A stretch of DNA of 45,548 nt. Origin: Candidatus Saccharimonadota bacterium (GTDB lineage Bacteria > Patescibacteriota > Saccharimonadia > Saccharimonadales > Saccharimonadaceae). A program made the translations under genes and the position numbers. The notes below the pieces were generated by a model that saw only the letters and a list, made by a program, of their open reading frames with translations, had not been told where the DNA came from and searched no databases. Where the stretch lies: the NCBI GenBank assembly GCA_017941835.1, contig JAGAVP010000002.1:1-45548 (forward strand), given 5' to 3'. Positions 1 to 45,548 of this stretch are shown piece after piece; positions within the stretch are counted from its first letter, which is position 1; every line of letters starts with the position of its first letter.

Positions 1-819
1 CAAGGTGTCAACCCAGACGAAGTCGTAGCCGTTGGCGCTGCTATTCAAGGTGGCGTTCTCCAAGGCGATGTCAAAGACGTCCTTCTTCTCGATGTTACCC
101 CACTTACACTCGGTATCGAAACGATGGGTGGTGTACGTACTCCGCTGATTGAGCGCAACACTACAATTCCTACTTCAAAGTCTGAGGTCTTCTCTACTGC
201 CGCTGATAATCAGCCACAAGTAGAAATCCACGTGTTGCAAGGCGAACGTGAAATGGCGGCAGATAACAAGTCGCTCGGACGCTTTATTCTCGACGGAATT
301 GCACCTGCACCACGCGGAGTACCGCAGATTGAAGTTACCTTCAACTTGGATGCTAACGGTATCTTGAATGTGACCGCAAAAGATAAAGGCACTGGTAAAG
401 AGCAATCTATTACGATCCAAAACTCCGGCAACATGAGTAAGGAAGACATCGAGAAGGCAGCACATGAAGCTGAAGAACATGCTGAAGAAGATAAGAAGAA
501 GCGTGAAAGTATCGATGCTCGTAATAAACTAGAGAATGCAATTTATCAGGCAGAAAAAATGCCAAGCGAGTTTAAGGATAAAATCTCCGAGGATGATGTT
601 AAGACTATTAAAGAGGCAGCCGAGGAAGCCAAGAAAGTTCTGAATGATCAGAACGCCGACAAGGATGCCCTCGAAAAAGCCGCTTCTGAACTGTCTGAGA
701 AGATCATGCCAATCGGCGCAAAATTATATCAGCAGACTGGTGGCCCTAACGCCCAGAATGGTAAAGAATCTGACTCCAAGGACGACGATGCAGTCGAAGG
801 CGAGGTTGTTGACAAATAA
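1..819 (+). CDS. dnaK: Chaperone protein DnaK (Hsp70), 3' part
   Basis: Only the last 272 residues are in the window; the reading frame is open from base 1. DnaK is the cytoplasmic ATP-driven Hsp70 chaperone that works with DnaJ and GrpE. The fragment starts at the end of the nucleotide-binding domain ([15 protein letters not shown]), continues through the interdomain linker ([13 protein letters not shown], residues about 31-43), the beta substrate-binding domain, and the charged helical lid, and ends in the acidic tail [11 protein letters not shown] typical of bacterial DnaK. The linker and the IETMGGV motif are essentially invariant in the family, so identification is secure. A strong terminator follows directly, so no dnaJ is co-transcribed downstream. 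Composition matches the neighbouring genes. Confidence 0.98.
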
Positions 820-831
820 AGCTAGCTTTCT

Positions 832-864
832 AAAAAAAGAGCGCTAAACAGGCGCTCTTTTTTT
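832..864 (+). terminator. Bidirectional Rho-independent terminator, dnaK / lamin-tail gene
   Basis: A perfect 13-bp inverted repeat: AAAAAAAGAGCGC (832-844), 7-nt loop, GCGCTCTTTTTTT (852-864). It gives a GC stem with a seven-T tail on both strands, so it can end dnaK and the convergent gene. The TAA stop of the minus-strand gene (863-865) is built into the T run. Confidence 0.95.
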
Positions 865-2491
865 ACTTGTGGATTTTATTTAGCAGGTGGCGGAAGAAGT
901 AGTAGATGTCACGGCGAAATTGGAAAAGGATGTATGCTAGGCCAAGGCTGATTACGCCGACGAGAGCCCAGATAGCGACAAAGCTAGTTTCGTCATTTGT
1001 AGCTGTGATTGGGACGAGTGGATAGTCAGCGCCGTTGTTTTCTTTGATTTTGCGACAGCGATTGGTCTCGGGATTTCTCTCATAGCCCTCTTGGCACGGA
1101 GCGAGCTCAGATTCGCTGTCGCTCTCATAGGCTTTACAGCGGCCGGTGAGGGGGTTTCTGTACTTCCCTGCGCCACAATCTTTGAGGACAGGCTCGACGG
1201 TCGCTGCGTTGACGCAGTTGCCGGTAGATTCATTGATAATTTTGCCGGCTGGGCAAGAACGAAATTCCTGGTAGACGTTCGGCTGACCGGGAGAGGGGGC
1301 ATAGGTAATCTGCCAGAGGCTGGAGCCGTCAGGATTCTCGCCCATGAGAGCTAGGCTAGTAGATTTTTTCTGTCCGTGTGGAAGAGAAAAGGAGTCAACG
1401 ATTTCGTCGTCTACATCTAAAAGCTCATATTTATTTATGGATGATGGATCCTTAGTGAGAGTAAGCGGCGGATAGAAGACAAAATAGGAATCCGGCTTGA
1501 GAGATAGAGGTGCAGAGCTTAGCGGATAGGTTTTATTCTTGTAGCTAAGGCGACATTTTTCAAGCGGGATTTCCACGTGAGATGAATTGTGGATTTCAAT
1601 AAATTGTTCGCTTGGGTCGTCAACATAGTAAGTCAAAAATTCTGTAAAGCGAAGACCTGTACAGACGAGAGCCGTTTGCGACAATGGCGCCTGGTCGCCC
1701 GAGCTAGCTGACGACGCGTCATCCGTGTTATCTTCTAAATGTTCCTCACCAGACGACGCATCTTGTTCTGGCGGAATATACAAGCCCGGTTTTTCCGGAT
1801 TAAAGAGTGAAGTATACTCAGAAACGTGTGTGTATTCACCGCTTTCATCATCGCGGAGAATAGTGGTATAAGAACGTGATTTGACGGTCGTAGAAAAAAT
1901 CGGAAGGCAATCTTCCCCACCCAGCCAGCAGACAGAGTCTAGCACAATATCCTCGTCTTCGCCTGGACTAGATAGAACTAACTTGAGCGAGCCCGACATA
2001 GCAAGCGATGCGGCATCATAAGTAAGATCTTGAGCTCCAACATTGGCTTCTGGGGACATGGCATAGCGCAACAAGATAACATCACCAATGAAGCTTGAGC
2101 CATCAGGAAAAGCGTAGAGTACCGTCTCTTTTCCACTAGGGGAGGCAGTTGTTGGTTTTGACACGTAGACAATAGAGAGACCAGAGATGTCCAGCTCATC
2201 GTCGGTAAGGTTGACAAGTTCAATCAGCTCACCAGAATTTTTACCTGCCGGTAACATGTATCCTGGATTAATTGCTCGGATAGCAATTGCTTGCGAATAT
2301 GTGGCTGTTTCAAAGTCTGGGCTAGAGGGTAAAACAGCGGAATCCTCCTCTAGGTTAATTGGCCCTACGACGTCCTCGCCAGATACGGAGACGCCTGTGG
2401 TGGCTAGCGCGGAAAGAGTGCTAGACACGATAGAAGCCGATACTAGAAGTAGGAATAGTATCGCTTTTGCAGCTGATTTAAATGTGCGCAT
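863..2491 (-). CDS. Secreted, membrane-anchored protein with two lamin-tail-like domains and Cys repeats
   Basis: 542 residues. The N-terminus has a signal peptide (MRTFKSAAKAILFLLLVSAS, probable cleavage near ALA-TT). Two segments resemble lamin-tail (LTD) beta domains, around residues 70-190 (IELVNLTDDELDISGLSIVY) and 280-390 (FIEIHNSSHVEIPLEKCRLSY), separated by an acidic Ser-rich linker. Three 14-residue Cys repeats follow (413-479), then a transmembrane helix (504-525) and a basic cytoplasmic tail. I infer a surface protein anchored at its C-terminus with the LTDs outside; function is unknown. A longer reading frame begins at TTG 2527, but I chose ATG 2491 because it gives a proper signal peptide and lies 7 nt after an extended -10 (TGCTAAACT). 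Confidence 0.85.
   Translation of the reverse strand: MRTFKSAAKAILFLLLVSASIVSSTLSALATTGVSVSGEDVVGPINLEEDSAVLPSSPDFETATYSQAIAIRAINPGYMLPAGKNSGELIELVNLTDDELDISGLSIVYVSKPTTASPSGKETVLYAFPDGSSFIGDVILLRYAMSPEANVGAQDLTYDAASLAMSGSLKLVLSSPGEDEDIVLDSVCWLGGEDCLPIFSTTVKSRSYTTILRDDESGEYTHVSEYTSLFNPEKPGLYIPPEQDASSGEEHLEDNTDDASSASSGDQAPLSQTALVCTGLRFTEFLTYYVDDPSEQFIEIHNSSHVEIPLEKCRLSYKNKTYPLSSAPLSLKPDSYFVFYPPLTLTKDPSSINKYELLDVDDEIVDSFSLPHGQKKSTSLALMGENPDGSSLWQITYAPSPGQPNVYQEFRSCPAGKIINESTGNCVNAATVEPVLKDCGAGKYRNPLTGRCKAYESDSESELAPCQEGYERNPETNRCRKIKENNGADYPLVPITATNDETSFVAIWALVGVISLGLAYILFQFRRDIYYFFRHLLNKIHK
1055..1255 (-). repeat. Three Cys-flanked 14-residue repeats in the lamin-tail protein
   Basis: Within the protein encoded at 863-2491 three units can be aligned: CPAGKIINESTGNC, CGAGKYRNPLTGRC and CQEGYERNPETNRC. 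The consensus is C-x2-G-(K/Y)-x2-N-(P/E)-x-T-(G/N)-(R/N)-C. They are separated by 12-13 residue acidic linkers. Each unit is bounded by two Cys that could form one small disulfide loop, just outside the membrane anchor. Confidence 0.85.
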
Positions 2492-2498
2492 GGCCCTG

Positions 2499-2507
2499 AG
2501 TTTAGCA
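2499..2507 (-). promoter_or_regulatory. Extended -10 of the lamin-tail gene
   Basis: Reading the minus strand, TGC-TAAACT is followed by 7 nt and then ATG (2491). The box is weaker than the other -10s in the window, but it has the same TGn extension and the same distance to the start codon. It supports ATG 2491 as the start and suggests a leaderless mRNA. Confidence 0.5.
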
Positions 2508-2536
2508 TGCAGGAATTTGGAATGCAAGCATAAGCA

Positions 2537-2545
2537 TGATATAAT
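2537..2545 (+). promoter_or_regulatory. Extended -10, leaderless promoter of the 2552-4901 operon
   Basis: TGATATAAT, then 6 nt (ATTTTT), then ATG 2552. Transcription would begin at or within a base or two of the start codon. There is no Shine-Dalgarno. Confidence 0.75.
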
Positions 2546-2551
2546 ATTTTT

Positions 2552-3241
2552 ATGAAACCAGAAATGTTCACGGTGATTCTCGCAGGGCTAGTTCATGCCA
2601 CTCTTCAGCTTGGTGTGGGAACTTTGTTGCTGCTATATCATGCTAGCCTAGGCAAACATATTAAAAAAAGAACTCGTGAGTTAGTAACAAATTATATTCT
2701 TGGAAATGGGCTTCTGACCGCGATGGCCGTGGCAGCAGCCTGTTTTGGAATTTTTGTGACATGCAACGGAGAGATGAATCCAGCAATGCTTACAATTGTA
2801 GTTGGAATATTACTGGCGCTTGCGGTCAGTATTTGGGCTTTTTATTATCGTTTGGGGAAGAGTACGGAGCTATGGCTGCCGAAATCAATTTCTCGCTACA
2901 TTAATCGACGCGCAAAATTAACCGAGAGCAATACAGAAGCATTTGGCTTAGGAATGCTAGCTTGTTTTGCGGAGGTCCCGTTCACGCTTATTTTAATAGT
3001 GGTTACGGCAAATAGCATTCTTGGCTTACCACAAGCATTACAAATATTAGCAGTAGCACTATATGCGATTCTATCAGTCTTACCTCTGATAGTTCTGCGT
3101 ATCGCAGCCAGGAAGGGGCAGACTGTGGTGGATATCCAGAAATGGCGGATCAGTAATAAGAATTTTATCCGAATTATTTCCGGTACCGGCTTCGCCGTTT
3201 TGGCAGCGTTTTTACTAGTGTTTAAGATTTTGGGAGCTTAA
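2552..3241 (+). CDS. Multi-pass membrane protein of unknown function
   Basis: 229 residues with about six predicted membrane helices (roughly 5-28, 46-69, 77-97, 127-151, 158-181 and 207-227) and short loops; a basic cytoplasmic-looking segment sits at 99-122. I do not recognise a family motif. It is the first gene of a compact operon: the 91-residue gene starts 1 nt after its stop, and the oxidoreductase gene follows. It begins at the transcript start implied by the extended -10 at 2537-2545. A transporter or membrane partner of the downstream flavoprotein is possible but not supported by any specific residue. Confidence 0.8.
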   Translation: MKPEMFTVILAGLVHATLQLGVGTLLLLYHASLGKHIKKRTRELVTNYILGNGLLTAMAVAAACFGIFVTCNGEMNPAMLTIVVGILLALAVSIWAFYYRLGKSTELWLPKSISRYINRRAKLTESNTEAFGLGMLACFAEVPFTLILIVVTANSILGLPQALQILAVALYAILSVLPLIVLRIAARKGQTVVDIQKWRISNKNFIRIISGTGFAVLAAFLLVFKILGA

Positions 3242-3242
3242 C

Positions 3243-3518
3243 ATGGCAAAAGCAAAAACGGAAAGGAAAAAAGCAAAAGCAATTACTTTTTCAAAAAAGC
3301 TTATTGTAAAAGATATAACGCTTGAGGCTAAAATACTCGGAATTGCCAGTGGATCGGCAGAGATATTTGCGGAGAAAGTCGCAGAAAAAGTCGCTAAGTG
3401 GGCAGAAAAACGAGAAAGCGTGACAGAAGATGATATTAATATGCAGATTGCAAAAGAAATTAACAGATATAATAAGGACCTTGCTTTCGTCTACAAAAAT
3501 CGTGGTAAAATTATCTAA
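3243..3518 (+). CDS. Small basic helical protein, unknown; possibly ATP-cone-like
   Basis: 91 residues, Lys-rich N-terminus (MAKAKTERKKAKAI), then an apparently helical body ending in KDLAFVYKNRGKII. The arrangement of a beta hairpin followed by helices and a terminal xVYxNRGK motif faintly recalls an ATP-cone or similar nucleotide-binding regulatory fold, but I cannot confirm this. It begins 1 nt after the upstream membrane protein and ends 12 nt before the oxidoreductase, so all three are probably made from one mRNA. The context offers no clear role. Confidence 0.75.
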   Translation: MAKAKTERKKAKAITFSKKLIVKDITLEAKILGIASGSAEIFAEKVAEKVAKWAEKRESVTEDDINMQIAKEINRYNKDLAFVYKNRGKII

Positions 3519-3530
3519 AGAGGTACTATC

Positions 3531-4901
3531 ATGAGTAAACGCTTTGATTATGAATATATGGTAATTGGGGCTGGGACGGCAGGAGTCGTAGCGGCCACGC
3601 AGCTAGCAGAGGCCGGGCGGAAAGTAGCCCTTGTCGAACAAGAAAAATGGGGCGGTACCGGTGTAGCTAGAGACTTTCCGGAGAAAGCTCTCCAGAATTT
3701 TGGGCATACATACGCAAAAGCAGTGGAAGCTAGTCGGATGGGACTGTCTTCGGCAAATTTAAGATATAACTACCCTACCGTTCAACACTTTCGTGAAAAA
3801 GTCCTGGCTAAAGCTGCTGTAACTAAAAAGGAACTCGAGGAAAAAGGCGTGGTATGCATCAAGGGTCAAGCGCATTTTGTGGGAAACTATGATGTTGCAA
3901 TTGAGGGCCAGGGACAAATTTCTGCTAGCAAATTCCTGGTGGCTACTGGAGCCGCTCCTGCAAGTGAGGGTATTAGTGGATTAGATACAGTTGAATATCT
4001 AACGCCAAAAACCGCAGTCGAGACTGAGAAGCCGCCAAAGGCTGTGTTAATCGTAGGTGGGGGAGCGAGTGGAATAGAGACGGCACAATATTTTGCTGAA
4101 CTGGGCGCAAAGGTCGTGATAGTGGAAGCAGCAGACCGGCTCTTGCCGAATATTGATGAGGAGGTCGGACAAGTAACAGAGCAATATCTTGCGAAGAGAT
4201 TAGGTGTTAAGGTATTCACACAAACCCGTGTGGTAGCGTTAGAAAAGGATAAGGTTTCTAAGCGCGTAGTATTTATGCGCGGCGGCCAAGAAAAGACAGT
4301 GCGCGTAGAGACGGTAGTTCTCGCAACGGGCAGCAAGGCAAATACCGATTTGGGATTAAAGAATGCAGGCGTAAGCTTCGATAAAAATGGTATTATCGTA
4401 GATAAAACTTTGCAGACCACGGCAAGAAATATTTGGGCAGCTGGAGATGTGTTGGGCGGAAATTCATCAATGGAACGCGCGGAATATACGGCCGAAATTG
4501 CCGTAATTAATATGCTAGGCAGAGGAAAAACTTTTATTAACTATACAGGCTTTATGGAAATCGTAAATACGAGTCCACAAATTGCGTGCGTTGGGACTAC
4601 TGAAGCGGAATTAAAGAAAAAAAAGCGAAAATATCATAAAACTTTGGTACCATTATCAACAACGTCTGCGGCAATTACAGATGATTTCAAAATTGGGTTT
4701 TTGAAGCTGATTGCAGATGGTCAGGGCAAATTACTCGGAGCAGCAATGATTGGACCATGCGCGGCAAATGTAATGCAGGAATTGGCATTGGCTGTACGCC
4801 ATAATATACCATTAATCCAAATTGCCAGCACTCCGCATCCAAGTAGCGAGTGGAGTAATCTCGTTAAGATTGCCGCAAGAAAACTCTTGACCGCAAAATA
4901 A
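3531..4901 (+). CDS. Pyridine nucleotide-disulfide oxidoreductase homologue lacking the redox cysteines
   Basis: 456 residues, the usual length for the lipoamide dehydrogenase / mercuric reductase family. FAD-binding fold at the N-terminus (MVIGAGTAGVVAATQL, 10-25), NAD(P)-binding fold in the middle (VLIVGGGASGIETAQYFAEL), FAD-contacting ARNIWAAGDV, and the C-terminal dimerisation domain. The family's GGTCxNxGCxPxK active-site motif reads GGTGVARDFPEK (41-52): both Cys are gone (G44, F49), and no Cys occurs in the first 100 residues. Near the C-terminus the usual HPTxSE reads HPSSE, so the His-Glu spacing is one shorter. It probably binds FAD and NAD(P)H but cannot do thiol-disulfide chemistry by the normal route; perhaps a diaphorase/quinone-type reductase. 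A Shine-Dalgarno AGAGG precedes ATG 3531. Confidence 0.9.
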   Translation: MSKRFDYEYMVIGAGTAGVVAATQLAEAGRKVALVEQEKWGGTGVARDFPEKALQNFGHTYAKAVEASRMGLSSANLRYNYPTVQHFREKVLAKAAVTKKELEEKGVVCIKGQAHFVGNYDVAIEGQGQISASKFLVATGAAPASEGISGLDTVEYLTPKTAVETEKPPKAVLIVGGGASGIETAQYFAELGAKVVIVEAADRLLPNIDEEVGQVTEQYLAKRLGVKVFTQTRVVALEKDKVSKRVVFMRGGQEKTVRVETVVLATGSKANTDLGLKNAGVSFDKNGIIVDKTLQTTARNIWAAGDVLGGNSSMERAEYTAEIAVINMLGRGKTFINYTGFMEIVNTSPQIACVGTTEAELKKKKRKYHKTLVPLSTTSAAITDDFKIGFLKLIADGQGKLLGAAMIGPCAANVMQELALAVRHNIPLIQIASTPHPSSEWSNLVKIAARKLLTAK

Positions 4902-4902
4902 C

Positions 4903-4944
4903 AAAAATGACGCCATTATTGGGGGAAACAATGGCGTCATTTTT
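4903..4944 (+). terminator. Rho-independent terminator of the oxidoreductase operon
   Basis: Perfect 15-bp inverted repeat, AAAAATGACGCCATT (4903-4917) and AATGGCGTCATTTTT (4930-4944), with a 12-nt loop. It has T/A runs at both ends, so it could also stop read-through from the minus-strand tRNA. Confidence 0.93.
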
Positions 4945-4971
4945 GACTTCAATTGCGTACAATTAAAATCT

Positions 4972-5048
4972 TGGTGGCGGGAGTTGGATTTGAACCAACG
5001 ACCTTTTGGTTATGAGCCAAACGAGCTACCAGGCTGCTCTATCCCGCG
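4972..5048 (-). tRNA. Initiator tRNA-fMet (anticodon CAT)
   Basis: 77 nt including encoded CCA. On the minus strand it begins CGCGGGA and ends TCCCGCC-ACCA. D arm GAGC-AGCCTGGTA-GCTC, anticodon arm TTTGG-CTCATAA-CCAAA, variable AGGTC, T arm GTTGG-TTCAAAT-CCAAC. The initiator signatures are an unpaired 1-72 position and A11-T24. Two oddities are seen: position 72 is C, so the mismatch is C1-C72 rather than the usual C1-A72; and the anticodon stem has only two of the three consecutive G-C pairs expected of initiators (T29-A41 replaces the first). It has a strong promoter of its own and lies downstream of the pilin operon. Confidence 0.93.
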
Positions 5049-5067
5049 ATATTTAAGATACTTGTAC

Positions 5068-5096
5068 ATTGTACAAAAGTTTTGTATTTTTGTCAA
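5068..5096 (-). promoter_or_regulatory. Sigma70-type promoter of tRNA-fMet, overlapped by a palindrome
   Basis: On the minus strand TTGACA (5096-5091), 17 nt, TACAAT (5073-5068), giving a start about 12 nt before the tRNA. This is one of only two perfect -35 boxes I found in the window. The -10 lies inside a perfect 7-1-7 inverted repeat, TTGTACA-T-TGTACAA (5062-5076), which could be an operator or chance. Confidence 0.8.
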
Positions 5097-5117
5097 GCGT
5101 CTAGAGCAAGCTCAGTT

Positions 5118-6422
5118 CTACCAGACGGCGCCGGAATTGCTACAATTTGAGACCGAGCCATTCTCGGCACGCTTACAGTTATTGGTTACCCAGTAGCTTT
5201 TGTTAGTCTCATTGGCGCCATCAAGAAAGATGGCAGATTCTGGATACGGATAGTAAAGGTCAACTAGTTCTACGCGAGCCTCAACCCGGCGATAAAGATC
5301 GTTAGCGCGGCCAGTAGAATCAATAGCAGCTTGGACGCCAGTTAGTTTGGTGTACTCTGAGCATTTATTATCTGTGCTATTCCAATTCTTACAGAGCGAA
5401 ACAGAAATGTCCGTACTTGGGCGGTTATAAGGCAGGGAAACTTTGAGGAAGGTGGTGGCAGCAGCACGAGGAGTGCCACGGTAAGTTGGCGGAAGCATAA
5501 TCGTGGTAGTACAAGCATAACGCTCACCAGGCTTACAATTAGTAATAATGAGGTCATTGCTATACTTGTCGGAATGATCAAGAACGGTGTCAGCGGAGAC
5601 GATGTTTTTGTCTGTGCCAGATTTTGGCTCAAAAACTAGCATGGCGTGATCCGTGCCAGTGCTTCTAGCGTTGTTGACGCTAAGCTCGGCAACATTGAAA
5701 TACGGAACTCCATTTGCGGAGTCGGTCTGGAAAATTTCAAAAGTGACTACCGGTGGAGCATAGGTCTGACTATTGTCTTTTAGCATTGTGCTATTACTAT
5801 CAGAGCCAATCATGTAATTTGTAGTATTACTGCTGGCATTAACATCGGAATACCAACTAAACTCAATTGCATTGATATCGGTTAAATCTGCGGAGTGAAG
5901 CGGAATGATGCGAGTACTATCGGCGGCGGTAAGAGTAGTGAGGTAATCGTCAGTTTCTTCAGTGATTTTCACACAAGTGTAGGCCTGTTCCATATAGGAG
6001 GAGCTACCGTTGTCGGTCGTACTCTGAGTTTCCTGAATAATAGTGGAGTACTGGGTATCTTCTCCACCGTTTTCGCGGCCAAGGACACGGGCGACTACGT
6101 CGCAAGATTCGGTAGCAATGCCCTGTTCCATCTCGTAAATAATGCGCGGACAGGAAGCTTCACCGGCATTAGCATTAGCGGTATAGCCCTGCGAGATACA
6201 ATCGTGGTATTTCAAGACGGCGATTTTAGCGTCTTCTATGCCGGCCAAGGCAGAGTCGTAAGCAGATTTATAGAGGTCAGCATTCGCAGTAGAAATAGAT
6301 TCATTAATGACAATTCGCACGAAGCTCATAGTAATGATGCCAAACATGAGTGTAAGGAAGATGACGGCGTAGATAGAGACGGCGCCACTTTTAAATGAGG
6401 TAAATCTATTTTTTCTATTCAT
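5118..6422 (-). CDS. PilX/GspK-like minor pilin (tip-type pseudopilin)
   Basis: 434 residues, the last gene of the pilin operon. N-terminus: short basic leader, then SG-AVSIYAVIFLTLMFG, a hydrophobic helix (about 13-36) continuing into an amphipathic helix (NADLYKSAYDSALAGIEDAK), the pattern of PilX/GspK. If the prepilin peptidase cleaves after G13, residue +5 is Tyr rather than the Glu that is nearly universal in pilins; GspK of type II secretion also lacks Glu5, consistent with a subunit capping the fibre tip. The globular part is beta-rich with several Cys (for example CKPGERYACTTT and NNCKRAENGSVSNC) and probably disulfides. It overlaps the PilW-like gene by 8 nt and has an AGGAG ribosome-binding site. 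Confidence 0.8.
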   Translation of the reverse strand: MNRKNRFTSFKSGAVSIYAVIFLTLMFGIITMSFVRIVINESISTANADLYKSAYDSALAGIEDAKIAVLKYHDCISQGYTANANAGEASCPRIIYEMEQGIATESCDVVARVLGRENGGEDTQYSTIIQETQSTTDNGSSSYMEQAYTCVKITEETDDYLTTLTAADSTRIIPLHSADLTDINAIEFSWYSDVNASSNTTNYMIGSDSNSTMLKDNSQTYAPPVVTFEIFQTDSANGVPYFNVAELSVNNARSTGTDHAMLVFEPKSGTDKNIVSADTVLDHSDKYSNDLIITNCKPGERYACTTTIMLPPTYRGTPRAAATTFLKVSLPYNRPSTDISVSLCKNWNSTDNKCSEYTKLTGVQAAIDSTGRANDLYRRVEARVELVDLYYPYPESAIFLDGANETNKSYWVTNNCKRAENGSVSNCSNSGAVW

Positions 6423-7218
6423 CGGTTTCTCCTGTCGCCTCAGCGGCGAAATTATATTTGTTTAATGCGCAATAGGTGAATTCGTCAAATTTGGCATCCT
6501 TTGAGGCTTTACAGTATTCTCCGCTGGAGAGAATATCAACGTCTCCTTGGAGGGTAGCAAGGACAAAGGTACCAGCGTAGTAGGCCTGGCCAGAATAGGC
6601 ATGGCGGGCAGGGTGGAAAATGCGCAAGTCATAAATGGCAAGGTCGGCTTCAGCAGTGCTTAATAGTTCTGCTGGTTCGGAAATGTTATATTCCGGAGAG
6701 ACGACAGATGAATTATACTCGTAAGTGCCACCGTTAACATTAGTACTACAAAGCGCTCCGCCCGGATCAAAGGCGCGGACTAAGCGATAGTTTTTATTGC
6801 CGTTAATAACAGCACGGAAGCTTTCCGTCTTGTCCTTTTTGAAGACGTAGCCGGTATTCCAAATGTAGGAATAAAGACCACTGCAGAAAATACCGTTAGT
6901 TGGGACGGTCTGGCCGTCGCCAAAGTCGTGTTCATACTGACGATAAATATATTTGAAGGCAGCATCCTTTTCGCAAGCCTCACGCGAAGTGTCATTTACT
7001 AGAGAACATTTAGCACTAGCACTAACAATGGTCGAGGCATGGATATGACGGGTAATATCTTCAATAATTTCTTGAGAAGTGGAGTTGACTGCTTTAACGG
7101 TCAAGGTCTTCTGGTAGATGGAGGACATCTGAATAATCAGAAATGTAGTCATGAGAAGTAAAATGGAAATGAAGGCCATGGAAAGCGTTGTCTCGATGAT
7201 AGTGAAACCTTTTTTCAT
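6415..7218 (-). CDS. PilW/GspJ-like minor pilin
   Basis: 267 residues with a classic class III signal: MKKG-FTIIETTLSM, cleaved after G4, N-methylated Phe +1 and Glu +5, followed by a hydrophobic helix to about residue 29. The C-terminal domain is large and contains about eight Cys, so it is likely disulfide-stabilised outside the cell. Its position between the PilV-like and PilX-like genes matches PilW/GspJ. ATG overlaps the end of the upstream gene by 4 nt, with GGAG upstream, implying translational coupling. The subfamily name is inferred from gene order more than from sequence. Confidence 0.8.
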   Translation of the reverse strand: MKKGFTIIETTLSMAFISILLLMTTFLIIQMSSIYQKTLTVKAVNSTSQEIIEDITRHIHASTIVSASAKCSLVNDTSREACEKDAAFKYIYRQYEHDFGDGQTVPTNGIFCSGLYSYIWNTGYVFKKDKTESFRAVINGNKNYRLVRAFDPGGALCSTNVNGGTYEYNSSVVSPEYNISEPAELLSTAEADLAIYDLRIFHPARHAYSGQAYYAGTFVLATLQGDVDILSSGEYCKASKDAKFDEFTYCALNKYNFAAEATGETDE

Positions 7219-8027
7219 TGTGCATTCTCCACTATTTCTGGGTTATAAAGACGAATAATCGTACCGATGGTAGTAGGAGCGCTTTGGTTTGGACCGGTCC
7301 AGCAAGCGCGGATATGGAAATCATAGAACTCTGGGGTAGAGTTGATAGTGCTAGCATTCAAGGTCTTGTCCCTTACAGCAATAATATATATACCCTCAGC
7401 GGCTGCAACATAGCGATAGGTATTTGTTTCGTATAGTTGTTCATCGGAATTGTTACCTGAGTTCGTATTTGCCACTTTATTGGAATAGATTACGCGCGGA
7501 TAGACAGATGCGGCGGTGAAGAGATTACGGTTGTTCTTGGTTGATACAACTATCCTATCTAGGTCAATCGGGCTGCCGGTGAGAGATAAGTCCTGCGGAT
7601 CAATCTCCCGAGTATTCATAATGAAAGCAACGAGACTAGATTTGAAAATGCTTTTATCGCCACCATTGTAGATTTCGTCGCAGGTGTTGACATTGAGGTC
7701 TGGAAGCTGATCTGGATTATTAGCCATGCCAGGAGTTGCGGTGGCAGTCGTGTCGGAGGAAAGTTTGAGCCAAAGATTGCGATACTGCTGCTTACTGACG
7801 ACTAGTTCCCTTTCCAGAGTAAAGGCGTTATGGATAAAGCGTAAGGATTCCGCTTGAGCATCTATCTCGCTACGAGTCTGAGCAACTTCCATGGCTGCCT
7901 CGGCGGTTCTTAGACCGGAACTCATAATGTTTAGGGCAAGGACAGACACGAGCGCAAAAACTGCAATAGCGAATACGACTTCTACTAGCGTATCACCACG
8001 TTTTAGCTGTGTCAATTTTAGTTGCAT
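7215..8027 (-). CDS. PilV/GspI-like minor pilin
   Basis: 270 residues. The leader MQLKLTQLKRG is followed by DTLVEVVFAIAVFALVSV: probable cleavage after G11, Asp at +1 (unusual; normally Phe or Met) and Glu at +5. The hydrophobic N-terminal helix runs on into a long amphipathic helix (AAMEVAQTRSEIDAQAESLR), as in PilV/GspI. The C-terminal domain has few Cys (TCDEIY, RACWTG). It overlaps both neighbours (10 nt upstream, 4 nt downstream) and has a GGAGG site 7 nt before ATG. Confidence 0.8.
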   Translation of the reverse strand: MQLKLTQLKRGDTLVEVVFAIAVFALVSVLALNIMSSGLRTAEAAMEVAQTRSEIDAQAESLRFIHNAFTLERELVVSKQQYRNLWLKLSSDTTATATPGMANNPDQLPDLNVNTCDEIYNGGDKSIFKSSLVAFIMNTREIDPQDLSLTGSPIDLDRIVVSTKNNRNLFTAASVYPRVIYSNKVANTNSGNNSDEQLYETNTYRYVAAAEGIYIIAVRDKTLNASTINSTPEFYDFHIRACWTGPNQSAPTTIGTIIRLYNPEIVENAQ

Positions 8028-8977
8028 TTGTTTTCCTCCGAGTCGGTTTCTAGAATTTCTATGGCGGAAGAATCGTGGCCATCGGCTTTGATACGAATAC
8101 TATTCTTGCGGCTAATGCCGATAAGGAAATCATTGGAGTTAACACAGAGGTCTATTTCGCTAGTGGCAAAAGACTTGCTCGGATCATTTTCAGTATTCAA
8201 GTAATCTGCCATAGCGTATCCGTCAGAAGTGGCTGCGTTCACGACCGTGGAGAGATCATTGGAAGGACGATTTTGGAACTTAGACATGAAAGCTTCAAAG
8301 TCTAATTCCTTGTTTAGCAGATAGGTGTGAACGGCGCCAGATACTGGAGAACGGACAATTAGGATTTCTCCTTTGAATCTATTCCCTTTTGTATCTTCTA
8401 GCCAAGCATCCCAGGTCGGATAATAATTATAATCTGAGCCAGCCGGCTCCAGTGAGTAATTGCCAAGAGTGCCAACTGGAACATAGGACATAACGTCGGC
8501 GTAGACGGATTTTAGATTAGTGATGACATTGTCGCCGGTAATACTACCCCGAAATTCCACCGCGCGGCCGATTACGTCATAGACACGGTAGGCGGCATTT
8601 TCGTTAGAGTCCTCTCCGAAGGAAATGAGCTTGCCATAGATGGCACAGCCAGAGCGACCAGCATAGCCATAGCCATCGTCGTCTGCGTTGCCAGAATTTG
8701 GGAGGGCGGACGGGTCGGTGAGTGCGGCGGCTTGGCCGGCGAGCGTGCAATATTTGTTCTGATCGGAAATGGAGCCGGTGCGGCCGTTTTGAACGTTTTC
8801 CACTTGGGAATAAACCATGCGAAGAGAGTCAGCGAAGGCTTTAGTCGTATCGGAGTAGCGTTCGCGGCTGATTCTGGAGGCGATAGTAGCCATGAAGGCA
8901 ATCAACATCGCAGAAGTAATCGCAAGGACGAATACTACCTCAATGATTGTGAAACCATTTTTTGTTTGATGTCTCAT
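8018..8977 (-). CDS. FimU/GspH-like minor pilin
   Basis: 319 residues. MRHQTKNG-FTIIEVVFVLAIT carries a canonical prepilin cleavage site (after G8) with Phe +1 and Glu +5 and a hydrophobic helix to about residue 31, followed by an amphipathic helix. The C-terminal domain is beta-rich with Cys pairs (NKYCTLAG, RSGCAIYG, IDLCVNS, EENKCN). It is the first pilin after the large secreted protein (9 nt gap) and has AGGAG 6 nt before ATG. Place in the operon suggests the FimU/GspH role, joining the tip complex to the main fibre. Confidence 0.8.
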   Translation of the reverse strand: MRHQTKNGFTIIEVVFVLAITSAMLIAFMATIASRISRERYSDTTKAFADSLRMVYSQVENVQNGRTGSISDQNKYCTLAGQAAALTDPSALPNSGNADDDGYGYAGRSGCAIYGKLISFGEDSNENAAYRVYDVIGRAVEFRGSITGDNVITNLKSVYADVMSYVPVGTLGNYSLEPAGSDYNYYPTWDAWLEDTKGNRFKGEILIVRSPVSGAVHTYLLNKELDFEAFMSKFQNRPSNDLSTVVNAATSDGYAMADYLNTENDPSKSFATSEIDLCVNSNDFLIGISRKNSIRIKADGHDSSAIEILETDSEENKCN

Positions 8978-8986
8978 GCGACTCTC

Positions 8987-11900
8987 CTAGTACCTCGGCG
9001 CTAGCTCGCGAGTATAAGTTACGTTGGCCTGAGAGAAACGCTGTGCCTGTGAATAGGCCCAGAAGAGTACGTCCGGACGAAGGTTGATAATTTCTGCTGG
9101 CTGAATGGAACCATCATCGGTGAGGTTGAAGGTAATAGGATTACCACCGGCTGGATTGCCGCTACCTACGCCACCGTTGGCGCCAGAATTTCTGACTAGA
9201 GTGAGGGAATTTGCAAAAATCGGGCCGTTGATGATGAGCTGATTAGCACAAGCGTTTGCACTAAAGCCATTAGAATTATGAGTTAAACCATTACAGGTAT
9301 TAATATTGCCGTTAGTAATAAGCCAGGCATCAATTTGAGTAACGTTGTCTTTAATAACGATACCGCCGTCGGCAATAATGAGAACTTGAGGTAGGCTATA
9401 GATGTTGGTGTAGTAGTCGCTGTTTCTCTGAGTGAGAACGAGGTTTGGATTGCTGCCGCAAGTCCCATTACCAGTACAAATATCTGTATCGATGGTAAGC
9501 GTGCCGTCAACATGGATAATAAGAGCATTGCTGGCATAGTTTCTGGTCGTTTGCTCGCTCTGTGCATTAATAGCACTCTTAGTCTGACGGATGACGGAGT
9601 CGGAGAGCTGGGTGTTGGCTAGAGCACCGTGGCTGATACGATAAAGCTCGCTGGTACTGATGTTGGCCTGGTCTGGATAAATATAGGTGGCGCCGTTGTC
9701 TAGCTGGTTAATCCCGTGTGTAGCAGAGAGATAGCGCGAACGGATGCGTTCAAGCAGAGTAGCAGCAGAATCTTCAATCATGGAGTTGCCGGCAAAATAC
9801 TTACCGCCCGCCTCGCTAGCACAATCATCGTTGGCGATAGTCATACGAGAAAGCTCACAGAACGATTTGCCTGGGGAAGTACCACCTTGGAGACCGAGCA
9901 TTCTATTATTGTAGCCACCGTAGTAGCCGAGGCCAGCAGCGGATGACATACCGACGACGTTGGCTTTGGCGGAAATGATGTATTCCTCCCAGGAGCCAAA
10001 GTAGCCAGTTGGATCACTTGGGTCGCCAAGATTGGCGCCGACACGCTTGACGGTGGTGGAAGTCTTAATATTGCCTTTGGTATAGAAATTACCATTCCAG
10101 ACTTGGAAATTTGGTTTCTTGGCAATGGTACGACAGGAGATATTAGAAATACGCCATCCGGAGATATTGCTCATACCGGAAACGACCTGAGTATCTGGCT
10201 GACTGTGAGAATCAGAAGTAGAAATACCCACAGCGACACAGTACTTGGAGCCGACTGGGTAGACGTCTGGAACAACACGAGTGACAGAACCAGATGAATA
10301 GGTCTTGCCGCCATAGCGACCTTCTTCGTTGAGATAGCCACCAGCGCCATGTTCTTCCCAAATAGTATTACAGCCAGAAATCATGCCAAGACTACTATAG
10401 TAGGAGCATGGATCGCTGCCGCCAGCATTACTAGAACCGGTAGCCGGACTGAGATTGCTATTTGCATCAACGACAAATTCAACAGCACGGATGAATCCAG
10501 GAACAACAGTAGCATAGGCTTCGCCTGGGCGAACCTCACTAACTACGCGAGGGATTATAGATGCAGTGAAGAGCGAGGAGACGGTTTCGCCGAGATAGAT
10601 AACATCACCTTCCTGAATGGTAGAGGTAGTAGCAGTACGATAGGAGTATGGGACATTGACGGTAGCGGTGGAAGAGCGAGTACCGAGTTGCTGCTGGCCA
10701 GTGGAATAATCTTTTGGTGGTTTATAGTGAGATTTACCTGGGTTATCGTGCGCATGAGTATCTTTGCTGCTATTGTAACTCCCCCAACATGGGCCAGTAT
10801 TACATCTAGCACAGCCGCAGCTACCACAATCGTTTGCGTGCCACTTTTCGGATGTAGTACAATGACCATCGGAACCATACCCAGTTTCGCAGACAGAACA
10901 GCTTCTACACTCATCGCATCCACAATCACATCCCCAATAAGGGTAGCTGCGCCAGTTGTTTGCACTACAACCACTATAGTCGCAATCTCCGAGTTCGGAC
11001 GTACCATGGGTGGCTGTATCGCCAGACCATTTTTTAATTAGACCCCAGTCGTTGACGCCGGCACCAAGGGCTGATTGAAGAGTTTGATATGGTGCGCTCT
11101 GGACGTTTGCGTTATATTCAATAAGTGTGTTCATTTCTTTGTCTTCATACTCCGGGTGACCATCCTCGCCCTGCGGCGGATTTGCGTCTTGCCAGGTACA
11201 GGTGCCATTGCAAAAGCCGGTTTCATTATGGCGATAACGCTGCCAAGCGGTATCATAACTATAGGTAATAGTCTGGGAGAAGCTACTGCCAGCATCACTC
11301 ATATTGCCGCCATTTTGCGAGATTGCGCCACAACCGCCGACGCCCACACCTGGAATCTGATAACCGTGGCCACCACCAATAGTGAAGGCTCCAAAGTCAA
11401 AGATAGGACAGTTATAGCTATCGGCGTCTTCGCCGCGCTCGCTTGGGGAATAATAGAGAAATCTATAATCGCTCGCGAGATTGTCGCCATCAATACTAGC
11501 AAGTTCTGGTGCTGCGCCACCGATTGATGAACTGTGAGGATCCTGAAGAACGTGTCTGGTACCGGTATCACGGATAACGTGCTCATCATATCCAAAGAGA
11601 TAATTATTATTTGGACTAGCAGAGACATTAAACCATACTTCATTAACAGCTGAGCCATAGGCAATAGCATTGCCGCCTGGGTAAATCGCCCATGGAGAGG
11701 ACGGATTATTATCTGCGCTACCACCAACTGCACCGACACCCCAACAATAATACATTGAAAACCTAACTGTATCGCCTGGACGAGCCCAGACAAGCCCAGT
11801 CCAGCCGGTGCCTTTAGTAAAGTTATTAACTTGAATCTGACCCTCGGTCCAGCCGGCGTGTGATCCAACGTGGCAACTTGGAACTGGTGGAGGGGTAGGC

Positions 11901-12595
11901 TCATTGTCACAGTTGACTTCACAGAGAAGCTTTTTTACTTCAGTATCATCAAGGGTTTTAAGATAATTTTGGAGGCCACCAAAAGCGGCGAGCTGGTCTA
12001 GAGTAAGACCTGGAAGCAAGCCTGCTGCAACCATTTGATTGTAAAGCTCTATAACTTGGCCATAGTCCATAGAGCCATAGTCACGCTTAGAATAGGCAGC
12101 TGCCCACATCTGATCTACCGTGCCGTCGGAGCGAGTAATGCCGCCAAAAGGAATGTAAGTTAGAAGCTGACCTTTTGCTACATAAGTCCTAACACCATCA
12201 AGATAGACATAGCCGTCGTTATCGGCGTAGATAGCGTTGTAGTAATATTTTGAGCCTGGGGCTGCCTGGCCAGTACTAATATCCTCTGTTGGGGTATAGC
12301 TAAATCCGGAGCAGCTAGCGTTTGTACAGAGGCTAGGAACATGAATAGTAGTACCACCTTCCGGCACCGTAATATAATCTACACCAGTAGCACCGGAGTA
12401 GACAACACTGTTACAACTATTGTTTGGACATTTTGAACCACCGCCGCCCATCTCGTCGTCCTGAGTAGAAGAATCGTAGCCGCTCGCACCACCAGTATTG
12501 TCAGCATTTACTGGCTCAACTTGAGCGATGCTAGATATGAAAACTGTTCCAAAAAGGGCGAGCGAAGCGATAAGAATTTTGGTGGATTTATTCAT
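8987..12595 (-). CDS. Large secreted Cys-rich protein, candidate pilus-tip adhesin
   Basis: 1202 residues from ATG 12595, chosen over the upstream in-frame start at 12643 because GGAGG lies 8 nt before it and a normal Sec signal peptide begins there (MNKSTKILIASLALFGTVFI, cleavage near VNA-DN). The mature protein is Gly/Ser/Asn/Tyr-rich. A Cys-dense module lies near the middle (bases 10785-10940), with 12 Cys in about 50 residues (CDCGCDECRSCSVC and onward). The last 200 residues are probably beta-helical or layered (ALIIHVDGTLTIDTD, QVLIIADGGIVIKDN, QLIINGPIFANSLTL) and end in YTRELAPRY. No membrane anchor is visible. Its place in a minor-pilin operon parallels PilY1, although I see no sequence similarity to PilY1. 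It overlaps the upstream gene by 8 nt. Confidence 0.82.
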   Translation of the reverse strand: MNKSTKILIASLALFGTVFISSIAQVEPVNADNTGGASGYDSSTQDDEMGGGGSKCPNNSCNSVVYSGATGVDYITVPEGGTTIHVPSLCTNASCSGFSYTPTEDISTGQAAPGSKYYYNAIYADNDGYVYLDGVRTYVAKGQLLTYIPFGGITRSDGTVDQMWAAAYSKRDYGSMDYGQVIELYNQMVAAGLLPGLTLDQLAAFGGLQNYLKTLDDTEVKKLLCEVNCDNEPTPPPVPSCHVGSHAGWTEGQIQVNNFTKGTGWTGLVWARPGDTVRFSMYYCWGVGAVGGSADNNPSSPWAIYPGGNAIAYGSAVNEVWFNVSASPNNNYLFGYDEHVIRDTGTRHVLQDPHSSSIGGAAPELASIDGDNLASDYRFLYYSPSERGEDADSYNCPIFDFGAFTIGGGHGYQIPGVGVGGCGAISQNGGNMSDAGSSFSQTITYSYDTAWQRYRHNETGFCNGTCTWQDANPPQGEDGHPEYEDKEMNTLIEYNANVQSAPYQTLQSALGAGVNDWGLIKKWSGDTATHGTSELGDCDYSGCSANNWRSYPYWGCDCGCDECRSCSVCETGYGSDGHCTTSEKWHANDCGSCGCARCNTGPCWGSYNSSKDTHAHDNPGKSHYKPPKDYSTGQQQLGTRSSTATVNVPYSYRTATTSTIQEGDVIYLGETVSSLFTASIIPRVVSEVRPGEAYATVVPGFIRAVEFVVDANSNLSPATGSSNAGGSDPCSYYSSLGMISGCNTIWEEHGAGGYLNEEGRYGGKTYSSGSVTRVVPDVYPVGSKYCVAVGISTSDSHSQPDTQVVSGMSNISGWRISNISCRTIAKKPNFQVWNGNFYTKGNIKTSTTVKRVGANLGDPSDPTGYFGSWEEYIISAKANVVGMSSAAGLGYYGGYNNRMLGLQGGTSPGKSFCELSRMTIANDDCASEAGGKYFAGNSMIEDSAATLLERIRSRYLSATHGINQLDNGATYIYPDQANISTSELYRISHGALANTQLSDSVIRQTKSAINAQSEQTTRNYASNALIIHVDGTLTIDTDICTGNGTCGSNPNLVLTQRNSDYYTNIYSLPQVLIIADGGIVIKDNVTQIDAWLITNGNINTCNGLTHNSNGFSANACANQLIINGPIFANSLTLVRNSGANGGVGSGNPAGGNPITFNLTDDGSIQPAEIINLRPDVLFWAYSQAQRFSQANVTYTRELAPRY

Positions 12596-13289
12596 TGTTA
12601 TTTTCCTCCGCTTCAGTGTTTGTTTCACTCTGCGTTTCCTCATCTGCTGTACCAGCTACTGCATCTTTTTCCAGGTCCACGTCAAGCTCTTTTAATAAAT
12701 CGCCATAGAAGTCACGTTTTTCCGTATTTCCTTCCTGGTTGTACATGTAGAAGAGCTCGTGATAAGCGTAGAGCTTCTCGGTATTAGTATCTGCTTCATC
12801 AGCAAGACGGAGAGCTTCAGCGATGGCGGTTTCTTTTGCGCCGGCCTGATAGGCAATACGGGCGCGCACTGCATAAGCGGCAAAGATGAGGTCTTGATTC
12901 TGGTTCAAGTCTCCTAAATCTTTGATTAGATCGTTTAGATAGACGATGGCGTTTTCGTAGCCATTTTCATCTCCAGAATAAAGTACTTTGTAGGTACGTT
13001 TTTCGATTTCTTGCATGTTGGCTGGGATTACTTCATCCGTGCGAGAGCCTTTTGGACGACTAGCAAGGTTTGCAATAAGGGCTACTGTCAAAACAATAAT
13101 AATCGCTGCGGCGATGCAGCTAAAAATAAGCGTGAGAGTCTTACGAGAGATACGAGAGCGCTTTTTCTCTACTTTTTCTTGATCTTTTTTGCCACCCTTG
13201 ACGTTCACAAAATATTCAGGTGTGGCCTTACTGCCAATATTGCCAGATTGAAAAACTGGGGTATTGGGGCGTTGACCTTCTTTGTCCAT
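12588..13289 (-). CDS. Membrane-anchored protein with TPR-like helical domain, first gene of pilin operon
   Basis: 233 residues: a charged cytoplasmic N-terminus of about 50 residues, one membrane helix (TLIFSCIAAAIIIVLTVALI, about 52-75), then an all-helical extracytoplasmic part with two to three TPR-like hairpins (AYAVRARIAYQAGAKETAIA; KLYAYHELFYMYNQEGNTEK) and an acidic tail. It may be an assembly or scaffolding factor for the pilus, inferred only from position. ATG 13289 is 6 nt after the extended -10 TGCTAAAAT, so the operon mRNA is probably leaderless here. Confidence 0.8.
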   Translation of the reverse strand: MDKEGQRPNTPVFQSGNIGSKATPEYFVNVKGGKKDQEKVEKKRSRISRKTLTLIFSCIAAAIIIVLTVALIANLASRPKGSRTDEVIPANMQEIEKRTYKVLYSGDENGYENAIVYLNDLIKDLGDLNQNQDLIFAAYAVRARIAYQAGAKETAIAEALRLADEADTNTEKLYAYHELFYMYNQEGNTEKRDFYGDLLKELDVDLEKDAVAGTADEETQSETNTEAEENNNE

Positions 13290-13295
13290 AATAAT

Positions 13296-13304
13296 ATTTT
13301 AGCA
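13296..13304 (-). promoter_or_regulatory. Extended -10 of the pilin operon
   Basis: Minus strand TGC-TAAAAT, 6 nt, ATG 13289. It would drive six genes, 13289 down to 5118, since all internal junctions overlap or are separated by at most 9 nt. Confidence 0.7.
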
Positions 13305-13331
13305 TAAGCGGAAAATACGGACAAGTTTTGT

Positions 13332-14102
13332 TTAGAGTTTTTTGGTGTGGTCTAGGTAGTAGGTCTTTAGCTTATCATTGTATTTATAGACAATTTCCCA
13401 TTTGGCGAGATTGTCAGCGGTAGGCTCTTCAATTTCTCCAAAAACGCCGAGGAGGTGTTCGTCGTCCCAGTTCAGGCCAGAGTAGAGATTTTGAGTGTCG
13501 GCAGTCCCACTATAAAGCCCGGTGATAATTTTGATTTCTCGATCAGACTTATAGGCTTTATCGACGACTTGACAAATCATTTCTAGTGGGCGAGCAGCAG
13601 AGCAGGCGGAATAAGTATTAAGTTCGTAGGCATCACCAATTTTTTCGTATGCGCCGCTAGTAGATTCATAGTAATATTTTTCTTGCAACGAGCTGCCATC
13701 ATTAAATAAAAGATTATAAACTTCTTTGAGCTCATTGAAGCCAATTTTATCATAGCCTTTGCGGACAGCATAATCTATAACGATTTCCTCTTTCGTATCG
13801 TAACTTAGGTCTTTGGCATTCACGGTGCCGTCGCTAAATACCCCCAAATTATAATCTAGGCAGGCGCTCGTTCCGCGGAAATAACGGGCGGCAAGAGTCG
13901 CGACCTGTTCGTCGTCGATAGAAATCTCATCCATTTTGATGTTATTAAAATAATAGCCAATGCAACCTGCAACAATCACAAGGATAACGACAATGATTAA
14001 AACTCCGAGAACGAGCTTATTAGTCGTAAAGAAACGAGTACGCTTCCTGGTACGCTTCTCGGATTTTTTATCGGGTTTTTTCTGAGTTTTCTTTTTGCTC
14101 AT
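13332..14102 (-). CDS. Membrane-anchored extracytoplasmic protein, unknown
   Basis: 256 residues. A very basic cytoplasmic N-terminus (about 30 residues, mostly Lys/Arg) precedes a single membrane helix (LVLGVLIIVVILVIVAGC). The VAGC end matches a lipobox, but the long N-region is unusual for a lipoprotein, so a plain membrane anchor is at least as likely. The outer domain (about 200 residues) contains Cys in SACLDYN, YSACSAAR and MICQVV that could form disulfides. I do not recognise the fold. It is transcribed alone from an extended -10 placed 6 nt before ATG. Confidence 0.75.
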   Translation of the reverse strand: MSKKKTQKKPDKKSEKRTRKRTRFFTTNKLVLGVLIIVVILVIVAGCIGYYFNNIKMDEISIDDEQVATLAARYFRGTSACLDYNLGVFSDGTVNAKDLSYDTKEEIVIDYAVRKGYDKIGFNELKEVYNLLFNDGSSLQEKYYYESTSGAYEKIGDAYELNTYSACSAARPLEMICQVVDKAYKSDREIKIITGLYSGTADTQNLYSGLNWDDEHLLGVFGEIEEPTADNLAKWEIVYKYNDKLKTYYLDHTKKL

Positions 14103-14108
14103 GCTTAG

Positions 14109-14117
14109 ATTATATCA
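14109..14117 (-). promoter_or_regulatory. Extended -10, leaderless promoter of the 13332-14102 gene
   Basis: Minus strand TGA-TATAAT, 6 nt (CTAAGC), ATG 14102. No Shine-Dalgarno is present in the remaining leader. Confidence 0.75.
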
Positions 14118-14153
14118 CGTTTATACTTAATTCTATTTCGTTCATGCTTAGAT

Positions 14154-14576
14154 TTAGGAGCCGAAGATAAAGGTAAGCCATTGTTCATAATTGCTCGGTT
14201 CTTCGGCGATTTCTTCAACGATAGTTTCTTCATGCTTGTGCTTAGCATAGTCAGAATTTTCTGGAAGATAAATCGTGGTCTCCCCCTCATAGACTTTGTT
14301 TTGCCTTTCGCGAGCAGCAAGCTCTTGGTATTCTTCCGAGGCATAGTACTGGTTTTCTAGTTCAAGTGCATCAATTTCTAATTGTAAGACATCGCGTTCA
14401 TAGCGTTTAGCTACGAGGCGTTGCTCTAGCTCCCAGTTCCGGCTCATGGCGGAAATCGCGCTGAAGGTCCAGGCCAGACAAAACGCCACGGCCACCAAAA
14501 AAACGACACGTTCATGTGAAAAGCCGTGCTTAATTTGATAGTTAAGCCTCCGAAAGCTAGTCCTTATGCGTTCCAT
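14154..14576 (-). CDS. FtsL/FtsB (DivIC)-like cell-division protein
   Basis: 140 residues with the layout of the septum-formation-initiator family: short basic cytoplasmic segment, one membrane helix (VVFLVAVAFCLAWTFSAIS, about 24-43), a coiled coil (ELEQRLVAKRYERDVLQLEI through about residue 85), then a short motif YQELAARERQNKVYEGETTI-YLPEN that matches the ExAR...L...PGE..I.LP ending of DivIC/FtsB, with YEGE in place of the usual PGE. An acidic tail follows. It would act in the divisome with FtsQ/FtsL-type partners. An extended -10 lies 12 nt before ATG. DivIC, FtsB or FtsL cannot be told apart here. Confidence 0.78.
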   Translation of the reverse strand: MERIRTSFRRLNYQIKHGFSHERVVFLVAVAFCLAWTFSAISAMSRNWELEQRLVAKRYERDVLQLEIDALELENQYYASEEYQELAARERQNKVYEGETTIYLPENSDYAKHKHEETIVEEIAEEPSNYEQWLTFIFGS

Positions 14577-14588
14577 TTATGCTTTTTT

Positions 14589-14597
14589 ATTATAACA
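14589..14597 (-). promoter_or_regulatory. Extended -10 of the FtsB/DivIC-like gene
   Basis: Minus strand TGT-TATAAT, 12 nt, ATG 14576. The expected mRNA leader is about 5 nt, too short for a Shine-Dalgarno. Confidence 0.7.
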
Positions 14598-14602
14598 TTT
14601 TA

Positions 14603-14611
14603 TGCTAGAAT
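14603..14611 (+). promoter_or_regulatory. Extended -10 of tRNA-Ile2
   Basis: TGC-TAGAAT ends 13 nt before the tRNA 5' end. No -35 is recognisable upstream. It lies back to back with the divergent promoter of the cell-division gene. Confidence 0.55.
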
Positions 14612-14624
14612 TAGTCTAGTTCCT

Positions 14625-14700
14625 GGGGGCGTAGCTCAGGGGTTAGAGCAGGCGGCTCATAACCGCTTGGTCGTTGGTTCGAACCCAACCGCCCCCACCA
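14625..14700 (+). tRNA. tRNA-Ile2 (anticodon CAT, lysidine-modified)
   Basis: 76 nt with encoded CCA. Acceptor GGGGGCG / CGCCCCC, D arm GCTC-AGGGGTTA-GAGC, anticodon arm GGCGG-CTCATAA-CCGCT, T arm GTTGG-TTCGAAC-CCAAC. The stretch TTAGAGCAGGCG and the CGCTTGGTCG after the anticodon loop match bacterial tRNA-Ile2 rather than elongator tRNA-Met. Known biology: TilS converts C34 to lysidine so that it reads AUA. Identity is inferred from sequence resemblance only. Confidence 0.85.
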
Positions 14701-14705
14701 GGGGA

Positions 14706-15239
14706 CTATTTTTTGTTGCGGGAGCAATTTATTAGACCGTCGACGTTGTGGTTGGAAATGATTTTGACTTCGCCTTTATCGTTGGTGATTTCGGTAGTTT
14801 TAAGACCGATATCAGTAACGGTGCCTTTAAAACCGTCGGCTTGGGCAATTACGGTGTCGCCAACACTAAATTGGTTTTCGGCGATGATGGCAATGCCGGC
14901 GATAAAATCTTTAAGCATGTCCTGAAAGGCAAGGCCTACCACGGCGGTAAGAATTCCTAGACCAGCCAGAAGGGAAGTTACGTTAACGCCAAGGACGGCG
15001 AGAATCACTAGCAAAATTATTACTAGAAAAACATAACGCAAAATACTAGAAAGCATTTTGGAGATGGTTTTGACGCGCTGCTTGTGAGTAGCGCTGGCGT
15101 TTTTGCCGCCAGCACGCTCGAAGACAATTTTAAGAATACGTCGAAGAATCAGATAGACTACGAAGACAAACAAGATATAGAGCAGAGAGTTAATGATACG
15201 CTTCAAATCTATGTCTGTTCCGAAAAAGTTAAGATTCAT
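14706..15239 (-). CDS. Short MscS-family mechanosensitive channel
   Basis: 177 residues. Two membrane helices (about 13-33 and 63-85) precede the pore helix TM3, seen as SLLAGLGILTAVVGLAFQD, followed by the beta domain (AENQFSVGDTVIAQADGFKG, TVTDIGLKTTEI, KIISNHNVDGLINCSRNKK). The beta domain is the MscS signature, but the protein stops immediately after it: the C-terminal alpha/beta cage of about 100 residues found in E. coli MscS is absent. The stop codon is only 6 nt from the 3' end of the convergent tRNA-Ile2. It begins 1 nt after the hydrolase gene, so the two are co-transcribed. It would release solutes under osmotic downshock if functional. Confidence 0.88.
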   Translation of the reverse strand: MNLNFFGTDIDLKRIINSLLYILFVFVVYLILRRILKIVFERAGGKNASATHKQRVKTISKMLSSILRYVFLVIILLVILAVLGVNVTSLLAGLGILTAVVGLAFQDMLKDFIAGIAIIAENQFSVGDTVIAQADGFKGTVTDIGLKTTEITNDKGEVKIISNHNVDGLINCSRNKK

Positions 15240-15240
15240 C

Positions 15241-16188
15241 TTAGGCCTCGATCAGTTCAGTACCGTTCACGTCGAAATCAGCAAGGGCAGATTTTTTGAT
15301 GGCTGGGTCTTCGTAAGTATTCCAGTAATAAGTCTTAGTGGCGGCGGAGTAGCCACCAGTGTAAACGGTTTTCTCGAAATCGCCACTAGCCATAGCGGCG
15401 GCGCCGTCAATCATTGCAACACCAGTCAAAGTATGGAAGAGACGAGAAACGTTTTCTTCTTCGGTAGATTTTGCAGGATAGTGGGTGTTAAGATAGGCAA
15501 CGCGGACGAAGCGAGACGGGGAATAGTAATCGCCTGGGAGACCGCGCATGAGAGAGCCAGAACCAAAGGCAGTCATTTCAGCTTTACCCCAAGTGACTTT
15601 TTCTGGCTGTGGGCTAGTGAGGTTCATGTAGTTTCTTAGGTTTTCTTTATGCCATGCATAACCTGGCTGGTTGGTGAGAACATCGACGTCGTTATGGAAA
15701 ATTTCCATGCCTTTGTCGGTATATTCAACTACGATGCTGCGGGTTTTGTCGCCGATAATCCAGTGGAGAAGAGAAACTGGATATTTTTCGTTAATTGGTT
15801 TAGCGATGATAGCAACGTTTTTTAGCGCACCTTCAACTTCGTCAACGGTAGAAAAATTCATAGCAACCCAAAGTGGAAATTCGTAAGCGGAAATATTGGT
15901 CTTTCCTTCTACAGCGTCCTTTTCATACTGAGCGTAGCCTGGGAAATTAAGTCCAGCGATGGCGAGGCCGGCTTCGTTGCCACAGTCAAAGTAAAGCGGA
16001 GTATTTTCTTCAATAATACCCATACCAATTAGAGCATATTTTGGGATAAGTTCGCCGAGAAAGGCGGAATGATAATGATAGCCTTTTGGGGTAACAACAA
16101 TTTTCTGACCGTAGCCCACAGACCAGTCAAGGTTCCTGCCAAAAAACATATTGCCGTTTGCGTCATTAAAACGAATTCCTGTACACAT
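15241..16188 (-). CDS. Choloylglycine hydrolase family enzyme (bile salt hydrolase / penicillin V acylase type)
   Basis: 315 residues, the family's normal length. An in-frame start lies upstream at 16227, but ATG 16188 is right: AAGGAG lies 9 nt before it, and it exposes the catalytic Cys at position 2 (MCTGIRF) after Met removal. The Ntn-hydrolase residues are all present: Cys2, Arg18 and Asp21 (FFGRNLDW), Asn81 (AGLNFPG), Asn173 (LTNQP) and Arg226 (PSRFVR), matching bile salt hydrolase C2/R18/D21/N82/N175/R228. It cleaves an amide bond in a conjugated bile salt, penicillin V, N-acyl homoserine lactone or fatty-acid amide; the substrate cannot be read from sequence. No signal peptide, so cytoplasmic. 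It is followed 1 nt later by the MscS gene. Confidence 0.92.
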   Translation of the reverse strand: MCTGIRFNDANGNMFFGRNLDWSVGYGQKIVVTPKGYHYHSAFLGELIPKYALIGMGIIEENTPLYFDCGNEAGLAIAGLNFPGYAQYEKDAVEGKTNISAYEFPLWVAMNFSTVDEVEGALKNVAIIAKPINEKYPVSLLHWIIGDKTRSIVVEYTDKGMEIFHNDVDVLTNQPGYAWHKENLRNYMNLTSPQPEKVTWGKAEMTAFGSGSLMRGLPGDYYSPSRFVRVAYLNTHYPAKSTEEENVSRLFHTLTGVAMIDGAAAMASGDFEKTVYTGGYSAATKTYYWNTYEDPAIKKSALADFDVNGTELIEA

Positions 16189-16215
16189 TTTGTTTTCTCC
16201 TTTAATGTTTTCCCC

Positions 16216-16224
16216 ATTATAGCA
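16216..16224 (-). promoter_or_regulatory. Extended -10 of the hydrolase-mscS operon
   Basis: Minus strand TGC-TATAAT, 27 nt before ATG 16188. Unlike most promoters here it leaves a real leader containing AAGGAG. A weak -35 (TTGAGT, 18 nt upstream) overlaps the T run of the upstream terminator. Confidence 0.7.
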
Positions 16225-16243
16225 CAAGCTTTATACGGTACTC

Positions 16244-16270
16244 AAAAACTGCGGAACAAGTCCGCAGTTT
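16244..16270 (-). terminator. Rho-independent terminator of the 68-residue gene
   Basis: Minus strand AAACTGCGGA, 5-nt loop, TCCGCAGTTT then further Ts (five-T run, 16248-16244). The perfect 10-bp stem lies 23 nt after the stop of the small gene and directly ahead of the hydrolase promoter. Confidence 0.88.
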
Positions 16271-16292
16271 ACAACACAAACGTATTAACAGC

Positions 16293-16499
16293 TTATTTCT
16301 TCTTGGAAAGAGTCAAGAAACCGTTTCTTGGGTTTTCGTTAACGACGCGATCTGCAGGAAGATCAACTGGAGTACCTTTGCCGCCTTCAGCAGTCTTGGT
16401 GAAGAAGTAAATTGTCTGCTTCTTGCCACCACGAAGGGTAACTTCGGACTGACGTAGGTAGTAGGTAATTCCTTTACTGTTAGTATGTTGGTAGGCCAT
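16293..16499 (-). CDS. Small conserved CPR-type protein, unknown function
   Basis: 68 residues, Lys/Gly-rich and probably beta-stranded: MAYQHTNSKGITYYLRQSEV, then RGGKKQTIYFF, then DLPADRVVNENPRNGFLTL-SKKK. The pattern RGG-x2-QTIYFF...GTP-x-DLP...N-x-R-x-G resembles a small protein I recall as widespread in CPR bacteria, always uncharacterised; that is memory, not a search. It is the only protein gene here with a perfect -35 box. It also has a full AAGGAGG Shine-Dalgarno and its own terminator, so it is likely a highly expressed single-gene transcript. Confidence 0.85.
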   Translation of the reverse strand: MAYQHTNSKGITYYLRQSEVTLRGGKKQTIYFFTKTAEGGKGTPVDLPADRVVNENPRNGFLTLSKKK

Positions 16500-16526
16500 A
16501 ATTCCTCCTTAGTTGTTGTACTTTTT

Positions 16527-16555
16527 ATCTTATGACCCCTTGCGCAAGATGTCAA
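16527..16555 (-). promoter_or_regulatory. Sigma70-type promoter of the 68-residue gene, palindrome in spacer
   Basis: Minus strand TTGACA (16555-16550), exactly 17 nt, TAAGAT (16532-16527), then a leader of about 20 nt with AAGGAGG. The region holds nested inverted repeats: ACCCCTTG / CAAGGGGT (16535-16542, 16553-16560) and the 10-bp palindrome CTTGCGCAAG (16539-16548). They could be operator sites. Confidence 0.75.
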
Positions 16556-16565
16556 GGGGTTTTTA

Positions 16566-17267
16566 CTAGTTTTTGATAAATACTAATGCTAAACGGAGGA
16601 AAGCCCATGAGAAAAATCTGATGATAAGAATGGCGGCAAGTATCAAACAGATTATAGCCACAAAGCCAGACAAGGTAGGAGTCCAGATAGGCGAAGCAAA
16701 ATCATAGCGGAAGAGCGCAGTAGATGGCAATGAGGCCACGTAGGTATCTTCGATGCGTTCAGAGGTCGGATACTTAGCGATTTCTCCGGTCATACAATCG
16801 AGATAGCCTTGACTGTTCCAGGCCCAACCGTAGGTGATAGCAAGAGGTTTGCAGACGTCCATAGCTTTTGCAAAAACATTGCCATTTGGGTTAGCATCAG
16901 TACCGGCTTGGGCCTCCGCCGCAGCAAGGGCTTCAGTAGCCTTTCTAGTGTACTGCTTTTCCAGATAGACTGGCCCGGTGCCAAAAGTGACATAGGATTC
17001 CCCGTTTTTTTCTACAACATTTACTATGGTGTGAGTGCGAGCAAAAGCCTGGAGTTTGGTCAGGGCCTCATTAATGGCATTGTCATCCCCAGCCTCGTCG
17101 GCAGCAGTTACATCAGCTTTTAGATTAGTCATTTCAATATGGTCAAAACGGAGAAGTGTAGCCTCGATAAAAAGCAGCAAAACAAAAATAATTAGAAGCT
17201 GCCAGGTTTTAATTTTGGAGAGCTTCCGTAGGGCTGTTTTCAAGTCTTTTTTCTTTATGCCACCCAT
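16566..17267 (-). CDS. Two-helix membrane protein, unknown
   Basis: 233 residues. Basic N-terminus, membrane helix 1 at about 21-39 (WQLLIIFVLLLFIEATLL), an extracytoplasmic region of about 155 residues, and helix 2 near the C-terminus (LSGFVAIICLILAAILIIRF). The outer region has an Ala/Glu-rich helical stretch (RKATEALAAAEAQAGT) and two Cys (MDVCKP, YLDCMTG) that could pair. No family recognised. It is transcribed divergently from murC, and the two -10 boxes share bases. Confidence 0.75.
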   Translation of the reverse strand: MGGIKKKDLKTALRKLSKIKTWQLLIIFVLLLFIEATLLRFDHIEMTNLKADVTAADEAGDDNAINEALTKLQAFARTHTIVNVVEKNGESYVTFGTGPVYLEKQYTRKATEALAAAEAQAGTDANPNGNVFAKAMDVCKPLAITYGWAWNSQGYLDCMTGEIAKYPTSERIEDTYVASLPSTALFRYDFASPIWTPTLSGFVAIICLILAAILIIRFFSWAFLRLALVFIKN

Positions 17268-17271
17268 AAGC

Positions 17272-17287
17272 TGTTATAATTATACCA
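17272..17287. promoter_or_regulatory. Overlapping divergent extended -10 boxes (murC and 16566-17267)
   Basis: The core is the perfect palindrome TATAATTATA (17275-17284). Plus strand: TGT-TATAAT (17272-17280), then 6 nt, then ATG 17287 of murC. Minus strand: TGG-TATAAT (17287-17279), then 11 nt, then ATG 17267. The two -10 hexamers share 17279-17280, so one RNA polymerase should exclude the other. Confidence 0.8.
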
Positions 17288-18609
17288 TGAATATTTTTAT
17301 TTCTGGAATATCTGGAACAGGGCTGGGACCGCTGGCTTTGATGGCGCATTCGGCGGGATTTGGCGTGTCAGGATCAGATTTAGCGGAGGGGGCGGTATCG
17401 CGCGAGTTAGCGGCGGCAGGAATTGAGTTTGAAACAGGCAAGCAGGATGGGAAATTTTTGCAGAAAAAGTTTGACGAGGGAAAAGTAGATTGGTTTGTCT
17501 ATACGTCTGCATTGCCAAAGAATCATCCGGAGCTAAAGCTAGCACAGAAGCTAGGACTACGCGTTTCTAAGCGCGACGAATTAATCGCCTATCTCGTCGA
17601 AAAAATGGGACTAAAAATGGTGGCTGTGGCCGGGACGCATGGCAAGACTACGACAACCTCAATGATTGTGTGGGTGGCGCTTAATCTAGGCTTACCAGTA
17701 TCGTATCTTGTTGGGACAACTTTGCCGTTTGCGGAGGCGGGGAAATACGATAAACGTTCGGAGTTTTTGATCTACGAAGCGGATGAATATGACAGAAATT
17801 TCCTTCACTTCTTCCCTTGGCTTTCAGTAATTACAACTGTTTCCTACGATCACCCGGATATTTATCCAACGAGGCTGGATTATATGCAGGCCTTTGCAAA
17901 ATTTGAGAGCCAGAGCGAACAAGTGATCCGGGGAAGAGAATTAGAGGGGGCAGCGGTTTCCGCAAACGAAGACACTTTAGATTTTTCACGTAAATTTAGG
18001 CTCGCTGGTAAGGCGAGGCGATATGATGCAAGTTTGGCGATGCAAGCGATTTTCGAAATGGTGGAAGAAGTAGATATGCAAAGAGCCGAGAAGAATATAA
18101 TCGCGGGTGGAAAAGATTATGCCGGGCGAGAAATTAATGAAGATTTGATTATAGATATTTTGAATGATTTTCCGGGAGTCGGAAGAAGATTTGAGAGAAT
18201 TTCCGATGGGGTCTATTCTGACTATGGGCACCACCCGGAGGAAATTGCGGCAACAGTAGAAATAGCAAAAGAAGAAGCAGAGCTCACAGGGAAAGATGGC
18301 GTAGTAGTGATTTATGAACCTCATCAAAATACAAGGCAGCATGAGGTTTTTGATGGATATAAAGATGCCTTTTCTGGGGTCCAAAAACTGTACTGGTTGC
18401 CAACTTACCTTACGCGAGAAAATCCAGATTTGAAGGTTTTAACGCCGGCGGATTTTATTGCCAGTCTTAGCAATGAGGAAATAGGCGAACCGGCAGAAAT
18501 GAATGGCGAGCTAGCAAAGAAAATTACTGATTATCGCGAGAAAAACAAATTAATTCTGCTAATGACGGCAGGACCAGCTGATAAATGGCTAAGGGAGGTA
18601 ATAAAATGA
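17287..18609 (+). CDS. murC: UDP-N-acetylmuramate-L-alanine ligase (MurC family)
   Basis: 440 residues. Adds L-Ala to UDP-MurNAc in the cytoplasm, the first peptide step of peptidoglycan synthesis. Rossmann-like N-terminus MNIFISGISGTGLGPLALMA, ATP loop GTHGKTTTTSM, central EADEYDRNFL and YDHPDIY, and the C-terminal ligase domain with RRFERI, DYGHHPEEIAAT and EPHQNTR, which match the MurC RRFE, YAHHP and PHxYSR regions. The frame is open further upstream (to 17035), but ATG 17287 begins the GxxGxG fold exactly and is 6 nt after an extended -10. A related Mpl-type muropeptide ligase is the main alternative. Its TGA stop overlaps the start of gtrA (ATGA). Confidence 0.88.
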   Translation: MNIFISGISGTGLGPLALMAHSAGFGVSGSDLAEGAVSRELAAAGIEFETGKQDGKFLQKKFDEGKVDWFVYTSALPKNHPELKLAQKLGLRVSKRDELIAYLVEKMGLKMVAVAGTHGKTTTTSMIVWVALNLGLPVSYLVGTTLPFAEAGKYDKRSEFLIYEADEYDRNFLHFFPWLSVITTVSYDHPDIYPTRLDYMQAFAKFESQSEQVIRGRELEGAAVSANEDTLDFSRKFRLAGKARRYDASLAMQAIFEMVEEVDMQRAEKNIIAGGKDYAGREINEDLIIDILNDFPGVGRRFERISDGVYSDYGHHPEEIAATVEIAKEEAELTGKDGVVVIYEPHQNTRQHEVFDGYKDAFSGVQKLYWLPTYLTRENPDLKVLTPADFIASLSNEEIGEPAEMNGELAKKITDYREKNKLILLMTAGPADKWLREVIK

Positions 18610-19157
18610 AACGAGTATTAAAATTTATAGGAGTGGGGCTAACTATTACTTTGATTGAGTATACTATTTATACAGTACTCATGATGCTAATGTTTGGGGG
18701 AAACGCAGAAATGGCGCCTCTGGCCACGGGACTAAGCGGCGTGGTTGCCATGATAGTCGCGTTTATAATGCACAGCAAAATAACTTGGCGAGAGCGGGAT
18801 CCGGGAAAACTTGGGATCGTGAAGTTTTTTGCTTGGAATGTTTTACTGGTGGCATTAATCAGGCCGGGGCTGGCAGCATTTTTTGAATTGCCAGTTGGGC
18901 TATACCAATTTGCCTTCATGATTTCTGAAGCAATCCATCTGCCGTTTGCTTATGATTTTGTACAGAGTACAGGGATATATGTTTTAACTACCGCCGTATC
19001 AATGGTTCTCAACTACATCTGCTACGAGAAAATTGTTTTCGGAACGACGGTTAAAATTGAAAAGAAGCAGGGGAAAGAGATAAAGGTGGAGAGCGTTCGG
19101 CAGGCCAGAAAAGAAGAGAAGCGTGAGCGCAAAGCCGAGCAAGACGCAAAGAAATAG
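18606..19157 (+). CDS. GtrA-family membrane protein
   Basis: 183 residues from ATG 18606, chosen because GGGAGG precedes it and it overlaps the murC stop as ATGA. Four membrane helices (about 5-30, 35-55, 72-95 and 118-142) in the GtrA pattern: FIGVGLTITLIEYTIYTVLM, FIMHSKITWRERD, and NYICYEKIVF at the end of the last helix. GtrA-type proteins are thought to help flip undecaprenyl-phosphate-linked sugars for glycan modification. A charged cytoplasmic tail (KKQGKEIKVESVRQARKEEK and onward) is encoded opposite the C-terminus of the convergent Wzy-like gene: 159 bp are shared. Confidence 0.88.
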   Translation: MKRVLKFIGVGLTITLIEYTIYTVLMMLMFGGNAEMAPLATGLSGVVAMIVAFIMHSKITWRERDPGKLGIVKFFAWNVLLVALIRPGLAAFFELPVGLYQFAFMISEAIHLPFAYDFVQSTGIYVLTTAVSMVLNYICYEKIVFGTTVKIEKKQGKEIKVESVRQARKEEKRERKAEQDAKK

Positions 19158-20489
19158 CGGGTTATTTTTCAGGAACTTTTGCTTAACTAAGTAGACTGTT
19201 GTAAAAAATACAACAAATAGGATGGTTACGATACCGAACAGCCCGGTTTCTAGAAGAAGGCTCACATACTCGTTCTGGACGATTTCTTTTGGACCAATTT
19301 CCGCTGGAAAAGCGCGATTCATGGCTGGACCAGCAGAGCCTAAGCCGGTGCCGATAATAATGTAGCGTGGGGAAGAAAGCCAGATTCTAAATGCTAGGGA
19401 ATTGAGGCTTAGCCGGACATTGGTCGATTCTTCAACGTAGCCGGAGAAATGCGCAGGGTCGGTCTGCTGATCGGCGGGTTGGGTATTTGGTTGAGGGTCA
19501 ACTGATTCTTGGGTAGTTTCTGAATCTTTGATAATTGAGGCATTAGTGTCGAACGTGGAGTTTTTGACTTCGTCTGGGCGAAGGTCGATTTTGCCAAGCG
19601 TGAGCTGATGAACGGCTTTGGTGACACCGGAAACAAAGTTGTCCGAGGTCGGGCCAAGTGCACTGAAGGCACCGAAAGCAGTAAGGGCAAGAACAAGAGA
19701 AGCAGCTGTGCAGACAGATGACTTAATAAGCATAGACTTTTTGCGAATTAGCAAAAGCATTACAATGAGTGCGACAATGAAAGCATAAATAGCTCCGCGC
19801 GAAAGGGTGAGGAAGAGGGTTGTGGTTAGAAAAAGTGTAAGTAAAATACGTCTTAGGGTCTGATTTTTAGATTTTGGAGCGGAAGATGCTCTTGAAAGTA
19901 AATAGAAGCAGAGAAGAACTGGAGCGAGGAGAAGGTTCCCCATGAACTGTGGCTCGATAGCAAAACCGCTAGGGTGCGGGAAGCCAAAAGTAGAAGCAAC
20001 ACAGCCACGGCAGAGAAGAGTTGTGTCGCGCGGTACGCCGGCAATGTCTAAGATGCACTGCAGCCAACAGAACGCAGAAATTACCGTGGCAGAGATTAGC
20101 AGGGATTTTATAAGGGAAGAGCGCAGCCTTTTTGATTTATCGTTCTTTAAGTAATAGATAATGTTGAGCGCGGCAAACGCCAAGAGCCAAAACAGGCCAG
20201 CGGTTAGAATCGCACGAGGACGATTCTCTGACCAGAGAATTGAAAGCGAGAAATAGATTGGGACTAAACTCGCCAGAGCTATTTTTTTTATGCCATAAAA
20301 TTTATAGACGACCTTAACGTTGAATAGTGAGCTGATAAAAAATACGACGAGCCAGATTTCTGGTAGGGAAAGCTCAAAATTCATGTAAGTATTGGTGCCT
20401 AGCGTGATAATCGGAAAATAGGAAAAAAAGAAAAGTGGCGGAAAGAGAATTAATAAATATTTAGAAAGGGTACTAGCGAACTTTTTCAC
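18999..20489 (-). CDS. O-antigen polymerase/ligase-like membrane protein (Wzy/WaaL type)
   Basis: 496 residues with about 11-12 membrane helices and a long extracytoplasmic loop (about residues 270-385) rich in Pro/Gln/Asp (PQPNTQPADQQTDP). The family motif region LTLSRGAIYAFIVALIVM and the loop segment IGTGLGSAGPAMNRAF fit Wzy_C/WaaL proteins, which polymerise or ligate lipid-linked glycans outside the membrane. The start is GTG 20489, inside the end of the upstream glycosyltransferase gene (17 nt overlap). The last membrane helix (LLGFALTLLFFSGLPNALHL) is encoded antisense to the gtrA tail, and I checked the translation by hand. Confidence 0.85.
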   Translation of the reverse strand: MKKFASTLSKYLLILFPPLFFFSYFPIITLGTNTYMNFELSLPEIWLVVFFISSLFNVKVVYKFYGIKKIALASLVPIYFSLSILWSENRPRAILTAGLFWLLAFAALNIIYYLKNDKSKRLRSSLIKSLLISATVISAFCWLQCILDIAGVPRDTTLLCRGCVASTFGFPHPSGFAIEPQFMGNLLLAPVLLCFYLLSRASSAPKSKNQTLRRILLTLFLTTTLFLTLSRGAIYAFIVALIVMLLLIRKKSMLIKSSVCTAASLVLALTAFGAFSALGPTSDNFVSGVTKAVHQLTLGKIDLRPDEVKNSTFDTNASIIKDSETTQESVDPQPNTQPADQQTDPAHFSGYVEESTNVRLSLNSLAFRIWLSSPRYIIIGTGLGSAGPAMNRAFPAEIGPKEIVQNEYVSLLLETGLFGIVTILFVVFFTTVYLVKQKFLKNNPLFLCVLLGFALTLLFFSGLPNALHLYLFPLLLFNFNRRSENNFLVADVVENH

Positions 20490-21654
20490 GAACGAGTTCC
20501 CTTATTTTAGCTTTAAAATTGGCTTTATCAAATTCAAGTGTTGTATTTTTTACAACGTTTTTGGAATAGTCTGATGGGTTAAATTTTTCCATGGCTTTTA
20601 TGAGAGAACTGGAAGATTGGCGATCGAAGAATAATCCGTTGACCTTTGGCTTAATATAGTCTAGAGCTCCGCCCTCGCCATAAGCAATGACTGGCACACC
20701 ACAAGCCATAGCCTCAATCGGAGCGAGACCAAACGGTTCACAGCTTGGGAAAAGGTAGGCATCGGCCTGAACAAGATATTTCTTCAATTCATCTTGCGGC
20801 ATAGCGTCTAGGAAAGTGATATTGCTTGCTTTATTTGCAATTTTCACTAAATTATTGTGTTCTGGACCACTGCCAATCACAAGCAGATTCGCCCCTGTTT
20901 TAAGACAAGCTTCAACACAAATATCCAAACGTTTCCAGTTGACTTGTCTGGAAGTTGTGATATAGTTTAGGACTTTCTTCGTTTGACTTTTTTTAGATTT
21001 TATTTCCCTACTTGTGGATAAGCCTGTGGAAAACATTTTGAGGTCTAGCGGCGGGTAAATAATCACTGATTCCCTCTTGTAATATTTTTTTATCTGGTCA
21101 GCGGCGTATTTTGAGATGGTGATGAATTGATCTGGTTGCTGTGCGGACTGAAAATCCTTCTTGCGTAGAGGTTTAACAAAGAGTTTTAGGGCGAGTCGCG
21201 CAAGTGGGTTAAATACTCCAAAACCTGGATTCTCGAGGTACTCGTCATACTTACCCCAATAATACTGAGTCGGGACGTGGCAATAGCAGAGGTGGACACA
21301 GCTATGTTCGGCTTGTTCGGTTTTTGCTTGTCTTGTTCGGGTTTTCCCTGTTTTTGGAGTCGTTCGGACAGCTTTAGCCTCTGCGCCCGTGACAGAAATT
21401 ACTAAATCATAATCTGAAAGGTCAAGGCGAGAAAAGTAGCTTTGGCGAAGTGGGCCAAGAAGGCGACGTAGTTTGGTTGGGAAGTATTGGAGCCAGCCGG
21501 TGCGTACATCGGCGTCCTCAAACCAATCGATTCCCTTTTTGTTATATTGTGAGGTATAGATCGGCGCGGATGGATACATTTCGTGCAGAGCAAGTAGAAC
21601 CGATTCAGCACCACCAACCGTGGTAAGCCAATCACAGACGAGCGCGACCTTCAT
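20473..21654 (-). CDS. GT4-family glycosyltransferase
   Basis: 393 residues, GT-B fold. N-terminal domain starts MKVALVCDWLTTVGGAESVL (glycine-rich loop) and has CYCHVPTQYYWGKYDEY, typical of a GT4 subgroup of mannosyl/rhamnosyl-transferase-like proteins. The C-terminal domain has the nucleotide-sugar signature CEPFGLAPIEAMACGVPVI (E-x7-E). A Lys/Thr/Gln-rich insertion (TTPKTGKTRTRQAKTEQ) lies at about residues 98-114. Start ATG 21654 shares one base with the stop of the phosphotransferase gene (TAATG), so translation is coupled. Probably adds the second sugar of the glycan; donor and acceptor unknown. Confidence 0.9.
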   Translation of the reverse strand: MKVALVCDWLTTVGGAESVLLALHEMYPSAPIYTSQYNKKGIDWFEDADVRTGWLQYFPTKLRRLLGPLRQSYFSRLDLSDYDLVISVTGAEAKAVRTTPKTGKTRTRQAKTEQAEHSCVHLCYCHVPTQYYWGKYDEYLENPGFGVFNPLARLALKLFVKPLRKKDFQSAQQPDQFITISKYAADQIKKYYKRESVIIYPPLDLKMFSTGLSTSREIKSKKSQTKKVLNYITTSRQVNWKRLDICVEACLKTGANLLVIGSGPEHNNLVKIANKASNITFLDAMPQDELKKYLVQADAYLFPSCEPFGLAPIEAMACGVPVIAYGEGGALDYIKPKVNGLFFDRQSSSSLIKAMEKFNPSDYSKNVVKNTTLEFDKANFKAKIRELVREKVR

Positions 21655-23078
21655 TATTTAGCGCCTTTTCTAAGAATCACGGCGCCAATAGTCCTAAAAA
21701 GAATCGTAATGTCTAACCAGACAGACCAGTTTTGGACATAGTAGAGGTCCAAAGCCCGACGTTCTTCAAAAGAGATATCGCGCCGTCCCGAGACTTGAGC
21801 GAGCCCAGTCAGGCCGGATTTAACCGAAAGGAGGAGTGAACGATCGCCGTAGTTGCGTAGTTCTCCTGGGACAAGAGCTCTTGGTCCAACGAGAGCGATG
21901 TCACCGCGGACAACATTAATGAGCTGTGGCAGTTCGTCAAGCGATGATGCTCTTAAGAAGCGGCCGACACGTGTAATTCTAGGGTCGTTTGGAATGAAAT
22001 CTCCACCAGAACGATATTTTTCGATTAGCTCTGGCTTGCCCATTTTTTTGAATGCTTCTTCTGGGGACATACCAGAAAACTCTGGTTTCATGGAGCGGAA
22101 TTTATAGATACGTACTTTTTGATTGTAGCGAGAGAGGCGATTCTCCGAATAGAATGCCGAGTGTTTTGGGTCGGATATTTTAACTACGAGCCAGATGATT
22201 GCCATCGGAATGGCTGCAAGAATAAGCATGATTCCACCAATAACGATATCCATCGTGCGCTTAATAATCCGTGCTCCGCCGACTAGTGGAGTGACTCTGA
22301 CGGATATTGCGGGAGTGTCACCAATGAGCTCGAGCTTACCGATGTGTGAAGATAACGAAGACTCTGTAGGCACAAAATAATATAATATATGATTCTTGAC
22401 ACACTGCCCATAGACGTATTCGCTTCCCTGTTCTTCGGTCTGGAAAACAACATCCGCTTTTACGTTGGCGAGAGCGTCTTTGAGCGAAGTATAGCGAAGT
22501 TTTTGAAAATCGTCTGGAACGAAGGTTTTATTAGCGACGATACCAGCAAGCGTATATCCGTCTTCCGGAAAATCAGCAATGTGGTCAATTAGTCGCTCCG
22601 TATTAATATTGTTGCCGATAATAATTGCACGGAGCGTGCCACGATTATTACGAGCAAAGCGAGCCTGAATATAATGAATAACACCGCGAGAAAGACAAAG
22701 CATAATAAAGCATAGTAGCGCTGCATAGATGGCGACCATACGGGTTGGGAAAAAGTGTTTGCCGGCAAAGAAATCATAGGTGATGAGCGCCATCATCCCC
22801 AGGACAGAGGCTAGAAATAGACGCGACAGCTCTGCGGTACGAGAGTGGCTTAGAATGATAGACTTATTGTATAGACCGAGCATAGCATGGAGAAGAACCC
22901 AGACTGGCACTAAGAGTACAACCGTCGAGACAAAAGCGCCCGGCTCGGCTTCGAAGAAGTAAGGGCGATTGTCAATGTAGATGCGAGCAAGATAGGCTAC
23001 TAGAAAAGCAATAACAACCGCAAACGCATCAGAGAAAACGAGGATAGCGCGGAAGATTAGCCCTGGATCTTTTTTCAT
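21654..23078 (-). CDS. Polyprenyl-phosphate sugar phosphotransferase (WcaJ/WbaP type)
   Basis: 474 residues. About five N-terminal membrane helices (to about residue 135), a Rossmann-like CoA_binding_3 domain (AIIIGNNINTERLIDHIADF), a further membrane helix (IVIGGIMLILAAIPMAIIWL) and the C-terminal bacterial sugar transferase domain with RIYKFRSMKPEF, DPRITRVGRFLRASSLDELP and VGPRALVPGELRNYG. It transfers a sugar-1-phosphate from a UDP-sugar to undecaprenyl phosphate and so starts glycan synthesis at the inner face of the membrane. First gene of an operon running to 18999. ATG lies 6 nt after an extended -10. Confidence 0.95.
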   Translation of the reverse strand: MKKDPGLIFRAILVFSDAFAVVIAFLVAYLARIYIDNRPYFFEAEPGAFVSTVVLLVPVWVLLHAMLGLYNKSIILSHSRTAELSRLFLASVLGMMALITYDFFAGKHFFPTRMVAIYAALLCFIMLCLSRGVIHYIQARFARNNRGTLRAIIIGNNINTERLIDHIADFPEDGYTLAGIVANKTFVPDDFQKLRYTSLKDALANVKADVVFQTEEQGSEYVYGQCVKNHILYYFVPTESSLSSHIGKLELIGDTPAISVRVTPLVGGARIIKRTMDIVIGGIMLILAAIPMAIIWLVVKISDPKHSAFYSENRLSRYNQKVRIYKFRSMKPEFSGMSPEEAFKKMGKPELIEKYRSGGDFIPNDPRITRVGRFLRASSLDELPQLINVVRGDIALVGPRALVPGELRNYGDRSLLLSVKSGLTGLAQVSGRRDISFEERRALDLYYVQNWSVWLDITILFRTIGAVILRKGAK

Positions 23079-23084
23079 GACAAT

Positions 23085-23093
23085 ATTATAACA
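23085..23093 (-). promoter_or_regulatory. Extended -10, leaderless promoter of the 23078-18999 operon
   Basis: Minus strand TGT-TATAAT, 6 nt (ATTGTC), ATG 23078. It is divergent from the galE promoter; the two -10s lie about 10 bp apart. Confidence 0.78.
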
Positions 23094-23102
23094 TTTTTAT
23101 AG

Positions 23103-23108
23103 TATAAT
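23103..23108 (+). promoter_or_regulatory. -10 box of galE
   Basis: TATAAT with no TGn extension, 24 nt before ATG 23133. It leaves an mRNA leader of about 18 nt containing AGAGGAAG as Shine-Dalgarno, unlike the leaderless gene on the other strand. Confidence 0.65.
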
Positions 23109-23132
23109 TAGAAGCAAATAAGAGGAAGAAAA

Positions 23133-24131
23133 ATGAAAATTCTAGTTACGGGCGGTACGGGTTATATTGGTAGCCATACAACTGTTCAGTTAATTGAAGC
23201 TGGGCACGAAGTGGTAATTATTGATAACCTGGCCAACTCAAAAGAAAGTGTGCTTGATAAACTCAAAGAAATTACCGGCACTCGGCCGAAGTTCTATAAG
23301 CTAGATCTATTGGATGCTGATGGTCTAGAAAGAGTTTTTAGCGAAAATGCGTTTGACACAGTGATGCATTTTGCGGGGTTAAAGGCGGTCGGCGAAAGCG
23401 TAGAACAGCCAATCCGCTATTATCACACAAACATTACTGGGACTTTGAATCTACTGGCAGCGATGCAAAAACACAACGTTAAAAACATCATTTTTTCTTC
23501 TTCGGCAACGGTTTATGGTGAGCCTGGGACGGATAATTTATCGGAAAATTTGCCAACTGGACAAGGTATTACGAATCCTTATGGTCGAACCAAATATATG
23601 ATCGAGGAAATTCTGAAGGATGTTTGTGTGGCGGATAAAGATTTTTCTGCGACAATCCTAAGATATTTTAATCCGGTAGGCGCACATAAGTCCGGGAAAC
23701 TAGGCGAGGACCCAAATGGCCGACCAAACAACCTTATGCCAATCATCATGAAGGTTGCAAGCGGCGAATATCCTGAACTTTCTGTCTACGGAAATGACTA
23801 CCCGACTCCAAATGGGACTTGTATCCGCGATTATATACACGTGGTCGATTTAGCAAAGGGACATTTAGCTGCACTCAGCAAAATGCATCCTGGCGTAGAG
23901 ATTTACAACCTTGGGACCGGTAAGGGCACGAGTGTGCTTGAAATGATTACAGCTTTTGAAAATGCAAGTGGCGAAAAATTGCCATACGCAATCGCTGAAA
24001 GACGCGCTGGGGATTTGCCATGCTTATATTGCAACCCAAAAAAGGCGGAGACGGAACTTGGCTGGAAGGCAGAGCTTTCGATTTCCGATGTGATGGAAGA
24101 TACACTGAGATTTTTACGGGCGAATTTTTGA
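23133..24131 (+). CDS. galE: UDP-glucose 4-epimerase
   Basis: 332 residues, typical length. Interconverts UDP-glucose and UDP-galactose (or the GlcNAc/GalNAc pair) in the cytoplasm using tightly bound NAD. N-terminal GGTGYIGSHTTVQL, IIDNLANS, catalytic Ser in SSSATVYGEP, YxxxK as YGRTKYMIEE, GalE-type LRYFNPVGAHKSG, and the C-terminal NLGTGKGTSVLE and CNPKKAETELGW. It supplies activated sugar for the surrounding glycan genes. The last 18 nt overlap the end of a convergent glycosyltransferase gene. Confidence 0.96.
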   Translation: MKILVTGGTGYIGSHTTVQLIEAGHEVVIIDNLANSKESVLDKLKEITGTRPKFYKLDLLDADGLERVFSENAFDTVMHFAGLKAVGESVEQPIRYYHTNITGTLNLLAAMQKHNVKNIIFSSSATVYGEPGTDNLSENLPTGQGITNPYGRTKYMIEEILKDVCVADKDFSATILRYFNPVGAHKSGKLGEDPNGRPNNLMPIIMKVASGEYPELSVYGNDYPTPNGTCIRDYIHVVDLAKGHLAALSKMHPGVEIYNLGTGKGTSVLEMITAFENASGEKLPYAIAERRAGDLPCLYCNPKKAETELGWKAELSISDVMEDTLRFLRANF

Positions 24132-25097
24132 GTAGATTTGCCAGGCGATTTTGAAGAGATTTTTGTTAGCGACCAGTGAGTTCATCGCGAGCTTATCGCG
24201 CTTAGTGGCGTGAGGATTTTTGGTGACGAATTTCTTATTCTCCAAAAGATATTTGATAATTTCCTGTTCCATAGCTACGACGCTAGGGTCCGGATTCTTG
24301 ACGAGAACGATTTGACGAAGGACGGAAAAGCGTGCGTGCATACGACGGAGTCTAACCGTATTGATTAAGTACGGGAATTTGGCTTCAATGTCGTCGCACA
24401 TTTCGTCAGTAAGTCTAATGATGTCATATTTTTTCTCGGAAAAATCACTGCTGGAAATAGAAGAAGCTCTCTTAACGTAATTGTATTTTGCTTCTGGACC
24501 GAAAGCAATGCGTGGACATCTTTCTACGACTTTGTAGGTCGTACCAAGATCTTCATGCAGAGCGCCAGCAGGAAAAGTGATTCCCTGCCATAAATTCTTA
24601 TGGTAAAGTTTAGCATAGGCAGTAACAGTAAAGCCCTCTTCGCGGAGCATCCGGCCAAGTGTCTCTTCTGTGCTCATGGCTTTTTCTGGATACTCAGCCG
24701 CGTAAAGAATCTCTTTGTTTTTAAGTGTCGTCTCCTTGATGCCACAAATAGCCATAGTGGCCTGATACTTTCGGGCGAGAAAGAAAAGATAAGAAATGCA
24801 GTCAGGCGCAATCGTATCGTCAGAATCCAGAAAAGTAATGTAGTCGCCTTTTGCTTCGCGAATCCCAGTGTTGCGAGCCTCGGAAAGGCCCATGTTCTGC
24901 TGATGAATCACGCGGGCACGTGGCTCAGTCTTTGTAAATTCTTCGCAGGATACGCCACTACCGTCGGTTGAGCCATCATCAATCAGCAGAAACTCACACT
25001 TCGGATAGGTTTGCTTCCTCAGGGAGTCGAGACAGGCTGGCAAGAATTTAATGACATTATAGACTGGCACAATAATAGTAATAAGGGGTGTTTCCAT
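24114..25097 (-). CDS. GT2-family glycosyltransferase
   Basis: 327 residues, GT-A fold. Starts METPLITIIVPVYNVIKFLP, nucleotide-binding LLIDDGSTDGSG, the SEARNTGI segment, and metal-binding DSDD (YITFLDSDDTIAPD). The C-terminal 100 residues are basic and helical, without membrane helices, so probably a soluble or peripheral cytoplasmic enzyme. Transcribed alone, divergently from the ABC exporter, with -10 TATAAT 7 nt before ATG. Tail-to-tail overlap of 18 nt with galE. Sugar specificity unknown. Confidence 0.93.
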   Translation of the reverse strand: METPLITIIVPVYNVIKFLPACLDSLRKQTYPKCEFLLIDDGSTDGSGVSCEEFTKTEPRARVIHQQNMGLSEARNTGIREAKGDYITFLDSDDTIAPDCISYLFFLARKYQATMAICGIKETTLKNKEILYAAEYPEKAMSTEETLGRMLREEGFTVTAYAKLYHKNLWQGITFPAGALHEDLGTTYKVVERCPRIAFGPEAKYNYVKRASSISSSDFSEKKYDIIRLTDEMCDDIEAKFPYLINTVRLRRMHARFSVLRQIVLVKNPDPSVVAMEQEIIKYLLENKKFVTKNPHATKRDKLAMNSLVANKNLFKIAWQIYSKIRP

Positions 25098-25104
25098 ATA
25101 TATT

Positions 25105-25110
25105 ATTATA
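25105..25110 (-). promoter_or_regulatory. -10 of the GT2 gene 24114-25097
   Basis: Minus strand TATAAT, then 7 nt (AATATAT), then ATG 25097. TG lies directly against the box rather than one base away. The 33 bp between the two divergent start codons hold both promoters. Confidence 0.65.
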
Positions 25111-25115
25111 CAATA

Positions 25116-25124
25116 TGATATAAT
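25116..25124 (+). promoter_or_regulatory. Extended -10, leaderless promoter of wzm-wzt
   Basis: TGA-TATAAT, 6 nt (AGTTCT), ATG 25131. At the -35 position (about 25096-25101) the sequence is ATATAT, not a -35 box. Confidence 0.75.
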
Positions 25125-25130
25125 AGTTCT

Positions 25131-25937
25131 ATGGGAAAATCCTTATTCGGTAAGAAAAATCGCGTGCTGCTGGCTGAGCTTATTAAGACTGATTTTAAGC
25201 TCCGTTATCAAGGCTCAGTGCTAGGCTATCTTTGGGCGGTGATTAAGCCACTTCTGATGTTTGCGATTTTATACGTAGTTTTTGCAAAAGTCTTGAGGTT
25301 TGGTGACGAGATTCCGCATTATCCAGTATATCTGCTTGTAGGGACGGTACTATGGAACTTCTTTAACGAGTGCGCACAGCAAGGGATTCATTCGATTGAA
25401 CAAAGAGGAGATTTGATTCGGAAACTGAGCTTCCCAAAATACATTGTTGTGGTCAGTGCGACGAGTACGGCGGTAATCAACGTATTAATTAATATTTGTG
25501 TGGTGATAGTGTTTGCGCTGCTTAACGGCGTAGTGCCAAGCCTAAGCTGGCTGCTTGTTTTGCCGCTGCTTGTGGAGTTATATTTACTCGCGCTTGGTAT
25601 TTCCCTACTGCTAGGAGCTATGAATATTAAATTCCGTGATGTTGGTTCCATCTGGGAAGTTTTAATGCAGGCGATGTTTTATGCAGTGCCAATTATCTAT
25701 CCATTATCAATGGTGATGAATACATCTATATTGGCCGCAAAGATTATCATGTTAAATCCAGTTGCGCAAATTATCCAGGATGTACGCTGGAGCTTAATTA
25801 CGCATGAGGCAGCGACAGAGTGGGCGTTGTCTGGTCTGGCATGGGGTTTGGTGTCGATTTTTATCGTGATAGTTGTATTTATTTTGGGGGTGCTATATTT
25901 CCGAAAGAAATCAAAATATTTTGCGGAGGAAGTCTAA
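25131..25937 (+). CDS. wzm: Polysaccharide ABC exporter, permease subunit
   Basis: 268 residues, six membrane helices, ABC-2 type. The N-terminal amphipathic stretch LIKTDFKLRYQGSVLGYLWAV and the MNIKFRDVGSIWEVLMQAMF segment are the hallmarks of Wzm/TagG/RgpC permeases. Together with the ATPase gene that begins at the very next base after its stop, it would export an undecaprenyl-linked glycan. Known relatives include the streptococcal rhamnose-polysaccharide exporter RgpC/RgpD, which fits the rml genes nearby. ATG is 6 nt after an extended -10. Confidence 0.93.
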   Translation: MGKSLFGKKNRVLLAELIKTDFKLRYQGSVLGYLWAVIKPLLMFAILYVVFAKVLRFGDEIPHYPVYLLVGTVLWNFFNECAQQGIHSIEQRGDLIRKLSFPKYIVVVSATSTAVINVLINICVVIVFALLNGVVPSLSWLLVLPLLVELYLLALGISLLLGAMNIKFRDVGSIWEVLMQAMFYAVPIIYPLSMVMNTSILAAKIIMLNPVAQIIQDVRWSLITHEAATEWALSGLAWGLVSIFIVIVVFILGVLYFRKKSKYFAEEV

Positions 25938-26732
25938 ATGAAGTGGAGTGAAAAGTATTTAAAGCGGATGCGCGAAAAGGCGCACGAAGAAGCGCTGGCA
26001 AACGAAAATGCAATCGAAGTCCGCGACCTTTACAAAAGCTTTAAGCTTCCAACGGAACGAGCATGGGGACTGAAGCAGGCTATTTTTAACCGTCTAAAAG
26101 GAATCAAGGGATTCACAAAACAAGAAGTCTTACGCGGTATTTCGTTTGATGTTAAACGTGGGGAGTTCTTGGGTATTGTCGGAAGAAACGGTAGTGGTAA
26201 ATCGACACTACTAAAAGTTCTTTCGGAAATCTATGTGCCGGATAGTGGAAGCGTTAACGTGAACGGAACTTTAGTACCATTTATTGAGCTTGGCGTAGGA
26301 TTTAATCCAGAGCTAACTGGACGCGAAAACGTTTATCTAAACGGCGCACTACTTGGCTTTTCCAATAAGGAAATGGATGAGATGTTTGATGACATCGTGA
26401 AGTTTGCTGAGCTAGAACAGTTTATGGATCAGAAATTAAAAAATTATTCTTCTGGTATGCAGGTGCGTTTAGCATTCTCAATTGCAATTAGGGCTCGTGG
26501 TGACATTTTAATCTTGGACGAAGTATTAGCCGTAGGTGATGCGGCATTTCAGGAGAAGTGCAATGATTATTTCAAGAGCCTGCATGGCAATCAGACGGTA
26601 ATCCTTGTGACGCATGATATGGGCAACGTGGAGAAATTCTGCGACAGAGCGATTTTGATTGAAAATGGAAAAATCACTTGCGAAGGTAAGCCGGCTAAAG
26701 TTACTAAGGCTTACATGAAGCTTTGGGATTAG
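25938..26732 (+). CDS. wzt: Polysaccharide ABC exporter, ATP-binding subunit
   Basis: 264 residues. Walker A GRNGSGKSTLL, ABC signature YSSGMQVRLAFSIA, Walker B ILILDEVLAVGD, and the H-loop VTHD. The inserted N-terminal helix region (AWGLKQAIFNRLKGIKGFTK) is typical of Wzt/TagH/RgpD. It ends right after the ATPase domain (KAYMKLWD), so the C-terminal carbohydrate-binding domain of O9a-type Wzt is absent and export is probably not gated by a chain-end modification. ATG directly follows the wzm stop, with GGAGG inside wzm. Its stop overlaps that of the convergent gene by 4 nt. Confidence 0.95.
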   Translation: MKWSEKYLKRMREKAHEEALANENAIEVRDLYKSFKLPTERAWGLKQAIFNRLKGIKGFTKQEVLRGISFDVKRGEFLGIVGRNGSGKSTLLKVLSEIYVPDSGSVNVNGTLVPFIELGVGFNPELTGRENVYLNGALLGFSNKEMDEMFDDIVKFAELEQFMDQKLKNYSSGMQVRLAFSIAIRARGDILILDEVLAVGDAAFQEKCNDYFKSLHGNQTVILVTHDMGNVEKFCDRAILIENGKITCEGKPAKVTKAYMKLWD

Positions 26733-27709
26733 ATTTTCTTTTTACGATAGCTTTTGAAGATTAGTAGAAAAGCTGAAACGGAAGTATCTAGCAAGACGCG
26801 AAGCATCCGCCAGTGATTTTTAGGAAAGTAAGGCTTTCTTAACATGTTTTTATTATCAGCATCATGGAACTCGGCACGCATACGCAACGCGAACTTTTCG
26901 AGTTGGTTAGTTTTTAAATTTAACATGTACCAATGGTAGGAGGCGAACTTGACCGCCTCGAAAATATAACCAAAAGTGCTCCATTTATCATGCGCCCTGA
27001 GAAATGCTTCCGCTTCAGCAAATTCGTCGTTGATGTAGAATAGCTCTTTATCGTCAATGGCAATTTTAGTTTGAATGTGACGAAGATAAGCTTTGTCGGT
27101 CAAAACTATTTTGCCGTCTGAGGCTAGAACTTTAGTGTTAAAACTAATGTCTTGGCAGGTCGAGGCAGCCGTTTCTAGAAAGGAGATTTTTTGCTCTTCA
27201 AGAAATTGCTTTTTATATATTCCTGACCAAATCGCTGGGGCCTGATAAAAGATGCGCGTATCTTCCGTTGGATTGATGATAAAACCTGCCTCCTCTGGCA
27301 AGACGGCATCTTTTAGATTCTCTTTCTCCTTTTCGACAATCCAGTAATTCCCTTTCACCACATCAGCATCATGTTTTTTTGCGAGGGCGAAAAGTTCGAT
27401 GAACATTTCTGGGTTTGCCGTGTCGGTAGCTTTGATAATACCGATATATTCCCCTTTGGCCATTCTGATAGCATAATTTATTACGCGGCCGTAACCGGCT
27501 AGTTTATTTAGACTGACCACGCGCATGCGAGGCTCTTTTTTGGAAAGATCCGACAGAATATCGCCAGAGCCATCATCGGAACCATCGTTGATACAGATGA
27601 TTTCCATATCGTCTAAAATTTGATTGCTTAAACTTTGTAAACAATCTATAAGACTTTTTTCGGAATTGTGAACATAGACAAGCACCGAGACGCGTGTCTG
27701 TTTGTCCAT
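26729..27709 (-). CDS. GT2-like glycosyltransferase with degenerate DxD
   Basis: 326 residues, last gene of the rml operon (1 nt after rmlD). GT-A fold start VSVLVYVHNSEKSLIDCLQS and IICINDGSDDGSG. At the place where the metal-binding D-x-D/DSDD is expected the protein reads IGIIKATDTANPEM, so two of the usual Asp are lost. Later parts (VVKGNYWIVEKEKEN; FLRAHDKWSTFGYIFEAVKF) resemble CDP-glycerol-phosphotransferase-linked or rhamnan GT2 proteins. It may have weak or altered activity, or use a metal-independent mechanism. No membrane helix. Confidence 0.82.
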   Translation of the reverse strand: MDKQTRVSVLVYVHNSEKSLIDCLQSLSNQILDDMEIICINDGSDDGSGDILSDLSKKEPRMRVVSLNKLAGYGRVINYAIRMAKGEYIGIIKATDTANPEMFIELFALAKKHDADVVKGNYWIVEKEKENLKDAVLPEEAGFIINPTEDTRIFYQAPAIWSGIYKKQFLEEQKISFLETAASTCQDISFNTKVLASDGKIVLTDKAYLRHIQTKIAIDDKELFYINDEFAEAEAFLRAHDKWSTFGYIFEAVKFASYHWYMLNLKTNQLEKFALRMRAEFHDADNKNMLRKPYFPKNHWRMLRVLLDTSVSAFLLIFKSYRKKKI

Positions 27710-27710
27710 T

Positions 27711-28607
27711 TTAGGCTTCCTCGTCTAAAACTTTGAGGTAGCGAGAGAGAGCATCTTGCCAGGCTGGAAGCGGTTCAAAGCCATTCTCGACTAATTTTGA
27801 CTTGTCAAGACGAGAGTTGAATGGGCGCGCAGCCACGGAAGCACCATACTCAGCGGTAGTAACAGGAATGACTTTTGAATCGATACCGGCTTGTTTAAAG
27901 ATCTCTTTAGTGAAATCAGCCCAGCTAATATAGCCGCCTTCGTTCGTGGCATGATAGTAGCCATATTTATCGGTCAGAATCATATCGACTAGCAGCCTTG
28001 AGAGGTCTGGGGTATAAGTCGGAGTGCCAACTTGATCGTCAACAACGCGGACCTCTGGGTGAGTTTTACCAACGCCAAGCATAGTTTTGACAAAGTTCTT
28101 ACCATTTTTGCCAAAGACCCAGGCGATGCGGACGATAAAATATTTATCTAGGTTATTTGCTACAGCTTTTTCTCCATCAAGTTTGGACTGTCCGTAGACG
28201 TTGAGCGGGGCGTAATTTTTATCATCCGGCTGCCAAGGTTTGGTGCCCTGTCCATCAAAAACATAGTCGGTAGAAATATAGATCATCTTTGCGTCGATAT
28301 CTTTACAAGCTTTGGCGAGGTTCTCTGTACCATCGACATTGACGGCGCGAACAGCAGCTATATTTTCTGGAGATTCGGCAGCGTCTACATTGGTCCAGGC
28401 AGCGCAGTGGATTACAGCGTCTGGCTGGTATTCGTGAAGAAGTTTATCTACAGCTTCTTTGTCAGTGATATCAAGAACAGCTGTTTTAAAGTCTGGATTC
28501 TCGCCGCCTTTTCTGTCGGTCCCAAGGCAATCAATGCCGCGTTTCTTGAGCTCGAGCATAATGTCGTGTCCGAGCTGGCCACTTGTTCCAGTTACTAGTA
28601 CTTTCAT
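27711..28607 (-). CDS. rmlD: dTDP-4-dehydrorhamnose reductase
   Basis: 298 residues. NADPH-dependent last step of dTDP-L-rhamnose synthesis. N-terminal VTGTSGQLGHDIML, CAAWTNVDAAE, the RmlD motif STDYVFDGQG, catalytic YGQSKLDGE (YxxxK), WVFGKNGKNF, and VDDQVGTPTYTPDLSRL. All match RmlD. It starts 1 nt after the rmlB stop within the operon rmlA-C-B-D-GT2. Confidence 0.96.
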   Translation of the reverse strand: MKVLVTGTSGQLGHDIMLELKKRGIDCLGTDRKGGENPDFKTAVLDITDKEAVDKLLHEYQPDAVIHCAAWTNVDAAESPENIAAVRAVNVDGTENLAKACKDIDAKMIYISTDYVFDGQGTKPWQPDDKNYAPLNVYGQSKLDGEKAVANNLDKYFIVRIAWVFGKNGKNFVKTMLGVGKTHPEVRVVDDQVGTPTYTPDLSRLLVDMILTDKYGYYHATNEGGYISWADFTKEIFKQAGIDSKVIPVTTAEYGASVAARPFNSRLDKSKLVENGFEPLPAWQDALSRYLKVLDEEA

Positions 28608-28608
28608 C

Positions 28609-29619
28609 TTAAAGCTCCGCCTTTTGGTATTCGCCAGAAAGGATATTCTCCCACCACTCGCGATTGTCTAGATACCACTGGATGGTCTTTTTGATGCCAT
28701 CTTCAAACTTGGTTTCTGGAAGCCAGCCTAGCTCATCATGAATGAAAGTTGGATCAATAGCATAGCGACGGTCGTGACCTTTACGATCCTCTACGAAAGT
28801 GATTAGCGACTCTGGTTTTCCAAGTTCTTTGCAGATGAGTTTGACGATATCAATGTTAGACTTTTCGTTATGTCCGCCAACGTTATAGACTTGACCGATT
28901 TTGCCGTTGTGAATAATCAAATCAATGGCGCGGCAGTGGTCCTCAACATAAAGCCAATCACGCACATTTTTGCCGTCACCATAAACTGGTAGAGGCTTGT
29001 CGTTCAAAGCGTTAATAATTGTGAGCGGAATGAGTTTTTCTGGAAAATGAAATGGGCCGTAGTTATTAGAACAGCGAGAAATGGTGGCCGGGAAGTTGAA
29101 AGTACGGCAGTAAGCCATGACGAGCATATCAGCACCAGCTTTAGAGGCACTATATGGACTGCTGGCATGAAGCGGCGTCTTCTCGGTGAAGAATAGGTCA
29201 GGCTTATCGAGCGGTAGGTCTCCATATACTTCATCAGTAGAAACTTGGTGATAGCGTGGGATATTAAGTTCACGACAAACTTCCATTAAGGTCTGCGTGC
29301 CTTCAACGTTGGTTTTCACAAAGATTTCTGGACCGGTAATGGAGCGATCAACGTGGCTCTCTGCAGCGAAGTTCACCACGATGTCGGGATGCTCTTCTTC
29401 AAAAAGCTTCTTGATAGCAGGCTTATCACAGATATTAATTTTTGCAAAACGGAAATTTGGATTTTCTAGCGCCTTTTTCAAGGTGTTGAGATTGCCAGCA
29501 TAAGTCAGACAATCAACGCAAATGATGCGATAATTTGGATATTTATTTAGCATATAGTAGACGAAGTTTGAGCCAATAAAGCCGGCTCCGCCAGTTACTA
29601 CAATTGTTTTCTTGTCCAT
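28609..29619 (-). CDS. rmlB: dTDP-glucose 4,6-dehydratase
   Basis: 336 residues. NAD-dependent second step of the rhamnose pathway. GGAGFIGSNFVYYML, DCLTYAGN, NFAAESHVDRSI, catalytic TDEVYGDL and YSASKAGADML (Tyr, Lys), RCSNNYGPFHFPEKLIPL, and GDGKNVRDWLYVEDHCRAI are all classic RmlB signatures. Shares one base with the rmlC stop (TAATG). Confidence 0.97.
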   Translation of the reverse strand: MDKKTIVVTGGAGFIGSNFVYYMLNKYPNYRIICVDCLTYAGNLNTLKKALENPNFRFAKINICDKPAIKKLFEEEHPDIVVNFAAESHVDRSITGPEIFVKTNVEGTQTLMEVCRELNIPRYHQVSTDEVYGDLPLDKPDLFFTEKTPLHASSPYSASKAGADMLVMAYCRTFNFPATISRCSNNYGPFHFPEKLIPLTIINALNDKPLPVYGDGKNVRDWLYVEDHCRAIDLIIHNGKIGQVYNVGGHNEKSNIDIVKLICKELGKPESLITFVEDRKGHDRRYAIDPTFIHDELGWLPETKFEDGIKKTIQWYLDNREWWENILSGEYQKAEL

Positions 29620-30185
29620 TATTTGCTCCTTTTAAATTTTATGTTGGCATCCTTCAAACTAGGATGTTTTTGATCTTTGTCGCTCAAAACATAATCAGCA
29701 TCGATAGCTGGCCACTCAATGTTAACATCGGCATCATTATACATAATGCCACCTTCGTCTTCTGGGTGATAGAAGTCATCGCATTTGTAGGCGAACTCGG
29801 CATGGTCAGAAAGAACGAGGAAGCCGTGCGCAAATCCGCGTGGAATCATGAGTTGTTTTTTATTCTCTTCGGAAAGCCTTGCGCCAACCCATTTGCCGTA
29901 AGTTTCGCTTCCCTCGCGAAGGTCGACGGCAACGTCAAAAACTTCGCCCTTCAAAACACGGACAAGTTTTGCCTGGGGGTAGTTTTTCTGGAAGTGGAGA
30001 CCACGCAAGACGCCTTTTCTTGAGCTAGACTGATTATCCTGAACAAAATCATAGTCAAGACCGGCTTCCTTAAAATCTTTGGCAGAATAGGTCTCCATGA
30101 AATAGCCGCGCTCGTCACCAAAGGATTTTGGAGTAATGATATAGACGTCTTTGATACTAGTTTCTTCAAATGTAAAATTGCTCAT
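29619..30185 (-). CDS. rmlC: dTDP-4-dehydrorhamnose 3,5-epimerase
   Basis: 188 residues, a cupin enzyme, third step of the pathway. DERGYFMETY, the substrate loop QDNQSSSRKGVLRGLHFQ, KLVRVLKGEVFDVAVDLR, MIPRGFAHGF and the YHPEDEGG segment carry the catalytic His and Asp of RmlC. Overlaps rmlA by one base (TAATG) and rmlB by one base. Confidence 0.96.
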   Translation of the reverse strand: MSNFTFEETSIKDVYIITPKSFGDERGYFMETYSAKDFKEAGLDYDFVQDNQSSSRKGVLRGLHFQKNYPQAKLVRVLKGEVFDVAVDLREGSETYGKWVGARLSEENKKQLMIPRGFAHGFLVLSDHAEFAYKCDDFYHPEDEGGIMYNDADVNIEWPAIDADYVLSDKDQKHPSLKDANIKFKRSK

Positions 30186-31069
30186 TAGTCCTTGATTCTC
30201 CTTTCGGCGACAATCTTGAGATTCTGGCCATAAGTGGATTTGCCATATTTAGCAGCAGATTCGAGAAGTTCGTCTTTTGTGATCCAGCCGTTTTTATAAG
30301 CGATTTCTTCTGGGGCGGAGATTTCTACGCCTTGGCGTTTTTGGATGACGCGGACGAAGTCGGACGCATCAGCAAGAGAGTCCATAGTACCTGTATCGAG
30401 CCAGGCAAAGCCACGACCAAGAACTTGGACATCAAGATTATTTTCGTTAAGGTAGATTTCATTCAAGGAGGTAATTTCTAGCTCGCCACGAGCAGATGGA
30501 ACAATAGTCTTAGCCTTCTCGGAAACGCCAGCTGGATAGAAGTAAAGGCCAGTGACAGCATAATTACTTTTTGGATGCTCTGGCTTTTCTTCAATGGAAA
30601 GAGCATGCCAGTTATCATCGAACTCGACTACACCAAAGCGCTCTGGGTCGTTAACGTAATAACCAAAGACAGTGGCGCGACCGGCTTCGGCATTTTTGAC
30701 CGACTCGCGGAGTGAGCCAACGAAACCGTGGCCATAGAAGATGTTGTCACCGAGAATCATGGCACAAGGCTCACCGTTTATAAATTCCTCACCGAGAGTG
30801 AAAGCTTGGGCGAGGCCGTCCGGAGAAGGCTGGACCTTGTAAGAAAGTTTGATGCCCATTTTTGAACCATCACCAAGGAGACGCTCGAAATTAGGTAAAT
30901 CTGCTGGCGTGGAGATGATAAGAATATCACGAATACCGGCAAGCATCAAAGTCGCGAGTGGATAATAAATCATCGGTTTGTCGTAGACTGGCAACATCTG
31001 TTTGGAAGTAGCCAAAGTTAGCGGGTATAGCCTTGTTCCTGAGCCGCCCGCCAGAATAATTCCTTTCAT
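30185..31069 (-). CDS. rmlA: Glucose-1-phosphate thymidylyltransferase
   Basis: 294 residues. Makes dTDP-glucose from dTTP and glucose-1-phosphate, the entry step of rhamnose synthesis. [69 protein letters not shown] and [13 protein letters not shown] are diagnostic. First gene of the operon rmlA-rmlC-rmlB-rmlD-GT2, with AGGAG 6 nt before ATG and a promoter about 30 nt upstream, so this operon has a leader, unlike most in the window. Confidence 0.97.
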
Positions 31070-31096
31070 GAAAAACTCCTATAAGTGTTACTTATT

Positions 31097-31105
31097 ATTT
31101 TAACA
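31097..31105 (-). promoter_or_regulatory. Extended -10 of the rml operon
   Basis: Minus strand TGT-TAAAAT, 27 nt before ATG 31069, giving a leader of about 20 nt that includes AGGAG. It lies in the short gap after the upstream glycosyltransferase operon. Confidence 0.6.
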
Positions 31106-31127
31106 TATTCGGGGTAGAAATTATAGG

Positions 31128-31943
31128 TTAGACACCCCAATTTCGCTCAAGCTTTTGCTCAATTCTTTCGATTGATTTCTTAGTCTCATTATCGGCGAGT
31201 TTATGATGAGATAAAACATAGGAGTGGATTTTTCGCATCTCAGAAAAACGCTCACCTAGATCGGTAGTTTTAGTGACGCTACCACTGTGCAGGCGATGCA
31301 AGTTGAGGGTCTTTTTAATGTAAGAAATTCTGCCGGTCTCGGAAATTTTAATATAAAAAAACCAGTCACCGGAAAGGTGATACTTTTTTGCTTCTTCCAG
31401 AAATTCGTCTAGTTTTGGTTGATTTTTGAAAACTACGGCGGAGACATTTGGAACAGTATTATAAACTAAAATATTTTTGCGAAAGGCGTCTTTAATTTTT
31501 CTGAGACTGTCTTTCAAAACTGGGCGGCCTTTTTCGTCAATGAATTTGGAGCCGACGCAGGACAGGACGACAGATTTTTCTATGAAGGCTTCAACTGCGG
31601 ATTTTAGAAAATTTGGTTTTGCGACATCGTCAAGCTCGGCGATCCAGATAAGGTCAGAAGTGGCGAGCCTAATTCCCTTTTGCCACTGAGAAAAGACATT
31701 ACCAGAGTTAACTTTGTTCACGAGAACTTTGATTTTAATTTCTGGATGAGAATCTCTAATTTTGACGAGTGCGTCCTTAATCTCGTCAACGCTATCGTCC
31801 GTAGAGGCATCATCCAAAATAATAATTTCAGAAACCGGATAGGTTTGATTTAGGACTTGATCAACACGACTAGAAATATATTTGGCATAGTTATAATTTG
31901 GGAGAATGACGGAAACGGTTTTATTTTTGGATGAAAGAGTCAT
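31128..31943 (-). CDS. GT2-family glycosyltransferase
   Basis: 271 residues, GT-A fold. [36 protein letters not shown], metal-binding DD in [16 protein letters not shown], and the acceptor-side [19 protein letters not shown]. The family is common in rhamnan and O-antigen clusters. The start overlaps the upstream GT4 gene by 23 nt and is preceded by GAGGAAG. Third gene of the 33581-31128 operon. No membrane segment. Confidence 0.92.
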
Positions 31944-33075
31944 AGGCTTCCTCGATTTGTTTTAAGACCGCTTCTGGATAATAGTGTTCTTTGGTGTACG
32001 CGTAGGCGTTCTCGGCGAGATTTTTAGCGAATTCTGGTTCATTGTAAATCTTCAGAATTGCGTCGGTCCATTCTCCTGGCTGGCACAATAGACCAGTTTT
32101 GCCGTGCTTGATGGAATGCGAAAAAGCGTATGTCGGCGAGGCGATAGTTGGGGTTTTGACGAGTGCGGCCTCGAAGAACTTCAGTTCGGATTTGCAGTTT
32201 GTAAAGACATTATTGGCGAGGGGGGCAATGTTGACATCAACGTTTGATACGAGTCTTTGGAGAGTAAGAAAGTCAACAATCTTAGTGTATTCAATTTGGC
32301 CATTCTTGATAAATATATCAGCAGATTTCGGCAGAGTCAGCATGCCAACAATTTTTAATTTAAAGTTTTTATGAGATTTCAATAATTCAACTAGCTCTAG
32401 ATAGGCCACTTCAAAGTCCGTAGCGTGCGTATGTGAACCGCTAAAATAGCCGATAGCAAACTGGTCAGTTTTATTATTTAGTTTTTTGTCGAGTAGGCTA
32501 TCCGAGTATGATATCTGTTCCTTATTAAGTGAATTTGGAATGACATGATATGGTTTATTATCATGCGAATCCGAAAGGACTTTTCCAAGATAGTCGTTCG
32601 TCACGATGAAGCCGTCAGCGAGTAATGAAACTAGCTCAAATTGTGCACTTGTGTTAACCCAGTATTCTTGATCTATAATGTCTGGAGAAACAACATTAAA
32701 CATGGTCTTGATATTTTTTTGACCGCAAACACAGTCATCTAGATCAAAAGCAACTTTGAGGTTGTTTGCGTTTGCAAGCAGCTTCAGCTCATCTAGCTCC
32801 CTAGACCATTTGTCTATTCTGCCAAAAACTAGCAAGTGACATTTTGGTATGAGTTCTTTGACAGCATCTATTTCCTCCATGAAGAAATAGACAAGTTGCC
32901 ATTTTTTGCTTTCTTTTGTTGCTTGATAAATGTTGTAGCTGCGATAGCGGAAGGAGGAGGCTTGATCAGTCTTCGGATATAACATCAAAGCGACTTTTTT
33001 TCCGGTTTTTAGACTGTCTAAGACGTCTTTTTTTCTGGTTTCTAAAGGAATATTCCAAGGAGTAGTATTCATCAT
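31921..33075 (-). CDS. GT4-like glycosyltransferase
   Basis: 384 residues from ATG 33075, which forms ATGA with the upstream stop; an in-frame GTG at 33084 is possible. GT-B layout: N-terminal domain ([32 protein letters not shown]), then a C-terminal domain with [40 protein letters not shown] and [14 protein letters not shown]. The same landmarks occur in the N-terminal half of the 723-residue protein at 38252-40423, so the two are paralogues. Likely a rhamnan or related chain glycosyltransferase. Confidence 0.85.
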
Positions 33076-33581
33076 TTTCCCCACTCTTTTAACCTGTTAA
33101 GATCTTTGGCGGTAAAAAATACATCACCGTCTGTAACTTCTAGTGCATAGATTGGTGCGGAGACACGTTCGTGCCAGTCGGTATAGAAGCTAACTTTTTT
33201 TGGAGAATTAACATTGTAAGCATTTAGTAGGTCGCGATAAAGCTTTGGATTTGCGAGATTGTTTCTAGTAATAATGCGAAGCTCATAACTATTTAGGTTA
33301 GCTTTTTCCGTAGCAATTAGCAAAATGTCCCTATTCCGCTTCAAGGCGTCTTCGTCTAGACTGGTAAGGATGAGGTTGAGACGATTTTTGGATGGGGTGA
33401 CAAAAATCATTTTGAGCGAGTCTCCTTCGTCTGCAGAAGAAGAATGAGTAGCACAATCTTTTTTTGCTGAAGCTTTCTTGTCTTTCTCGTCTTTTACGGC
33501 ATTGCGGATACTTCTAGCAACAGAGTAAACCGTGCCGAGGTGTGACTTGATGTATTTTTTCGAAAATGAATCTTGTTTCAC
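33072..33581 (-). CDS. Stand-alone WsaF N-terminal-like domain
   Basis: 169 residues starting at GTG (33581), 7 nt after an extended -10. A Lys/Ser-rich first 55 residues is followed by MIFVTPSKNRLNLILTSLDE, LRIITRNNLANPKLYRDLLN and DGDVFFTAKD. From memory this matches the N-terminal domain of WsaF-type rhamnosyltransferases, which normally continues into a GT-B C-terminal domain. Here the frame ends at the point where the family continues ([15 protein letters not shown]), and a separate GT4-like gene begins with a 4-nt overlap. It may be a split enzyme whose two chains work together, or a remnant. Confidence 0.6.
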   Translation of the reverse strand: MKQDSFSKKYIKSHLGTVYSVARSIRNAVKDEKDKKASAKKDCATHSSSADEGDSLKMIFVTPSKNRLNLILTSLDEDALKRNRDILLIATEKANLNSYELRIITRNNLANPKLYRDLLNAYNVNSPKKVSFYTDWHERVSAPIYALEVTDGDVFFTAKDLNRLKEWGK

Positions 33582-33588
33582 TATTATT

Positions 33589-33597
33589 ATTATACCA
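33589..33597 (-). promoter_or_regulatory. Extended -10 of the 33581-31128 operon
   Basis: Minus strand TGG-TATAAT, 7 nt (AATAATA), GTG 33581. It shows that a non-ATG start can also sit at the leaderless position. Confidence 0.72.
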
Positions 33598-33617
33598 TAT
33601 CATATCTTTTTACCCTG

Positions 33618-33626
33618 TGATAGAAT
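33618..33626 (+). promoter_or_regulatory. Extended -10 of the DUF2142-like gene
   Basis: TGA-TAGAAT, 9 nt, ATG 33636. Divergent from the promoter at 33589-33597. Confidence 0.6.
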
Positions 33627-33635
33627 AGGATTATT

Positions 33636-35180
33636 ATGATTAAGAAAAAAAAGATTTTTTTTAATTGGATACAGAAACACGCAACCAAACCAATGTGTTT
33701 TGCTTTGATTTTTATAGTTATTAATATGCTTTTGACTGCACACCTTTGGTCCCGTTATGGCGTCTCGAGTACAGTATCATTAGTAATTGTACTGATTGTG
33801 GAGGTGGTGACTGAGGTGTTATTGGTTTTTTTCTTCTTGAAATTAAAGAAAAAGAAGTTGCCTATTGAGAAACTATTCTTGGTTCTTTATATCCCAATTG
33901 GACTTTTGTTTGTGATATTTTTGCCTAGCCAGCAAGCACCTGATTCTTATGCGCACTTAACGCGGGCATACGAAGTAAGCACTGGGGTATTGGTTGCTCA
34001 GCCTGCAGACGATGGCATAACCGGTGCAACATTGCCAACTGAGATACGACACTTTATAGAACAAGAAGAAAAATATGCCTACGAAATAGAGAACCTAGGG
34101 TTACAAATTGGGGATGAAACATACATAGAACAAATACATTATCCATCCGCCTCTGGATATAATCCGATATCATACGCCCCGCATGCAGCTGGAATATTGG
34201 TCGGTAGATTATTCCATCTTCCAATTATTTTCGTAATGATCCTAGGGCGTCTCTTTTGCATGCTTACATTTGCCGCGATGGCTTATTTTGCAATAAAGAC
34301 GATCCCTAGATACAAAACTTTTTTGGCTTTTGTCTGCCTATTTCCGATGACGATACAGCAAACAACATCTTATACCGCGGATGCGATGACGCTGGGTGTG
34401 ACAATTATGGCAATCGGATTTGCACTTCATTTAATCTATGATAATTACGAACGTATTTCTAATAGACAACTTGCAGGTATTGTTGCTCTGGGTGTCGCAT
34501 TGGCGTTATGTAAGGTGGTTTATTTCCCTTTGATGGGTTTATTCATTTTGGTTCCATGGAAAAATTTCGGAAGTAAAAGACGGAAATGGGTCATTGCTCT
34601 CATTACACTTGCGGTTGGAGTTTTATCAGAGGTTGTCTGGATGAAAATCCAGACAACAAGTCAAGGCACCGTATTAGTTAACGGACAATTCACTTTCATA
34701 CTAGAGCATCCACTTAAATATTTGATTTATGTTATAGGAACCATGACAGATTATATGAGTACTTTCTATATTTCTTCAACGTTCGGGATGTCGCTTGGCG
34801 CATGGAGGTTCGACCTACCTAACGTCTATTTCTATTTTGCTCTGTTTATGACCTTTGTCACATTTCTATTTGCTACGGAGCATGGAAAAGTATCGGTGGG
34901 ACAGAGGCTCATGGCTTGGGCAATTTCCTCTACGACCATCTTGGCATTTATGACTATTTTGTTCACACAATGGACCCCTGAAGGGGCTAATCATATTGAA
35001 GGTGTGCAAGGCCGTTACTTTATACCGCTTTTGCCGCTAGCTCCAGTTATGCTAAGTTCTAGTAAAAATAAGCTTGATAAACCAACGATGGACTATCAAT
35101 ATCCACTACTATTTAATATGTTCTTCTGTATCATGGCGGTTGCAACAATTATTGCAGTTAACCTAGTTGGCGTATTCTAA
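33636..35180 (+). CDS. DUF2142-like polytopic membrane protein
   Basis: 514 residues with about 11-13 membrane helices. After two helices comes an extracytoplasmic loop opening with FLPSQQAPDSYAHLTRAYEV, the conserved Asp-containing segment of DUF2142 proteins, and later HYPSASGYNPISYAPHAAGI. DUF2142 members occur in polysaccharide clusters and resemble GT-C glycosyltransferases, so a periplasmic-side glycosyl transfer role is plausible but unproven. The second to ninth codons contain A8 and T8 runs (33645-33652, 33655-33662). The gene is visibly AT-rich compared with the rml genes. Its stop overlaps the convergent gene's stop (CTAA, 35177-35180). Confidence 0.82.
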   Translation: MIKKKKIFFNWIQKHATKPMCFALIFIVINMLLTAHLWSRYGVSSTVSLVIVLIVEVVTEVLLVFFFLKLKKKKLPIEKLFLVLYIPIGLLFVIFLPSQQAPDSYAHLTRAYEVSTGVLVAQPADDGITGATLPTEIRHFIEQEEKYAYEIENLGLQIGDETYIEQIHYPSASGYNPISYAPHAAGILVGRLFHLPIIFVMILGRLFCMLTFAAMAYFAIKTIPRYKTFLAFVCLFPMTIQQTTSYTADAMTLGVTIMAIGFALHLIYDNYERISNRQLAGIVALGVALALCKVVYFPLMGLFILVPWKNFGSKRRKWVIALITLAVGVLSEVVWMKIQTTSQGTVLVNGQFTFILEHPLKYLIYVIGTMTDYMSTFYISSTFGMSLGAWRFDLPNVYFYFALFMTFVTFLFATEHGKVSVGQRLMAWAISSTTILAFMTILFTQWTPEGANHIEGVQGRYFIPLLPLAPVMLSSSKNKLDKPTMDYQYPLLFNMFFCIMAVATIIAVNLVGVF

Positions 35181-37192
35181 AGATTATTACTTTTTTCGCT
35201 TTGTTTATATAATCTAGTTAGTAGCTTTGCGATTCTCTTTGGCCAAAAGCGAGAATAGACAATGTAGTCCTCTCTTGAGCGTTGGTCTTGAGATAGGGTC
35301 TTAGTGGTTTCTGATTCTTCGTGAATACGGTGTCCCATGAGTTGACGATTGACTAGAATGAAGCTTCCTTTTTTGCGAGAAAGTTTTTCCCAGGCCTGCC
35401 AGTCCACGTTACAGATCATGTCGCATTCAAAAAGTGGTAACTTTATCGCTGCTTTATTAAATGTAACTGCTGGACATGAGATGGCATTACCGTATTTTAG
35501 TGCGGCTCGTTTTATCCACTTTTGACTGGCGAAAAAGCGAAACTTCAAAGGCGTCAAAAGAATACGCTTAATGATGAGATTTTTGTTATAGCGTTGATTC
35601 TTTTTTCCCCTAATCTCGTAATAATCCGAGAATACAATTTGGACAGGTTGCTTAGCCTCCACAAACGCTTCGGTGATTTGCTCGGCGTACTCTGGATCAT
35701 AGAAATCGTCTTGGTGAGCAATTGTGACGAGCGTGGTGTCTGCAGCCTTTATAGCTAAATCAAAATCACCTCCAATAGATTTGTGTTCCCCGGTCTTTAA
35801 TGGGAGATGATACTTTCTAGCGAGCTCTTCAATATGATGATTGGGCGTGGTAGTAAAGATAATAACATTAGTCTTTTTAGTCTGGTTAATTAGGGATTTT
35901 ATGCAGGTTTCTAGGTACTTACTCTTTTTGTAGGCAAGAACAACAAAAGTATGGGTCACATCAGTTGTAGCAAAATTGTTTAACCGATAGACAATAATGT
36001 ATCCAATAAATAGTAAGACCATGGAGGCTAGGAAAGTAATACTTCCTCCTAATACGTCGTAGTTCACAATGAGGAAATACGATATAACAAATGTCGCGAT
36101 TGACACTATGGCATAGAGCAATGATTGGACGGCGGTTTTTCTCATGGCTGTGAGGGTGTTTGAGATAATGAAACTGAGGCCAAAAATCGTACCCCCTATA
36201 AGAATGATGACCAGGGAGGATAGATAACTTGTGACGTCGATTCCGTAGATAAGACGAAAAACTGGCACACCTAGAGTGATACCGAGCAATACTGCTAGAG
36301 CCCCAAAGCAGACAGTGATGCCAGCTAGTTTTAAGATGAGAACATTGAGACTCTTTCTGTCACGGTTTCTGACGTGATGATCTATTTTAAGTAAGAACGG
36401 GTGAACTAGGAAGTTTGCCGCAAGGACCATGATGGTCGCCGGCATGGCAATGATGCCATAGACGCCCTGGACGTCTGAGTTTGAAAAGAAATCAATCGAA
36501 TATTTTGGAGCATAAAGAAGGTATTGCATGAGGAAAGCAAAGGCAAAAGCAAAGAATCCAGCTTTCATTAGTCTTACGACATTGACCCAATTCGGCTTGC
36601 CAAGCTCGAACCCTATCTTTCTCACGACAGGATAATCGTAAGCTAACATGACAACAGTATTAACCACGACAAGTGACGCGGATGCGGCGATGACACTTTT
36701 TGAAAAAAAGTCTACTACAAAGAATACTACTGTTCCAAGTATAGCCTTTATCAAAAATGAGATACCCACTTGGTCTAGGTGATCGTTTTTTTGGAGTATG
36801 CCATATATGACTTCCGCTACGGCATCGAGCGCCTTATAGAGAATGAGGAATAGGACCACTAGAATCTTGGCGCCTTCATAGTTTCTAAGAAGAATAAATA
36901 GTAGGCCAAGTATTATCATGACAACGGTAGAAAGAATTCGATTGTAGAAATAGACACTATCACTAAATATCTTCGTCTTTTTTTCTGTGACGTGATACGA
37001 GCGCCCAGTATATGTTCCTATAATTTGAAAAACGCAGGCGTTGGAAAATGCAAACGTAAAGACACCGGCTTCATCAACGCCATTTATCCTTGTTACAATG
37101 ACGAGAAAGAAAAGCGACGTAAATGCATAGAGTGTAGAGCCAACGAGGTTCCAAAAAAAATTTTTTTTGAGATTACTTTTTTTGCTTATCAT
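35177..37192 (-). CDS. Fusion: Wzx-like flippase plus GT2 glycosyltransferase
   Basis: 671 residues in two parts. Residues 1 to about 405 form a 12-helix MATE/MVF-type polysaccharide flippase (NFFWNLVGSTLYAFTSLFFL start; VFTFAFSNACVF; a long helix-rich middle). Residues about 412-660 are a soluble GT2 domain: THTFVVLAYKKSKYLETCIK, FTTTPNHHIEELARKYH, metal-binding DD in VTIAHQDDFYDPEY, and GNAISCPAVTFNKAAI. There is no stop or frameshift between them. Coupling glycan finishing to flipping is the obvious inference. Starts inside the DUF2304 gene (20 nt overlap). An A8/T8 run at 37153-37168 lies in codons 9-13. Confidence 0.87.
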   Translation of the reverse strand: MISKKSNLKKNFFWNLVGSTLYAFTSLFFLVIVTRINGVDEAGVFTFAFSNACVFQIIGTYTGRSYHVTEKKTKIFSDSVYFYNRILSTVVMIILGLLFILLRNYEGAKILVVLFLILYKALDAVAEVIYGILQKNDHLDQVGISFLIKAILGTVVFFVVDFFSKSVIAASASLVVVNTVVMLAYDYPVVRKIGFELGKPNWVNVVRLMKAGFFAFAFAFLMQYLLYAPKYSIDFFSNSDVQGVYGIIAMPATIMVLAANFLVHPFLLKIDHHVRNRDRKSLNVLILKLAGITVCFGALAVLLGITLGVPVFRLIYGIDVTSYLSSLVIILIGGTIFGLSFIISNTLTAMRKTAVQSLLYAIVSIATFVISYFLIVNYDVLGGSITFLASMVLLFIGYIIVYRLNNFATTDVTHTFVVLAYKKSKYLETCIKSLINQTKKTNVIIFTTTPNHHIEELARKYHLPLKTGEHKSIGGDFDLAIKAADTTLVTIAHQDDFYDPEYAEQITEAFVEAKQPVQIVFSDYYEIRGKKNQRYNKNLIIKRILLTPLKFRFFASQKWIKRAALKYGNAISCPAVTFNKAAIKLPLFECDMICNVDWQAWEKLSRKKGSFILVNRQLMGHRIHEESETTKTLSQDQRSREDYIVYSRFWPKRIAKLLTRLYKQSEKSNNL

Positions 37193-37529
37193 CTTTTTTG
37201 ATCTTACTTTTTAGCAGTGACACTTCCTGGATTAATAAGTCTATTTGCTTTTTCTGTTTGGTAGAAAAAAGCGTAAGAGCAAATGTGATAACCATGAGTA
37301 GTGAGAGTAAAATACCAATGACAAGATTGGATGTGACGGCAAAGTTAAAAATAATGTTGATAAAATCAATTATGCTAGGAAATACGCCGACAAAGAGCAA
37401 GATGATAGCCGCAAAAAACCAAATCATTGAGTAGCGAATGGAGATTTTCTTGGCCCAGATTGCAATAATCAAAGTGGCAATCCAACAAAGCGAAAAAATA
37501 GTTAGAATAATTGAAAGGCTACTGCTCAT
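37173..37529 (-). CDS. DUF2304-family small membrane protein
   Basis: 118 residues, three membrane helices (about 3-24, 34-55 and 68-89) and a Lys-rich tail. The pattern of ISIRYSMIWFFAAIILLFVG after helix 1 is typical of DUF2304 proteins, which usually sit beside a polyprenyl-phosphate GT2 such as the upstream gene. It overlaps that gene by 4 nt (ATGA), so the two are coupled. A membrane partner or anchor of the GT2 is likely. Confidence 0.85.
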   Translation of the reverse strand: MSSSLSIILTIFSLCWIATLIIAIWAKKISIRYSMIWFFAAIILLFVGVFPSIIDFINIIFNFAVTSNLVIGILLSLLMVITFALTLFSTKQKKQIDLLIQEVSLLKSKIKKDDKQKK

Positions 37530-38233
37530 GATTCCCTCCTGAGCGTTAAGATTTGTAAAATGACGTTAATCATATAGTAAACACTTTTTAGCTTAGAGAT
37601 TGACGATTTGCCATTTAGCCTCTGGTTCATTTTTGCGGGAACTTCGGTAATTTTGTATTTGTTAAGCAGCGCCGAAACAATAGATATTGGCTCTGGATAT
37701 TCCGAACTATAGTGCTCGGAAAAGAAACGAATAAGGCTCTTGTCTACGGCGCGAAAACCAGAAGTAGTATCGTAAATGCGGCGGTGAGTTTTGAACTTAA
37801 TGAAATTTGAGATAGTTCTAATACCTACGCGTCTTAGTGCGGAAGAGCGAAACCCGCTCATACTGTTGTTAATAAAGCGCGAGCCGATCACCATGTTGGC
37901 TGTGCCATCTATGATTGGTACCAAGAGATTATCGACGCTGCTAATATCATGCTGTCCGTCGCCATCGAACTGAACCGCAATATCGTAGCCATTCATCTCG
38001 GCATATTTATAACCAGTTTGAACAGCTCCGCCTATACCTAAGTTTTGGATTAACTTAATATGAGGAATGGAACTATCTTCTAGGATTTCTTCCGTACGGT
38101 CAGAGGAGCCGTCGTTAATTACGATATAGTCAAATGAGGTTTTGGCATCAGAAATGACCTTACAGGTGGACAGAATGCTTTTTTCTTCATTATAGGCTGG
38201 TACTATTAGTAAAACTTTTGGAGCAGATGCCAT
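37526..38233 (-). CDS. GT2 glycosyltransferase, dolichol-phosphate-mannose-synthase-like
   Basis: 235 residues. VLLIVPAYNEEKSILST, YIVINDGSSDRTEEIL, NLGIGGAVQTGYKYA, DxD in VQFDGDGQHDISS, NMVIGSRF and TSGFRAVDKS match the DPM1/YfdG-like GT2 subfamily. It lacks C-terminal membrane helices; the small DUF2304 protein downstream may provide membrane contact. Known members load a sugar on polyprenyl phosphate at the cytoplasmic side for a GT-C enzyme outside, which fits the DUF2142-like and GtrA-like proteins in this window. TATAAT 7 nt before ATG. Confidence 0.92.
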   Translation of the reverse strand: MASAPKVLLIVPAYNEEKSILSTCKVISDAKTSFDYIVINDGSSDRTEEILEDSSIPHIKLIQNLGIGGAVQTGYKYAEMNGYDIAVQFDGDGQHDISSVDNLLVPIIDGTANMVIGSRFINNSMSGFRSSALRRVGIRTISNFIKFKTHRRIYDTTSGFRAVDKSLIRFFSEHYSSEYPEPISIVSALLNKYKITEVPAKMNQRLNGKSSISKLKSVYYMINVILQILTLRRES

Positions 38234-38240
38234 ATTTAAT

Positions 38241-38246
38241 ATTATA
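38241..38246 (-). promoter_or_regulatory. -10 of the 38233-35177 operon
   Basis: Minus strand TATAAT, 7 nt (ATTAAAT), ATG 38233. It occupies the 18-bp gap after the stop of the upstream gene. TG is present but three bases upstream instead of one. Confidence 0.6.
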
Positions 38247-38251
38247 ATACA

Positions 38252-40423
38252 TTATTCATATAATTTCAAAATCTGCTTTTCTAGAGTTTTCCAATCCCTA
38301 GAACGGACGGTCTTTTCTGCACCTTTTGTTAGTTTATTGCGAAGACCTTTGTCACTTATCAGCTGTTCGATTTTTTTGACGGCGGAATCAATATCTCCTG
38401 GCTTATAGAACAAACAGTTTTTGGTATTTTCTAGGTATTCGATATTGCCATCATTAGGCGCAACAACACAGTATCCACCAGTAGCTATCATTTCAAGTGG
38501 CGGGTAAGAAAAACTTTCCAAAATACTGGATTTTATAAGGATGTCAGATTGTTCATAGACTTTATGGACTTCGTCAGGTGGCACACGGTGTAAGAAATTA
38601 TCGATATGATACCATCTTTTTGGTTCTCCCTCGTAGGATAAATAGGTGACTTCAAATTTTTCTGGATCGAGCTTTTCTATGATCCTAAAACTTTCGTCAA
38701 CGTTTTTATAATAGTCAAGCGAATTTCCTTCTACAAGAAGTTTGATTTTGCCGGTCATCTTACGAGGTTTTGGTGTGAACCTAGATGTCGATATGCCATT
38801 AGGGGCGTAGAGGGCGTCCTTGTTGAAGCTCTGTTTTAGCCAATCTCTACACCATTTGGATATGGTAATATATCTTATGTCCGCAAAGGAGTTGTAAGTA
38901 GCATTGGCTTCGAGTTTTGCGTGGCTACCATATTTGGCAAAATCAGTTTCAAAATTTTGGACTAAATATATGCGGTTTTTAACTTCTGGATAGCGCTTAG
39001 CAAAATCTAGAGTAGAATAGAGCGTGGCAACAAGCGAACCAAAACGAGCAGAAAACTTGTAACCCACATTTGAGATGACATTTATTTCCCCGTCGAGAGT
39101 ACACACATTGTCGGATGATTTGTCCATGTTGATAATAGAGACATCCCATCCGTTATCACGAAGGATGTTGCAATGTTTAATGGCGACGTTAACTCCGCCA
39201 GAAATATTAGTGGTTGGCAAAATGAAACCTATGCTGCGCGAAAGATGACTGGAAATATAATTGCTTAGATTTAGTCCAGAATATGTAGTAATATATTCTG
39301 TCTTAGCTTTTTTATAGGCGGCATCGGCAACCCTCTGAGCCTTCTTGGGGTTTTCTATAACACTTTTAATTTTTTCATACCATTCCAATTCGGAGCTGGC
39401 GAGAAAACCAGTGACTCCATCTTTGATAACTTCTTTGAAAGCACCAAAGTTTGAGGCGATGGTAGGAGTCTTGACGAGTGCGGCTTCGGTCCATTTGTTT
39501 TCTGATTTTGCTTCGTTGAAAATTGATTTTTCTAGAGGGGCTAAATTAATATCTAAATCTGCAATTATTTTTGGTAGTTCCTCCCAATCGGTGAAGTTTT
39601 TGCGGATAATGCGTGAGTCGAATTGTGAAAAATCTGCTGGCAAATCAAGATAACCCATCACTTCTAGATAGACGTTTGGAAACTCTGACATGATTTTTAG
39701 AAGTGGTTTTTTGATGAGCTCAAAATCTGGATTATGCGTAATACTGCCAGAAAGGTAGCCAATAACAAACTTGTCTTTGCGCTGAGGTTTTTGCCTCAAG
39801 ACTTCAAATGAAAGTGCGGCCATTTTTTCGCTAGCTACATTTCTGTTAACTAGGACTTCTTTTTTGTAATTACTTTTTAATTCCCTAGCGAGGGCCGGCG
39901 TAGAAGTAATTAGGTAATCACATTGTTTGAGAGTTTTTTCCATGCGAATTATACCGTCATCATAGGTGGCCTTGTCCGACTCGTTCATAGCTGCAACAAA
40001 CGGAATTGTGTCGGTATATTTACGATTGATCACTAAATCATCAACATCAAAGAAGCAAGTTTTATTGAAGTAGTGAGCTTTCTTGATAAACTCTTCTACG
40101 GTGGGGGTGATTGGACAACGAAAGAAAATAAAGCCGTGATAATATTTTATTTTTTCTATATCTAACTCTTCGTAATAAACCTTGTCCGCTGAAAGACCAA
40201 AAGAGACCAACTGCTCGAGTTGATGGTCTACGCGGTATCTTTCTGGATGAGGCAAACTACAGCCATTGATAATTAAAATGTCCTTAACTTGTTGACGTTC
40301 ATTGTTTAATATTTTTCCGGAGCTGATGTAATTCCTGGCTTTTCTAACTAAGGAACTTAGCCCCTCACTTTTGATGGTCTGGGTAGTTTTTTTGGACAAA
40401 TCAATTATTTTACTTTTGTTCAT
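38252..40423 (-). CDS. Double-domain GT4 glycosyltransferase
   Basis: 723 residues with two GT-B units. The first half (to about residue 390) has CFFDVDDLVINRKY, IGYLSGSITHNPDFELIKK and [18 protein letters not shown] and is a paralogue of the 31921-33075 protein. The second half (about 395-723) begins RSIGFILPTTNISGGVNVAI, has LVQNFETDFAKYGS, LYAPNGISTSRFTPKP and the E-x7-E region ILESFSYPPLEMIATGGYCV, like WsaF/RfaB-type enzymes. It may add two sugars in turn. It overlaps the upstream 1188-residue gene by 4 nt (ATGA). Confidence 0.88.
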   Translation of the reverse strand: MNKSKIIDLSKKTTQTIKSEGLSSLVRKARNYISSGKILNNERQQVKDILIINGCSLPHPERYRVDHQLEQLVSFGLSADKVYYEELDIEKIKYYHGFIFFRCPITPTVEEFIKKAHYFNKTCFFDVDDLVINRKYTDTIPFVAAMNESDKATYDDGIIRMEKTLKQCDYLITSTPALARELKSNYKKEVLVNRNVASEKMAALSFEVLRQKPQRKDKFVIGYLSGSITHNPDFELIKKPLLKIMSEFPNVYLEVMGYLDLPADFSQFDSRIIRKNFTDWEELPKIIADLDINLAPLEKSIFNEAKSENKWTEAALVKTPTIASNFGAFKEVIKDGVTGFLASSELEWYEKIKSVIENPKKAQRVADAAYKKAKTEYITTYSGLNLSNYISSHLSRSIGFILPTTNISGGVNVAIKHCNILRDNGWDVSIINMDKSSDNVCTLDGEINVISNVGYKFSARFGSLVATLYSTLDFAKRYPEVKNRIYLVQNFETDFAKYGSHAKLEANATYNSFADIRYITISKWCRDWLKQSFNKDALYAPNGISTSRFTPKPRKMTGKIKLLVEGNSLDYYKNVDESFRIIEKLDPEKFEVTYLSYEGEPKRWYHIDNFLHRVPPDEVHKVYEQSDILIKSSILESFSYPPLEMIATGGYCVVAPNDGNIEYLENTKNCLFYKPGDIDSAVKKIEQLISDKGLRNKLTKGAEKTVRSRDWKTLEKQILKLYE

Positions 40424-43400
40424 AGTTTTATAATCGCCTTAATCCTTCTTAAGATTGCACTTCTAAGGTGTTTCAGTCTTCTTTTTAGCTTTTCTTTTTT
40501 GGAAATTCCGGGAGCTTCAAATGGAGTGAGATTCCGACATCCTGCTACTTCGGTAGAGATAGGAAGAGGTTTTTTGTCATAAAGTTTTTTAATGCCGGTC
40601 GCACCAGTATAGTCCGAACCATCAAGCATGGTAGCGATTGCGGAAAGAAAATCATCAAAGCCCCTAGACAAAGGATAATCTTTCATATAATTACTGCCAT
40701 ACTTAGACATGGACTTTGCTAGACTTTCATCTTCAAGAACTTTGATAATGGACGTGGCGATAGATTCTGGAGTAGACTCAGCAAGTAAAACACCTTCGCT
40801 CGGCATGTCGTAAACGTTGTTTTCTCTATACAAATCTACTACTGGAAGACCAGCCGCCATCATTTCAAACGGAATTCTGGACGGATTGGAAGCAGAAAGA
40901 CAGAGACCAACTTTACACTTGTTGTATAGCTCATTACATTCCGTAGGGGACAAGATGTGCATGTTCTGGTGCTCGAAATTGGCAGCACAGTCGGACGGAG
41001 AGCCATATAGATAGATGGTTACTTCTGGGTGAAGAGTTTTGACAATGTGTAAAGCACGGATACCAAGCTCCCAGCATCTTCGAGGTTTTTCTGGCTGGTA
41101 AATAAAGCAGACTGCCGGCTCTTTTTCTACATCGAATTTTTTGTAGACATTAGTGTCGGCACAGAATGGGAAATATTTGACAGCATTACTGCCAAACTCG
41201 GAACTCACTTTGCTAGCTAGCCATCTGCCAATACAGATGTTTTTGAGGTCTTTTCTGTAGACTTGTTCCATTTTGATATGGGCGCCACCCATTGGGACAA
41301 ACCAAGGCTCATAATCTTGAATAAAGTTAGCTTTGACTTTGGCGTTGCTGTGTTCAACGATTTCAACGGTGGTTTCCGAATAAGTCGCGATCGCTAAATC
41401 ATACGGTCTGCGGAATTCGTATCCCATGTGAACCTCACAAAGACATTCGCCAAATAATTCTTTAATGCGGTTTTTCATTTGTATGTCGGAAGTAACGTAG
41501 TCGTCTTCTACGTATAAATCAACAATGTAACCATTTTTTGCGAGCGCATTGGCGTTCTGGATGATAGTACGATGCCCGCCAGAACCTGGAATAACGTATG
41601 GTAATACCCAGGCAATAGTTTTGCCATTACTGTTAGTACAAGAATCTACTTCGGCATCAATATTTTTCTTTTTTCTATGTCGGTTGATAAAAGTACAGTG
41701 ATTAACAGCAAGTAAACCTTGTGGCCAGCTAGAGTTTAGAATATTCTGGATAAACATAGCACGGTGTTTGCCAGAAATAACACCCATTAATGCCCATTCG
41801 TAATGGAAGCTTCTTTTCTGCAAAGCAAAGTCACCAGTACCAAATTCTTCGTTGTGTTTTAGCTTGAAGTAAGTCTTGGCAATATATTTGTTAGGTTCAA
41901 AAACCAAATCAACTACGTTGTTGAATACTGCCAGATCATCAGTTGGGATAGAGTGATTCGTACTGATTTCTTGGATGATTCCTTGCTGGATATACTTAGT
42001 ACAACTATAGAAGCTCTGGTCTTCTTTGGGATCGTTTTTGCGAATTGCGGATACTTCTGGATCGCTGGTGTAGCCAACCGTGCTGCCGTTTGGGCTGTTG
42101 CAAATCATTTCAAGCGGGGTAACTTTATTGATGATTTTTTGGCAACCTTTGAAGCGATTAATAAAACCGTATTTTTCTGAGTTCTCTGGCTGAACGTTAA
42201 GGAAGTTTTCTAGACCAAAATAATAACCGATAATATGAGTTTTGTCCAAAAGATAGCAGACGTTGTCTTGGATGGTACCACGCCAACCGATATCGACAAT
42301 GGCGATTTTTTCTTTGGTGTTTTTTAGGCCGTGCGCAGCAAAATATTCTAGAATGGTTTTTTGCTTTTTGGAGATTTGACTCTCGACATAGGAAACAAAC
42401 TCCTGGTCGTTAAAGAGAGCTTTAATTCTAGAATCTTGCCAAGGATAGATAATTTCTTCGGAGAGGCTAATGTGATATTTAGAAAAGAGCGGTGCTAGTT
42501 CACTAGCTTCAAGCGCCATGGTGGTACAAAATGCGCGCATGCTTTGGGTGGAATATTGATTCCAAAAACGCATACATTCGTCTGTGGTGACTGCCCTAAT
42601 TGATGGGCATAAAGTTGCTAGACGACTCACTTCTAGGACGTCGGCCTTGATATCTCCATCATTAACGAGATCAAACAGCTCTTTGAAAAACTCTCCTTCC
42701 CTGGTAAAGAAGTAGACTTTTTTAATTTTTTCTTTCTGGCATCTTTCTTTAATCCATTTGGCAAAGTTATAAAAAGTGGTGGCGTAGCCCTGGCCGACTT
42801 TCTGGAGTTTTTGCTTCTTAATCTCAGAAACTTTGATGGGTTTTAGTTCTTTGGCTGGGCGCAAGTCATTAAATATTTCTGGCTCTGACAGGTCGCGGTT
42901 AGCCACAAGTGAGACGAGTCTGGTGTAAGTCGAGAGATTAAGTTTATTGGTGTCGATTTCGACGGACGTAATTTCTGTGTCGTTTTTTAATAAAGCGAGG
43001 GCAAGACCTGTGGCGTCTTCGTGAGTTATTTTGATGGTGAAGTGACTTTTTTTGACGTCTTCAAGATAGAGCCATTCTTCGTTTTCTGCAATGGCTAGGC
43101 GTTTTAGCAAAAGGTCTTTTTCTGGAGATTCGATACTAAAAGATTTGGTATTTGACAGAAAAAGTTGCTCTTGGACGGTCTTACAAAAAGTATAGAGCCG
43201 GTATTCATTTTGGCAGGTTTCATTATCTTCGTCACGGACAAAGAGGCGGACTTTTTCTAGGTACTTTGGCTTATTATAAGTTGTTCCTTTGAGCTGAGAG
43301 TAGAAGTAGTCAGACAAACTGGAGTCAATATGAATAGCCTCAAATCCTTGAGACAGGGCGTTTTTGAAATCCGCATTGTAGTCATTGCCAAGCATTAAGT

Positions 43401-43986
43401 ATTTTGCGTTTTTATAGACCTCTTTGACATAGCCATATAGAGCGCCACTGCGTTTGGTTTTGTAGACTTCGTTAGAAACGATAATGTCATCAAAATATTC
43501 ACGTAAGCCATGAAACTTCAGAATGTCAGAAATCATGTCTTTTGATAAGTACATATCAGAAAGGCAGATAATGGTTCTACGCTCTTTTTTACAATATTTA
43601 AGAACATCTAGCACGCCAGGTTTGACATGCTGGACTTTTTTCTCAATAGAAACTTCTAGCCTGGTACAAAGCTCAACAAATGCAGATTTAGACATTTCTG
43701 GATGACAATAGTCATAAAACGCTTCGGCAATTTCCTGGTGCCTATATTCTGACTCTCCGTGGATAGATTGGTTTTTTTCCGCAATAGATTTTTCTATAGA
43801 AAAACGCTGAGCAATAAAATCTTCGGCTTTTTCTGGCTGGTCTAAGAGGGAGCTCAAGTGGATAGCCCAAGCTTCTTTGGTGTAGTCGGGGTAGCAAGAC
43901 CTAGCAACCAAGGTATCAAACATATCAAAACAGATAACAGTGTTTTCTCTAACCTTCTTTTTGATCTCTTCTAACACTTCTTCCAT
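40420..43986 (-). CDS. Fusion: HAD-like domains plus WsaF-like GT4 glycosyltransferase
   Basis: 1188 residues. N-terminal HAD domain (about 15-230): CFDMFDTLVARS with putative nucleophile D21, ICLSDMYLSKDMISDI, and LMLGNDYNADFKNALSQG. The middle (about 400-640) is a further HAD-associated module seen in glycan clusters (KVYFFTREGEFFKELFDL, EVSRLATLCPS, IVDIGWRGTIQDNVCYLL). C-terminal GT4 part (about 790-1110): IAWVLPYVIPGSGGHRTIIQ, NFIQDYEPWF, and the WsaF-like NPSRIPFEMMAAGLPVVDLY. No membrane helices; basic C-terminus. Probably a rhamnosyltransferase whose HAD part has a phosphatase or structural role; this is inference. First gene of the operon with 38252-40423. Confidence 0.85.
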   Translation of the reverse strand: MEEVLEEIKKKVRENTVICFDMFDTLVARSCYPDYTKEAWAIHLSSLLDQPEKAEDFIAQRFSIEKSIAEKNQSIHGESEYRHQEIAEAFYDYCHPEMSKSAFVELCTRLEVSIEKKVQHVKPGVLDVLKYCKKERRTIICLSDMYLSKDMISDILKFHGLREYFDDIIVSNEVYKTKRSGALYGYVKEVYKNAKYLMLGNDYNADFKNALSQGFEAIHIDSSLSDYFYSQLKGTTYNKPKYLEKVRLFVRDEDNETCQNEYRLYTFCKTVQEQLFLSNTKSFSIESPEKDLLLKRLAIAENEEWLYLEDVKKSHFTIKITHEDATGLALALLKNDTEITSVEIDTNKLNLSTYTRLVSLVANRDLSEPEIFNDLRPAKELKPIKVSEIKKQKLQKVGQGYATTFYNFAKWIKERCQKEKIKKVYFFTREGEFFKELFDLVNDGDIKADVLEVSRLATLCPSIRAVTTDECMRFWNQYSTQSMRAFCTTMALEASELAPLFSKYHISLSEEIIYPWQDSRIKALFNDQEFVSYVESQISKKQKTILEYFAAHGLKNTKEKIAIVDIGWRGTIQDNVCYLLDKTHIIGYYFGLENFLNVQPENSEKYGFINRFKGCQKIINKVTPLEMICNSPNGSTVGYTSDPEVSAIRKNDPKEDQSFYSCTKYIQQGIIQEISTNHSIPTDDLAVFNNVVDLVFEPNKYIAKTYFKLKHNEEFGTGDFALQKRSFHYEWALMGVISGKHRAMFIQNILNSSWPQGLLAVNHCTFINRHRKKKNIDAEVDSCTNSNGKTIAWVLPYVIPGSGGHRTIIQNANALAKNGYIVDLYVEDDYVTSDIQMKNRIKELFGECLCEVHMGYEFRRPYDLAIATYSETTVEIVEHSNAKVKANFIQDYEPWFVPMGGAHIKMEQVYRKDLKNICIGRWLASKVSSEFGSNAVKYFPFCADTNVYKKFDVEKEPAVCFIYQPEKPRRCWELGIRALHIVKTLHPEVTIYLYGSPSDCAANFEHQNMHILSPTECNELYNKCKVGLCLSASNPSRIPFEMMAAGLPVVDLYRENNVYDMPSEGVLLAESTPESIATSIIKVLEDESLAKSMSKYGSNYMKDYPLSRGFDDFLSAIATMLDGSDYTGATGIKKLYDKKPLPISTEVAGCRNLTPFEAPGISKKEKLKRRLKHLRSAILRRIKAIIKL

Positions 43987-43994
43987 ACTGATAA

Positions 43995-44003
43995 ATTATA
44001 CCA
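43995..44003 (-). promoter_or_regulatory. Extended -10 of the HAD-GT operon
   Basis: Minus strand TGG-TATAAT, 8 nt, ATG 43986. Near-leaderless. It is divergent from prs. Confidence 0.75.
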
Positions 44004-44045
44004 GAGTTTGGACTAAAATTGTAGGTGTGAACACAGATTAATAAG

Positions 44046-44054
44046 TGTTATAAT
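44046..44054 (+). promoter_or_regulatory. Extended -10 of prs
   Basis: TGT-TATAAT, 10 nt, ATG 44065. The base 17-18 nt upstream region (TGTGAA) does not look like a -35. Confidence 0.7.
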
Positions 44055-44064
44055 AGCTGTAACT

Positions 44065-45069
44065 ATGAAGCTCATAATTACAGAATCAACAACTAAGTGG
44101 GGGGAGACAATTAAGGATAGTCTAAAGAATATTCACGGCAACCTCTCGGTCGATATTGTGAGGCCGGAGCTAGTACGGTTTGGTAATGGCGAAGGAAAAT
44201 GCGTAATCACGGACGATATTCGTGGTGACGATGTTTATATCCTAAGTGATCCAAACAATTACTCTGTGAAATACACAGGGAGAGATGGAATACACTGCCT
44301 TAGCCCAGACGAACATATCCAAGATTTGAAAAGAATCATTAGTGCTCTAGGCAACAAGACAAAGTCTGTCAATATTGTAATGCCAATGTTATATCAGAGC
44401 AGGCAGGACAAAAGACACGGGCTAGAATCTTTGGATTGCGCAATGTTTTTGCGCGAGATGGAATGGTACGGTGTGAGACAGATTATCACCTTTGACCTAC
44501 ATAATCCGGCCGTAGTGAATGCTTCGCCTTTTAGAATGAACCTCTTGAACGTGCCAATGGAAGAGCAATTTATTAAGGCTATTAAAAATAACAAAGAAAT
44601 GAACCTAGACAAGCTCTTTGTAGTGGCACCAGATAACGGTGCGAGAAACCGCGCCAGAGCGATTGCGGAATCACTGGGCGTAAAATGCGGATTCTTTGAT
44701 AAGCGAAGAAATTATAGCACAGTAAAAGATGGCAAGAATCCAATTATGTCACACGTGTTTAACGGGCCGGACGATTTGTCGGGATATGACGTAGTAGTGG
44801 TTGATGATATGATTGCTTCTGGAGATTCACTCCTGAGTACGGCAAAGGCGCTGCGTGAGCGCAAGGCATCAAATGTATTTTTCTTTACAACTTTTGCGTT
44901 GTTCACTAATGGCGTAGAAAGGTTCAAGGAAGCTCATGCAGAAAGACTATTCAATCGCCTATTTACTACAGACTTGTCTTACATTGCGGACAACTGCGAC
45001 TCACTAGAGTTCATCAAAACAATTGATTGTGCAGAATTAATTGCTGAGACAATTCTAGAAAATATGTAA
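44065..45069 (+). CDS. prs: Ribose-phosphate pyrophosphokinase (PRPP synthetase)
   Basis: 334 residues. Makes PRPP from ribose-5-phosphate and ATP in the cytoplasm for nucleotide synthesis. FGNGEGKCVITDDIRGDDVY, the ATP-site MPMLYQSRQDKR, TFDLHNPAV, VAPDNGARNRARAIAESLGV, catalytic FFDKRRNYS, and the PRPP loop VVVVDDMIASGDSLL. The loop has DDMIASGDS where classical enzymes have DDMIDTGGT, so it belongs to a divergent subclass. Flanked by a glycan operon and the LGFP gene; no operon partner. Its stop is 4 nt from that of the convergent LGFP gene with no visible terminator between. Confidence 0.94.
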   Translation: MKLIITESTTKWGETIKDSLKNIHGNLSVDIVRPELVRFGNGEGKCVITDDIRGDDVYILSDPNNYSVKYTGRDGIHCLSPDEHIQDLKRIISALGNKTKSVNIVMPMLYQSRQDKRHGLESLDCAMFLREMEWYGVRQIITFDLHNPAVVNASPFRMNLLNVPMEEQFIKAIKNNKEMNLDKLFVVAPDNGARNRARAIAESLGVKCGFFDKRRNYSTVKDGKNPIMSHVFNGPDDLSGYDVVVVDDMIASGDSLLSTAKALRERKASNVFFFTTFALFTNGVERFKEAHAERLFNRLFTTDLSYIADNCDSLEFIKTIDCAELIAETILENM

Positions 45070-45073
45070 GTAT

Positions 45074-45548
45074 TTAAGATGGAATCTTGCCACCTAGGGT
45101 GATAGTGTAACCTTTTTGGTCGTTTCCAGAAATGTAGCCGTTTTCAAATTGTTGGTAGGAAATACCGTCTTTGGTGACGATATTGGATTTCATGAAGCCA
45201 AGCTGACCTGATTCAAAGCCACTCTTCTCCCAGACGTTACGAATTGCACCCATGGAGATATAGTAACCAAGTCTGTCGTTGCCAATGATGAAGCCGTGGT
45301 CGTATTGCTGGTAAGAAATGCCGGAAGCAGTGGTATTAATGTTAGATCTTACAAAGCCTAACACGCCAGATTCGGAACCATTCTTAACCCAGACGTCACG
45401 AATCGCACCCATGGAAACATAGTAGCCTTTCTTGTCATTACCGACAATGTATCCGTTGTCATACTGCTGATAGAGCATACCCTTCTTGGTACTACTAATG
45501 TTAGACTTCATGAAACCAAGTGGGCCAGATTCGAAGCCACTCTTCTCC
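45074..45548 (-). CDS. LGFP-repeat surface protein, C-terminal part
   Basis: The frame is open to the window edge, so only the last 158 residues are seen; the Met at 45511 lies inside a repeat and is not the start. It consists of LGFP-type repeats with a period of 52-53 residues, each containing SGxLGF(M/V)(K/R)SNI, a YQQ(Y/F)xxG(Y/F)I element and GYY(V/I)SMGAIRxVW. Two repeats are complete and one is partial; the last ends with GYTITLGGKIPS. LGFP repeats are known from actinobacterial envelope proteins and bind or sit in the cell wall, so a role in the envelope or in contact with an actinobacterial host is plausible. Confidence 0.88.
   Translation of the reverse strand, partial: EKSGFESGPLGFMKSNISSTKKGMLYQQYDNGYIVGNDKKGYYVSMGAIRDVWVKNGSESGVLGFVRSNINTTASGISYQQYDHGFIIGNDRLGYYISMGAIRNVWEKSGFESGQLGFMKSNIVTKDGISYQQFENGYISGNDQKGYTITLGGKIPS
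45074..45548 (-). repeat. Tandem LGFP repeats, about 156-159 bp period
   Basis: The protein repeats are also visible in DNA: blocks such as GATTCGAAGCCACTCTTCTCC at the edge recur as close variants about 320 bp earlier, and CATGGAGATATAGTAACC-like blocks recur once per unit. The array continues beyond the window. Confidence 0.85.

Follow-up and report, generated by a model that had tools for sequence, protein, structure and literature searches.

A predicted beta-solenoid protein encoded beside the T4P-1 minor pilins of Saccharibacteria as a candidate pilus-tip component

A minus-strand operon for four pilin-like proteins and a large secreted protein

The DNA analysed here (the window; 45,548 nt), contig C18, belongs to a Saccharibacteria-type genome of 634 kb (G000). 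In a genome scan with its large secreted protein, BIG, the nearest named relatives were Candidatus Saccharibacteria genomes, mainly from the ruminant gut, and the source bacterium is tiny and probably host-dependent. The ORF list places six genes in a minus-strand run from 13289 to 5118, namely a small TM/TPR-type gene (TM233), BIG, and four pilin-like genes, H, I, J and K (Table 1). Adjacent genes overlap by 4–10 nt or are separated by a gap of 9 nt, with the TM233 stop overlapping the BIG start by 8 nt, and the run is a tightly overlapping operon. Promoter and terminator scans scored at chance level. A preliminary description of this DNA had given the range to the minor-pilin set and BIG; both lie within it, and so does the TM/TPR-type gene at its upstream end.

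Table 1. Genes of the operon, listed from its upstream end (arrows mark the prepilin site)
Gene	Position	Strand	Product
TM233	12588..13289	(-)	233 aa; one N-terminal transmembrane segment
BIG	8987..12595	(-)	1202 aa from coupled start; 1218 aa from upstream ATG at 12643
H	8018..8977	(-)	319 aa; FimU/GspH position; Glu5; motif KNG↓FTIIE
I	7215..8027	(-)	270 aa; PilV/GspI position; Glu5; motif KRG↓DTLVE
J	6415..7218	(-)	267 aa; PilW/GspJ position; Glu5; motif KKG↓FTIIE
K	5118..6422	(-)	434 aa; PilX/GspK position, large tip-type minor pilin; Tyr5; motif KSG↓AVSIY

The window copy of TM233 had no Pfam match. TPR matches to Pfam were obtained for its equivalents in two related loci (L063 and L060), and in other genera the gene preceding BIG is, where readable, a small TM/TPR protein. 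In part of the window's genus, a TM/TPR-type gene lies between BIG and H and not before BIG (L045, 12489-12938; L036, 2802-3254; L046, 12581-12994). The candidate N256 (13332-14102) was rejected as a member of the set because it is inverted in two relatives (L032 and L033).

Elsewhere in the window, 15241-16227 (-) encodes a member of the choloylglycine hydrolase family (PF02275, E 3.9e-95), a bile-salt-hydrolase-like or penicillin-V-acylase-like enzyme of a gut-type Saccharibacterium. A large surface-polysaccharide cluster occupies 18999-43986, with an O-antigen-ligase-like Wzy, sugar transferases, dTDP-rhamnose genes, an ABC-2 exporter and a WsaF-like glycosyltransferase of 1188 aa with a HAD domain. 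A 554-aa protein with a lamin-tail domain (PF00932; 863-2527, -) is probably another surface protein, and a 91-aa Lys-rich protein at 3243-3518 (+) falls in no Pfam family and has a helix pattern that is histone-like by eye only.

The prepilin sites of H, I and J follow the pattern G↓(F/D)T..E with Glu5 present. The residue at position 5 of K is Tyr, because its motif reads as given in Table 1, and in agreement with the preliminary description, which had noted the missing Glu5, this position is aromatic (Tyr or Phe) in 13/13 genus homologues and is never Glu in the wider order set. K itself was found in 252/295 genomes of the order. The window pilins match generic pilin models. We compared them by hhalign with E. 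coli GspG-K and PpdA-C/YgdB, references whose classes are separated by the N-terminal helix alone. H was closest to GspG/GspH (90/89%, N-terminal helix only), I matched GspJ (93.5%) and GspI (87%), and J was closest to GspJ (94.7%), a resolution too coarse to tell H from G or I from J; for K, no class of E. coli pseudopilin was favoured. The profile searches named in the preliminary description gave matches on the sub-threshold side: outgroup homologues of K reached E 0.0026 with PilX_N (PF14341), below the cut-off, an outgroup homologue scored 0.046 with the GspK model, also sub-threshold, and the outgroup homologue of I in L072 scored 1.1e-6 with TIGR02523 (type_IV_pilV), again below the cut-off. 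Family models are therefore only suggestive of the pilin roles.

BIG and K were also folded. The AlphaFold2 model of K (mean pLDDT 60.5) has a long N-terminal helix followed by weak jelly-roll matches, with Z up to 6.0, and no GspK, PilX or beta-propeller row stood among the Foldseek matches listed for this poor model. The structural expectation held for the C-terminus of BIG, predicted to be a solenoid (see below); for K, the poor model speaks neither for nor against the GspK fold.

The H/I/J/K roles were assigned from the order of the genes, the distribution of Glu5 and how large K is. On this basis, H-I-J-K is supported as a complete set of minor pilins of the FimU-PilV-PilW-PilX / GspH-I-J-K kind, its K being of the tip type. 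The likeness to GspH-I-J-K of type II secretion lies in the gene order, in Glu5 being present in H, I and J but not in K, and in K being the largest; in contrast, the similarity is confined to the N-terminal helix, and we noticed no T2SS secretin among the genes of the machinery locus.

Conservation of the pilus locus and its correspondence to T4P-1

The genome scan with BIG yielded 17 named loci. The order BIG-H-I-J-K is intact in 12 of these and BIG-I-J-K is found in one more, which goes beyond chance. Four consecutive prepilin-like genes in conserved order, as claimed in the preliminary description, are thus present in the window and in 12 named loci, and they recur in the wider order too. 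To describe the wider locus, we read 20 stretches around K from other genera and families. Outside the window's genus, the recurrent arrangement is [TM-TPR]-BIG-PilM-N-O-x-PilB-PilT-PilC-PilA-PilD-H-I-J-K, where x stands for a small gene; the machinery operon thus starts with BIG. Linkage was also counted in the 67 genomes outside the window's genus with both K and BIG coordinates among the best-scoring matches. BIG lies within 18 kb of K in 60 of the 67, and in these 60 genomes it is on the same strand in 58 and upstream in 58, among the matches listed.

In locus L057, the small gene between PilO and PilB (8422-8739; weak Pfam match) and the PilO-like gene (8739-9638) encode EF-hand-like acidic stretches, hinting at possible calcium binding in the pilus machine.

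The window's own genome is arranged differently, splitting machinery and minor pilins over contigs. It has one PilC locus, with PilM-N-O-B-T-C on a separate contig without pilins, and PilD and a major-type pilin lie on a third. BIG remains beside H-I-J-K, apart from the machinery genes, and searches by family and by region found no second minor-pilin set. Other genomes carry more than one copy: G110 has two K-BIG pairs, and G176 has two HIJK sets and two BIG genes. K and BIG duplicate together. K-BIG pairs are also found without machinery genes (L077 and L078), and BIG genes away from K occur in part of the window's genus (e.g. G001, G210, G281).

Encoding the minor pilins with PilM-N-O-B-T-C-A-D is an order-wide arrangement shared with the T4P-1 loci of Nanosynbacter lyticus TM7x (TM7x_00415-00475) and Southlakia epibionticum (SEML1_0104-0116) (PMC12206443, PMC10633639). 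The window genes and the order-wide locus are of the T4P-1 type. The published T4P-1 set comprises PilM, N, O, B, T, C and D and five pilins, including PilV1, PilW1 and PilX1 (PMC12206443), so the minor-pilin set described here, which corresponds to these three, is not new. T4P-1 is essential in both strains, as are those of its minor pilins that were tested (PMC12206443, PMC10633639). A jelly-roll-like domain has been reported for PilX1 of TM7x (PMC12206443), and the weak jelly-roll matches of the K model would fit the view that K is PilX1, without proof.

BIG is absent from the published T4P inventory. Both published tag ranges contain 13 genes, the same as the count from PilM to K here; by this count, BIG seems to have fallen just beyond that inventory. 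Going by the order-wide gene order, the gene adjoining PilM1 in TM7x should be BIG. The main-text T4P inventory of the 2025 TM7x study names no large secreted protein, and the study names no adhesin for the essential T4P-1 (PMC12206443). A literature search for TM7x_00410, SEML1_0103 and their neighbours returned only the statement of the range starting at TM7x_00415, and in the literature searched no link between a solenoid or other large secreted protein and the T4P-1 locus was found.

Distribution, domain-wise conservation and predicted structure of BIG

BIG begins with MNKSTKILIASLALFGTVFISSIAQVEPVNA, read by eye as a Sec-type (type I) signal peptide, and has no prepilin motif. The layout continues with a variable N-terminal half, a Cys cluster, an Ig-like module, a beta-solenoid and a conserved C-terminal tail, ELAPRY. 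Its Cys-rich character, as first described, is borne out by 36 Cys in 1202 aa, with 14 at residues 538-603. BIG had no match to Pfam or NCBIfam at E up to 1, the PilY1 domain included, which agrees with the earlier remark that the linked protein is unlike PilY1. Searches against PDB sequences gave nothing usable, and no sequence similarity between BIG and ComZ was found.

Conservation is strongly uneven along the protein. Mean identity to the window copy is 0.15-0.18 over residues 1-250 and 0.09-0.23 over 450-650, and rises to 0.27-0.55 over 650-900 and 0.36-0.59 over 1050-1202; most same-genus matches span the C-terminal half only. The C-terminal domain is found in 253/295 genomes of the order and 283/302 genomes of the family. 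At the extreme C-terminus, most Saccharimonadales share the motif E-L-x-P-R-[YF], and W-x-E-V-x-P or a similar motif is frequent in the other classes.

Relatives extend well beyond the order. In a phylum sample, 44 of 241 genomes had BIG-domain matches, 27 of them in other classes. Among 16 out-of-order regions, five have the match directly upstream of PilM (L085, L086, L090, L091, L093), as does L084, where the PilM coordinates come from a separate PilM search. For an independent test, PilM loci were drawn from other classes and families, 40 in all and regardless of BIG; in a few, little or no upstream sequence was usable. Of the 95 ORFs with 300 aa or more in these loci, seven match the BIG domain, and each of the seven lies immediately upstream of PilM. 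Many of the remaining PilM loci have a K-like pilin in that upstream place, and the order K-BIG-PilM occurs in L123 and probably in L110. Unlinked BIG paralogues also exist, within the genus as well as among other classes (L041, L044, L047, L080). BIG is not lineage-specific, with relatives upstream of PilM in other classes of Patescibacteria. The preliminary description had called the large protein lineage-specific; this applies to its N-terminal part only, and the C-terminal domain is order-wide.

The structure of mature BIG was predicted with AlphaFold2 from 17 sequences (add 30 for precursor numbering). Mean pLDDT was 57.6, with values of ~75-90 in the cores of an Ig-like module (model 602-795; precursor ~632-825) and a solenoid region (model 797-1144; precursor ~827-1174). 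In VIA-align, the solenoid aligned with ice-binding proteins of the FfIBP type (Z 11.0, rmsd 3.2, 173 residues) and with ComZ (PDB 6qvi; Z 8.9, rmsd 6.4 A, 211 residues), the latter above unrelated rows with Z <=8.3. Foldseek with the whole model gave no match below 1e-3, and Ig-like modules prevailed among its matches; for the C-terminus, the matches listed are solenoids, in a list limited by the Foldseek ranking that leaves room for another fold, such as the beta-propeller of PilY1. From the model and the structure alignment, the C-terminal fold is predicted with moderate confidence to be a beta-solenoid of the ice-binding type, in support of the beta-helical C-terminus that had been thought probable. 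The fold alone is no proof of a pilus function, because ComZ is one row among ice-binding solenoids.

A proposed pilus-tip complex and competing roles for BIG

The comparison system is PilY1 with FimU-PilV-PilW-PilX, known from Pseudomonas, Neisseria and Myxococcus (PMC7541494). PilY1 and BIG both have a type I signal peptide, a poorly conserved N-terminal half and a conserved C-terminal domain, and the gene for each is linked to four minor pilins, the last without Glu5. Myxococcus has several PilY1 clusters per genome, and duplicated K/BIG sets occur here. However, BIG has no Pfam match to the domain of PilY1, and for its own C-terminal domain a beta-solenoid and not a beta-propeller is predicted.

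We consider that the genes probably encode the tip/priming complex of a retractile T4P-1-type pilus, with the solenoid protein BIG in the PilY1 position, where it would grip surfaces or hosts. Filament assembly would begin with H, I, J and K, the last of these occupying the very tip. BIG would be exported by Sec and would fold outside the membrane into the variable N-terminal region, the Ig-like module and the C-terminal beta-solenoid. The conserved solenoid and C-terminal tail may then dock on K or on other minor pilins, leaving the variable N-terminal half pointing outward, where it could grip surfaces or host cells (perhaps DNA) while PilT retraction pulls the cell in. If the PilY1/minor-pilin priming complex (PMC7541494) is taken as a guide, H-K and BIG would start and then cap T4P-1, with BIG outermost. 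Synteny, the linkage to K, joint duplication, PilM adjacency, the PilY1-like domain pattern, the predicted fold and the single PilC locus of G000, with no second minor-pilin set found, all point to such a tip complex and make it reasonably likely. Against it count the low mean pLDDT of the BIG and K models, the failure of K to match GspK or PilX structures, and the genomes of the genus in which BIG genes lie apart from K.

Host adhesion is one of several possible roles of T4P-1, because the pilus published as binding hosts in TM7x is T4P-2 and the essential T4P-1 is linked to twitching (PMC12206443). Host specificity is plausible, and is the least supported step of the model since the host-binding effect demonstrated in TM7x is that of T4P-2. 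More tentatively, and at somewhat less than even odds, the BIG relatives may form a Patescibacteria-wide family of secreted beta-solenoids beside PilM or minor pilins that is the functional counterpart of PilY1. Docking on K would be by their conserved C-terminal tail, which is E-L-x-P-R-Y/F in Saccharimonadales and often W-x-E-V-x-P in other groups, and the fast-diverging N-terminus, sometimes in several paralogues per genome, would set the surface or host that is gripped.

For the question of how ultrasmall epibionts recognise their hosts, a single order-wide gene beside PilM or the minor pilins provides a proposed tip component for T4P-1, and its expected location in two genetically tractable strains makes the question directly testable. 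A 2024 review had proposed knocking down predicted tip minor pilins to separate motility from attachment (PMC11665869). Because relatives throughout the phylum retain BIG beside pilus genes, it is a strong and testable candidate for the gripping part, whether of surfaces or of hosts, and if this is true, another fold can stand in the position of PilY1.

Two rival roles for BIG are the strongest, namely DNA uptake in the manner of ComZ and a place in the envelope as part of the machine. ComZ of Thermus thermophilus, a DNA-binding protein with a proposed place at the pilus tip, likewise carries a large beta-solenoid, inserted there in a pilin fold whereas BIG is a separate secreted protein; its authors found the same ice-binding relatives for this solenoid (PMC6561018), and the alignment of the BIG solenoid with it would fit a tip receptor for DNA that feeds ComEC for nucleotide scavenging and transformation, not a host adhesin. 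As T4P-2 mutants of TM7x keep competence at the wild-type level (PMC12206443), T4P-1 is likely the uptake pilus. However, comEC is dispensable in Southlakia while most T4P genes are essential (PMC10633639), which rules out uptake as the pilus's main role, and a DNA receptor has no obvious need for a fast-diverging N-terminus or tandem paralogues. We regard this role as fairly unlikely.

The position of BIG before PilM, with relatives that are secreted proteins of various length beside machinery genes, could instead reflect a cell-wall port or anchor of the T4P-1 machine that stays on the cell. The TM/TPR partner gene just upstream of BIG would suit such a port, as would a machinery locus in which no secretin was noticed. 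Yet BIG parted from the machinery genes in the window's genus while remaining beside the minor pilins, K-BIG pairs exist without machinery genes, and a variable N-terminus suits an exposed tip better than a structural port, so that an envelope role appears unlikely. That BIG is an ordinary surface adhesin, placed near pilus genes for co-expression only while H-K work without it, would accommodate the unlinked paralogues and is very improbable, since co-expression hardly explains linkage to K in 60/67 genomes (among the matches listed), linkage to PilM across classes, or duplication of BIG jointly with K.

Two further observations concern BIG-like genes in related genomes. Two or three BIG genes stand in tandem in several of them (G735:C7:88281-98907; G654:C3; G717:C36; G722:C52), possibly as alternative tip modules. 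In another genome of the same class, a solenoid-domain match (G403:C2:316141-316719) lies inside an open frame of 25,343 codons, a giant protein encoded 8 kb from a PilM gene.
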